DNA from: Terebella lapidaria
Lineage: Eukaryota; Annelida; Polychaeta; Terebellida; Terebellidae
Assembly (NCBI GenBank): GCA_949152475.1
Contig: OX424566.1
Span: forward strand, 10,377,177-10,441,176
Direction of reading: 5' to 3'
DNA: 64,000 nt
Made by a program: the position numbers and the translations under genes. This document shows, in pieces, positions 1-64,000 of the stretch (positions are counted from its first letter, which is position 1; each line of letters starts with the position of its first letter). The notes below the pieces were generated by a model. That model was not told the origin of the DNA, did no database searches, and saw nothing but the letters and a program-made list of their open reading frames with translations.

Positions 1-1
1 C

Positions 2-442
2 CTATCAACAGTTGGTGTCACTCCCGTAGCTTCTGCGGGTAACTCTGGCAGTGATGCCTGCTTCCAGGCGCCTGCCAATGTTGCTCCTGCTATCACAGTT
101 GGTGCTACTGACATCGAGGACAAGCCTGCATCCTTCACGAACTGGGGTGAGTGTGTGGACGTGTTCGCCCCTGGTGTTGACATCATGTCCTCGTGGCCAT
201 CGAGCACCACGATGTCTTTGAGTGGCACGTCGATGGCTGCACCTCATGTCACTGGTGCCGTGGCTATCGAGATGAGCAAGCGAATCTTACCGTCATCGGC
301 GGCAGAAATGCACGAATTCATCGTCAAAGGAGCCTCGAAGAACAAGATCAAGTCTAACCACGCTGGGTCACCCAACCTCATGCTCCATGTACCTTGTTGT
401 GACATCAGCAGGAAGGATGCTAAGCTGATTGGCAGGGACTGA
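2..442 (+). CDS. Proteinase K-like S8 serine protease, C-terminal part (5' end outside window)
   Basis: The frame is open from base 2 to the TGA at 440-442 (146 residues), so the start lies upstream of the window. The residues match the C-terminal half of the subtilisin S8 catalytic domain. The oxyanion-hole Asn sits in ASAGNSG (Asn codon 41-43), a segment of the type NWGECVDVFAPG follows, and the catalytic Ser is in GTSMAAPHV (Ser codon 230-232). The Asp and His of the triad would be upstream. By family, such enzymes are secreted endopeptidases made as zymogens. A GGTGAGT at about 144-150 resembles a splice donor, but the frame continues through it with family-conserved residues, so I read it as exon. 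The tail after the catalytic core is short (NLMLHVPCCD... then stop), as in proteinase K types, with no extra domain. Substrate and physiological role cannot be told. Confidence 0.9.
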   Translation, partial: LSTVGVTPVASAGNSGSDACFQAPANVAPAITVGATDIEDKPASFTNWGECVDVFAPGVDIMSSWPSSTTMSLSGTSMAAPHVTGAVAIEMSKRILPSSAAEMHEFIVKGASKNKIKSNHAGSPNLMLHVPCCDISRKDAKLIGRD

Positions 443-486
443 GGATCCTACAAACTGGCTCAGACTTATGTCTGTCTTCATTCCGA

Positions 487-492
487 AATAAA
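487..492 (+). terminator. Polyadenylation signal of the S8 protease gene
   Basis: AATAAA lies 45 bases after the protease stop codon, the only such hexamer in the first 100 bases of 3' flank. Position and spacing fit a short 3' UTR. The cleavage site is not identified. Confidence 0.6.
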
Positions 493-979
493 ATTAGAAG
501 CGAAAAGTTTGGTCTGTTCTGTGCATGCAGTGTATATTATTATTCAAGGAACGCAAGTTCCTGAAGGAAATTGCCTCCAGTCAAACTACCTCTTACATGT
601 GCATATTACATTGGTGTCTTGACCGGTTAATCATCAACAGTATACTCCAGTACATGCACGCTACTCCGCGACTGCCTGTAACATTATCATAAGACAAGTC
701 AAATTTCACAAGTCAATTTTTGCAGATATTAGATCTATGTTTCTGTCGACTTTAAATGTGATAATCAGTCCTCCCGATTCACCGTAAATATAATATCCTG
801 TTCTCCGAATTACCTCCCATTACCCTTAAACATGTTATTATTTCAAATGAGAATTTGGCACCATTTGAGAATCGAAAAGACGTCTCACATTTGATACTCA
901 TTTTCACTGCATTGAAATTGCTCTCGTCGCGGACTAAAGATCCGTGATCAAAACAATCTTTCGGCAGTGAAATGATTGT
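493..979. other. AT-rich spacer, nothing recognised
   Basis: Spacer between the protease 3' UTR and the 3' end of the non-LTR retrotransposon. I see no open frame, RNA gene or repeat structure. Confidence 0.5.
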
Positions 980-1130
980 GTATAACTTGTGTATACTTTA
1001 TTCATAATAGGCCTCCGGCCCACATGCATATATTATACCCAATTTCAAATTTGAGTTGAACGCAGTGCTGCAAGTACATGTATTACAATGTGTGAAATTT
1101 TGAGTGAGCATCAAGGGCATAGTACAAATA

Positions 1131-2882
1131 TTAGCTTAAATTGATAATACAACTTTTGTCTTTAGACCGCATTATCAATTTAAAATTAGTTTCCCAATTT
1201 AATTTTTCTTTAATATACATACTTATGTACTTATTTCTTAACTCAATATATTGTGGACATACCAACAGAAAGTGAATTTCATCTTCTATATGATTTACAC
1301 CGTTTCTAGTTTTACAGTAAGTACATAGACGTTCGTTTCTATCGAGGCCAACATACCTTTGCTTTTCAATAGCTAAATGATGATTTAGACATCTAAATCG
1401 GGTCAATGCTACATGATATTTCCAATGCAGATCTTCAAACAGATACATTTCAAATTCCGAGGAAGATTTAAACACACTGTACATATACAATTTTGGGGTA
1501 TTCGACAGATCTGAATGCCATTCCTGCAAGCTGCTATCTATTAATCGTTGCCTAAAATTGTACATAAAAAGCTCAACGTTTCCGACTCCTTGGTGCATCC
1601 ACACATCACCAAAACCATAACTGTACAACATACATCTGATATCAGTTGCCCAATTACTACAACCTAATTCGTCATAGAGTTTCAAGTTTTTATATAATAT
1701 GTTTCGAAGTTTATGATTCGTGTCACTAACAATGCGTAGCCAGTATTTTACACTTTTTAATTTGTATATAACCAATAGAGGCATGCGACCTAATTCTCCC
1801 AAAACCATTGCATTGCAAGTGTTATAAGAAACTGACAATACAAATTTACAAAATTTTCTTTGAACCATTTCCACTGAATCTCTGTTTTTAGTACCCCATA
1901 TTTCTGCCCCATACATCAAAACTGGAACTATCATTTTATCAAACAAATCCAAAGACAGCTTAGCTGATATTCCGTACTTTTTGATAAATTGTTTCAACAT
2001 AAACACTGCTCTCTCTGCTTGTGAAGCTAACGTTTTGATTGCAGTTGACCACACTAATCTAGAAGAAAATATTACACCCAAATATTTGTAATAGCTAACA
2101 ATCTCAATCTTCTGCCCGTCAAAATAGAAACATTCGTTGCGTCGTAAGTAACCTCCATTTCTGAACACCACAACCTTGGTTTTGGATAGATTTACCTTTA
2201 AACCGTGCTCATCACAAAAATCTCTTAAAGTATTTAGTTGAATTTGTAATCTGCCGACCGTGTCATTCATCAAACAAATGTCATCTGCATACAGGAGCAT
2301 ATATAGATCTTCGAAATTTTGATCAACTTGTACACTGGGACATCCGAGCCTTTTACACTTTAAAACTAATTCATTGATGTACAGAGCGAACAAAAACGGG
2401 CTAACCATACATCCTTGTCGTGTACCTACAGAGCATGAGAAGAAATTTGTTGTGCCATCGAAGGTTTTTACACACGATCTCATATTTTTATACATTGACC
2501 TGAAAATATTTATAATTTTACCGTGAATTCCACACGTCAGTAACCTATACCATAATACAGAATGAGGAACAGAGTCGAAAGCCCTTGAAAAGTCAACAAA
2601 TGCTACATAAAAGCGACCCCTGTTTTTACGTAAATATTTATGTATTATAGCATACAACGAGAATATGTGATCTGCAGTAGAACGTCCTTTTCTGTAGGCA
2701 CCCTGAGCATCATCTAATTTGTTGTTACTTTCACACCAGTACACGAGTCTATTGTTTAGTACTTTTGTAAAAATTTTACCAACACAACAAAGTAGTGAAA
2801 TACCACGGTAGTTTTTAACATCATCCTTCGGACCTTTCTTGTGTATCGGGCTTATGATGGCATCTGCCCATTTACTGGGAAA
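1131..2882 (-). pseudogene. LINE reverse transcriptase and C-terminal domain (downstream part of broken ORF2)
   Basis: The frame is open from about 2882 down to the stop at 1131; the first ATG is at 2744, but homology continues upstream of it, so that ATG is not a true start. Counting from that Met, reverse transcriptase motifs appear in order: DAQGAYRKGRST (about 12-23), motif A AFVDFSRAFDSV with Asp 51, motif B GTRQGCMVSPFLF (about 107-119), motif C YADD (152-155), motif D GLKVNLSKTK (181-190) and a YKYLGV motif. The C-terminal block has CTYC followed by His and LLVC, a Cys-His array seen at the end of many LINE ORF2 proteins. It would copy element RNA at the nicked target. The catalytic residues are intact, but the frame is cut off from its endonuclease by a one-base shift near 2878-2883. 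Confidence 0.88.
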
Positions 2883-4129
2883 TATTCCAGTACCAATATT
2901 ACATTAAATAACGTACAAAGATAAGGTACAATAACATCTTTGGCACATATAAAAAACTCATACGGAATACCATCGACTCCGGGTTTTTTACCATTCGATA
3001 AACAATTTATAACATTCATGATTTCGCCAGTTTCAATCGGCGCATTTAAATAATCTGGTTCTTCATTCACACATTTATCACATTCTAGATCATGTTCACA
3101 CAAATATTCATGTACAATACTATTGAAATTTTCATCTATGACAGGTTGATCATTAAGCAAATCCTGAAAATATGATTCCCACCTCGATTTTGAGATCGAT
3201 TTATCAACACATGCTTTTATAGTTAAACTCTTCATATAAGACCAAACATCTTTGTTACACTGCACAGCTTCTCGTAAATTACCATACAGCTCTTTCTCAT
3301 ACACATGTCTTTTCTTACGACATAGTGTTTTAAAAGACTTTTTTGCACTTAAATATTCATCCAGAGAAGGTTGTGATCTGTTTACTCTGTAATTTTTTAA
3401 CATGATTTGCTTTTTACATTTTGCACTTTCACATTCTGTATCCCACCACATTGAATGTTTACTCCTTTTGTTTTTATTTACATGTACCCCGACATCTGAC
3501 CTATATTTCATTGACTCAGCGGCCCGCTGTACCATGTCAAGCAAACACGCCAGTGCTGCATTCACATCTCTATTACCAATATGTGTGATAAATGTGTCGC
3601 GGTACATGCTAGTACAGCTCAGCTCTGTATTTAGAAGGCTGAGGTATTCGTCACGCTTGTCTGGGTTCCAGCCAAACTGGGCCGGCATTGCTTGGCCTTG
3701 ACCTCCAGGTACATGACGAGGTGTGGGCGGACATGGTTCATCACACACACCGGTAAACAAACAAGTCACCGGGAAATGATCAGACTCATCCCGGCTAGAA
3801 ACAGAAAAATCGGATACACTAGGGAAAAGCTGCGACGACACCAGTATATAATCTACGACGCTTTGTCCCGAGGTAGAACAAAATGTGAATTCACCAAATT
3901 TGTCACTTTCATACCTTCCATTCAACATATGCACATTGCATTGTACACATAAATCAATTAGGCTCAAACCAAAAGCGTTTACCTCCGTATCTCTAGATTT
4001 CCTAGGCATAGAGAAAGTATCAGGCTCCCACCAATTTGGGTACGAATTATATTTGGTATTTGTTGTCATGGCGAGGCCATACTTGTTAGAAGGTTTTTTT
4101 CTTACATCACCAGGAAGAGAACAAATTAT
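2852..4129 (-). pseudogene. LINE endonuclease C-terminal part, linker and RT fingers (upstream part of broken ORF2)
   Basis: The frame is open from 4129; the first ATG is at 4069 but lies inside the endonuclease, so it is not a real start. The segment SVVDYILVSS and, further on, DESDHFPV match the last motifs of the exonuclease-endonuclease-phosphatase fold, whose Asp and His residues are catalytic. The Glu and first Asp motifs are missing through 5' truncation. A lysine/cysteine-rich linker follows, then NGKKPGVDGIPYEFF, the start of the reverse transcriptase fingers. The protein leaves frame just after LEYFP, at a T/C run near 2878-2883, where the next frame continues the same family sequence. 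This points to loss of a single base. The copy cannot make a functional ORF2 protein. Confidence 0.85.
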
Positions 4130-4194
4130 TTATTATTACAATTATCGCCACAAAGAAAATCCACAGTTTGTACAATTATCGCCGCCGTGGTAAT

Positions 4195-4305
4195 TATTTT
4201 GACTGGAGCAGAAATGTTTCGGTTGCGGCAACAAACATTTTCATTGCGACCAAAATGTTTCAGTTGCGGCATCAACTTTTTTCGTTGCGGTGAAAATGGA
4301 TTATC
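4195..4305. repeat. Short degenerate tandem repeat (about 30 bp, GTTGCGGCAACAAA-like)
   Basis: About three imperfect copies of AATGTTTC(G/A)GTTGCGGC(A)... follow one another here. A simple local repeat beside the truncated end of the LINE. No function is apparent. Confidence 0.55.
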
Positions 4306-5054
4306 GGGTTGAACAGACTATTTATTCTTGGCATTTAAGGTGTGATTGCATGTAACTTACCGGTGACTGCACTGAGGCACTTTTCCATTGACTTATAATG
4401 TGAAAGTTAAGGTAACAAAATCGCCAAAACAATACAATCCTCTGACCAAAAACTTGGCTAGCACACATACATATACTCATGGATGATGAACCGAGACATG
4501 GTTTCATAAATGATATCACGAAAGCTGTGCAATTTGATGATTAGATAAATCATTTTATACGTTTCACCAAAACGAAGATTCGAGTGTTCTGCTTGACAAG
4601 CACTGGCAGTTGCATATATTTATTCCTTGTTGTCGTCAAAATAATGAGAATATCTAGGGCTATACTTTCTGTGAGATGAATACAATGAGCTGAACATTCA
4701 TAATCCCAAACACCTCGGTGCACCCGAGTGCAAATCACCTGTGAGTTTTACTGGCCTCACTAGCTATTTGCTGCACAACCTAATCCTTTCGCTCGCCCTG
4801 TTGTGAGTGTATTTTGTAGACTGAGAAATAGGTCGGAAAATGACATATGAAAACGATGAATTTAACAAATTTAACATTGCTTAGTAAGAAACAGAGTCTC
4901 GGTTAGTAATCCTTGATGGCTAACAATAAGAAAGGCAAAGTTTCACGTTGATTGGAAGTGTATAAATTCATGAATTTGTTACCTTTATATTTACATTATA
5001 AGTGAATGGACAGCTGGTCACTGCCAGGTTTATGACGATCACATGCAATCAATC
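4306..5054. other. Spacer, nothing recognised
   Basis: AT-rich sequence with only short chance frames. No domain, tRNA or inverted repeat was seen. Confidence 0.45.
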
Positions 5055-5476
5055 CTTAATTCAATGTTAAACTGAGCAACTTCGGATGTGCGTTTCACCT
5101 TTCCCCAAAAAAAATTGGGACATGGCGGTTGATAGGATATGACAGTATAATCATAATCATTCAGAAAACTCTATGTCACTACAGAGCATGATAATACCAG
5201 TTTTCCATGAAATCACGCTGAACAGGACCTCTGCCAATTTAGCCCGTTTTTCTGATGGCAATTGCCAACCTAGCATGCATACAGTAAAACCTTTCTCTAT
5301 TCGAAAAATACCATCGGAATTTCTGCTTTTCCCAAAACCAGACTTCGATGTTGCTTCGATGTTGCTTCGCGTTGTCGCCCTAGGCAACCATAGATCTACA
5401 TCTGGCGACATGACGTCACTTAAAACAGAATCCTCAACATGTGAGGCTTGCCCAAGTCTATTCATGGTTTGTAGCC
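5055..5476 (-). repeat. Diverged, inverted dispersed relative of the 1349-bp satellite monomer
   Basis: Read on the minus strand, this stretch aligns almost end to end with the first roughly 425 bases of each monomer in the 39-64 kb array. Shared words include GAGGATTC(T/C)GTTTTAAG, CTATGGTTGCCTAGGG, GACAACGCGAAGC, GTCTGGTTTTGGGAAAAGC and GGAAAGGTGAAACGCAC. It carries many substitutions and several small indels. One is a local duplication of GAAGCAACATC that replaces a segment of the monomer. Similarity begins at GG-TA-AA-CC (near 5476) and ends near AACATTGA(A/T)TTAA (near 5055). The 102-codon minus-strand frame inside it is a by-product of the repeat; I see no known domain. Confidence 0.85.
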
Positions 5477-6360
5477 TATCGCCCAGAAGTTCGATGGGTC
5501 GAAATAAACCCGTACGTTTTTTGTTCTTACCTAGTTCCTGGCACTCCGTACGGTACGATGCGGTGATGACATTGTACTAGGAAAAATTCATACATGATGC
5601 ATTGTACTCGTTGGTTGGTTCAACATATATGGTACTACAAGTAACCTACAGTGGAGAGAATTATGTTTGTGGCCAGCGGAAATATGTTGGGATGGGAAAG
5701 TTTTCGTGATTAATAATCTTTCTTTAATAAACAAAAAAGAACATATCTATCGATGTATATCCGAGCACAGACATTCAATGGTTTTAATGATGCCCAATGT
5801 TTTGGATCAAATTGATAGTTTATGCGTCTATTTTGGTGTAAAAAAAAAACATTTGTCATCACATTTTATCACTTTTATATCTTAAACTATAAAAATTGGC
5901 AACCTTTCGTAATTGTTCTGTCAACATCAGAAATTTAGCTCAATATTTTTGTTGCGCTACTATATGCGTATGCATTTCGGTAAATCAACAAATATCGCAA
6001 AGCTCTCAGAGTATTTGCGTTTATTCACAAGATTAAAATGTAAAACCTCATGGAAACAATCAGAAATATTATTTTTGAAAGTGCTGTTATACTTTTGTTG
6101 AGATTACTGTATTTAACAAAGGATAGCAGCATGAGCAGGACCGGGCCCACTCACATCTACCCTCCGTGGATCTCATTTTAGGCAAACTTAGAAGACCAGC
6201 GCGAGGCGTTGGCCAATAACCAACCAACATGGCATAAATTTACTTAAATTAAAACGCTGAAAGATTGACTTGTTTCAGATTGATTCGGCTTAGTCTGTAT
6301 AGGGTTGATTATAGCAGCCAAAGCGACATAAATTGTTTATTTTTTCTTTTTATTTCGCCC
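5477..6360. other. Spacer, nothing recognised
   Basis: AT-rich non-coding sequence with short chance frames only, ending in a run of C at 6367-6383. No gene supported. Confidence 0.4.
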
Positions 6361-8555
6361 AGCCAACCCCCCCCCCCCCCCCCATGGGGAAGCATAAAAT
6401 ACATATAACAACATAGAGAGGCCTATCCAATCGAATTAGTCACGTATGCTTTTGAACTGTGAATGAATCATGGGCCCCGTGTATCGCTCTTCATGCCTAG
6501 CATCTGCGATTCTACTTGTCCTAATGTTAGGGGTTTGTAACGTTTTGACTGACCAAACCCATAACCTCAAATTTTGGGCCGTCCAGACGATGTTGACTCT
6601 ATGATTAAGACTTTGATCATTGAATAACCTTGTAGTGTGTTGGAACATTATGACTAAACAATCTCCTAACCCTAGGACTTTGCTAACTCTCTTGGTGTTT
6701 CTTTCATGAAAACTTCATGATCATGTTCCTAATCTTGACCAAGGCCTGGCCACTGGGTGAGTAGGACCGGGACACCAATTATTCTTTTCTTTGTCATGTG
6801 CGTCCGCTGTTTCACACCAAAACATTATATGTTCCAGCATAAAATGACACTAACTCCCTAACAAAATACATAATGTCAGAAAACACGTTTTGCCTCGTAT
6901 TAGTAATGATATGAGCTCAGATGATGTTGGGGTACTCTAGTCCCGGTCAAACTGACTAAGTTTTGTTCACCGGGACACCGTATCCAGATCGAGTGGGACA
7001 TTCTAATTTTTTTTTCTCAAAATGTATGTAGCGTTATGACGTGGTGTGCGCGAGTAGTGACACGACGGTTATGATGCTGCAGTGTGGGCGGATTTTGAGA
7101 CATTCGGTGACACTCCAGTAGTGGGGTATACCCTTTATCGTGGGGTCGCCGAACCCTACATGTATGTCACAGCTATTATTAAATCTAGTACCATTTATTT
7201 CACCAGCTATATTTGACAATTACTAAATGTACTTTATTCCAAATGAATAAACGTCAAGGAAATGCCGATGTAGGGTACTAGCCTATCAACGATCTAGCCT
7301 AATTACTGAATTCTAAACTTTAACGTCTTAGACACTAGGTAGGCCTATTTTGAACAATGTTAAAGAGTTGGTTCGCATGGGTGAAAATAAGATTATGCGA
7401 GGACTTAGTATTTTTCAAATACAGATCTCACAAATTATTTACCCAGGGGGTACACATGTGGCGGCTACTGGGGTACACATGTGAATGGCTAATGGCTGCA
7501 TGGCAGCTACTGGCTGCTGAGTGACTACTGGCAGCAGGTTCGCTACTAGCGGTGACTGGCAGCAGGGCAGTTACTGGCAGCTGAGCGGCTACTGGTCGCT
7601 GAGTGGCTACTGATGGCTGAGTGGCTATTGCAGGCGGCTACTGATGGCAGGGCAGCTACTGACGGCTGATTGGGTACTGGTGGTGGGGCAGCTATAGCTG
7701 AGCGGCTACTGGCAGCTGGGCAGCTACTGGCTGCTGAGTGGCTACTGACAGCCAGGCAGCTACTGGCTGTTGAGTGGTTACGGGCAGCCGGGCAGGTACT
7801 GGCCGCTGAGCGGCTACTAGCAGCTGAGCTCAAATGATCACCTGAAGCGCCTGAATATGGATGTATCTGGGGGTTGCATTGCAGCCCCCTTTTGGAAAGT
7901 TTTTTTCCCCTTACATAATTATGCTAGCTACATGCGCTCACCCAGAATAGGTTTAGGCTTAGCCACAGCCTAAACCACAGCCTAAACGGTCTCCGAAGCG
8001 CTCCCACTGATTTCTAGGTTGGAGAGAGCCATTGCTGGAGCTAGGCCTAGGCCCCACTGCCCACATTCAGAATAACTTTTCTGATTACAGAAGTGAAAGC
8101 GCATGTCCCGCTTAATCTGACAACCATCTGTCCCGGTCAATACATCACATTCAGGTCGAGCGGGACACCTACACTTTATCCCCCATTATCGCCCAAACAG
8201 ACTCGGCAACAATAGCCAGCCAAATGACACCAACAACATTTAGCATGCTGCAATATTAAAGTGGTATGGGGTCTGAAACAATGAATCCCTGGGTTTAGAA
8301 ATCTTATGAAAAATAGCACACTATTTTTATTAAGCACGTGATCACGAATGCGATTTCTAATATCCCAAACTTCTGACGCGATTTAGTGCACGTGGTTCTA
8401 ATTCCCGCCAGTGATCCAAAAGGCAGGTGGACGTGCATCGCCACCTGGTGGCAGCGATTGAAGCATTTCTATGCCACACCGCATTATGCGCGATACCACG
8501 TGGGACTCCCAACAATAGATGTCCCGGTCAATCTGATGTCCCGGTTGAGCTGAAC
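6136..8555. repeat. Scattered GACCGGGACA / TGTCCCGGTCAA motif
   Basis: A word of the type TGTCCCGGTCAA or its complement recurs in this otherwise unremarkable 2.4 kb. Copies lie near 6138, 6762, 6942, 6970, 7000 (GTGGGACA), 8105, 8130, 8155, 8520 and 8535, often paired as TCCCGGTCAA...GTCGAGCGGGACA. The sequence between copies is not itself repeated. It could be the debris of an old tandem repeat or clustered protein-binding sites; I cannot tell which. Confidence 0.4.
7440..7825. repeat. Minisatellite of about 15/30-bp GC(A/T)G...GCTACTG units
   Basis: About two dozen degenerate copies of GCTGAGTGGCTACTG and GCAGGGCAGCTACTGG alternate across the interval. On the minus strand this gives a low-complexity frame of Ser/Ala/His repeats (SSHSAASSCPAASSRSA-like), which I do not regard as a gene. 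The copies are too diverged for recent expansion. Confidence 0.8.
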
Positions 8556-9263
8556 TGACCCTACTTTATATGGGGACTCCATACTGATGAATTTATCTGT
8601 TTGTACCACTGTGACTTCTAATACACCCAATTTCGTTGAAAGCTTTACTGACGGTAATGGTTTTCCCACTCGTAACCCGCATGTTAACACAAGCACGTCA
8701 TGTATAATAAAATTGGAATTATATAATTGTAGCATTTTTAGTGACAGTAAACGCCCGTCCCCTCCCGCACACATCTCCATGACAACTCGCCCACGCATAT
8801 TCTACACACCACGCTAAATATAACCACTACACGATCACTGCCTGGACAAAACATACAAAACCACGAATAACCACGCGGCCCCCAAACAAGGCAAACACAG
8901 GTCAAACAGCTCACACCTTCAGCCCCGTCCAATCAAATAATTCGACCCCAGTACACCGGCCTTGACCTTCACATGCACATACTCATTTACATAGACATCA
9001 CATGCACAGCATTCAGACTCAAACATGTCTCGACGCGTACCGTGATCCCGGTGAGATCAGCACATATCAGCACATACATAGCCAATGACACAACTCCGCT
9101 CACACTTGGCGGGAAAATACATGTACTCTGTCCCACGGCCCCGCAAATCTGGGCAGTTGAGAAGAAGCAGTGACAGTGAACAGCCGTATTTCGATAGTGG
9201 CCGTGTTCGTTCAAAAGAATATATATGAACTGGATATAAACTGTAATATATAGAAGAAGGACT
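7826..9263. other. Spacer, no gene recognised
   Basis: Contains only short overlapping chance frames on both strands. At 9228-9268 it includes one copy of a short GGATATAAAC...GAAGGACTATACT unit. Another copy lies just beyond the LTR element (about 14928-14971), so the element inserted into a small pre-existing tandem duplication. Confidence 0.45.
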
Positions 9264-9268
9264 ATACT
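9264..9268. repeat. Target-site duplication ATACT (left)
   Basis: ATACT abuts the left LTR and is repeated at 14914-14918 beside the right LTR. A 5-bp duplication is normal for Ty3-type integrases and fixes the element borders. Confidence 0.85.
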
Positions 9269-9656
9269 AGAGAATAACCCGTAGGCATTTCATGTGCTTT
9301 TATTCCGTCGTCATGACACACATTGGCAGAATGATACAACTGAAACAATAGAGCAAAATGAACACACAAAAGCTGATGACACACACTATGAACACAGTAA
9401 AGGAGAAGAGGTAAAACCATTACCAGATAATCTGTATCATGTACATACCACACAGAATGTCCATAAAGTCTTGTAACATTTTTATATAACACATGTATCC
9501 ATTGTTATTTAACATGTCCCTTCCAGTCACACCAGCAGCCACGCTATGAAGTGACCACTCACTGTTATATCAGTCTGCAGTGCTTGGTCTACCTGTGAAA
9601 GCCACTGGATTACACGGTCCAGTGGAGGCCATGCCCTGTCATGCATATTTCTCTAT
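9269..9656 (-). repeat. 3' LTR of the Ty3-type element
   Basis: 388 bp, 99 percent identical to 14526-14913. In the sense (minus) direction it has TATATAAA (plus-strand 9481-9488), as expected for the U3 promoter, and AATAAA (plus-strand 9299-9304) near the end, as expected for R/U5 processing. The short frames inside it are not genes. Confidence 0.95.
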
Positions 9657-9749
9657 CTCCCCCCAAGTCCTGGAATATGCGCGTTTCACGTGAAATATGA
9701 TGGGACTGATGACTTTTATCCCGCTGTATATATGATGGCATGCAGTGCT

Positions 9750-12700
9750 CTACTGGGTGTAGTCTTTCATCCAGGCTGGTGGTCGTCTTTCGCGCAGTGA
9801 CCGCCTGAGTGGTTGGGCAGTACTCGGTTCAGGATCATCATTTGCTGATGGAGGGGTATCATGTGTATCAGAGGTCGGTGGTGCAGGTGTTGTTTGGGTA
9901 GCCAACATGGGTGGTGGTTCAACATGCTCTGTGGTGATCTGAGGTGACCTGTCATGGTTGTTCTGACTGTCGTTGCTCGGGGTCTTGGTGACCTCAGGGC
10001 CATCAGCGGGTGTCCTCAGGTCGTTGCTTTGGGTTCGAGTGGCTGGAAGTGTTCTCAGGTCTTCCAGTATTGATCGACGGGTGAGCCGTGTATTTGCTGG
10101 AATGTATTTCCGGAGGAATTTTCTGTTTCGAAGTGTTGTTCGTCCGGATCCATCCACTCGTACAAGATATTGATCGAACTGACGTACCTCGATAATTACT
10201 CCAGTTTTGTCCCATTTTGTCGGGTAGGGGCCTGCCTGGTTCTGGATGCGTACAGTGTCTCCAACTATCAGAGGTGGCAATCTTCGGGTATGTTCGGTCC
10301 AACGTTCAGCGTCACGCATATGACGATTACGCAGTGCTTCTTCACGAGCTGCCAAGGTTGAGCGCCAAGTGGGGTGGGGTGTATAACATCCTGGTCTTAT
10401 CGGGATGAAGTCTCTGATCGGGCGACCAAACACGCACTGTGATGGTGATAGTTTTGTGGTTGGGTCTGGGGCATTCCTATATTGGAGAATGGCGCGCTGG
10501 AAAGCATTGCTGTCTAAAGTGCCTTTCGGGCCCGTGTTGTTAGAGATTAGACGTTTTATGGTTTTCACGCCAATTTCTGCCCGACAATTGCTGTGGGGAA
10601 ATGCAACGGATGACAACCTATGATGTACTCCCCATTGCTGTAGGAAGGTTCGGGTTGTGGTTGATGTGAATTCAGGACCTCCATCCGATGACAACTCATC
10701 AGGGATACCGTATGTAGCGAAGACACATCGTAACCATATGACCAAACCAGTTGCCCCATCATTTGCTTGTTCTACTATTGGCCAGTTGGAGTATCGATCC
10801 ACTATCACCAGGTAAGTTTTGCCCTTATACTGGAAGTAGTCAGCGCACAGACACTGGAAAGGGTACAACGGCTCGACTCGAGGAGCTGGTGGGGCGCTGG
10901 GTTGAGATGGGGCCATCTTGTTGCAATGTTCACATTGTGATCGTATGTGAGCAATGTCGTTTGTAATGCCTGGCCAGAATATTGACGATTCTGCTCGCGC
11001 TGTCATCATTGAGACACCTTGGTGGGCAGAGTGGAGGGCTTGGATGCAATCGTCACGCAGTTGTTGAGGAATCACAATCCTATTCTTGTACATAAGTACC
11101 CCATTTATGGTGTACAAATGTTCCCGAAACTGGTGGTACCCTCGCAGGGCTGCAGGCCAGTCTTCGAACGATGCTGGTAGATTCCCTTGTTCCAGCATGT
11201 CTATCATCTGTGTGAGGTTGCTGTCACTGTTGGTTGCTACTTTAACACGATCCCATGTGACCGACCGGAGAACCTCTAGAGATGCTGATGCGGCTCCTTC
11301 CAGCTCATTGTCCATAGTGTTGCTTTTTGGAGCTTGGCTGCGAAGGATTGCCAGTGGCTCTGTGTCGTTGAGATACATGATGGCACCATTATCATCTTCT
11401 AGAGGATATTTCTCAGGTGTTGGGGGGCCCGATGGTGTGCGTGACATGCAGTCTGAGGCCTTGTTTTTCACGCCCGGAATGTGGATTAGTTGGAACCGGT
11501 AACGGAGTGTCTTCTCTTTCAAGTTTCTGAGTCGTGGGTTGCTGATGTCGTCGAGGGGTCGTTGTCCTAATATACCCAGGAGTGGTTTATGGTCCACAGC
11601 CACGATGAGATCTGTGCATCCAAGTACAAAATACCTGGCACGATCCAATGCATCCACTACGGCTAGAGCTTCGCCCTCGATTGGTGCATATCGAGACTCG
11701 GCAGAGTGGGTGAAGCGACTTCCAACTAGGGTTATCTTCCAGCCGTCACGACAACAGAAGAGGTTCTTTGTGTCAATCTTTGGGCATTTACAGTGTTTTT
11801 GTAGCAGCCAAAACCCGACTCCAGTTTTTGACCAATCTGTGATGAGGCACGTTGCTTTTGTTTTGTCGAAGATTTGCACGCCATGACAGATTTCATTGAT
11901 GATTTTCTGTTTGGATAGTTTGAAGAGCTCATCAAGTGTTTCATCCCAGTAGAATGTTTTCCTAGGTTTGAGGAGGTCGCGGAATGGTGCCATTGTTGCT
12001 GTCATGGAGAATGCATAGGAGACCTGGTTTACGAGACCAAACCACGATCGGATGTCTGTGACTGACTTTGGTGTTGGGAAGTCGTGGATCGCTCTCAGAT
12101 ACTTTTGGCTGGGCCGGACTTTGGTGTCGGTTATCTCAAATCCAGCGAACTCCACGGAATCACCTGCAAAGGTGAATTTGTCAGGGTTGAGTGTGATGCC
12201 GTTTTTGCCACACGTTTCTAGCCACATAGTTGTTTGGTGGAAGCTGGCTTCTATGGAATTGGACCAGAGTAGAGTATCATCCACACATTTCACTTTGTCG
12301 GTGAAGTGTGCAACTAGTTCGTCAAATCGTCTAGTGTATGCATCACCAGATGCTACGTATCCTTGAGGGCACACCCGATATCGATATCGTCCCCAGGGAG
12401 TTATGAAGGTTGTCAAATGGCGGTCTTCCTCATGGAGTGGGACGCTGTGGTATCCATTCCAGGCATCACATACTGTTTTCTTGGTGTTGTTTGGTACCGA
12501 TCTTGCCAGCTGGAATGGTGATGGCGTGTGATGTGTTTCCCTAGTAGCATTGGTATTGAGGGCTTGCATGTCCACTGTGCGTCGTGGCTTGCCATTCTTT
12601 TTAGAACAGATGACCATGCGGTGGCAATACGTCACTGGTGTGCCAACAGGGACAGGTTCTATGACGCCCAGATTGACATCTCTGTCAAGGCCTGCCTTGA

Positions 12701-14525
12701 CTTCATCGCGCCAGTGTATGGGTACCGGGATGGGAGTGTGGTGTGCGACTGGCTCTTTATCTTGGTTCACCATGAGTCGTAATGGAGGACAGTTCATCAT
12801 GGGTAGTGGAGTGTGTTCACACGTGTTGAATGTTGACGATGAGTAATAGTCCAGTAACCATTGTTGTAGCTTTTCCCGGTTCTCGGCAGTTGCCGGGAAT
12901 GGTGGGTGTTTTGGACGGGGTGGTGGCTTTTGGCGTGGTGGGCAGTCACAAGGGTGGTCGTTTGTGTTGACTGCCGATGAGAATTCTCCAAGCGTTGGGA
13001 ATTTCTCACTGATGATTCCAAGTGCTAGACAGGCTTCTCTGCTCAGGAAGAATCTGTTTGTAGAGTCGGTGATGTATACCATTTGCTTTGTTGTGCAATT
13101 TCTGTCCTTGTGACCAGACAGTCGAATCACTATGGCTCCAATGATGTTGATGCTGATGCTATTTGCTGCCCTCATTGACATGTTCACAGGCAGCAGGTCA
13201 CTTCTTGAGAGTCCGAGAGGTGTGAGGATGTGTGTTCCTCCAAGACAGCTCTGGCATCCTGTGTCCGCTATGCAGTCTATGGTTGTTGACCTGTCGTTTA
13301 TGTTGCGGGGGAAGCCAAGTGATTCATAGTCTTCTCTCCTGATGCTGGCTGACAGTGTGATAATTGGTTGTGGCATTGACGATCGCTTGAGCCAAGTGTC
13401 TGTGAGATTGCTGTGTATGTGATGGTCCAGTGAGACAGAGTAGTTTGTGGCTTTCTGGTCTTGTTCATGGACAGAGCAAAGTTCGTTGAACATCGCATTT
13501 TCAGATGCATCTCTTGTTTCACTTGATCTGTTGTTATCTGAGTGGCGACCGCCTCTACAGACCAATGAGAAGTGATTTTTTATGTTGCACTTCTCGCACG
13601 TGTGGCCGAAGGCAGGACATGCTGACCGACGAATTCTGGTTGGGGCCCTTTTGCCATGACCGGTTTGACCGCAGTATGTACAGCTTTCATCAAAGCTCAT
13701 TTGTTGTTTGTTTGTGGGCTTGTCGCCGGACTTCAGTTTTCCGTTTTTGAACTTTCGGTACGAGCTGCTGGCTGCGGCAGTCTGGGTGGTGTTTGAGAGT
13801 CGGGAAGCTGATCGTTTTCCAGATTCCTTTTTCTCAATGAATAAGAGGGTTTCTTCCAGGGATGGTGTTTGGTTGCTGCTCCCCAGCAGGTCCAACTGTA
13901 TGTCCTTGTCTGCTAAACCTTGACTCACGACGTCTCTGATCACTTCGTCGGTGTAGTCCACTGTGTGTGAACAATCGGGACAGTCAATTGTGTACTTGCA
14001 TACAGCGGCTTGTCCTCGTACCCTGGCACAATAGGCTCGTACTGGTTCATCATGGCCCTGTATCATCGAGTGGAGTTCGGCTCTGGCTACCATGGGGCTC
14101 TCTTCCCGAACAGCAAGTTTTTTCATGCTGTTTATCACGTCGTCACTGCTCTTGCTTGTGAGTGAGCCCACTGTATTGCGCGTGAGGTCCCGTCTGAGTT
14201 GCTCATCACAACACTCTAGGAGTTGAATTATCAACGTTTTGCCTGATATCCCTGTTGCTTCTACGTGGTCTCCCCATCGTGTCTCGAAATATTTCCAGTC
14301 AGCTGGAGTGACGCCAGTGCTGATGGTCGGCCTGTTGACTTTCTCGACTTTAGCTGCACTGTTGCTGCTTTGGGGGGCTGTGTGTGAGAGGCCGTGTATC
14401 TTGAGCAGTTCCACAGCTATCTGTGACTCGACATCGCCAGTGCTGTAGTCACAATCGGTGAATGGACAGTTGATTCCTGGCATGTTTGACGCTGTGGTGG
14501 CGGCGGGTAATGTGTGTTGTATCAT
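9750..14525 (-). CDS. Gag-Pol polyprotein of the Ty3-type retrotransposon
   Basis: A 1591-residue intact frame. Gag: a C2H2-like finger (CPFTDC...HGLSH, about 20-48), then CCHC-like knuckles (about 282-323). Aspartic protease: IADTGCQSC with DTG 421-423. Reverse transcriptase: [10 protein letters not shown] with Asp 687, the [11 protein letters not shown] segment, and CVDD 747-750 where YVDD is usual. RNase [11 protein letters not shown] with Asp 897, [10 protein letters not shown] with Glu 952, and VDHKPL with Asp 978. Integrase: HHCC finger (His 1165, His 1168, Cys 1198, Cys 1201) and a DDE core with Asp 1229, Asp 1281 and Glu 1317. The C-terminus is Pro/Thr-rich and ends [12 protein letters not shown]. 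Gag and pol share one frame, so no frameshift signal is needed. The first ATG lies directly at the LTR border; the next is residue 15. No key catalytic residue is missing. Confidence 0.96.
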
Positions 14526-14913
14526 AGAGAATAACTCGTAGGCATTTCATGTGCTTTTATTCCGTCGTCATGACACACATTGGCAGAATGATACAACTGA
14601 AACAATAGAGCAAAATGAACACACAAAAGCTGATGGCACACACTATGAACACAGTAAAGGAGAAGAGGTAAAACCATTACCAGATAATCTGTATCATGTA
14701 CATACCACACAGAATGTCCATAAAGTCTTGTAACATTTTTACATAACACATGTATCCATTGTTATTTAACATGTCCCTTCCAGTCACACCAGCAGCCACG
14801 CTATGAAGTGACCACTCACTGTTATATCAGTCTGCAGTGCTTGGTCTACCTGTGAAAGCCACTGGATTACACGGTCCAGTGGAGGCCATGCCCTGTCATG
14901 CATATTTCTCTAT
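14526..14913 (-). repeat. 5' LTR of the Ty3-type element
   Basis: 388 bp; partner of the LTR at 9269-9656. One of the three differences (C at 14742) changes the U3 TATA motif from TATATAAA to TATGTAAA in the sense direction, so the promoter of this copy may be weaker than that of its 3' LTR. The polyadenylation hexamer is kept. Confidence 0.95.
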
Positions 14914-14918
14914 ATACT
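14914..14918. repeat. Target-site duplication ATACT (right)
   Basis: Matches 9264-9268 exactly and directly follows the right LTR. Confidence 0.85.
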
Positions 14919-16257
14919 ACATTGGATATATAAACCATGCTATCATAAAAGTGATATACGAAGGACTATACTAGGAAGTACATTTACTGAAGGGGATACA
15001 AATCACCGGACGTAGGTGTGAAACGGCCTGTTAGAGTAAGTGCATCATTGAACATTTGCATCTAATAAACAGTGAAAACTACTGCCGGCTTATCATTGCA
15101 CAACGACCCAGTTTAAGTCGGCTTGATATCGGCCGTGAACGATATTCTTCACATAATTGTCAACAGTACCCAATTGACAGTGTTGGCAATTGTATATGTG
15201 CCCAGTTGCCTAAACCGAAATGGCAGTCATATCAGTGCGACTGTCTGTGAACTGTCGAGTTGAAAAGTGGTTCCAGTTGATAATATCGGGGTAATCATTA
15301 CAAAGCGCTCGGAGCGGGCCATGCCTACCTACTAAAGTGCTCAATAATCATAATTATTATCCGCTAAATTTCATTGGGAAGCCTCGGAATTTCTGAGAAA
15401 TTTAAAACAAAATTTGGAAAGCATGCAATAACCAATCGGTATACCGGTTTGAAGGCCAAATGAATAGTACTTTAGTCAGAAAAGTCTCTGACAAATTGAA
15501 GTCCTGAAGACAGGAGACAGACACAGCAGACACATATGTCACTCCATCCCAATAGGCAATAGCTCAATGACTTTCAGCCGGCGAGGTAAAAAAAAAGACC
15601 GGAATACAGACATACCAAAAATACATACTTTATTATATTTGTAGTGTATCCATACAAAACTTAGAAAATGACATCGAATACGGAGATGTGTTACATTAAT
15701 TCATGCACTTTAATAGCGCCTTATGATTCTACATCATAACGCGCCGGTCGTTTCCAAATACATGTAAACAACTTGGTAACATCGTTCTTTTAAAAAAAAT
15801 ACTTCCTAAAATGACTTACTAAGTCTTCTCTAACGATTTTTCACGTTGACATAATCATAACGTTTGTTGGTGATCATACAGTGGAAGAATACAAATATAT
15901 TTTATTTCCTACTACAAACTAAAACAACTTTTTTTCGGAGACATCAAAATATAAAATCAACAAATTGCTGGCGTGTCAATATACACATGCACTGTACAGA
16001 CGGCTGCCCGGTCCGGTCGTCGGAGAGCTCTGTACGCCAATCCTGGCAGCCTGAAGGTGTAGAAAACATATATATCAGAACATAATAACATTACAATTAA
16101 TCAGCCATTAGCATGATTAGATAGATCACATTAACAGGAACGTAAATTTCAAGTTAATTCCAGGTCTAGTCTTTACCACAAGAGCTAATATTCTATTTTT
16201 TAAATTCTCTTGTTTTGTTCATATGATTTTCTTGGGCATGATTCTTTCATTATTCAA
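14919..16257. other. Spacer, no gene recognised
   Basis: Non-coding sequence with only short chance frames. A GGATATATAAAC...GAAGGACTATACTAGG unit at its start is the second member of the small duplication interrupted by the LTR element. Confidence 0.45.
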
Positions 16258-16308
16258 AACATAACTACGGCCAATAAGCGTGTTTCACTGACAGATGAAC
16301 TCAACATT
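16258..16308. repeat. Relic end of the MITE family seen at 37713-38273
   Basis: About 50 bases, ending GTTTCACTGACAGATGAACT, match the right terminal repeat of the 37.7-38.3 kb MITE with a few changes (CTACGGCCAATAAGCGTG here, CTACGGCCAAAAGCGTG there). No partner arm was found nearby, so this is a fragment. Confidence 0.7.
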
Positions 16309-16331
16309 ACTCCCTAGGGTTTCTGAGACGT

Positions 16332-16444
16332 ATTAGTTAAAGCCGGAGGAGCGTTCCATTACCTATTGGTATTGGAGACCGAGGGCGAAGCCCGAGGTTT
16401 CCAATACCAATAGGTAATGGAGCGTGACGAGGGCTTTGACTAAT
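16332..16444. repeat. 113-bp foldback palindrome with a 22-bp perfect core stem
   Basis: Bases 16355-16376 are the exact reverse complement of 16400-16421. The pairing continues inward to a GGGC-GAA-GCCC mini-hairpin (16383-16393) and outward, with some mismatches, to ATTAGT(T/C)AAAGCC arms. The whole stretch can form one long hairpin or cruciform. It has no open frame. It may be a small foldback element or an RNA-structured site. Confidence 0.85.
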
Positions 16445-17078
16445 GTAAAGTCCACCACCCCAAAAAGTAATCCCCACACAATCACCATAGCTCAAGATGT
16501 ACGAGTTGTAAAGACGTGAGCACAAATGTGTTATATAAGAGAGATACACGGAAAATGGCTGCATTCATTTCACAAACAAATGTTGAAGGCAAAACATTGT
16601 ATTGTTCAAGTGAAAATCACACTATATTCAAATGTCCACGAGACAGTATACTCCTCCTGACTGAAAGCTGAGTGCAACCAGTCATGGATATGATTATAAC
16701 TCGCAGGCATAACTTGGGATAATCACACACGATTTCATGGATATTTCAAAAAATTGAATAGCCTGCCTACATGCGACGATATAATTATATATTGCAGGGA
16801 CATTTCTTGTTTTTAATAATCATACACAATGCGATGGATATTGCGAAACTGGATATTCCTTCATATGAAACCAATAAATGGGTATTATCTGGAATTGTCA
16901 GACCAGTGTAAGTAACTTGTGCTGCTCGTTCCTCTACATACAAAAGGATTGAAAAGGTGGGAGGCGGATGGTATGTTCACAGTCGACGAGTAGTGCTACG
17001 GAGCAGTACAAGGTACCTGAGCCAAGTACGGTTTAGTTGAGAAGAGTTCAAGCATGAGCGCCTATATGTCAATACGTG
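16445..17078. other. Spacer, nothing recognised
   Basis: AT-rich with short chance frames only. Confidence 0.4.
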
Positions 17079-17333
17079 AGTTCGGAAATGTTTTCAGGTC
17101 AGGTCAGTAGAGTTGGGTCGGGGTCAAGCGGTATAAACATAGCCAAGCCATGCTGTCACGCTACCATTGTCGAGTCACTGTCACCAACACAATACTCGAT
17201 TTTGCCTGTACAATACTAAACTCTTTGTGTACTTCGAGTTCACTGCGTCACTCACGTTTGAGCATGGTATGTACGAACGTTTGTTTATACCACTTGACCT
17301 GACCTAGAGACATTTCCGAACTGGCTTATTGCA
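17079..17333. repeat. Imperfect inverted repeat, MITE-like
   Basis: AGTTCGGAAATGT...AGGTCAGGTCA...GGTATAAACA at 17079-17140 returns in reverse complement at 17282-17333 with small indels, and the similarity fades outward. Arms of about 50-60 bp with a roughly 140-bp centre and no coding potential fit a small non-autonomous DNA element. No clear target duplication was found. Confidence 0.6.
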
Positions 17334-17700
17334 ATGTCAATGGGCAATACTGCACCTACGTGCATGTACACGATATAATCCCGTTCTGTTGCAATCAATT
17401 AAGCGAGCAAAACTTCTCTCAATATTCTACAGTTGAGCTCAGCTCCAATACTACAAACATATCGCTCCAATATTCGCACGTAGCTCTCCATTACCTATTG
17501 GAAATGGAAACTATGAGAGCCGAAGTCATAGCATAGAGTATTTGAATAACAAAAGATTTAATCCGCCTACTGGTTCTAAACAACTCAAATTCAATGGTAC
17601 TGCTCACTTGAAACGAAGGCTGTACAGTTGTTTATGAAAAAAAAATGTCACACTTCGGCACTCCATATATAATGTTTTAGAGGCTTATTGGCTGATCTGT
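17334..17700. other. Spacer with a half-copy of the 16.3-kb palindrome motif
   Basis: At 17487-17502 the word CTCCATTACCTATTGG repeats the stem of the 16355-16421 palindrome. It is followed by CTATGAGAGCCGAAGTCATAG, a smaller hairpin. The rest is unremarkable. Confidence 0.5.
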
Positions 17701-17711
17701 AGTTTAATGCC

Positions 17712-17791
17712 AAAAAATTATGCAATAATCTGGGGGGGGGGGTCCAATCATACTGGAGCCCCCCCCCCCCCAGATTATTGCATAATTTTTT
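17712..17791. repeat. Hairpin with G-run/C-run arms
   Basis: A7-TTATGCAATAATCT-like arm plus 11 G (17712-17742) is mirrored by 13 C plus AGATTATTGCATAATTTTTT (17759-17791), with a 16-base loop. The stem is perfect except for the run lengths. A third partial copy (TTATGCAATAAAAA) follows. Confidence 0.85.
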
Positions 17792-17815
17792 ATGCAATAA
17801 AAAGCGAGGGGGCTC

Positions 17816-17840
17816 GGTTGGTGCTCCCAGAGCACCAACC
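17816..17840. repeat. Perfect 11-bp stem, 3-base loop hairpin
   Basis: GGTTGGTGCTC and GAGCACCAACC flank CCA, 25 bases beyond the previous hairpin. Possibly part of the same element. Confidence 0.8.
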
Positions 17841-18820
17841 CCCCAACCCCCTTCCGGCTCCGACGCCAGTGTGTATGGTAGAGTGGTATTCAGATGAACT
17901 TGCCTGGACTATTCCCTGAACTGAACATTGTACGTGAGGGAAACAGTGCTAGTAAGTTTGGTGGTAAAGTTGCATGCAAAACACGATCTACGCACGATCT
18001 CAGCTTGTATTTGCGAGTGACATACAAAGTATTCCTGTAGTTGTATAGATCTACCAGTTGACAGCCGATACGACGCTGTGTGTCGTGTTCACTGTGATGG
18101 TTGTCACGGTCTGGCGACTGACCTAAAGTTCGAAGTTCATCGATTCTCTGAAACGTGTGCATGCAAAATGCTCGGGTACGTCATGATACATCGTCATCAT
18201 TGCGATACTTTCATCAAAATGCAACTCATTTCAACCTGTCCAATGTTAGTGTGCCGGTAAACGTTTTGTAAGGCATGTTTGAAAACCTATATTATTTGGA
18301 CAAAATTTGTCTCAAATGAAAAGCTTATCATGAGTCTTAAACTGATAGAGGCCAATTGTGTTTGTTTCATAAAGAAATGTAACGGTATGTTTCAATGGTG
18401 AAACCAAAGGTGAAAAAAATAGTGCAGCATGATCAGGTTATCGCACTCTCAGAAATCACTCTATGTTCCTACTGTTGTAGTTTGAGGGCATAAGACACAA
18501 TTTCGAGTTACATTCACTCCCCATGTTAAACCTATCTTACGATGAACGATGTACAGCATTCCCTGCGATACTTGGGGCTTAGCGATGAAATCCCACAAAT
18601 GCCCCAACAATGTGCCTAACAAAAAATGTACATTTCATTATGGATCGACAGATTCAGTTTTTGGCTACAGTTTGTTGGAAATTACCCAATATATTGGTCA
18701 ACCACTACCTCGTGTGCCAGTTCTCACAGGACATTTTTCCAAGTGCAGTACGAACATATCACTTACATTTCAGTTTCACATTGTCCATTCACACATGTAC
18801 TATACATTACTCACTGATAT
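17841..18820. other. Spacer, no gene recognised
   Basis: Several overlapping chance frames but no recognisable domain or codon-like structure. Confidence 0.4.
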
Positions 18821-18948
18821 TGGCAAAGCGTATCCTCACCGTGACCATGCGGAAGCCACGTGTTTTTGTTTATTTACAAAATCTTGGCAAAGCGTATCCT
18901 CACCGTGACCATGCGGAAGCCACGTGTTTTTGTTTATTTACAAAATCG
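18821..18948. repeat. Perfect 64-bp tandem duplication
   Basis: The 64 bases starting TGGCAAAGCGTATCC and ending TTTACAAAATC occur twice without a mismatch. Each copy contains CACGTG. The identity implies a very recent duplication or an assembly slip. Confidence 0.9.
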
Positions 18949-19344
18949 TGTGTTACCGGATGTGACCCATTTGCGCATGTGTTGTCTTAAGACCTTGCGA
19001 AGCATCCTGGACCACCCCGGACCATGTGATATCATGATCTGTGTTCGTCCGTGTGCGTCTGTGCTTCATATGGGACTGGGCCTCAATGTTTCCCTAGTGT
19101 AGAGAACTCATACACATGCACCGTTTTATGTGTTATATTGTGCGACTGCTAATGTATAAAAAGATGTAAAATGACGAGTTGTGGAGTTTGAAACTGTATC
19201 AGACATTTTAACAGGTTGTTGAAGAAGCAAACAGCAATGTTTATACATGTGCACGTTGAATGTCGATTTACTTCGAGTTTTCCTCAGAGTAGACAATTAA
19301 TATATATACATGTATCATATATTGATACAGAGCCCCTGAGGGGA

Positions 19345-19640
19345 CATAATAGCTATTAATCCGTGCTCACGAATTACCAAACCATGTGCACAATTTGACA
19401 AATCGTGGCCACGAATTAACAATCCGTCGGTGCGATTTACTATTCTGTGTGCATGAAATACTAATTCGGGGCACAAAATACTAAATCATGACCACCAATT
19501 GTTAAATCGTGCTGTTGCGCACAATTTACCAATTCTTGCCCACGAATTAGTATTTCGTGTGCACGAATTAGTATTTTGTGGCTACAAATTAATATTTTGT
19601 GCGCATGAAATGTTGAATCGTGCGCACAGATTAATGAATA
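19345..19640. repeat. Degenerate 22-bp tandem repeat (CACGAATTAGTATTTCGTGTG-like, self-complementary)
   Basis: About 13 diverged units of the type CGTG-CACGAATTA-NAT follow one another. Each unit is itself nearly palindromic (CGTGTGCACG). The minus-strand frame reads as repeated AHKILI/AHEILIR. It is bounded by CCCCTGAGGGG and CTCCGCAGGGG, which may be the ends of one element. Confidence 0.75.
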
Positions 19641-19815
19641 TTTTCGGTATGTCACCTCAGGAGCTCCGCAGGGGATAAGCTATAATTAACAAATTGATAT
19701 TATGAACAAGCTACTCATTTGAGGAATGTCAATGGTGTAAATGATCTGAATACTTTTAATGTCCTATATTGTTGCCGTTTTGGTAGGTTAAATATAACAT
19801 GCTTTGTTATATTTG

Positions 19816-20536
19816 TGTGACGTTTGGTAGGTAATGACTGTTGTGTTTTTGTTTCCCTATTTTCCGTGCATCACTCAGTAGCTTACCGGCTTACTCAGGC
19901 AAGAATCAACTCAGAGGTGAATAAATGAAGATTTATCAACATCAAATCAGCAACTTACAATGGAATTGTCGGTCACCCACGTGACGTACAGATATGAAGT
20001 TCAGACATGGAGCACTGTATGATCACGTTAAGATAATAGTGCACGAGGGCACAACTTAAAAGAGTTCTTCACCGGAGGCTTCTCTCCGTCCCGTCCTGTT
20101 GAAATTTCTCGTCCCGTTTAGTCGATTGGTTTCTCCAGGTAGTTAGTCGAAATCCCGCTGACTCAAAGGCCCTGAAGAAGGAGTTGTCCGCACGGAGGTC
20201 GTCTAGTCCCTTGGTCTTGGCGGTGACGATCTCCCCACGGTCGATGTCGCTGTTGCAGTGCTCTCAGAGCGGCCGTCCGCTCTCCCTTATATAGCCAGGG
20301 TGGCTGCGCGCGCATCGTCGTCCGCGAACGACTCTTCCGCGATCGTTACCACGTGGAGAAGGCTGCATCTGCGAACAGTTCTTCGGCGAACAGTTCTTGC
20401 GCGAGTATTCTTCCGCGAACGGTGCCTCCGCCAGTAGTCTTCCGCGAACGGTACTTCCGCGAACGACTCTTCTGCGATCACGTGACCGTTCCTAACGAAA
20501 GTTTTTGGCGCGCTCCCTTATATTGGTTTTGTTACA
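19816..20536. mobile_element. Candidate solo LTR
   Basis: The 721-bp interval begins TGTGACG and ends TTGTTACA, so the ends are inverted TGT(G/A)AC, and it is flanked by the 4-bp repeat TTTG (19812-19815 and 20537-20540). The same termini and a 4-bp duplication occur on the TRIM at 28009-28445. Inside are TATATA-type boxes near 20287-20294 and 20515-20526, and between them a GCGAACG-rich repeat. Orientation is unresolved: the order repeats-TATA-leader reads best on the minus strand. A neighbouring GTTTGGTAGGT direct repeat makes the left edge less certain. Confidence 0.4.
20303..20490. repeat. Degenerate CTTCCGCGAACG repeat
   Basis: At least eight copies of a 13-17-bp unit (CTTCCGCGAACG, TTCTTCGGCGAACAG) lie between two TATA-like boxes. 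CpG-rich against an AT-rich background. Could act as promoter-proximal repeats of the candidate LTR. Confidence 0.65.
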
Positions 20537-20540
20537 TTTG

Positions 20541-21030
20541 TTTACTCTGAGACCTGCACGTGCGAGGTGCAATATATGTATACAATCTTCTGACAAACAC
20601 TGAATTTCACAAAAGGTTTATTTTCTATCTCATGCTCAGTAATCATGCTGCATTAGTAATAATTATAGATTCGTTTAAATTCCATTGCATAGCATTATGC
20701 ACACTACATTATTTATGCATAGCAAAGTTAGTATTTTGATTGCACTACTTGTTAAGGCTGGTCAGCTCCTGTGGATATTGATTTATTTCAGCTATGTCTG
20801 ATTAACTCTTTGAAATATCCATTTTTGGCAAGTCGGGTCTACTTGCAGAAAAAATACAAATATTCTGTAGCTTTCTGTATATAATACTCTACACCCTTCT
20901 TCACTCCAATGTTCATTCTTAGCGGAAATTTTATAATATGATAGAAAATAATAAAATGCATTTTAATGTAGGGTTCGAAAATGTGTTACGGTCAGACTTG
21001 AAAGTTGAAAATTGACGTTACGGTAGTAGG
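20541..21030. other. Spacer, nothing recognised
   Basis: AT-rich non-coding sequence. Confidence 0.4.
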
Positions 21031-21033
21031 TGA

Positions 21034-21158
21034 TCACAGGCGTATGGCACCAATCGAGTACGGCTATCACCAGATATTGCCTATAATATAACATATTATG
21101 ATAGAGGCGATATTAGGTGATGCCCGTACTCGATTGGTTCTATATTATATGCCTGTGG
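21034..21158. repeat. Foldback element with about 50-bp imperfect arms
   Basis: CACAGGC...CCAATCGAGTACGG(C/G)(T/C)ATCACC...ATAT(T/C)GCCT is mirrored by its reverse complement around an AT-rich centre near 21090-21105. Ends read CACAGGC...GCCTGTG; no target duplication was found. Confidence 0.75.
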
Positions 21159-21666
21159 CCATGACACTAAGTTTATCTCGACTATTAGCCTCTTGTTTGT
21201 GTTATGTGCGAACCTTGCCTAATACCTGATTTATCTGAAAACTTTTTTCGAAGCTATTAACCTTCCACCATCGGCGCGAAATAAGAATGGATCTATTATG
21301 GTTGAACATTCCCATTTTCTCGAAACATGCCAACTTATAGGTGAAACAGTATTGTTGTGTGGGTTCGCGTGTCCATGTTATGATCTACAGTTTGCGTGTG
21401 TAATGGTTTGATGTATTGGAAGTGGTTTATTGTTGATGTTCAGCGTTACGTGCTTTTCGTATCGTTTTGCTTGCACCTAGATGATCATGGCAATGACAAA
21501 GATATCATTCGAAAATTGTGTGCACAATTACACAGCTATGATAACATCTCAATTTGGTATACATTATTTTTAATGACTTTTGAAAGTTGTGGGCCATTTT
21601 ACATGGAATTATTGCCTTATATTTTCTCAAAATCTGTTTGATAACTGCTTTCCCAATATTACCCCC
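21159..21666. other. Spacer, no gene recognised
   Basis: Chance frames only. It lies directly left of the CACAGTG-ended transposon. Confidence 0.4.
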
Positions 21667-21671
21667 CATAT

Positions 21672-21752
21672 CACAGTGCCGAAACCGACTATGGTAACGC
21701 GCATTACCATAATCAAAAATGGCGACAGGCACTTGTGGTTCGAGTTTGCTCG
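21672..21752 (+). repeat. Left terminal inverted repeat of the CACAGTG element
   Basis: Begins CACAGTGCCGAAACCGACTA and contains a smaller palindrome, ATGGTAACGCGCATTACCAT. The outer 47 bases match the right end exactly in reverse complement. Confidence 0.92.
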
Positions 21753-21895
21753 TGAATTTATATGCATATAACGTGTATAAGTCGAGGGGATCTTCAAAAT
21801 ATGCCGAAATCGATACATGTAGGTTAATCCCGATTATGTGCAATGGGTCACTTGGTGACATATTAGTGGAAACAGAGGGTGGACAATTGTGTCCT

Positions 21896-21966
21896 GACTA
21901 GGGTAACGCGAATGTCAGATTATGGTAATGTGATTTGTAGGAAAGTTAATGACTGTGGTAATGCGA
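21896..21966 (+). repeat. Left subterminal motif cluster (three GACTRTGGTAAYGCGA-like copies)
   Basis: GACTAGGGTAACGCGA (21896), GATTATGGTAATGTGA (21918) and GACTGTGGTAATGCGA (21951) repeat the core that also lies in the terminal repeat. Repeated subterminal words of this kind are usually transposase-binding sites; here that is an inference. Confidence 0.7.
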
Positions 21967-22890
21967 TGTGTCTTTCGTACACAAAAACAATTATATTGTC
22001 AACATAACAATGAGTTGAGGGATGGAGTATGTGTTGAAAACTCTCGAATCATCTGTTATGTTATCGCATATCCATGTCAAAAAAACATCTGCGATGTTAT
22101 TACTGTACAAAAATCAGCAACTACATCAAAGTTATTATATCAGAACTATGATACACATGATGAGAAACGTAAAGTTGTCGATTAAAAGCAGGGTCTGGCA
22201 TGAGGCTACATTTGATTTTTTATTACAAATCTGTGCACTTTCCAATCAAATTGTCAGAAATATTAAAGAATTTCAAAAACGGGAGATGATGACTGTTCGA
22301 TTTAAGCTGCTGTTAGACTATGCGAATCAGTCGCAGCGACTCGGTGGCACGCCAGTCGCATGCGATTTGGTCGCCGCGATCATCACTGGTCATGACTGTG
22401 CGGTCGAGTCGCATGAACATGTAAATTGACGATTTTGAGAGCGATTCGGACATGTGTTTTTGGCGTGAAAACATGGATCACAATTAATGTAGGCTAAATC
22501 ATACAATACAAGTTACAGAAAGAATGTGTGGGTCATTGCTGTGGCACCGTTCATCTTGTGTTCAATCTGGGCATTTAATCTTATCAAGAACAAACCGTGT
22601 GAAAAAGGGAAATAAATGTGTTGTGATGGACTTTTTTTGTCTGGGTAAATACCAAGAGTGGTATGTCGGCACTCACTTTGAGACTTTACATCCTAATTAT
22701 ACTGCAAATATCCTACTATGTTACTCCATGATCTACTTTTTACACACTACATGTGAATGTCATTTTATCCGTCTCGCACATATTTTGTTATCTCTGATCA
22801 ATATACTGAGCAGTACGAGAAGTATGTGATGTGCGAGGGGCAAGAAGTATCCCATTTTATTAAACTATTTCAATATTTACTAGTACAATT

Positions 22891-23349
22891 TGTTACGTAG
22901 TAACTTCGTCTGGATCTGAGTCACACATTCATTCCGTATGTTCACACAAAGACAAACTCCGTTGTAAGTTTTAGAGTGTTTATTAACTACGGACCCAAAT
23001 TTACAAAGTTACAAAGTGGAATTTACAGTACAGAGAAACAATTTGGAATATACAAATAAGAATACCTTACCCGCGCTAATAGCCGAAATACCCTCCCGGT
23101 TAATTTGGAAAACCGAGAACAAAGTTAAATATCCAAAAGCACGTGCGTCGAAGTTCTAGACAATTCGAGAGCGTGTGTCGTCGGTGGCTGCCTGTATGCT
23201 TCTGCTCTAGCCTGGGGAGAGTGCCGCTCAGTCCACGGGCCTCCAGCGTTCCGCTTCAGTGAACCTGCAAAAGAAAAACACATGCATTCCCTATCCCCGT
23301 GCCGAGGGCGGTTGGGAAACAGTATTACAGAATCAATCGGCACCTAACA
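22891..23349 (-). mobile_element. Candidate solo LTR nested in the CACAGTG element
   Basis: Read on the minus strand, the 459-bp interval begins TGTTAGG and ends GTAACA, so the ends are TG...CA with inverted TGTTA. AATAAA (plus-strand 22979-22984) lies about 90 bases before the 3' end, and a TATTTAA-like box lies upstream, as in an LTR. Base composition differs from the flanks (GC-rich 5' half). No clean target duplication: flanks are CAATT and ATGTA. ACAAT occurs just outside both ends but out of register. It may instead be a fragment of another element. Confidence 0.4.
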
Positions 23350-23815
23350 ATGTATATTGTTTTCTCCCTATTGTCCGAGGCTCCCCAATTGTCCTGAATT
23401 GTTTCTGTATTCGGGGCTGCAGTGACGTCGGAAAGTGACAGTGTTTTCATATTTACATGTATTGGAACATTGTCCACAAACTGTGTTCACTGTGTTCATC
23501 TCGATCTTGTTGTCATCAAATTACCAAGTGTCCGTATGTACCCGGAACCATAGGTTTGTTCTCATCGTTGCGATTGGCTATAATTACATGCGACCCAGTG
23601 GTTCTATATTTCACGGTGTCAGCATGGGTTTCCGCAGAAACCCTCTCTTATGGGTTTCTGGTTTCAGCACGGTACTACATCCAGTATGTGCAGTTTTAAA
23701 GAAAAAATTGCACTGTAACATGAAAAAAAAAATACCCTGTAGTATATATGCGAATATCGTATAAATTACTGTTCAATTCTTGTGTTATATATATTATTCG
23801 CAGTGAAGTGGTGAA

Positions 23816-23877
23816 TGCATTACCACAGTCGATACTGTGCGTTACCGTTGTCAATGTAGCCATGGATACCATAGTCA
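23816..23877 (-). repeat. Right subterminal motif cluster, inverted partner of the left one
   Basis: Three diverged copies of the same motif in the opposite orientation (around 23816-23830, 23838-23852 and 23865-23877), mirroring the left cluster. They are more degenerate than those on the left. Confidence 0.6.
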
Positions 23878-24018
23878 GCCACGATTTTCAATCTCTGATA
23901 TCTCGTAGAAGAAGACTATTTTTTATAACTCTTCTGATTAATTATGTGTAGCACAATCAACTTCATATCATAGAATTCTGAATGCTTCAAAATAGCCTAT
24001 CATTTAAGTTGTTAGGCT

Positions 24019-24099
24019 CGATCAAATTCGAACCACAAATACCGGTCGCCAATTTTGATTATGGTAATGCGCGTTACCATAGTCGGTTTCGGCACTGTG
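24019..24099 (-). repeat. Right terminal inverted repeat of the CACAGTG element
   Basis: Reverse complement of 21672-21752 with six mismatches, all in the inner part. Ends GGCACTGTG on the plus strand, then the target duplication CATAT. Confidence 0.92.
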
Positions 24100-24104
24100 C
24101 ATAT

Positions 24105-24520
24105 ACACCCTTGTGTTAACCAGCCGAATTAGTTTTACCCCCCCCCCCCCCCAGCAAAATTAGGTGCATACTGTGGATCCATCCCGCTGAGAAATATAGC
24201 CAGAGAGATAGAGCTCAGTTTATATTATTAGTATATGGGAATTAAACTCTGCAACATTGTTTAGTTGACTTTAAAACATAAGTCGGTGTATAGGGGTCAT
24301 CAAACTATCATTCAGCAGGCGTAGCATTGTAATGTCACTCAGTTTTGGCGCCAAATCACGGATATCGTCTGTAATCATCAATGACGACAATTATGGCGGT
24401 ATAAATGAATCTATGTTGGTAAACATGATTTATATACATGTATTAACCTATCATAATTTATATGTTTCAACAAAATGTCAACCAGATATAATACCTATGA
24501 ACATTGTAATTATCCAATTT
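24105..24520. other. Spacer with a 14-15-bp C run
   Basis: A poly-C tract near 24139-24152; otherwise unremarkable non-coding sequence. Confidence 0.4.
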
Positions 24521-24985
24521 TGGAGTATTTTCTGATTTGGCGCATCCTTTACGAATGGAGAGTTATTCGCCACTTTCCCTCCCATGCAGACATCTGACAG
24601 TGGCAGTTACTCAGCAGTACTGCCTCCTTACATGTAATAATGACCGACAGGACTGGTGGTAGGAGTATTTTCTGATTAGGCGCATACTTTATAAATGGGA
24701 AGTTTTTCGCCACTGTACAGACAACTGTGGCAAACTCAGCAAGGCGGCTACCCTGTATTAGTGCATGGTTGGGGCCGTTTCCTTTGTTGTTGACAAATTA
24801 CTTTTCAACAGAGTTACCAGCAGGTTACTATTTCTGCAAATAGGGACCCCTGCGCTCGGTCACTTTTGACGAGAGACCCTCGTCCTTGTGCATTATCCTA
24901 TACATAATGACCGACAGGCTGAAGGAGTATTTTCTGATTTCATACATACATGTACTTTACGAATGGGAGTTATTCGCCACTTTTA
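24521..24985. repeat. Three diverged direct copies of a GGAGTATTTTCTGATT...TTATTCGCCACT segment
   Basis: Copies start near 24521, 24661 and 24927. The common core reads GGAGTATTTTCTGATT(T/A)GGCGCAT, then CTTTACGAATGG and TTATTCGCCACT. ATGACCGACAGG precedes the second and third copies. Spacing is unequal, so later insertions or deletions have occurred. Confidence 0.75.
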
Positions 24986-25195
24986 GTGAAACTTCATTTG
25001 ACAACGATTCTTCCCCCCGCTTATGAAAATAATAAACTCCTTGTATGTCATATCTTGCTGGTGCTCGGAATTGTGTAATGAGTTGTTTGCTGATTGGGTA
25101 TGCTTTTATCGCCATTAACACAGAGCTGCATGCCATCCACCAAGTGAAACTATTGAAACTTGTCAAACAAATGAGACTCCCACAGCAGAGAAGTA

Positions 25196-25490
25196 TATAA
25201 TGCAAATAACCCACGAATCTGTCAAAATTTGTGTTGCCATGGTAACCATACTCCTTTCCAGGCCCATAGCAACCAGGTTGCTTTTTAATAAAAAAAAAAC
25301 ATTGTGGTCTTTTTCGTATGATTATTTATTGTAGCAAATTCCTACATTAAATATACCAGGAAATAATCGATATATCTTAACCCATAGGATAGCTTTTACC
25401 CGTAGACACCTGGTTGCTATGGACCAAAATAAGAGAACGGTTACCATAACAACGAAAATTTTGACAGATTTGTGTGATATTTGCATTATA
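25196..25490. mobile_element. Foldback MITE with about 85-bp inverted arms
   Basis: The left arm, from TATAATGCAAATA through ATCTGTCAAAATTT and ATGGTAACC to CCATAGCAACCAGGT, returns in reverse complement at 25405-25490 at roughly 80 percent identity. TA borders both ends, fitting Tc1/mariner-type insertion, though this is weak because the ends are AT-rich. No coding capacity. Confidence 0.7.
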
Positions 25491-25495
25491 TACTT

Positions 25496-28004
25496 GACTG
25501 CAAGGATGAAACACGCTCAACGAAAAATGATGTACTTACAAGAGTAATAAAAATCTAATTAAATGAAACCCAATTGATGACGTCACGCATAACTAATGAA
25601 TTGCCTCGGAGAATCCCAGTGGAGCAAAACAGACATGAGCATAACTGTTGGAACTAATCAAGATATTTTGGTTCTGTGAAAACCTTCGGATTCCTTGAAA
25701 ACAGATCTTCCATACTATCAAATAAGTTCTTTTGCTTCACCTCCCCTTTAAAAATCTTGAACCGTTTTGGATATAGTTTAATCGTCATAGTAGTAGGCAG
25801 AGTCCCTCTATGTCGGTTCACTTCGTGCCGTTGCAGGATGTCATAGGACTTGGGATATTGAGAGCGTACAGCAAATCAAAACTATCATTTTTTCGTAGAA
25901 TCTGTAATTCCAAAATAAGGATTGCATAAATATACCTAAAATGATTCCTAGTATTGAAACAATGTGCTCACCGTATTTTCCCTGCCGTTTCACGCAAGAA
26001 AACTGAATAATTTCACCCGCGAACTCCCACCGTCCACGCTATGATAATCGATCCCTGGCTGAAGGTACCAAGGCCACAGCCGGCCAGACTTCAGAGATCC
26101 GCTCGTTGGCTCCCGCTCCACTAACTCCGCCCGCATACATAACCCCGTGCATTCCCGTGCTCATCCACTTTTGATCACTTTCTGTCTCCGACCATCATAA
26201 CAAAAAATTATATGTTTCCCACCTTCCCCTCCCGATTTTCATACACTTTTTCTACAATGATCAGTCTTCGCCTTTGGGCCACGTTCACAGGTTTTATATA
26301 GGCCTATTATTTTCTACACACAGCATAAACTGCATATCAGTTTTACACATGGATTTTTTCGTGTTGATCTGAACAAAATGTGTATAGGCCATCGCACGTA
26401 CTCTAAATTTTGCATACTCATCACGTGGCCTATTAGCTTATATCACCACAGCGCGGGTGATTAAATATTTGTGATCTTCAGACGATTCCATGCTCTTGTA
26501 GTCATACGTCTCATTACTTGTTTATTTAAATATATATATTAACCACATTAATATATTCATCTTCTAGCACATCTAACTTTACTAAAAAACTCTTCATCAC
26601 TGAGATTATCGAGTACCTTCCCATCGAAGACGGAGATATTATTTGTATTCATCTCGAGTGTCGGGATCTGACAAATAATCCTGTAACAGCAAATCGTCAA
26701 TTCATTTCATTGACATAAGCTGCAGTGGCAAACTTGTGCACTAAAAGTAAACAAATAGCATTTCAGATTAACTGTACAATCACTATGAATACATGTTACA
26801 AACATGTTCTCAGTACATTTAATAAAGACAAGATCTATTGATGGGATTGCTCAGAGGGGATAAAACTTGTGAAATTTCTTTGTTTCATTTGACGTTGTGC
26901 ATTTGAGAAAAAAAAACTTCTGGATTGAATATTCTCTCGAATGTACTGGTAATTTTAACCCCAAAATACAGCATCAGGCGTTGTGTTGTGGCTGTGTGTG
27001 TTGTGTTTCTGTTTCCCCAAAAACTTTTTTGTAACTTCCGCTCGTTGTGAATCAGGAGTCGCCACCAGTGGCAGATTTAGAGAAAGACAGCTGTCAAAAA
27101 ACCCATATGTATTGGTATTCATGTGTTACCCAGCACTATAAAATCAGGCATCAGTTGCAAATATTGATTTTATAGTACAGGAGCAAATACATCAAAAGAA
27201 TCTTTTTGGCAAAAATGATATCATTTTGTTGGGAAAAGGGTCTACCTTGGACTGATTATTGGGTTTTCTACCCAAATATCTGAATTTTTCAGTTGATATT
27301 GCAGATTGTAATCAAAATTAATTGGTGAAACATCGAAAATGCATGTTCATATTATACTCTCTGTGTGTCATGAGAAATAGTTTTAGGCAATTCAAATATG
27401 ATTGTTGCATAACTGAGTAGTAAATTTCTTGCTCTTCCGTGTGATACCAATATTATCATGAGTTTTAAAAAATGATGATTGGTGATAAGTAAAATTCGTG
27501 GTCAAAATATCAGTAAAATATCAATTTTGTGAGGGTGGGGAGGGGATTAGCATCCATTTTTTGACGACATTTTCTCAGAATAAATCAGCGATAGCAATCT
27601 TCGAATCAACATAACTTCACCCCTAGTCATGATAGAAATATGAATTTTATACCACCAGAGAGAGTAACATCTCTTCTTTCTTGTGGTATATACTTCTCAA
27701 TTTTGATACTCAGTCACTTATGGCTGATTTTGTGGTGCGGGGTCACAAATATAATACAAAAGGAGGAAGTTTTACTGGAAAAAATCAGATTAAAACTTTC
27801 ATGTTATGCAACTTCATTCATTGGTAAGTAAATTGATGGGCAACAAATTGTGATCATTCACATTTTGACATCTCAGGTAATGTGAAACTAAACTGTAATT
27901 TTGAAGTTTTTGGACCCATTTTCTTCTAGTTAGATTACTCTCCATCATGCGTTAAATAAATTGAATTTAAGTTATTCAAGTTTATTTGAAGTTGAGTTTA
28001 TTTA
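25496..28004. other. Long AT-rich stretch, no gene supported
   Basis: A relatively GC/CpG-rich patch at about 25980-26160 (ending near CCACTTTTGATCAC) could be a promoter or old element fragment. A 63-codon frame at 27640-27828 ends in a donor-like GGTAAGT but shows no domain. I see nothing else. Confidence 0.4.
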
Positions 28005-28008
28005 AGTT

Positions 28009-28158
28009 TGTGACCTCTCTGATATGTGTGAAATTGTACTCCTACTAGCTTGGCTAGCGAGAAATCCCTTCAGCTCATCTGGTAGAGCGGATGGCTGATG
28101 TGTGAGAGGTCTCTGGTTCAAATCCCAATCTGGACGAGGCATTCCTCGCTTGGTTACA
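28009..28158 (+). repeat. Left 150-bp LTR of the TRIM
   Basis: Starts TGTGACC, ends TTACA. Roughly 85-90 percent identical to the right copy by eye, so the insertion is not recent. Confidence 0.7.
28065..28135 (+). promoter_or_regulatory. tRNA-like Pol III promoter in the left LTR
   Basis: AGCTCATCTGGTAGAGC (28072-28088) fits a tRNA D-arm with GCTC/GAGC pairing and an A-box. GGTTCAAATCC (28115-28125) is a near-consensus B-box 43 bases downstream. The anticodon and acceptor stems do not pair well, so this is tRNA-derived sequence and not a functional tRNA gene. Confidence 0.7.
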
Positions 28159-28295
28159 ATTGGTGGCAGCGGTGGGATGTCTTGTATTCCTTTGGGATGT
28201 GGCCCTGTTATAACGGAGGATGTCCTGAGGTTGAAGTAGGATGTCTGGTTATAGCTCCTCACCTCGGGACGAGGTTTCAAAATCCCCGGGAAATA

Positions 28296-28445
28296 TGTGA
28301 CCTCTCTGATATGTGTGGAACTGTACTCCTACTAGCTTGGCTAGCGGGATATTCTTCTAGCTCATCTGGTAGAGCGGATGGCTGATGTGTGAAAGGTCCC
28401 GGGTTAAAATCCCAGTCTGGCCGAGGCATTCCTCGCTTGGTTACA
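28296..28445 (+). repeat. Right 150-bp LTR of the TRIM, with decayed tRNA-like core
   Basis: Same ends as the left LTR. The A-box is intact (AGCTCATCTGG), while the B-box reads GGTTAAAATCC, one change from the left copy. Direct repeats of AGTTATT(T/C)AAGTTTATTTG lie outside both ends of the element and reflect an AT-rich target. Confidence 0.7.
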
Positions 28446-28449
28446 AGTT

Positions 28450-29107
28450 ATTTAAGTTTATTTGAAGTTATTCATAGTATGCAAATTAAAAATCAAATCT
28501 GCTGCGTTGTTACATATTTATAAATACGAATAAAAATATATGTTGGATGCTGCAAAGTTTCTGTTGTCTGACAGTTGATTTTTTTCCATAGACGGTGGAC
28601 GAACTCTACACGTCCAAAAACTATAATTAATTATGCGCCTTATATTCTGCATCCACGCCTTTTATCGTGAGAAACCGTGTCCGGTCTATATCGTCCGCTG
28701 CTATTTTAGAACACGTTGTACCATGTTTTTGACTTCAGTAGTCTTACGGATTGTTCAAGGTGATAATCTCATATGTGTAATGTGAAAATTGGTGTTTGTA
28801 GGTTTTGTATTTCCACAACAGTAAACACAATGACATACAGAACTACAGATTACCGGTCTATATTATCCACTCGGTGGTATTCTCTTTGCAAGGACACTCC
28901 TGATTTGCCGATTTGTACCACGTGACAATTCTACATACTCAATGTTGGACGGCGGAAGTCTATATTGGACGGCCAAAATGTATAGTGGACGATGCTGTGC
29001 TTATCATCCAGTCGGAGCGCGTGTTGCATTTTTGTTTTCCTCGCTCTGGGTGTCTCCCAATGAAAAAGAACGTGGCTTTTGTTTGTTTTGACTCCGTGAA
29101 TAACATA
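28450..29107. other. Spacer with scattered TTGGACG/CGTCCAA words
   Basis: The words TGGACGG and CGTCCAA recur (28610, 28947, 28969, 28985). GTGTCTCCCAATGA at 29050 is repeated near 29489. Probably degraded element sequence; no gene. Confidence 0.4.
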
Positions 29108-29108
29108 G

Positions 29109-29224
29109 TAAATGTTGGATGTTGAGAGTCGTCCAAAATACAATTCACAGGATTCAGAAATGTCATATTGACATTTCTCCATCCCGTGAACTGTATATTG
29201 AACTCCTCAACATCCAATATTTGT
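29109..29224. repeat. Long imperfect palindrome with almost no loop
   Basis: AAATGTTGGATGTTGAG... through CAGAAATGTCA is followed immediately by its reverse complement, TGACATTTCTCC... to CTCAACATCCAATATTTG. Arms of about 57 bp pair with roughly 10 mismatches and a 1-bp offset. The opposing chance frames at 28960-29509 owe their length to it. Confidence 0.8.
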
Positions 29225-29614
29225 ATAATATTTGCCGCAATATCCTTTAATGTTAATAAATATCCTGTCAATTCCCATGTAACTGATGTGAGAGTTGAGA
29301 GTAAAACAACAAAGCTTTTGATAGGTAGAGTAATGAAAATACTATTGTACCCCTCCCCTCTCCTCAGGGTAAGAAATTTTCGTCCTACATGTGTTAACAT
29401 CCTTTGCTTATTGGGATTCAATGCCAGAGCTTATGAACAGCATGACTTGTGGCTTGTTAATTTTCTAAAATGTTTTTTTGGACATTGGATGTCTCCCAAT
29501 GACAGCTGAGGCCGCACCAAACCCACAACATGCTAAGAATTTACTGAAAAGTAACGAAAAGACATATTATCAGTATATCCCTGTGAACCAAGGAAATTTG
29601 AGCTCAATTTTAAA
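29225..29614. other. Spacer, nothing recognised
   Basis: Non-coding; contains a second GTCTCCCAATGACAG word near 29489. Confidence 0.4.
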
Positions 29615-29829
29615 TTCTGCAGTAGCGGATTTAGAGGGGGGGGGGGGGTTACTGGGGTCAGGACCCCCCCTTTTCGAAAAAAGATACATGTAAATATTAG
29701 GCGGGTTCAGACTTCCTGCCCGAAAAATAATGATGTCAAAATACCATGTACAAGAACAAGTTGATCATGGTGAGTTTGTTCGAAATGTATACTCAAGAGA
29801 GACCGGGAAGCTACCACGGGACATAAAAA

Positions 29830-30770
29830 AGGGTCTGGCTTCTGGGGTCCTTCAGCGGGCCCCGGACCCCCACCGAAATGTGCAGATTCCCTCCTACATT
29901 TTTTTTTTACAAACTTTTCAGGATATAGTCATCAATGAAATTTTGAGTGCAACCAGGAGAGTCACTAAATTAATTCAGAACATAAACAAGCTATGATTTC
30001 TGGGGCATTTCAGTGGGGTCCAGACCCCCGGCCCGAATGTCCAGCTTCTCTTCCACCTTTTCACAAACTTTCCAGAACATGGTCATCAATGACTTCTTAA
30101 GTGCAACCAATCCCAGGAAAGGCCACAAAATTAGTTCAGAACATAAGGAAGGCTATGACTTCTGGGGCCTTTGGGCGGGCCACAGGACCCCCGGCCCAAA
30201 TGTGTAGCTTCTCTTCGACATGTACATTTTTCACAAACTTTCCAGAACATGGTCATCGATGAATTTTTAAGTGCAATTTATTCCGAGGAGAAGGCCACAA
30301 AATAAGTTCAGAACATTAAAATGGCTATGACTTCTGGGGCCTGCTTAAGGGCCCCAGACCTCCGGCTAAAATAAGTAGCTTCCCTTCTACTTTCTACCAA
30401 AGTTTCCTGAACATGGTCATCGATGAATTTTTAAGTGCTATTTATTCCCAGGAGGAGGCCACAAAATTAGTTCAGAACATAAAAAGGGTTATGACTTCTG
30501 GGGCCCTTAAGCGGGCCCCAGACCCCCGGCCAAAATGGGTAGCTTCCCTTCTACTTTCTACCAAAGTTTCCAGAACATGGTCATCGATGAATTTCTAAAT
30601 GCAATTTATTCCCAGGAGAAGGCCACAAAATAAGTTCAGAACATAAAAAGGGCTATGACTTCTGGGGCCTTTAAGCGGGCCCCAGACCCCCGGCCAAAAT
30701 GGGTAGCTTCTCTTCTACTTTCTACCAAAGTTTCCAGAACATGGTCATCGATGAATTTTTGACATTAGAG
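29830..30770. repeat. Tandem repeat, six copies of about 160-170 bp, GC-rich hairpin cores
   Basis: The word CTTCTGGGGCC...GCGGGCCCCAGACCCCCGGCC recurs (in parts) near 29838, 29996, 30158, 30330, 30493 and 30658. Each is followed by CAGAACATGGTCATCGATGA and by CCAGGAGAAGGCCACAAAAT. The cores can fold as GGGGCC...GGCCCC hairpins. The last two copies are the most alike, so the array grew from its right side most recently. Confidence 0.85.
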
Positions 30771-31011
30771 CCCCCTCTACATGTCTATGTGCTGACTTTT
30801 TCATGGAGGTTTCATGCCAACCTATCGACGCCCGTTTTGGCATGTAAACGTTTAGAAACCTACTTCAAATGAGAATTTTATTCATCCTTGACATGAAATC
30901 TCTCGAATTGATGGTAAACTTTGAATATTCCACACATGTATAATGCATAAATCGATGTGTTAGGTTTGAGAAAATTACGCAAAATGCTGAGATTGTTTGG
31001 AAAACGTCAAA

Positions 31012-31110
31012 ATGGCGGAGCCGATGGAAATTGACGTTCCCAGAATGCAAAGCAAATTTTTCCGCAATGACGCGTATTTTGGAACACACAATCTCCTGTG
31101 CAGCATCCAT
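31012..31110 (+). CDS. Candidate first coding exon (33 codons), function unknown
   Basis: AAAATGGCGGAG gives a strong Kozak-like start at 31012. The frame runs MAEPMEIDVPRMQSKFF and on for 33 codons to a GTAAGC donor at 31111, in phase 0. Composition is unlike the AT-rich flanks. I do not recognise the protein; MEIDV-type starts occur in many nuclear proteins, but that is not evidence of identity. The frame stays open past the donor to 31335, so it may be no exon at all. It sits inside the candidate element 29620-32078, so it could be a captured host exon or a real gene start on which repeats have accumulated. No downstream exon was found. Confidence 0.35.
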
Positions 31111-31604
31111 GTAAGCTTGCGTGTGCCTTGTGGCATTCCTCGGTCTTATGAAGCGAACACAACGATTGGTCTGCGATGCCACGGCTACATTTACCATAAT
31201 TTGACGTATTTTATATGTCAAGGTGTTCAGAAAATCCTATATTTTAAACTGGTCTTTTCATTAGCCCAGTGGGCATATATGTTAATTATCATGATATCAG
31301 ATGCAGATATTCCTCATAGTTTAAAATATTCTTAAGGATATTTCATTAAGGTTCAATACCATTTCCTGTTTCATTGAGTTCAAAATGAATGTTTACTTAT
31401 TAGAAAAATATGAATGGAGGAGGCCTATGCTTTCATCATAATATACGGGAATGAATTGGAATCATTTGAGGGAGGATATCATTATGGTAGCATTATTATT
31501 TGGAGGGGGGAGGGGTTACGTTGAGTAGAATACATTCAGCTGTCAGGGTGCTGATGGTGTGCTCGAGCTCTAATGTCGACTCTCACAGTTAGCTGTATTT
31601 TCTT
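31111..31604. other. Spacer, nothing recognised
   Basis: AT-rich apart from a G-run near 31503-31512. Confidence 0.35.
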
Positions 31605-32040
31605 GTTAAGTGCAATTTATTCCCAGGACAGGCCACAAAACTAAATCTAATTTAGAACATAAAAAGGCTCTGATTTCTGGGCCCTTCAGCAGGCCCTTCC
31701 CCGCCCCCTCCCCTCCCCTCTAAGCTGAGACAGGTTCGCTTCGTTTCTAGTTTTTGCAATTATTATGAAAGTGTGGCGATCAATGGGTATTCAAATGAAA
31801 TTTATACCCAGGAGATGACATCAACTTACCTCAATTCATAAATAAGACTCTGGCTTCAGGGTCTCCTGTGCGGGCCCCAGACCCATACTGAGACAGGCTC
31901 GCTTCACTCACAACTTTTTTACAAATATACCAAGAAGTGGGATTCACACCCAGGAGATACCAGGAAACTACCACAGGACAGAACAAAGGCTCTCGCTTCT
32001 GGGGCCCTTGAGCGGGCCCCAGACCCCATGCCGTATAATG
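31605..32040. repeat. Three outlying relics of the 160-170-bp repeat
   Basis: Diverged copies near 31610-31695 (TTATTCCCAGGACAGGCCAC), 31800-31885 (GCGGGCCCCAGACCC) and 31945-32030 (CTTCTGGGGCCCTTGAGCGG) lie about 0.9 kb past the main array, separated from it by unrelated sequence. Confidence 0.75.
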
Positions 32041-32083
32041 TTGGACCCCCTCTTTTCAAATTCCTGGATCCGCCCCTGTTCTG

Positions 32084-33724
32084 GGCATAAAACAATAATT
32101 ACTTGTAAATTCCGGTGGGGGTGGGGGGGGGGGGGGCTCACTGAACACCAGATTTCAAAAATTTGTGTTAAATACATTTACATACAACGAGGAAATAACA
32201 CTCTTTACCTTCATATAGTTGGTCTATTTTACTTTCTATTGTTCTTTTCAATAAGCAAAAGACTCGGAAGCTAGGACATTGTAATAAAGTCGCCATGGCA
32301 TACATATATTATACACTAGAATATAATGTGAAAGAGTCTAGATTCCGATTACTTGGAATCGACAAATCATTATAGGGTGCGAATATTTTTTCGAAGTTCT
32401 TATATGATGCGTTATTTCTAGGAATCTAGAATCGGGATGCTTTAGGTCATTATTCCTCACTAACACTCATAAAAGTATCAATAACCCGACCTCACAGAGC
32501 ATCATACTTCTGAGTTTCACTCAGTTCCAAATTTTTCAAAGCCCAAATTGATACATATTTTACCCATCGATTCGGCCGATTGAACGATAATCATGTTGGG
32601 TGTATCCTTCTTGAGCCCGTAAAAAACCTTCAATATATATTTCATCACGAAAATACAAGGGTATAGCAGAATAGATACATTATCCCGTGCATTATTCGTT
32701 TCATTGAAATGATATGTCATTTGATATGTTCACTTCAATTCTTTCTGTGAAAATATGGTCTCTTCTGCGCCTCGTCAAGATGCACTAAGGCGCGTGTGCA
32801 TTCATGATACGGCCCGTAAATCATTTTGGGGTGCGTAGAGATTGTCCACCGTGCAATTCAGATCAGGAACCTGGAAATCGAAACTGTAAGATATACAACA
32901 CCCCCTAGGAAAATGGTATGTGCAATGGGTGTATCCTTAAAGAGATTGATCTTCATTTATTTGTATCTTGTCCCGCTCCCGTTATTGTACTATGCAATTT
33001 CCCCGAAAATGACTTGTATAATGTTAGATTCGATTTCAAACACCATGGAATACTAGTAGTGTTGTTTGAACCCAATGAAATAAACCCGGTCACCCGGAGT
33101 AATTGTAGAGAATGTCACAACACGACTGGTCGTAGACAAAACAAGCCGCCGATATTTGGTGAACAAGTGACGCATTTATTGATAAACATCTGTCACTCAC
33201 AATTCAGTTGCAAAATGTGAACTGATCCAAAAGCTTTTACTTAAAAACACTAGAAATTTTTCACCAATAGTTACATGCAATATTCATCTGCACATTCTAT
33301 GACATAAATTTACCATGTTCTTGTATTTGAATCTGTGTCCCCGTGTCTCATAACGTTAGTATAGATATTAGAAGTTTCACTGATCTCTCTATCACTTTTG
33401 TGAAAGAAACCGTTTCGGCTCAACGTAAACAGCAACAACAACCATTCATTGAAAATCAGTTTACATTTTATTGACATGAATCAACTTTATAAATGCTATG
33501 ATTTTACACATACAACAAAATGAAATACCACAAAAATACATTTAGTCTATCTCCACACTGTTAAATAATCTACAAAACAAGAACAAAACTCTAATACGAC
33601 TGCACCTAAATGATCAATGTTGACATTGTTGCTATGACACATATGTGTAAGAAAAATATTCTGAATTCAGTAAAAATGTTCCACTCAGCAACTTACCAAT
33701 ATGTATAATATCCACATTAAAATC
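32084..33724. other. AT-rich spacer, no gene supported
   Basis: A G-run lies near 32115-32134. Chance frames at 32826-33220 overlap each other and show no domain. Confidence 0.4.
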
Positions 33725-33895
33725 ACACCAGACATTTATCATTGATACATTTATTTTATAATTTGACACCATACATTCATCATTGATATGTTTATCATAA
33801 ATATACACCTTACATTTGTCAAAACATTGAAGTATACATTCATCATTGATACATTCATCACATGTTTACCCTGTACATTCATCACTGATTACTAA
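33725..33895. repeat. Degenerate CATTCATCATTGATAC repeat in the 3' flank of the propeller gene
   Basis: About five diverged units of 20-45 bp containing (A)CATT(C/T)ATCATTGATAC. They lie just downstream of the minus-strand stop at 33975, probably within the 3' UTR or flank; TTTATT (minus-strand AATAAA) occurs near 33752. Confidence 0.6.
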
Positions 33896-33974
33896 CAGTT
33901 TGGTTTGAAAATATACATGTACAGGGATGAGCAAAAATTATGTACATAATCGATGTGCTAGTGACAGTGGAGCT

Positions 33975-34421
33975 TTACTCCAGGCAGCCCGCCACGTTAT
34001 ACACAATCAGTTTGTCCCTGACCCAGATACCGGTACGTACGGCGAGGAGTCTGTCCCCGGACAGCGCCAGACCAAGGACGTCACTCTCTCCTGTATCAAC
34101 CAGCACGTGCTCGGCCCTAGCGGTGTCACTGACCCCCCACAGACGGACAGAGCCGTCACCGTGTCCAGATAACCACATGTCCTTCCTCACCGCGCACACT
34201 GAGTAGAACGCTGGGAGCCGGTCAGGGAGAGGAACACTATGTAGGAGCTCCCCGGCCGGGCTGTACACACAGATTACCCGCGGCCAGGGAGACAGGAGGA
34301 TGTGGCCGCTCTGCTGGCAGACAGACAGTAGACTTCGGGACACAAAGCTGCCGACATCCTTCACCTCCCAGAGCAGGTCACCGTCAGACACTCGATACTT
34401 CCGGAGGTGACTACTGGACAT
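33975..34421 (-). CDS. WD40/beta-propeller protein, last exon (exon 3 of 3 visible)
   Basis: On the minus strand the exon starts after the acceptor ACCATCAG (plus-strand 34422-34429) and reads MSSSHLRKYRVSDGDLLWEV onward for 148 codons to a TAA at 33975-33977. The segment GHGDGSVRLWGVSD is a WD-repeat strand pair, and repeated S-GDRLLAV/SVCQQSGHILL blades support a beta-propeller. The Met is internal: the upstream exon ends in phase 0 and joins here. Its role is probably as a protein-interaction scaffold. The C-terminal blades of NACHT/TPR/WD proteins are one possibility, but no NACHT is visible. The frame as computed extends into low-complexity intron sequence (YYYYYHQ), which I exclude. Confidence 0.8.
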   Translation of the reverse strand: MSSSHLRKYRVSDGDLLWEVKDVGSFVSRSLLSVCQQSGHILLSPWPRVICVYSPAGELLHSVPLPDRLPAFYSVCAVRKDMWLSGHGDGSVRLWGVSDTARAEHVLVDTGESDVLGLALSGDRLLAVRTGIWVRDKLIVYNVAGCLE

Positions 34422-34657
34422 CTGATGGTAATAATAATAATAATAAATATTAATAATAATAACATGGATATAATAATAGTCATAATTATTAATTTTACTT
34501 ACAAAAAACAAGACTAGAACATTTACATCTACTAGAGCCCAATTATAACAATTTTATGTGATATATTTATGTAGCCCATAAGCATTTCAATCGAATCCTG
34601 TTACACACTATTACATGTTACACAATGTTACATGATGAATGATGACAAGTTTCTCAC

Positions 34658-34936
34658 CTTCTCCACCACCATAATGATCTCCCCGTCATGTGTCCAGCGT
34701 GCAGCTGTAGGCTCCATGTACCTCCCTGACGGCTGATCTTGTAGCTGGTATGTTGCCTGGCGACGGTACGACAGCCCCGACTCCCGCCTGAACACTGTCC
34801 ACCAGTGTGGCCCCGTCCTGTGAACCACCAGGACGGCGGCCCCGTCCGGTGTCGAGTCGACACAGCACGGATCCTGTATCCCGGCTGTGTCGATCTGGAG
34901 CGGCAGACTCTCCCCGCTCTCAGACACCAGGCGTAT
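34658..34936 (-). CDS. WD40/beta-propeller protein, exon 2
   Basis: Read on the minus strand, this exon follows the acceptor TAATTCAG (plus-strand 34937-34944). It encodes 93 residues beginning IRLVSESGESLPL and ending IIMVVEK before the donor GTGAG (plus-strand 34653-34657). The length is a multiple of three, so both introns are phase 0. Sequences such as DPCCVDSTPDGAAVLVVHR and PTAARWTHDGEIIMVV have the alternating pattern of propeller blades (xHDGxxIxVV). The other frames here are shadows. The introns on either side are short (236 and 296 bp). Confidence 0.8.
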
Positions 34937-35232
34937 CTGAATTAATTAAAATGTTCCTCAAATAATAATGTAAAATTTCTTGACTGTAATATGGTTGAAC
35001 AATTTTCTTATTTAAATTCAGTGTGTCAAAAGCATCTTGCTGTGTATTTAAGTAAAGCATGGGAATTACGCCAGTCTGTCATATATAACTGTAACAACAA
35101 CAAAAAACATTAGTAGTGACTTATAATCCCTGTGAGGCTGGATACATCTGATTATGTGTGTGTGTGTTATAATTATATTCATTTTGTATATGTCACTATA
35201 ATAAACAATTTACTTACTCACTTAATACTTAC

Positions 35233-35343
35233 TATGTCACCTGACCGTGTGATGTGTACGAGAGCGAGAGCGGTTGAAGCCGCGACCGCCGTCCAGGTGT
35301 AGTCACCGGCCCATTCATGTTTGGTCCACATTCGGCGGGGAAC
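35233..35343 (-). CDS. WD40/beta-propeller protein, exon 1 of those visible
   Basis: This exon is too short to stand out as a frame. Read on the minus strand, it follows the acceptor TTTATCCAG (plus-strand 35344-35352) and precedes a consensus donor GTAAGT (plus-strand 35227-35232). It encodes 37 residues, VPRRMWTKHEWAGDYTWTAV then AASTALALVHITRSGDI, again an exact multiple of three with phase-0 ends. It joins exon 2 as ...RSGDI-IRLVSE. The blade-like pattern matches its neighbours. No further upstream exon was found before the satellite array at 39.36 kb, so the rest of the gene is beyond the array, or this is a gene fragment. Confidence 0.7.
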
Positions 35344-35881
35344 CTGGATAAAGTGTCAACATTATGTTATGTATACTTCCATGGTAACCGACAATAAACA
35401 AGGATCAATAGTGAATACACATACAGCCAGAGTACAGAGTAGACATCTGTGTTTACACAATATAAAATTAGTTGTTGAGGACAACCAGTGAGCACATAGT
35501 TAGGCATATTCCATAGCCAGCGTGGTGATGATATTACGTATCAATAAGAATAGCATTCAAATTACCAATGAATAACAACAAAATAGACCTATATAATGTA
35601 ATTATATACGACCAACATGTAATTTGTTTAACTATGTTTTGGGTTTCGTCGCCCATTGTATCTGGATCAGATCCACCGTATACAATGTCCTACGGCCCGC
35701 GGCCCGTCATATGAAAGAAATATTGCTCGCTACTAATTTCTATACATGTAGACCCATACACGGTGGCTGGGCGTTAAGCCTACACTTGATATGCGTTATT
35801 CAGGAAATGCCATGTACTTCACGATAAATAATAGTAATAACCGGTTCTTATATGCCTATAACGCTTTCTCAACTTGACACA
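35344..35881. other. Spacer/intron, no exon recognised
   Basis: Searched for further minus-strand exons of the propeller gene; none with clear splice sites was found. Confidence 0.4.
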
Positions 35882-35883
35882 TA

Positions 35884-36383
35884 CACTGAAAAAATCAACT
35901 TGTCATGAACTCGTCATTATGACAAGTTTCTGGGTTGTCTTCCCAATCATCAAGTGTCTGACAAGGATAAAGTCGGCCTTGTCAAGAAAATCGTCACATT
36001 GGCAACTTTTATGTCGTCATGCAGTGCCACTTACTGACACCATTTTTATGTTCGACATCATGCATATGAAAACAGACTTGCAGAGTGCTTCACAGCACAA
36101 CTACTTGATACGTCGTCAAGTGCATTAGACGCAGTTTTGACTTGGGGCAGAGTAACTCTGGACTCTGAGTTCATTGGCCCATCCTTCATAGAAATTCATA
36201 TTTCGATATTGCCCTAATAGCAACTATTTCAAATTCGCATGTATCGATGACGAGGATTTGACGAGTTTACGGTCGTCAAATTTGGTCGCTGACAAGGCTA
36301 AGGTGCTTCGTTTTCGCACAGTCAAATTGACAATCGAAAACTTGTCAATTTGACAAATTTTTGACGAGGTTATTTTTTCAGTG
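35884..36383. mobile_element. TA-flanked MITE, 500 bp, CACTGAAAAAAT ends
   Basis: Ends read CACTGAAAAAATCAAC and, inverted on the right, CACTGAAAAAATAACC. TA borders both sides (35882-35883 and 36384-36385). The interior is rich in CTTGTCA/TGACAAG words on both strands. TIR and TA target fit a Tc1/mariner-like non-autonomous element. No transposase frame. Confidence 0.8.
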
Positions 36384-36385
36384 TA

Positions 36386-36745
36386 TTATCATAACGCTTC
36401 ATAATTTGGAATTTAGTCCTCTGAGAGTGGTCACTGCCAGGGTACATGTCGTTCTCAGAGGGTTTTTTTTACATCCCTTTACCACATTTTTTCAGAGATG
36501 GGACCGCCATTTTACGTGATATCCGAGTCACGGGCACACTGCCATGGTGTGAGGGCAGTGAGAAAATCCCCTACAATCATCGCACATGCGGCCCGACACG
36601 GGATCAAACCCGCGCCGGCGAGTTTTCATCCTGGCAATGCAAAAGTTCCTCCATTCGAATGTGCTTTCCAACTTCAAAGACAGGCAGGCAAATCGTCATG
36701 GACCGTCGTTAAATAAATCTGATTATTGTTATTTAATAATGTGGG
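36386..36745 (-). repeat. tRNA-derived SINE-like fragment
   Basis: The minus strand contains GCGGGTTTGATCCCGTGTCG (plus-strand 36594-36613), close to a tRNA T-arm/B-box, followed by GC-rich sequence (CCATGGCAGTG, ACGTAAAATGGCGG). A matching A-box upstream is not clear. The overlapping plus-strand frames here are by-products. Confidence 0.45.
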
Positions 36746-36748
36746 GGC

Positions 36749-36823
36749 GAGATGGCCGAATGGTTACGTGCGAGCGCTTAGTCGAGCGATTATTGCTCGC
36801 AAGTGGTGCAAATCTAGAATAAG
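36749..36823 (+). repeat. tRNA-Leu/Ser-like relic
   Basis: GAGATGGCCGAATGGTTACG is a class II (Leu/Ser) tRNA 5' half with A-box; GGTGCAAATCT further on is a decayed B-box. No intact stems or terminator, so it is a tRNA pseudogene or SINE head. Confidence 0.5.
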
Positions 36824-36929
36824 TGTATTTAATTGTTTACTTGCTATATTTTTCTCAAATAAACCTAATTCAGGACTAATTCATGTGACGTTTGATCACT
36901 GCAGCTGTTCTGGAAACAACATTTTAGGT

Positions 36930-37080
36930 ACGCGTGTGATACGACTATCCCGCGACTGCGACAATCCCGGGAATATCGGTGCGACTACTAGTATGTCGAG
37001 AACGGCGACTATCTCAGGAAAATTAAAGCCCCTCATGCGACTGAGTCGGGAAATGTGACTATCCCGTGAATCGTGAAATA
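36930..37080. repeat. Degenerate CGACTATCCCG repeat with inverted copies
   Basis: The words GCGACTATCCCG, GACTGCGACAATCCCGGGAA and GACTGAGTCGGGAA recur in both orientations over 150 bp. Low-complexity remnant of an unknown element. Confidence 0.5.
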
Positions 37081-37709
37081 CATGTATGATACCGAAAAGA
37101 TGTTGTGTGAATTGTTCATTCATTGACATAACTAATATGCAGTTGTAACGTTAGTATTGATAAAGTATTTTAGGAATACATAAAATAAAAACACAAATAT
37201 AACCACTTATTCATTCAAAGAGCGTATGCTTATGAAATGCCATCGATATGAAATAATATTGTACATATTATAAAGGATACACTGAAGAGCGCAAAAAAAT
37301 AGTGAACTTGATAAAAGGCCAAAAAAAAGGGAATTATTATTATTATTATTTTTTTTTTTGTTGAAATTGGCGGCCGATGACTGATCCGGTCAAATATGGC
37401 CCATTCGGCCAACCATTTTCCCCTAAAATTGACTGTTGATAAGGGACCCAGTTGAATTTGCCCTGCTTGGCCAGCCATACACCAAGTTTTGCAATGTCAA
37501 AGACACTCGGGACCATTTTACATGATCATTATCTCCCAAAAAAATCGGTGTACGGGTGTCAATTTCCTAAATAAAAAAAAAGAAATTCACCCTCAAAAAG
37601 TGATGCGCACGATGTTTTTTTGGTTTTTAAAAAAAAAAGAGTGATGCGCAGGGTTAAAACTGATGTGCGTGCATAACCAGAACCATAGTATTTTTTTTTT
37701 TGGCCTAAA
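37081..37709. other. Spacer with T-rich and ATT microsatellite tracts
   Basis: (TTA)n and poly-T near 37332-37361; several A and T runs follow. No gene. Confidence 0.4.
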
Positions 37710-37712
37710 CTA

Positions 37713-38273
37713 AAGTCAAGTTCATTTGTCAGTGGAACACGCTTTTTGGCCGCAGTTTTGTTTTGGATATTCGAATCAACTTGAAATTTTGTGTGTCTTA
37801 ATTGGGTTTCATACTGTAAGTTTTTCCCGAATTTTAGAAATTTATCTCAAGAAATGAGAAAGTTGGCAATCTACCTCAATGTTAAATTTCAGTCCAAAAT
37901 GGGATCAAATAAATTCCAACAAATTCAGGGCTTTTGTCATGTTTATGCCAGAACATAATAAATTTATTGCATTGATTTGAAGTCGGAGGGCATAGTCTCG
38001 GTTATTAAGTAGTTATTAAGTTCATTTTGACGCAATATATAACTCGAACATCACATAAAAGTCGTTTTTGTGTGCAGACCCTGAAATTCCTTGTTGGGGC
38101 TGAATTTTAACATTGGGGTAGACTACCACCTTTTTCGATTTTGGAAATAGAATTCTGAAATTCGGTGAAAAATTACGGCATGATACCCAATTAAGACACA
38201 CGGAATTTCAACTCGATTATCCAAAACAAAGCTACGGCCAAAAGCGTGTTTCACTGACAGATGAACTTGACTT
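37713..38273. mobile_element. TA-flanked foldback MITE, about 200-bp inverted arms
   Basis: The left arm begins AAGTCAAGTTCATTTGTCAG and the right arm, inverted, AAGTCAAGTTCATCTGTCAG. Similarity runs on for about 200 bases (CACGCTTTTTGGCCG, TGTGTCTTAATTGGGT, CAATGTTAAA). TA borders both ends (37711-37712 and 38274-38275). The 561-bp element has no coding capacity. A fragment of the same family is at 16258-16308. Confidence 0.85.
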
Positions 38274-38275
38274 TA

Positions 38276-38875
38276 GATGTACAATATGGGAGATTTATTG
38301 ATATATGTGGTATCTGCGGTAGGCCCCTATATAAAATATATTTATGGTAGAATATTTCGATCAAAGTTACGTCAGTCTTTTGTGAAAAAAAAAAACTAAT
38401 TTAAACTTAAAAGCTGTGTCAAACAAGTCGAAGTTGGAAAATCAAAGATTCCACTTGAAAATCTTTGGTATACTTGTAATATGCTGGCTCAAATGGGCGA
38501 AAGATACCATGATCATGGGGGTAGGTGACAGTCTACTAATCGGAACTACATATAGCTATACTTGGTCATTTGATAGGTCTTATTCCAAAATTAATTAGAA
38601 TATAATAATCATATAATGTAATATAATAAATATTTTTTTCTGTGACACGATTTTAATTCTTCTTCAATACCTTGGCATCGGATTTACAGTGTATCTTTCA
38701 CGGTGGAAAAAAATTGTGTAATTATGGGGTTTATATTGGAAACGGGCGTCATTACGGCCATGGTGACTTGAAGTGTAGAACATATAAATAGTTAAGATAT
38801 AGATCACACTTTCCGGTATTAATGTATTCAGAGACAAAATTAACTTATCATATGACAATAATATATCACGGTACT
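38276..38875. other. AT-rich spacer, nothing recognised
   Basis: No supported feature. Confidence 0.4.
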
Positions 38876-39110
38876 AACTGGTTACTAGAGCATGCAGGCA
38901 CCATAGTGTCGTAGCCCGACTGCCGAAGTTTAACGCCTGGTGATGATTCTGCATTGAGTACATTTGAGCACAATCGAAGGAGAAGATTTTGCTTTGCCAG
39001 AATGAAAACTCCAATTAGACTACTATAATTTGCCGATGACGGATTCGAACCCAGCTCTGAGATTCCTGGCAAACCTTCAAGAGCTACCAGTCCTTTATCC
39101 CCTCGGCCAC
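38876..39110 (-). repeat. tRNA-Ser/Leu-derived SINE-like element
   Basis: On the minus strand from 39110 the sequence starts GTGGCCGAGGGGATAAAGG, an A-box and D-arm of class II tRNA type. CTGG...CCAG follows as a possible anticodon stem and GGGTTCGAATCCG (near 39040-39052) as a good B-box. The tRNA-like part covers about 39031-39110, and an unrelated tail runs to about 38880. Stem pairing is incomplete, so I favour a SINE over a working tRNA. Confidence 0.5.
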
Positions 39111-39358
39111 ATACAGAGTGGGCAAAACTGAATTTTTTTTTTTAAATAGGCCTACATCATTTTTTAAAGTTGGAATCAATTTTAAAATCAGCCAAATTTA
39201 GCTTTTTTGTTTGTCACGGAAATTTGAAAGTACATCTCCGGACAGTCAGGAATATATAGGAAATATGCACAGTTCGACACCAGATACTCAGAAAATTGCC
39301 GTTAATCGTGCATGAAAACAGTGGATAGAGAATGATCGGCCTGCCTACATTGCCGGTT
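39111..39358. other. Left flank of the satellite array
   Basis: Unique-looking AT-rich sequence. The array begins abruptly after CATTGCCGGTT at 39359. Confidence 0.5.
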
Positions 39359-40707
39359 GGGTAGAAGCCAGGAATAGACCTGGGGATGCCTCACACATTG
39401 AGGATTCCGTTTTAAGTGACGTCATTTCGCCAGATGTATGGTTGCCTAGGGAGACAACGCGAAGCGATATTGATCCACGTGCTGGTTTATTTTGCGCGTG
39501 TGGAAGTCTGGTTTTGGGAAAAGCAAAAATTCCGATGGTATTCCCCGGGATTTGGAGTAGAGAAAGGTTTTGCTGAATGTATGCAATGTCGGCAATTGCG
39601 ATCTGAAAACGAGCTAAATTGACAGGGGTCCTGTTCAACGTCATTTTATGAAAAATTGGTACTATCATGCTCTATAGTGACCTAGATTTTATTGAAGTAC
39701 TATGATTATACTATCACACCCTGTCAACCGTTAAGCCCTAATTTTTTTTTGGAAAGGTGAAACGCACACCCGAAGTTGCCCAATTTAACATTGATTTAAA
39801 TGCAGACAATAATTGGTCATTTCAACCCTTAAGGAATCACAGAAATTTATTTTTTCATGCATCAGGATACTTGAAAAGGCATGAAATGATGAATTGTGTG
39901 ACCACTGAAGATATTCAATACAAATTAAAGAATATTTTGGCATGTTTGGCTGGGCTCCAAGGGAAATGGAAAATTACATGTTAAATACACTGACGGCAAT
40001 GATTGAGAAATTGTCTTCCACACTTATTGGAAGAAATATGTTAATATGTGTACAAATTTGTGTACGAAATAAAAATTATCATTATACAGGATTTACTCGA
40101 GGCCGACTGAGAGCCCAGAAACTGTGGAACACCGCCCCCCCCCCCCCCCCCGCCCCGAGGTTGCAATTGACCAAAAATGGGTCGGCCTGGCGGCGCATCT
40201 GAGACTCATATATAGCATGCCTCGTCACGTGGATATAGCACTGGACCTTACAGTGTGCATCTACATCATAAATATCAGTTGCTTAAAACCTAATAAGCTG
40301 GTTTTTGCAAGTTTTTGTAGTTTTTGCTATGCTTCACAAACAATATATTGCGTTTCTTTTTTAATTAATATGTATTTTTTGTTGGAATTTGTTCAAAATA
40401 ATGTTACTCAGCTAAGGAATATTTCACCAAATTGTATACAGTGCTAATTGCAATCACATCATGTATCAATCCTGAAAATTTGAAACATATCTTAGGAAAA
40501 CTCAATTGGCTGTTGAACAATAAACGTTTGATATAGTGCTCCATTGGTGATTTTCAGCACTAGGGGGTACCGGTATGAATTGTGCTGTTACATGAGAACG
40601 CAATGAGATATGAAGTAGATATTTTAGGTCCTGACTGGCCATATGTCACTCTACCTCATTAGTAGAGTATCAAGTCTCTATTCACAATATCATATATATG
40701 AATTTCA
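39359..40707 (+). repeat. First monomer, internal layout
   Basis: Bases 1-425 of the monomer (39359-about 39783) are related to the dispersed copy at 5055-5476. The remaining 924 bases have no relative elsewhere in the window. They include a 17-C run (40135-40151), an AT-rich part with ATATATGAATTTCA just before the next monomer, and a small inverted repeat (CTCTAC-CTCATTA-GTAGAG, near 40650). Every later monomer is preceded by ATATATGAATTTCA; this first one is preceded by unrelated sequence, which fixes the array edge. Confidence 0.85.
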
Positions 40708-43700
40708 GGGTAGAAGCCAGGAATAGACCTGGGGATGCCTCACACATTGAGGATTCCGTTTTAAGTGACGTCATTTCGCCAGATGTATGGTTGCCTAGGG
40801 AGACAACGCGAAGCGATATTGATCCACGTGCTGGTTTATTTTGCGCGTGTGGAAGTCTGGTTTTGGGAAAAGCAAAAATTCCGATGGTATTCCCCGGGAT
40901 TTGGAGTAGAGAAAGGTTTTGCTGAATGTATGCAATGTCGGCAATTGCGATCTGAAAACGAGCTAAATTGACAGGGGTCCTGTTCAACGTCATTTTATGA
41001 AAAATTGGTACTATCATGCTCTATAGTGACCTAGATTTTATTGAAGTACTATGATTATACTATCACACCCTGTCAACCGTTAAGCCCTAATTTTTTTTTG
41101 GAAAGGTGAAACGCACACCCGAAGTTGCCCAATTTAACATTGATTTAAATGCAGACAATAATTGGTCATTTCAACCCTTAAGGAATCACAGAAATTTATT
41201 TTTTCATGCATCAGGATACTTGAAAAGGCATGAAATGATGAATTGTGTGACCACTGAAGATATTCAATACAAATTAAAGAATATTTTGGCATGTTTGGCT
41301 GGGCTCCAAGGGAAATGGAAAATTACATGTTAAATACACTGACGGCAATGATTGAGAAATTGTCTTCCACACTTATTGGAAGAAATATGTTAATATGTGT
41401 ACAAATTTGTGTACGAAATAAAAATTATCATTATACAGGATTTACTCGAGGCCGACTGAGAGCCCAGAAACTGTGGAACACCGCCCCCCCCCCCCCCCCC
41501 CCGCCCCGAGGTTGCAATTGACCAAAAATGGGTCGGCCTGGCGGCGCATCTGAGACTCATATATAGCATGCCTCGTCACGTGGATATAGCACTGGACCTT
41601 ACAGTGTGCATCTACATCATAAATATCAGTTGCTTAAAACCTAATAAGCTGGTTTTTGCAAGTTTTTGTAGTTTTTGCTATGCTTCACAAACAATATATT
41701 GCGTTTCTTTTTTAATTAATATGTATTTTTTGTTGGAATTTGTTCAAAATAATGTTACTCAGCTAAGGAATATTTCACCAAATTGTATACAGTGCTAATT
41801 GCAATCACATCATGTATCAATCCTGAAAATTTGAAACATATCTTAGGAAAACTCAATTGGCTGTTGAACAATAAACGTTTGATATAGTGCTCCATTGGTG
41901 ATTTTCAGCACTAGGGGGTACCGGTATGAATTGTGCTGTTACATGAGAACGCAATGAGATATGAAGTAGATATTTTAGGTCCTGACTGGCCATATGTCAC
42001 TCTACCTCATTAGTAGAGTATCAAGTCTCTATTCACAATATCATATATATGAATTTCAGGGTAGAAGCCAGGAATAGACCTGGGGATGCCTCACACATTG
42101 AGGATTCCGTTTTAAGTGACGTCATTTCGCCAGATGTATGGTTGCCTAGGGAGACAACGCGAAGCGATATTGATCCACATGCTGGTTTATTTTGCGCGTG
42201 TGGAAGTCTGGTTTTGGGAAAAGCAAAAATTCCGATGGTATTCCCCGGGATTTGGAGTAGAGAAAGGTTTTGCTGAATGTATGCAATGTCGGCAATTGCG
42301 ATCTGAAAACGAGCTAAATTGACAGGGGTCCTGTTCAACGTCATTTTATGAAAAATTGGTACTATCATGCTCTATAGTGACCTAGATTTTATTGAAGTAC
42401 TATGATTATACTATCACACCCTGTCAACCGTTAAGCCCTAATTTTTTTTTGGAAAGGTGAAACGCACACCCGAAGTTGCCCAATTTAACATTGATTTAAA
42501 TGCAGACAATAATTGGTCATTTCAACCCTTAAGGAATCACAGAAATTTATTTTTTCATGCATCAGGATACTTGAAAAGGCATGAAATGATGAATTGTGTG
42601 ACCACTGAAGATATTCAATACAAATTAAAGAATATTTTGGCATGTTTGGCTGGGCTCCAAGGGAAATGGAAAATTACATGTTAAATACACTGACGGCAAT
42701 GATTGAGAAATTGTCTTCCACACTTATTGGAAGAAATATGTTAATATGTGTACAAATTTGTGTACGAAATAAAAATTATCATTATACAGGATTTACTCGA
42801 GGCCGACTGAGAGCCCAGAAACTGTGGAACACCGCCCCCCCCCCCCCCCCCCCCCGCCCCGAGGTTGCAATTGACCAAAAATGGGTCGGCCTGGCGGCGC
42901 ATCTGAGACTCATATATAGCATGCCTCGTCACGTGGATATAGCACTGGACCTTACAGTGTGCATCTACATCATAAATATCAGTTGCTTAAAACCTAATAA
43001 GCTGGTTTTTGCAAGTTTTTGTAGTTTTTGCTATGCTTCACAAACAATATATTGCGTTTCTTTTTTAATTAATATGTATTTTTTGTTGGAATTTGTTCAA
43101 AATAATGTTACTCAGCTAAGGAATATTTCACCAAATTGTATACAGTGCTAATTGCAATCACATCATGTATCAATCCTGAAAATTTGAAACATATCTTAGG
43201 AAAACTCAATTGGCTGTTGAACAATAAACGTTTGATATAGTGCTCCATTGGTGATTTTCAGCACTAGGGGGTACCGGTATGAATTGTGCTGTTACATGAG
43301 AACGCAATGAGATATGAAGTAGATATTTTAGGTCCTGACTGGCCATATGTCACTCTACCTCATTAGTAGAGTATCAAGTCTCTATTCACAATATCATATA
43401 TATGAATTTCAGGGTAGAAGCCAGGAATAGACCTGGGGATGCCTCACACATTGAGGATTCCGTTTTAAGTGACGTCATTTCGCCAGATGTATGGTTGCCT
43501 AGGGAGACAACGCGAAGCGATATTGATCCACGTGCTGGTTTATTTTGCGCGTGTGGAAGTCTGGTTTTGGGAAAAGCAAAAATTCCGATGGTATTCCCCG
43601 GGATTTGGAGTAGAGAAAGGTTTTGCTGAATGTATGCAATGTCGGCAATTGCGATCTGAAAACGAGCTAAATTGACAGGGGTCCTGTTCAACGTCATTTT

Positions 43701-46700
43701 ATGAAAAATTGGTACTATCATGCTCTATAGTGACCTAGATTTTATTGAAGTACTATGATTATACTATCACACCCTGTCAACCGTTAAGCCCTAATTTTTT
43801 TTTGGAAAGGTGAAACGCACACCCGAAGTTGCCCAATTTAACATTGATTTAAATGCAGACAATAATTGGTCATTTCAACCCTTAAGGAATCACAGAAATT
43901 TATTTTTTCATGCATCAGGATACTTGAAAAGGCATGAAATGATGAATTGTGTGACCACTGAAGATATTCAATACAAATTAAAGAATATTTTGGCATGTTT
44001 GGCTGGGCTCCAAGGGAAATGGAAAATTACATGTTAAATACACTGACGGCAATGATTGAGAAATTGTCTTCCACACTTATTGGAAGAAATATGTTAATAT
44101 GTGTACAAATTTGTGTACGAAATAAAAATTATCATTATACAGGATTTACTCGAGGCCGACTGAGAGCCCAGAAACTGTGGAACACCGCCCCCCCCCCCCC
44201 CCCCCGCCCCGAGGTTGCAATTGACCAAAAATGGGTCGGCCTGGCGGCGCATCTGAGACTCATATATAGCATGCCTCGTCACGTGGATATAGCACTGGAC
44301 CTTACAGTGTGCATCTACATCATAAATATCAGTTGCTTAAAACCTAATAAGCTGGTTTTTGCAAGTTTTTGTAGTTTTTGCTATGCTTCACAAACAATAT
44401 ATTGCGTTTCTTTTTTAATTAATATGTATTTTTTGTTGGAATTTGTTCAAAATAATGTTACTCAGCTAAGGAATATTTCACCAAATTGTATACAGTGCTA
44501 ATTGCAATCACATCATGTATCAATCCTGAAAATTTGAAACATATCTTAGGAAAACTCAATTGGCTGTTGAACAATAAACGTTTGATATAGTGCTCCATTG
44601 GTGATTTTCAGCACTAGGGGGTACCGGTATGAATTGTGCTGTTACATGAGAACGCAATGAGATATGAAGTAGATATTTTAGGTCCTGACTGGCCATATGT
44701 CACTCTACCTCATTAGTAGAGTATCAAGTCTCTATTCACAATATCATATATATGAATTTCAGGGTAGAAGCCAGGAATAGACCTGGGGATGCCTCACACA
44801 TTGAGGATTCCGTTTTAAGTGACGTCATTTCGCCAGATGTATGGTTGCCTAGGGAGACAACGCGAAGCGATATTGATCCACGTGCTGGTTTATTTTGCGC
44901 GTGTGGAAGTCTGGTTTTGGGAAAAGCAAAAATTCCGATGGTATTCCCCGGGATTTGGAGTAGAGAAAGGTTTTGCTGAATGTATTGCAATGTCGGCAAT
45001 TGCGATCTGAAAACGAGCTAAATTGACAGGGGTCCTGTTCAACGTCATTTTATGAAAAATTGGTACTATCATGCTCTATAGTGACCTAGATTTTATTGAA
45101 GTACTATGATTATACTATCACACCCTGTCAACCGTTAAGCCCTAATTTTTTTTTGGAAAGGTGAAACGCACACCCGAAGTTGCCCAATTTAACATTGATT
45201 TAAATGCAGACAATAATTGGTCATTTCAACCCTTAAGGAATCACAGAAATTTATTTTTTCATGCATCAGGATACTTGAAAAGGCATGAAATGATGAATTG
45301 TGTGACCACTGAAGATATTCAATACAAATTAAAGAATATTTTGGCATGTTTGGCTGGGCTCCAAGGGAAATGGAAAATTACATGTTAAATACACTGACGG
45401 CAATGATTGAGAAATTGTCTTCCACACTTATTGGAAGAAATATGTTAATATGTGTACAAATTTGTGTACGAAATAAAAATTATCATTATACAGGATTTAC
45501 TCGAGGCCGACTGAGAGCCCAGAAACTGTGGAACACCGCCCCCCCCCCCCCCCCCGCCCCGAGGTTGCAATTGACCAAAAATGGGTCGGCCTGGCGGCGC
45601 ATCTGAGACTCATATATAGCATGCCTCGTCACGTGGATATAGCACTGGACCTTACAGTGTGCATCTACATCATAAATATCAGTTGCTTAAAACCTAATAA
45701 GCTGGTTTTTGCAAGTTTTTGTAGTTTTTGCTATGCTTCACAAACAATATATTGCGTTTCTTTTTTAATTAATATGTATTTTTTGTTGGAATTTGTTCAA
45801 AATAATGTTACTCAGCTAAGGAATATTTCACCAAATTGTATACAGTGCTAATTGCAATCACATCATGTATCAATCCTGAAAATTTGAAACATATCTTAGG
45901 AAAACTCAATTGGCTGTTGAACAATAAACGTTTGATATAGTGCTCCATTGGTGATTTTCAGCACTAGGGGGTACCGGTATGAATTGTGCTGTTACATGAG
46001 AACGCAATGAGATATGAAGTAGATATTTTAGGTCCTGACTGGCCATATGTCACTCTACCTCATTAGTAGAGTATCAAGTCTCTATTCACAATATCATATA
46101 TATGAATTTCAGGGTAGAAGCCAGGAATAGACCTGGGGATGCCTCACACATTGAGGATTCCGTTTTAAGTGACGTCATTTCGCCAGATGTATGGTTGCCT
46201 AGGGAGACAACGCGAAGCGATATTGATCCACGTGCTGGTTTATTTTGCGCGTGTGGAAGTCTGGTTTTGGGAAAAGCAAAAATTCCGATGGTATTCCCCG
46301 GGATTTGGAGTAGAGAAAGGTTTTGCTGAATGTATGCAATGTCGGCAATTGCGATCTGAAAACGAGCTAAATTGACAGGGGTCCTGTTCAACGTCATTTT
46401 ATGAAAAATTGGTACTATCATGCTCTATAGTGACCTAGATTTTATTGAAGTACTATGATTATACTATCACACCCTGTCAACCGTTAAGCCCTAATTTTTT
46501 TTTGGAAAGGTGAAACGCACACCCGAAGTTGCCCAATTTAACATTGATTTAAATGCAGACAATAATTGGTCATTTCAACCCTTAAGGAATCACAGAAATT
46601 TATTTTTTCATGCATCAGGATACTTGAAAAGGCATGAAATGATGAATTGTGTGACCACTGAAGATATTCAATACAAATTAAAGAATATTTTGGCATGTTT

Positions 46701-49700
46701 GGCTGGGCTCCAAGGGAAATGGAAAATTACATGTTAAATACACTGACGGCAATGATTGAGAAATTGTCTTCCACACTTATTGGAAGAAATATGTTAATAT
46801 GTGTACAAATTTGTGTACGAAATAAAAATTATCATTACACAGGATTTACTCGAGGCCGACTGAGAGCCCAGAAACTGTGGAACACCGCCCCCCCCCCCCC
46901 CCCCGCCCCGAGGTTGCAATTGACCAAAAATGGGTCGGCCTGGCGGCGCATCTGAGACTCATATATAGCATGCCTCGTCACGTGGATATAGCACTGGACC
47001 TTACAGTGTGCATCTACATCATAAATATCAGTTGCTTAAAACCTAATAAGCTGGTTTTTGCAAGTTTTTGTAGTTTTTGCTATGCTTCACAAACAATATA
47101 TTGCGTTTCTTTTTTAATTAATATGTATTTTTTGTTGGAATTTGTTCAAAATAATGTTACTCAGCTAAGGAATATTTCACCAAATTGTATACAGTGCTAA
47201 TTGCAATCACATCATGTATCAATCCTGAAAATTTGAAACATATCTTAGGAAAACTCAATTGGCTGTTGAACAATAAACGTTTGATATAGTGCTCCATTGG
47301 TGATTTTCAGCACTAGGGGGTACCGGTATGAATTGTGCTGTTACATGAGAACGCAATGAGATATGAAGTAGATATTTTAGGTCCTGACTGGCCATATGTC
47401 ACTCTACCTCATTAGTAGAGTATCAAGTCTCTATTCACAATATCATATATATGAATTTCAGGGTAGAAGCCAGGAATAGACCTGGGGATGCCTCACACAT
47501 TGAGGATTCCGCTTTAAGTGACGTCATTTCGCCAGATGTATGGTTGCCTAGGGAGACAACGCGAAGCGATATTGATCCACGTGCTGGTTTATTTTGCGCG
47601 TGTGGAAGTCTGGTTTTGGGAAAAGCAAAAATTCCGATGGTATCCGGGATTTGGAGTAGAGAAAGGTTTTGCTGAATGTATGCAATGTCGGCAATTGCGA
47701 TCTGAAAACGAGCTAAATTGACAGGGGTCCTGTTCAACGTCATTTTATGAAAAATTGGTACTATCATGCTCTATAGTGACCTAGATTTTATTGAAGTACT
47801 ATGATTATACTATCACACCCTGTCAACCGTTAAGCCCTAATTTTTTTTTGGAAAGGTGAAACGCACACCCGAAGTTGCCCAATTTAACATTGATTTAAAT
47901 GCAGACAATAATTGGTCATTTCAACCCTTAAGGAATCACAGAAATTTATTTTTTCATGCATCAGGATACTTGAAAAGGCATGAAATGATGAATTGTGTGA
48001 CCACTGAAGATATTCAATACAAATTAAAGAATATTTTGGCATGTTTGGCTGGGCTCCAAGGGAAATGGAAAATTACATGTTAAATACACTGACGGCAATG
48101 ATTGAGAAATTGTCTTCCACACTTATTGGAAGAAATATGTTAATATGTGTACAAATTTGTGTACGAAATAAAAATTATCATTATACAGGATTTACTCGAG
48201 GCCGACTGAGAGCCCAGAAACTGTGGAACACCGCCCCCCCCCCCCCCCCCGCCCCGAGGTTGCAATTGACCAAAAATGGGTCGGCCTGGCGGCGCATCTG
48301 AGACTCATATATAGCATGCCTCGTCACGTGGATATAGCACTGGACCTTACAGTGTGCATCTACATCATAAATATCAGTTGCTTAAAACCTAATAAGCTGG
48401 TTTTTGCAAGTTTTTGTAGTTTTTGCTATGCTTCACAAACAATATATTGCGTTTCTTTTTTAATTAATATGTATTTTTTGTTGGAATTTGTTCAAAATAA
48501 TGTTACTCAGCTAAGGAATATTTCACCAAATTGTATACAGTGCTAATTGCAATCACATCATGTATCAATCCTGAAAATTTGAAACATATCTTAGGAAAAC
48601 TCAATTGGCTGTTGAACAATAAACGTTTGATATAGTGCTCCATTGGTGATTTTCAGCACTAGGGGGTACCGGTATGAATTGTGCTGTTACATGAGAACGC
48701 AATGAGATATGAAGTAGATATTTTAGGTCCTGACTGGCCATATGTCACTCTACCTCATTAGTAGAGTATCAAGTCTCTATTCACAATATCATATATATGA
48801 ATTTCAGGGTAGAAGCCAGGAATAGACCTGGGGATGCCTCACACATTGAGGATTCCGTTTTAAGTGACGTCATTTCGCCAGATGTATGGTTGCCTAGGGA
48901 GACAACGCGAAGCGATATTGATCCACGTGCTGGTTTATTTTGCGCGTGTGGAAGTCTGGTTTTGGGAAAAGCAAAAATTCCGATGGTATTCCCCGGGATT
49001 TGGAGTAGAGAAAGGTTTTGCTGAATGTATGCAATGTCGGCAATTGCGATCTGAAAACGAGCTAAATTGACAGGGGTCCTGTTCAACGTCATTTTATGAA
49101 AAATTGGTACTATCATGCTCTATAGTGACCTAGATTTTATTGAAGTACTATGATTATACTATCACACCCTGTCAACCGTTAAGCCCTAATTTTTTTTTGG
49201 AAAGGTGAAACGCACACCCGAAGTTGCCCAATTTAACATTGATTTAAATGCAGACAATAATTGGTCATTTCAACCCTTAAGGAATCACAGAAATTTATTT
49301 TTTCATGCATCAGGATACTTGAAAAGGCATGAAATGATGAATTGTGTGACCACTGAAGATATTCAATACAAATTAAAGAATATTTTGGCATGTTTGGCTG
49401 GGCTCCAAGGGAAATGGAAAATTACATGTTAAATACACTGACGGCAATGATTGAGAAATTGTCTTCCACACTTATTGGAAGAAATATGTTAATATGTGTA
49501 CAAATTTGTGTACGAAATAAAAATTATCATTATACAGGATTTACTCGAGGCCGACTGAGAGCCCAGAAACTGTGGAACACCGCCCCCCCCCCCCCCCCCG
49601 CCCCGAGGTTGCAATTGACCAAAAATGGGTCGGCCTGGCGGCGCATCTGAGACTCATATATAGCATGCCTCGTCACGTGGATATAGCACTGGACCTTACA

Positions 49701-52700
49701 GTGTGCATCTACATCATAAATATCAGTTGCTTAAAACCTAATAAGCTGGTTTTTGCAAGTTTTTGTAGTTTTTGCTATGCTTCACAAACAATATATTGCG
49801 TTTCTTTTTTAATTAATATGTATTTTTTGTTGGAATTTGTTCAAAATAATGTTACTCAGCTAAGGAATATTTCACCAAATTGTATACAGTGCTAATTGCA
49901 ATCACATCATGTATCAATCCTGAAAATTTGAAACATATCTTAGGAAAACTCAATTGGCTGTTGAACAATAAACGTTTGATATAGTGCTCCATTGGTGATT
50001 TTCAGCACTAGGGGGTACCGGTATGAATTGTGCTGTTACATGAGAACGCAATGAGATATGAAGTAGATATTTTAGGTCCTGACTGGCCATATGTCACTCT
50101 ACCTCATTAGTAGAGTATCAAGTCTCTATTCACAATATCATATATATGAATTTCAGGGTAGAAGCCAGGAATAGACCTGGGGATGCCTCACACATTGAGG
50201 ATTCCGTTTTAAGTGACGTCATTTCGCCAGATGTATGGTTGCCTAGGGAGACAACGCGAAGCGATATTGATCCACGTGCTGGTTTATTTTGCGCGTGTGG
50301 AAGTCTGGTTTTGGGAAAAGCAAAAATTCCGATGGTATTCCCCGGGATTTGGAGTAGAGAAAGGTTTTGCTGAATGTATGCAATGTCGGCAATTGCGATC
50401 TGAAAACGAGCTAAATTGACAGGGGTCCTGTTCAACGTCATTTTATGAAAAATTGGTACTATCATGCTCTATAGTGACCTAGATTTTATTGAAGTACTAT
50501 GATTATACTATCACACCCTGTCAACCGTTAAGCCCTAATTTTTTTTTGGAAAGGTGAAACGCACACCCGAAGTTGCCCAATTTAACATTGATTTAAATGC
50601 AGACAATAATTGGTCATTTCAACCCTTAAGGAATCACAGAAATTTATTTTTTCATGCATCAGGATACTTGAAAAGGCATGAAATGATGAATTGTGTGACC
50701 ACTGAAGATATTCAATACAAATTAAAGAATATTTTGGCATGTTTGGCTGGGCTCCAAGGGAAATGGAAAATTACATGTTAAATACACTGACGGCAATGAT
50801 TGAGAAATTGTCTTCCACACTTATTGGAAGAAATATGTTAATATGTGTACAAATTTGTGTACGAAATAAAAATTATCATTATACAGGATTTACTCGAGGC
50901 CGACTGAGAGCCCAGAAACTGTGGAACACCGCCCCCCCCCCCCCCCCGCCCCGAGGTTGCAATTGACCAAAAATGGGTCGGCCTGGCGGCGCATCTGAGA
51001 CTCATATATAGCATGCCTCGTCACGTGGATATAGCACTGGACCTTACAGTGTGCATCTACATCATAAATATCAGTTGCTTAAAACCTAATAAGCTGGTTT
51101 TTGCAAGTTTTTGTAGTTTTTGCTATGCTTCACAAACAATATATTGCGTTTCTTTTTTAATTAATATGTATTTTTTGTTGGAATTTGTTCAAAATAATGT
51201 TACTCAGCTAAGGAATATTTCACCAAATTGTATACAGTGCTAATTGCAATCACATCATGTATCAATCCTGAAAATTTGAAACATATCTTAGGAAAACTCA
51301 ATTGGCTGTTGAACAATAAACGTTTGATATAGTGCTCCATTGGTGATTTTCAGCACTAGGGGGTACCGGTATGAATTGTGCTGTTACATGAGAACGCAAT
51401 GAGATATGAAGTAGATATTTTAGGTCCTGACTGGCCATATGTCACTCTACCTCATTAGTAGAGTATCAAGTCTCTATTCACAATATCATATATATGAATT
51501 TCAGGGTAGAAGCCAGGAATAGACCTGGGGATGCCTCACACATTGAGGATTCCGTTTTAAGTGACGTCATTTCGCCAGATGTATGGTTGCCTAGGGAGAC
51601 AACGCGAAGCGATATTGATCCACGTGCTGGTTTATTTTGCGCGTGTGGAAGTCTGGTTTTGGGAAAAGCAAAAATTCCGATGGTATTCCCCGGGATTTGG
51701 AGTAGAGAAAGGTTTTGCTGAATGTATGCAATGTCGGCAATTGCGATCTGAAAACGAGCTAAATTGACAGGGGTCCTGTTCAACGTCATTTTATGAAAAA
51801 TTGGTACTATCATGCTCTATAGTGACCTAGATTTTATTGAAGTACTATGATTATACTATCACACCCTGTCAACCGTTAAGCCCTAATTTTTTTTTGGAAA
51901 GGTGAAACGCACACCCGAAGTTGCCCAATTTAACATTGATTTAAATGCAGACAATAATTGGTCATTTCAACCCTTAAGGAATCACAGAAATTTATTTTTT
52001 CATGCATCAGGATACTTGAAAAGGCATGAAATGATGAATTGTGTGACCACTGAAGATATTCAATACAAATTAAAGAATATTTTGGCATGTTTGGCTGGGC
52101 TCCAAGGGAAATGGAAAATTACATGTTAAATACACTGACGGCAATGATTGAGAAATTGTCTTCCACACTTATTGGAAGAAATATGTTAATATGTGTACAA
52201 ATTTGTGTACGAAATAAAAATTATCATTATACAGGATTTACTCGAGGCCGACTGAGAGCCCAGAAACTGTGGAACACCGCCCCCCCCCCCCCCCCGCCCC
52301 GAGGTTGCAATTGACCAAAAATGGGTCGGCCTGGCGGCGCATCTGAGACTCATATATAGCATGCCTCGTCACGTGGATATAGCACTGGACCTTACAGTGT
52401 GCATCTACATCATAAATATCAGTTGCTTAAAACCTAATAAGCTGGTTTTTGCAAGTTTTTGTAGTTTTTGCTATGCTTCACAAACAATATATTGCGTTTC
52501 TTTTTTAATTAATATGTATTTTTTGTTGGAATTTGTTCAAAATAATGTTACTCAGCTAAGGAATATTTCACCAAATTGTATACAGTGCTAATTGCAATCA
52601 CATCATGTATCAATCCTGAAAATTTGAAACATATCTTAGGAAAACTCAATTGGCTGTTGAACAATAAACGTTTGATATAGTGCTCCATTGGTGATTTTCA

Positions 52701-55700
52701 GCACTAGGGGGTACCGGTATGAATTGTGCTGTTACATGAGAACGCAATGAGATATGAAGTAGATATTTTAGGTCCTGACTGGCCATATGTCACTCTACCT
52801 CATTAGTAGAGTATCAAGTCTCTATTCACAATATCATATATATGAATTTCAGGGTAGAAGCCAGGAATAGACCTGGGGATGCCTCACACATTGAGGATTC
52901 CGTTTTAAGTGACGTCATTTCGCCAGATGTATGGTTGCCTAGGGAGACAACGCGAAGCGATATTGATCCACGTGCTGGTTTATTTTGCGCGTGTGGAAGT
53001 CTGGTTTTGGGAAAAGCAAAAATTCCGATGGTATTCCCCGGGATTTGGAGTAGAGAAAGGTTTTGCTGAATGTATGCAATGTCGGCAATTGCGATCTGAA
53101 AACGAGCTAAATTGACAGGGGTCCTGTTCAACGTCATTTTATGAAAAATTGGTACTATCATGCTCTATAGTGACCTAGATTTTATTGAAGTACTATGATT
53201 ATACTATCACACCCTGTCAACCGTTAAGCCCTAATTTTTTTTTGGAAAGGTGAAACGCACACCCGAAGTTGCCCAATTTAACATTGATTTAAATGCAGAC
53301 AATAATTGGTCATTTCAACCCTTAAGGAATCACAGAAATTTATTTTTTCATGCATCAGGATACTTGAAAAGGCATGAAATGATGAATTGTGTGACCACTG
53401 AAGATATTCAATACAAATTAAAGAATATTTTGGCATGTTTGGCTGGGCTCCAAGGGAAATGGAAAATTACATGTTAAATACACTGACGGCAATGATTGAG
53501 AAATTGTCTTCCACACTTATTGGAAGAAATATGTTAATATGTGTACAAATTTGTGTACGAAATAAAAATTATCATTATACAGGATTTACTCGAGGCCGAC
53601 TGAGAGCCCAGAAACTGTGGAACACCGCCCCCCCCCCCCCCCCCGCCCCGAGGTTGCAATTGACCAAAAATGGGTCGGCCTGGCGGCGCATCTGAGACTC
53701 ATATATAGCATGCCTCGTCACGTGGATATAGCACTGGACCTTACAGTGTGCATCTACATCATAAATATCAGTTGCTTAAAACCTAATAAGCTGGTTTTTG
53801 CAAGTTTTTGTAGTTTTTGCTATGCTTCACAAACAATATATTGCGTTTCTTTTTTAATTAATATGTATTTTTTGTTGGAATTTGTTCAAAATAATGTTAC
53901 TCAGCTAAGGAATATTTCACCAAATTGTATACAGTGCTAATTGCAATCACATCATGTATCAATCCTGAAAATTTGAAACATATCTTAGGAAAACTCAATT
54001 GGCTGTTGAACAATAAACGTTTGATATAGTGCTCCATTGGTGATTTTCAGCACTAGGGGGTACCGGTATGAATTGTGCTGTTACATGAGAACGCAATGAG
54101 ATATGAAGTAGATATTTTAGGTCCTGACTGGCCATATGTCACTCTACCTCATTAGTAGAGTATCAAGTCTCTATTCACAATATCATATATATGAATTTCA
54201 GGGTAGAAGCCAGGAATAGACCTGGGGATGCCTCACACATTGAGGATTCCGTTTTAAGTGACGTCATTTCGCCAGATGTATGGTTGCCTAGGGAGACAAC
54301 GCGAAGCGATATTGATCCACGTGCTGGTTTATTTTGCGCGTGTGGAAGTCTGGTTTTGGGAAAAGCAAAAATTCCGATGGTATTCCCCGGGATTTGGAGT
54401 AGAGAAAGGTTTTGCTGAATGTATGCAATGTCGGCAATTGCGATCTGAAAACGAGCTAAATTGACAGGGGTCCTGTTCAACGTCATTTTATGAAAAATTG
54501 GTACTATCATGCTCTATAGTGACCTAGATTTTATTGAAGTACTATGATTATACTATCACACCCTGTCAACCGTTAAGCCCTAATTTTTTTTTGGAAAGGT
54601 GAAACGCACACCCGAAGTTGCCCAATTTAACATTGATTTAAATGCAGACAATAATTGGTCATTTCAACCCTTAAGGAATCACAGAAATTTATTTTTTCAT
54701 GCATCAGGATACTTGAAAAGGCATGAAATGATGAATTGTGTGACCACTGAAGATATTCAATACAAATTAAAGAATATTTTGGCATGTTTGGCTGGGCTCC
54801 AAGGGAAATGGAAAATTACATGTTAAATACACTGACGGCAATGATTGAGAAATTGTCTTCCACACTTATTGGAAGAAATATGTTAATATGTGTACAAATT
54901 TGTGTACGAAATAAAAATTATCATTATACAGGATTTACTCGAGGCCGACTGAGAGCCCAGAAACTGTGGAACACCGCCCCCCCCCCCCCCCCCGCCCCGA
55001 GGTTGCAATTGACCAAAAATGGGTCGGCCTGGCGGCGCATCTGAGACTCATATATAGCATGCCTCGTCACGTGGATATAGCACTGGACCTTACAGTGTGC
55101 ATCTACATCATAAATATCAGTTGCTTAAAACCTAATAAGCTGGTTTTTGCAAGTTTTTGTAGTTTTTGCTATGCTTCACAAACAATATATTGCGTTTCTT
55201 TTTTAATTAATATGTATTTTTTGTTGGAATTTGTTCAAAATAATGTTACTCAGCTAAGGAATATTTCACCAAATTGTATACAGTGCTAATTGCAATCACA
55301 TCATGTATCAATCCTGAAAATTTGAAACATATCTTAGGAAAACTCAATTGGCTGTTGAACAATAAACGTTTGATATAGTGCTCCATTGGTGATTTTCAGC
55401 ACTAGGGGGTACCGGTATGAATTGTGCTGTTACATGAGAACGCAATGAGATATGAAGTAGATATTTTAGGTCCTGACTGGCCATATGTCACTCTACCTCA
55501 TTAGTAGAGTATCAAGTCTCTATTCACAATATCATATATATGAATTTCAGGGTAGAAGCCAGGAATAGACCTGGGGATGCCTCACACATTGAGGATTCCG
55601 TTTTAAGTGACGTCATTTCGCCAGATGTATGGTTGCCTAGGGAGACAACGCGAAGCGATATTGATCCACGTGCTGGTTTATTTTGCGCGTGTGGAAGTCT

Positions 55701-58700
55701 GGTTTTGGGAAAAGCAAAAATTCCGATGGTATTCCCCGGGATTTGGAGTAGAGAAAGGTTTTGCTGAATGTATGCAATGTCGGCAATTGCGATCTGAAAA
55801 CGAGCTAAATTGACAGGGGTCCTGTTCAACGTCATTTTATGAAAAATTGGTACTATCATGCTCTATAGTGACCTAGATTTTATTGAAGTACTATGATTAT
55901 ACTATCACACCCTGTCAACCGTTAAGCCCTAATTTTTTTTTGGAAAGGTGAAACGCACACCCGAAGTTGCCCAATTTAACATTGATTTAAATGCAGACAA
56001 TAATTGGTCATTTCAACCCTTAAGGAATCACAGAAATTTATTTTTTCATGCATCAGGATACTTGAAAAGGCATGAAATGATGAATTGTGTGACCACTGAA
56101 GATATTCAATACAAATTAAAGAATATTTTGGCATGTTTGGCTGGGCTCCAAGGGAAATGGAAAATTACATGTTAAATACACTGACGGCAATGATTGAGAA
56201 ATTGTCTTCCACACTTATTGGAAGAAATATGTTAATATGTGTACAAATTTGTGTACGAAATAAAAATTATCATTATACAGGATTTACTCGAGGCCGACTG
56301 AGAGCCCAGAAACTGTGGAACACCGCCCCCCCCCCCCCCCCCCCGCCCCGAGGTTGCAATTGACCAAAAATGGGTCGGCCTGGCGGCGCATCTGAGACTC
56401 ATATATAGCATGCCTCGTCACGTGGATATAGCACTGGACCTTACAGTGTGCATCTACATCATAAATATCAGTTGCTTAAAACCTAATAAGCTGGTTTTTG
56501 CAAGTTTTTGTAGTTTTTGCTATGCTTCACAAACAATATATTGCGTTTCTTTTTTAATTAATATGTATTTTTTGTTGGAATTTGTTCAAAATAATGTTAC
56601 TCAGCTAAGGAATATTTCACCAAATTGTATACAGTGCTAATTGCAATCACATCATGTATCAATCCTGAAAATTTGAAACATATCTTAGGAAAACTCAATT
56701 GGCTGTTGAACAATAAACGTTTGATATAGTGCTCCATTGGTGATTTTCAGCACTAGGGGGTACCGGTATGAATTGTGCTGTTACATGAGAACGCAATGAG
56801 ATATGAAGTAGATATTTTAGGTCCTGACTGGCCATATGTCACTCTACCTCATTAGTAGAGTATCAAGTCTCTATTCACAATATCATATATATGAATTTCA
56901 GGGTAGAAGCCAGGAATAGACCTGGGGATGCCTCACACATTGAGGATTCCGTTTTAAGTGACGTCATTTCGCCAGATGTATGGTTGCCTAGGGAGACAAC
57001 GCGAAGCGATATTGATCCACGTGCTGGTTTATTTTGCGCGTGTGGAAGTCTGGTTTTGGGAAAAGCAAAAATTCCGATGGTATTCCCCGGGATTTGGAGT
57101 AGAGAAAGGTTTTGCTGAATGTATGCAATGTCGGCAATTGCGATCTGAAAACGAGCTAAATTGACAGGGGTCCTGTTCAACGTCATTTTATGAAAAATTG
57201 GTACTATCATGCTCTATAGTGACCTAGATTTTATTGAAGTACTATGATTATACTATCACACCCTGTCAACCGTTAAGCCCTAATTTTTTTTTGGAAAGGT
57301 GAAACGCACACCCGAAGTTGCCCAATTTAACATTGATTTAAATGCAGACAATAATTGGTCATTTCAACCCTTAAGGAATCACAGAAATTTATTTTTTCAT
57401 GCATCAGGATACTTGAAAAGGCATGAAATGATGAATTGTGTGACCACTGAAGATATTCAATACAAATTAAAGAATATTTTGGCATGTTTGGCTGGGCTCC
57501 AAGGGAAATGGAAAATTACATGTTAAATACACTGACGGCAATGATTGAGAAATTGTCTTCCACACTTATTGGAAGAAATATGTTAATATGTGTACAAATT
57601 TGTGTACGAAATAAAAATTATCATTATACAGGATTTACTCGAGGCCGACTGAGAGCCCAGAAACTGTGGAACACCGCCCCCCCCCCCCCCCGCCCCGAGG
57701 TTGCAATTGACCAAAAATGGGTCGGCCTGGCGGCGCATCTGAGACTCATATATAGCATGCCTCGTCACGTGGATATAGCACTGGACCTTACAGTGTGCAT
57801 CTACATCATAAATATCAGTTGCTTAAAACCTAATAAGCTGGTTTTTGCAAGTTTTTGTAGTTTTTGCTATGCTTCACAAACAATATATTGCGTTTCTTTT
57901 TTAATTAATATGTATTTTTTGTTGGAATTTGTTCAAAATAATGTTACTCAGCTAAGGAATATTTCACCAAATTGTATACAGTGCTAATTGCAATCACATC
58001 ATGTATCAATCCTGAAAATTTGAAACATATCTTAGGAAAACTCAATTGGCTGTTGAACAATAAACGTTTGATATAGTGCTCCATTGGTGATTTTCAGCAC
58101 TAGGGGGTACCGGTATGAATTGTGCTGTTACATGAGAACGCAATGAGATATGAAGTAGATATTTTAGGTCCTGACTGGCCATATGTCACTCTACCTCATT
58201 AGTAGAGTATCAAGTCTCTATTCACAATATCATATATATGAATTTCAGGGTAGAAGCCAGGAATAGACCTGGGGATGCCTCACACATTGAGGATTCCGTT
58301 TTAAGTGACGTCATTTCGCCAGATGTATGGTTGCCTAGGGAGACAACGCGAAGCGATATTGATCCACGTGCTGGTTTATTTTGCGCGTGTGGAAGTCTGG
58401 TTTTGGGAAAAGCAAAAATTCCGATGGTATTCCCCGGGATTTGGAGTAGAGAAAGGTTTTGCTGAATGTATGCAATGTCGGTAATTGCGATCTGAAAACG
58501 AGCTAAATTGACAGGGGTCCTGTTCAACGTCATTTTATGAAAAATTGGTACTATCATGCTCTATAGTGACCTAGATTTTATTGAAGTACTATGATTATAC
58601 TATCACACCCTGTCAACCGTTAAGCCCTAATTTTTTTTTGGAAAGGTGAAACGCACACCCGAAGTTGCCCAATTTAACATTGATTTAAATGCAGACAATA

Positions 58701-61700
58701 ATTGGTCATTTCAACCCTTAAGGAATCACAGAAATTTATTTTTTCATGCATCAGGATACTTGAAAAGGCATGAAATGATGAATTGTGTGACCACTGAAGA
58801 TATTCAATACAAATTAAAGAATATTTTGGCATGTTTGGCTGGGCTCCAAGGGAAATGGAAAATTACATGTTAAATACACTGACGGCAATGATTGAGAAAT
58901 TGTCTTCCACACTTATTGGAAGAAATATGTTAATATGTGTACAAATTTGTGTACGAAATAAAAATTATCATTATACAGGATTTACTCGAGGCCGACTGAG
59001 AGCCCAGAAACTGTGGAACACCGCCCCCCCCCCCCCCCCCCCCGCCCCGAGGTTGCAATTGACCAAAAATGGGTCGGCCTGGCGGCGCATCTGAGACTCA
59101 TATATAGCATGCCTCGTCACGTGGATATAGCACTGGACCTTACAGTGTGCATCTACATCATAAATATCAGTTGCTTAAAACCTAATAAGCTGGTTTTTGC
59201 AAGTTTTTGTAGTTTTTGCTATGCTTCACAAACAATATATTGCGTTTCTTTTTTAATTAATATGTATTTTTTGTTGGAATTTGTTCAAAATAATGTTACT
59301 CAGCTAAGGAATATTTCACCAAATTGTATACAGTGCTAATTGCAATCACATCATGTATCAATCCTGAAAATTTGAAACATATCTTAGGAAAACTCAATTG
59401 GCTGTTGAACAATAAACGTTTGATATAGTGCTCCATTGGTGATTTTCAGCACTAGGGGGTACCGGTATGAATTGTGCTGTTACATGAGAACGCAATGAGA
59501 TATGAAGTAGATATTTTAGGTCCTGACTGGCCATATGTCACTCTACCTCATTAGTAGAGTATCAAGTCTCTATTCACAATATCATATATATGAATTTCAG
59601 GGTAGAAGCCAGGAATAGACCTGGGGATGCCTCACACATTGAGGATTCCGTTTTAAGTGACGTCATTTCGCCAGATGTATGGTTGCCTAGGGAGACAACG
59701 CGAAGCGATATTGATCCACGTGCTGGTTTATTTTGCGCGTGTGGAAGTCTGGTTTTGGGAAAAGCAAAAATTCCGATGGTATTCCCCGGGATTTGGAGTA
59801 GAGAAAGGTTTTGCTGAATGTATGCAATGTCGGCAATTGCGATCTGAAAACGAGCTAAATTGACAGGGGTCCTGTTCAACGTCATTTTATGAAAAATTGG
59901 TACTATCATGCTCTATAGTGACCTAGATTTTATTGAAGTACTATGATTATACTATCACACCCTGTCAACCGTTAAGCCCTAATTTTTTTTTGGAAAGGTG
60001 AAACGCACACCCGAAGTTGCCCAATTTAACATTGATTTAAATGCAGACAATAATTGGTCATTTCAACCCTTAAGGAATCACAGAAATTTATTTTTTCATG
60101 CATCAGGATACTTGAAAAGGCATGAAATGATGAATTGTGTGACCACTGAAGATATTCAATACAAATTAAAGAATATTTTGGCATGTTTGGCTGGGCTCCA
60201 AGGGAAATGGAAAATTACATGTTAAATACACTGACGGCAATGATTGAGAAATTGTCTTCCACACTTATTGGAAGAAATATGTTAATATGTGTACAAATTT
60301 GTGTACGAAATAAAAATTATCATTATACAGGATTTACTCGAGGCCGACTGAGAGCCCAGAAACTGTGGAACACCGCCCCCCCCCCCCCCCCCGCCCCGAG
60401 GTTGCAATTGACCAAAAATGGGTCGGCCTGGCGGCGCATCTGAGACTCATATATAGCATGCCTCGTCACGTGGATATAGCACTGGACCTTACAGTGTGCA
60501 TCTACATCATAAATATCAGTTGCTTAAAACCTAATAAGCTGGTTTTTGCAAGTTTTTGTAGTTTTTGCTATGCTTCACAAACAATATATTGCGTTTCTTT
60601 TTTAATTAATATGTATTTTTTGTTGGAATTTGTTCAAAATAATGTTACTCAGCTAAGGAATATTTCACCAAATTGTATACAGTGCTAATTGCAATCACAT
60701 CATGTATCAATCCTGAAAATTTGAAACATATCTTAGGAAAACTCAATTGGCTGTTGAACAATAAACGTTTGATATAGTGCTCCATTGGTGATTTTCAGCA
60801 CTAGGGGGTACCGGTATGAATTGTGCTGTTACATGAGAACGCAATGAGATATGAAGTAGATATTTTAGGTCCTGACTGGCCATATGTCACTCTACCTCAT
60901 TAGTAGAGTATCAAGTCTCTATTCACAATATCATATATATGAATTTCAGGGTAGAAGCCAGGAATAGACCTGGGGATGCCTCACACATTGAGGATTCCGT
61001 TTTAAGTGACGTCATTTCGCCAGATGTATGGTTGCCTAGGGAGACAACGCGAAGCGATATTGATCCACGTGCTGGTTTATTTTGCGCGTGTGGAAGTCTG
61101 GTTTTGGGAAAAGCAAAAATTCCGATGGTATTCCCCGGGATTTGGAGTAGAGAAAGGTTTTGCTGAATGTATGCAATGTCGGCAATTGCGATCTGAAAAC
61201 GAGCTAAATTGACAGGGGTCCTGTTCAACGTCATTTTATGAAAAATTGGTACTATCATGCTCTATAGTGACCTAGATTTTATTGAAGTACTATGATTATA
61301 CTATCACACCCTGTCAACCGTTAAGCCCTAATTTTTTTTTGGAAAGGTGAAACGCACACCCGAAGTTGCCCAATTTAACATTGATTTAAATGCAGACAAT
61401 AATTGGTCATTTCAACCCTTAAGGAATCACAGAAATTTATTTTTTCATGCATCAGGATACTTGAAAAGGCATGAAATGATGAATTGTGTGACCACTGAAG
61501 ATATTCAATACAAATTAAAGAATATTTTGGCATGTTTGGCTGGGCTCCAAGGGAAATGGAAAATTACATGTTAAATACACTGACGGCAATGATTGAGAAA
61601 TTGTCTTCCACACTTATTGGAAGAAATATGTTAATATGTGTACAAATTTGTGTACGAAATAAAAATTATCATTATACAGGATTTACTCGAGGCCGACTGA

Positions 61701-64000
61701 GAGCCCAGAAACTGTGGAACACCGCCCCCCCCCCCCCCCCCGCCCCGAGGTTGCAATTGACCAAAAATGGGTCGGCCTGGCGGCGCATCTGAGACTCATA
61801 TATAGCATGCCTCGTCACGTGGATATAGCACTGGACCTTACAGTGTGCATCTACATCATAAATATCAGTTGCTTAAAACCTAATAAGCTGGTTTTTGCAA
61901 GTTTTTGTAGTTTTTGCTATGCTTCACAAACAATATATTGCGTTTCTTTTTTAATTAATATGTATTTTTTGTTGGAATTTGTTCAAAATAATGTTACTCA
62001 GCTAAGGAATATTTCACCAAATTGTATACAGTGCTAATTGCAATCACATCATGTATCAATCCTGAAAATTTGAAACATATCTTAGGAAAACTCAATTGGC
62101 TGTTGAACAATAAACGTTTGATATAGTGCTCCATTGGTGATTTTCAGCACTAGGGGGTACCGGTATGAATTGTGCTGTTACATGAGAACGCAATGAGATA
62201 TGAAGTAGATATTTTAGGTCCTGACTGGCCATATGTCACTCTACCTCATTAGTAGAGTATCAAGTCTCTATTCACAATATCATATATATGAATTTCAGGG
62301 TAGAAGCCAGGAATAGACCTGGGGATGCCTCACACATTGAGGATTCCGTTTTAAGTGACGTCATTTCGCCAGATGTATGGTTGCCTAGGGAGACAACGCG
62401 AAGCGATATTGATCCACGTGCTGGTTTATTTTGCGCGTGTGGAAGTCTGGTTTTGGGAAAAGCAAAAATTCCGATGGTATTCCCCGGGATTTGGAGTAGA
62501 GAAAGGTTTTGCTGAATGTATGCAATGTCGGCAATTGCGATCTGAAAACGAGCTAAATTGACAGGGGTCCTGTTCAACGTCATTTTATGAAAAATTGGTA
62601 CTATCATGCTCTATAGTGACCTAGATTTTATTGAAGTACTATGATTATACTATCACACCCTGTCAACCGTTAAGCCCTAATTTTTTTTTGGAAAGGTGAA
62701 ACGCACACCCGAAGTTGCCCAATTTAACATTGATTTAAATGCAGACAATAATTGGTCATTTCAACCCTTAAGGAATCACAGAAATTTATTTTTTCATGCA
62801 TCAGGATACTTGAAAAGGCATGAAATGATGAATTGTGTGACCACTGAAGATATTCAATACAAATTAAAGAATATTTTGGCATGTTTGGCTGGGCTCCAAG
62901 GGAAATGGAAAATTACATGTTAAATACACTGACGGCAATGATTGAGAAATTGTCTTCCACACTTATTGGAAGAAATATGTTAATATGTGTACAAATTTGT
63001 GTACGAAATAAAAATTATCATTATACAGGATTTACTCGAGGCCGACTGAGAGCCCAGAAACTGTGGAACACCGCCCCCCCCCCCCCCCCCGCCCCGAGGT
63101 TGCAATTGACCAAAAATGGGTCGGCCTGGCGGCGCATCTGAGACTCATATATAGCATGCCTCGTCACGTGGATATAGCACTGGACCTTACAGTGTGCATC
63201 TACATCATAAATATCAGTTGCTTAAAACCTAATAAGCTGGTTTTTGCAAGTTTTTGTAGTTTTTGCTATGCTTCACAAACAATATATTGCGTTTCTTTTT
63301 TAATTAATATGTATTTTTTGTTGGAATTTGTTCAAAATAATGTTACTCAGCTAAGGAATATTTCACCAAATTGTATACAGTGCTAATTGCAATCACATCA
63401 TGTATCAATCCTGAAAATTTGAAACATATCTTAGGAAAACTCAATTGGCTGTTGAACAATAAACGTTTGATATAGTGCTCCATTGGTGATTTTCAGCACT
63501 AGGGGGTACCGGTATGAATTGTGCTGTTACATGAGAACGCAATGAGATATGAAGTAGATATTTTAGGTCCTGACTGGCCATATGTCACTCTACCTCATTA
63601 GTAGAGTATCAAGTCTCTATTCACAATATCATATATATGAATTTCAGGGTAGAAGCCAGGAATAGACCTGGGGATGCCTCACACATTGAGGATTCCGTTT
63701 TAAGTGACGTCATTTCGCCAGATGTATGGTTGCCTAGGGAGACAACGCGAAGCGATATTGATCCACGTGCTGGTTTATTTTGCGCGTGTGGAAGTCTGGT
63801 TTTGGGAAAAGCAAAAATTCCGATGGTATTCCCCGGGATTTGGAGTAGAGAAAGGTTTTGCTGAATGTATGCAATGTCGGCAATTGCGATCTGAAAACGA
63901 GCTAAATTGACAGGGGTCCTGTTCAACGTCATTTTATGAAAAATTGGTACTATCATGCTCTATAGTGACCTAGATTTTATTGAAGTACTATGATTATACT
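39359..64000 (+). repeat. Satellite array: 18 complete plus one partial copy of a 1349-bp monomer
   Basis: Monomers start (GGGTAGAAGCC) at 39359, 40708, 42059, 43412, 44762, 46112, 47461, 48807, 50156, 51504, 52852, 54201, 55550, 56901, 58248, 59600, 60949, 62298 and 63647 (partial). Period is 1346-1353 bp. All length variation comes from a poly-C run (15-21 C), a 1-bp insertion in copy 5 (near 44985) and a 3-bp deletion in copy 7 (near 47643). Only a handful of base changes were noticed (42179, about 46837, about 47512, about 58482). All copies are head to tail, and the array runs past the window. Frames of 60-169 codons recur in every copy but have no domain and are broken differently by the C-run, so I do not call genes. 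Confidence 0.97.

Follow-up and report, generated by a model that had tools for sequence, protein, structure and literature searches.

Heptamer-like tips and 5-bp target-site duplications have been described for Transib transposons (PMC7204232, PMC8289069), and target duplications with a GC bias have been reported for ProtoRAG, Transib and RAG (PMC8289069). The ends of protostome RAG-like (RAGL) transposons follow the tip consensus CACTWMCAAACKTYKBB, with AAA conserved at positions 8-10 (PMC7204232), and a YY1 site has been reported in the ends of ProtoRAG (PMC7481187). The CACTA/Mirage/Chapaev/Transib clade is characterized by mostly CA..TG ends and duplications of 2-5 bp, and hAT5 and hAT6 are defined by duplications of 5 bp and 6 bp, respectively, with one length per group (PMC12730594).

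The stretch of Terebella lapidaria DNA analysed here, hereafter the window, comprises 64,000 nucleotides and harbours at 21672-24099 a DNA transposon, the features of which are as follows:

21667-21671, no strand: left target-site duplication CATAT, read from the sequence
21672-21752, plus strand: left terminal inverted repeat of 81 bp with the tip CACAGTG
21687-21714, no strand: a facing pair of the motif GACTATGGTAACGCG (15 bp) within the left end (consensus positions 16 and 29)
21896-21965, plus strand: three left subterminal motif copies at 21896, 21918 and 21951 (consensus positions 225, 247 and 280)
22888-23349, minus strand: later insert of 462 bp, solo-LTR-like (TGTTA..TAACA), absent from other aligned copies
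23816-23876, minus strand: right subterminal motif copies (23816-23830, 23838-23852 and a damaged third copy that ends at 23876), assigned by eye against the consensus sites 224, 257 and 279 from the right tip
24019-24099, minus strand: right terminal inverted repeat of 81 bp, including a facing pair of motif copies at 24057-24084
24100-24104, no strand: right target-site duplication CATAT, read from the sequence

An earlier note on this DNA had described 81-bp inverted ends with identical outer 47 bp, CACAGTG tips and CATAT flanks, and this anatomy was reproduced in full: the two arms are 93% complementary, both begin with CACAGTG, and CATAT stands on either side of the element. The 47-bp match between the arms is the longest exact inverted repeat, with partners up to 6 kb apart, in the first 39 kb of the window, the longest one in 20 shuffles of the same 39 kb being 16 bp. 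Within the window, a tip pattern of 26 nt, with as many as 3 mismatches allowed, matched the two ends of the element only. In the 64 kb, CACAGTG itself was counted eight times over both strands, including the two tips, so that the heptamer alone is not rare and it is its place at both borders that counts. For this copy, the alternative of a 4-bp ATAT duplication plus a one-base indel was rejected, since the other copies indicate 5 or 6 bp outside CACAGTG. An exon with splice-site-like and poly(A)-like signals, seen by eye, was likewise dropped, as it lies inside the 462-bp segment absent from other copies; an AATAAA can be read by eye on the minus strand of this insert.

The element belongs to a young, non-autonomous family of an already known kind of transposon. 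Its 30-nt tip, searched with up to 2 mismatches, gave 338 matches in the 761.6-Mb source assembly (173 forward and 165 reverse) versus none for the reversed tip pattern used as a control, and 80 exact occurrences of the 51-nt left-type tip were counted. A search of the same assembly with the 94-nt left end yielded 385 candidates, 40 of which, the window included, were scored and proved to be 97-100% identical. Besides the copy in the window, 39 copies were retrieved (L009 and L048 being one copy); in L031 and L045 the second end is incomplete in the stretch retrieved. Alignment of 28 copies of 1.88-2.04 kb separated a young group of 22, which diverge from the consensus by 1.7-4.0%, from six with a divergence near 10%. 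At C15:8068008-8068208, two exact 51-nt family tips stand back to back, 150 bp apart. A supposed second family, sharing 16 nt of the tip and then diverging, was discarded: it was seen in a single place, which turned out to be a variant copy. The exact 23-nt tip had no match in viral or in bacterial and archaeal contigs, nor had the inner palindrome in viral contigs, collections which hold few animal sequences, and the string CACAGTGCCGAAA was not found in the literature searched.

Duplications were counted in the 38 copies with both ends, that of the window included and L049-L051 left out. The duplication is 5 bp long in 27 of the 38 copies and 6 bp long in eight, the latter being genuine 6-bp repeats in which the 5-bp frame fails, and three copies (L022, L035 and L037) have no perfect one; the 5-bp length foreseen by the earlier note holds for most copies, but not for the family as a whole, and the occurrence of another length in part matches one of the refuting outcomes which the note had named. 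CACAGTG is found at the left end of 38/38 and at the right end of 36/38 copies, counts which are favoured by the choice of copies for their similarity to the left end of the window element. A duplication of 5 or 6 bp lies directly outside CACAGTG in 35 of the 38 copies; in a control in which flanks of different copies were mispaired, 38 of 1406 pairs matched over at least 5 bp. Since CACAGTG and the adjoining duplications recur in other copies, the border is confirmed. The tips are indeed exact heptamers of the recombination signal sequence (RSS), as the earlier note had read them, and the absence of a second copy with CACAGTG at the same border, which it had named as a possible refutation, is excluded.

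The 27 five-bp duplications agree with A-T-W-A-T in 18, 15, 23, 19 and 24 copies, position by position, and they are preceded by C in 15/27 and followed by G in 18/27 cases, the target being an AT-rich palindrome, C-ATWAT-G. Their GC content is 13%, compared to 45% in the flanks.

The consensus contains ten sites of the 15-bp motif GACTATGGTAACGCG (up to 2 mismatches), five per end and in mirror image, at 16, 29, 225, 247 and 280 from the left tip and at 16, 29, 224, 257 and 279 from the right tip. Outside the element, three occurrences with up to 4 mismatches were detected in the 61.6 kb of the window. The family tip reads CACAGTGCCGAAACCG. It shares with the RSS the heptamer CACAGTG, but no nonamer follows at 12 bp (4/9 bases match) or at 23 bp (1/9), the best likeness at other spacings amounting to 6/9 bases. 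The YY1-like sequence CGCCATTTTTG is present on the reverse strand of both consensus ends and may correspond to the YY1 site of ProtoRAG (PMC7481187), a match short enough to be possibly due to chance.

The earlier note also regarded the element as a non-autonomous DNA transposon with many copies, in agreement with the number of tips given above and with the frames scanned, in which no transposase was detected. In the window copy, no Pfam match above the cut-off was obtained in 30 of the 34 stop-free fragments of at least 40 aa. Copies of 2.6-6.6 kb were considered as autonomous candidates and rejected, the inserts within them being, for example, simple repeats and duplicated segments; the longer copies with inserts are L021, L025, L026, L035 and L047-L051. 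Thirty frames from eight longer copies gave no domain above the cut-off: ten of these frames came from L050 and L051, and 20 were taken from the 44 listed (at least 80 aa, low-complexity ones removed) for L021, L025, L026, L035, L047, L048 and L049, with no L026 frame among them. No autonomous copy was found among the copies and frames scanned; only part of the 338 tips were listed individually, and an autonomous copy may sit at the others.

It had been further suggested in the earlier note that a Transib or RAG1/2-like transposase is or was present in this genome and mobilises the element. The presence of a RAG1/2-like enzyme was borne out. The RAG1 family search led to 18 matches above the cut-off in this genome and to none in 14 control genomes, and a RAG1L/RAG2L transposon could be read whole on C7 (L053 and L052; C7:27373894-27383469, 9,576 bp), with AAAAG duplications on both sides. 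This copy contains an open RAG1L frame of 1046 aa (RAG1, E 1.9e-88) and a convergent RAG2L-like frame of 494 aa with Kelch repeats (3.5e-32) and weak resemblance to the PHD finger (9.4e-4) and RAG2 (0.0084), each below its own cut-off. The left end, AAAAG and then CACATAGAAACGT at C7:27373894, was located via the sequence predicted from the RAGL-like tip on the right-hand side of the two genes; the right end, at 27383469, is followed by AAAAG. The 25-nt left tip has six exact occurrences (C1, C2, C3, C7, C9 and C14), all six approximately 4.1-4.4 kb from a RAG1-like match, and one more with 3 mismatches; at the C2 locus, the RAG1 matches contain stop codons. At least five copies of RAG1L share 99-100% identity over a stretch of 117 aa, and the transposon is apparently recent. 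The closest named relatives of the RAG1L core are molluscan, namely Mercenaria (51%) and Pinctada (49%). The six loci, with their common tip and near-identical RAG1L, provide a natural comparison for RAGL ends and for continued mobility. A distant RAG1-like match at C9:27591018-27591173 (44% over 52 aa) possibly represents Transib or another RAG1 relative.

The family resembles RAGL and ProtoRAG elements in the CAC start, the G at position 7, the 5-bp duplications of most copies and the YY1-like site inside the ends, yet it lacks RAG1L and RAG2L genes in the frames scanned. Its tip matches both the left and the right RAGL tip of the same genome at 5/7 heptamer positions, and at 4/18 and 3/18 of the positions that follow, respectively. 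Nor does it fit the protostome RAGL consensus, its AAA being found, by eye, at positions 11-13 instead of 8-10 (PMC7204232). Neither convergent RAG1L/RAG2L genes between the ends nor ends in common with the RAGL transposon of the genome were observed for the tips listed, and none of the 12 RAG1-like loci lies within 1.7 Mb of a listed family tip (118 and 80 listed tips, overlapping, of the 338). The suggestion that the RAG1/2-like transposase mobilises the element found no support in this comparison of tips and loci. The RAGL transposase is present, but its transposon has other ends, and kinship of the family with this RAG-like element is not supported by the sequences compared.

Very probably, the window element is one member of a young family of non-autonomous cut-and-paste transposons, some 2 kb in length, that are moved in trans, most likely not by the RAG1L/RAG2L transposase of this genome. 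We infer that a trans-acting transposase would recognise the palindromic motif within each inverted end as well as its three mirrored subterminal copies, these being the putative binding sites, and that the bound enzyme would bring the two ends together, cleave at the CAC..GTG tips and insert the element into AT-rich C-ATWAT-G targets with a stagger of 5 bp, sometimes 6 bp, the steps probably following in this order. An exact CACAGTG tip and one 5-bp duplication are insufficient to call an element RAG-like, since 37 more copies revealed duplications of 5 or 6 bp and an AT-rich target, and the true RAGL transposon has other ends.

As for the enzyme, a Transib transposase encoded by autonomous copies outside those seen is a tentative possibility. 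The CAC-starting, heptamer-like tips, here with the exact RSS heptamer at both, the inverted ends and the 5-bp duplications in 27/38 copies are all reminiscent of Transib, and the distant RAG1-like match at C9:27591018 might point in the same direction; the family differs, however, in its 6-bp duplications (8/38), its AT-rich palindromic target and its ten internal sites of the 15-bp motif, arranged in mirrored arrays. Duplications with 13% GC, compared to 45% in the flanks, are also at odds with the GC bias reported for Transib (PMC8289069), though this bias is a tendency only, and the AAAAG duplication of the genome's own RAGL copy weakens any argument from target bias against RAG or Transib. 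Searches of the genome with the RAG1 family and with 117 aa of RAG1L, which may miss Transib, revealed no Transib gene, and none of the RAG1-like matches is close to a listed tip. A profile, A1, does reach the Transib transposase of solved structure, 6pqn, at E 8.1e-11.

The family might also be moved by a different member of the CACTA/Mirage/Chapaev/Transib clade or by a relative yet to be described, though this is doubtful. Multiple subterminal sites suit CACTA-type enzymes, and the CA..TG ends and 5-bp duplications would be in keeping with the clade, but duplications of 6 bp exceed its range of 2-5 bp.

It seems rather unlikely that the family is moved by a hAT transposase of the hAT5/hAT6 kind. 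Both lengths that define these groups, 5 and 6 bp, occur in the family, whereas a single length is expected per group (PMC12730594). The genome is rich in hAT dimerisation domains (149 matches among 150 scored of 273 candidates), yet only three of the 149, on C3, C11 and C17, lie within 15 kb of a listed family tip. Elements of the hAT type commonly carry subterminal repeats; their tips, however, usually have A or G as the third base, where the family has C. No hAT domain was seen inside a tip-bounded element among the tips listed and no hAT gene is linked to them: the domains on C11 and C17 do not lie on the element side of the tip, and the hAT gene situated 8.1 kb away from the C3 tip was dropped, as no right tip follows within 1 kb after it.

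Quite unlikely, too, is an undescribed lineage akin to Transib and RAG, which would combine the exact RSS heptamer with motif arrays in place of the nonamer, staggers of 5 or 6 bp and a CATWATG target; if it were true, one genome would contain two separate systems of CACA-starting ends. That the genome's own RAG1L/RAG2L transposase moves the family is very improbable: the transposon is present, with its near-identical RAG1L copies, and CACA and G7 are common to both tips, but the two tips diverge past the heptamer, RAG1-like matches accompany the RAGL tips and not the listed family tips, and the 6-bp duplications in 8/38 copies, AT-rich targets, mirrored arrays and missing nonamer at 12 or 23 bp speak against RAG and Transib alike.

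The preferred reading, a young non-autonomous family moved in trans, has to accommodate the 3/38 copies without a perfect duplication, as well as L049-L051, in the printed flanks of which a perfect 5-bp repeat is seen in L050 only.

The remainder of the window contains several other repeats. An LTR retrotransposon at 9268-14913 is Gypsy-like, with a 1598-aa frame and 389-bp LTRs that are 99.2% identical, and its best named relative is from Mytilus (53%). Two long frames at 1131-4129 resemble, by eye, a LINE-type reverse transcriptase and an endonuclease part. A tandem array with a 164-bp unit occupies 29821-30760, and another, with a unit of ∼1,349 bp, extends over 39359-64000 and has a 79% relative, inverted, at 5056-5477.
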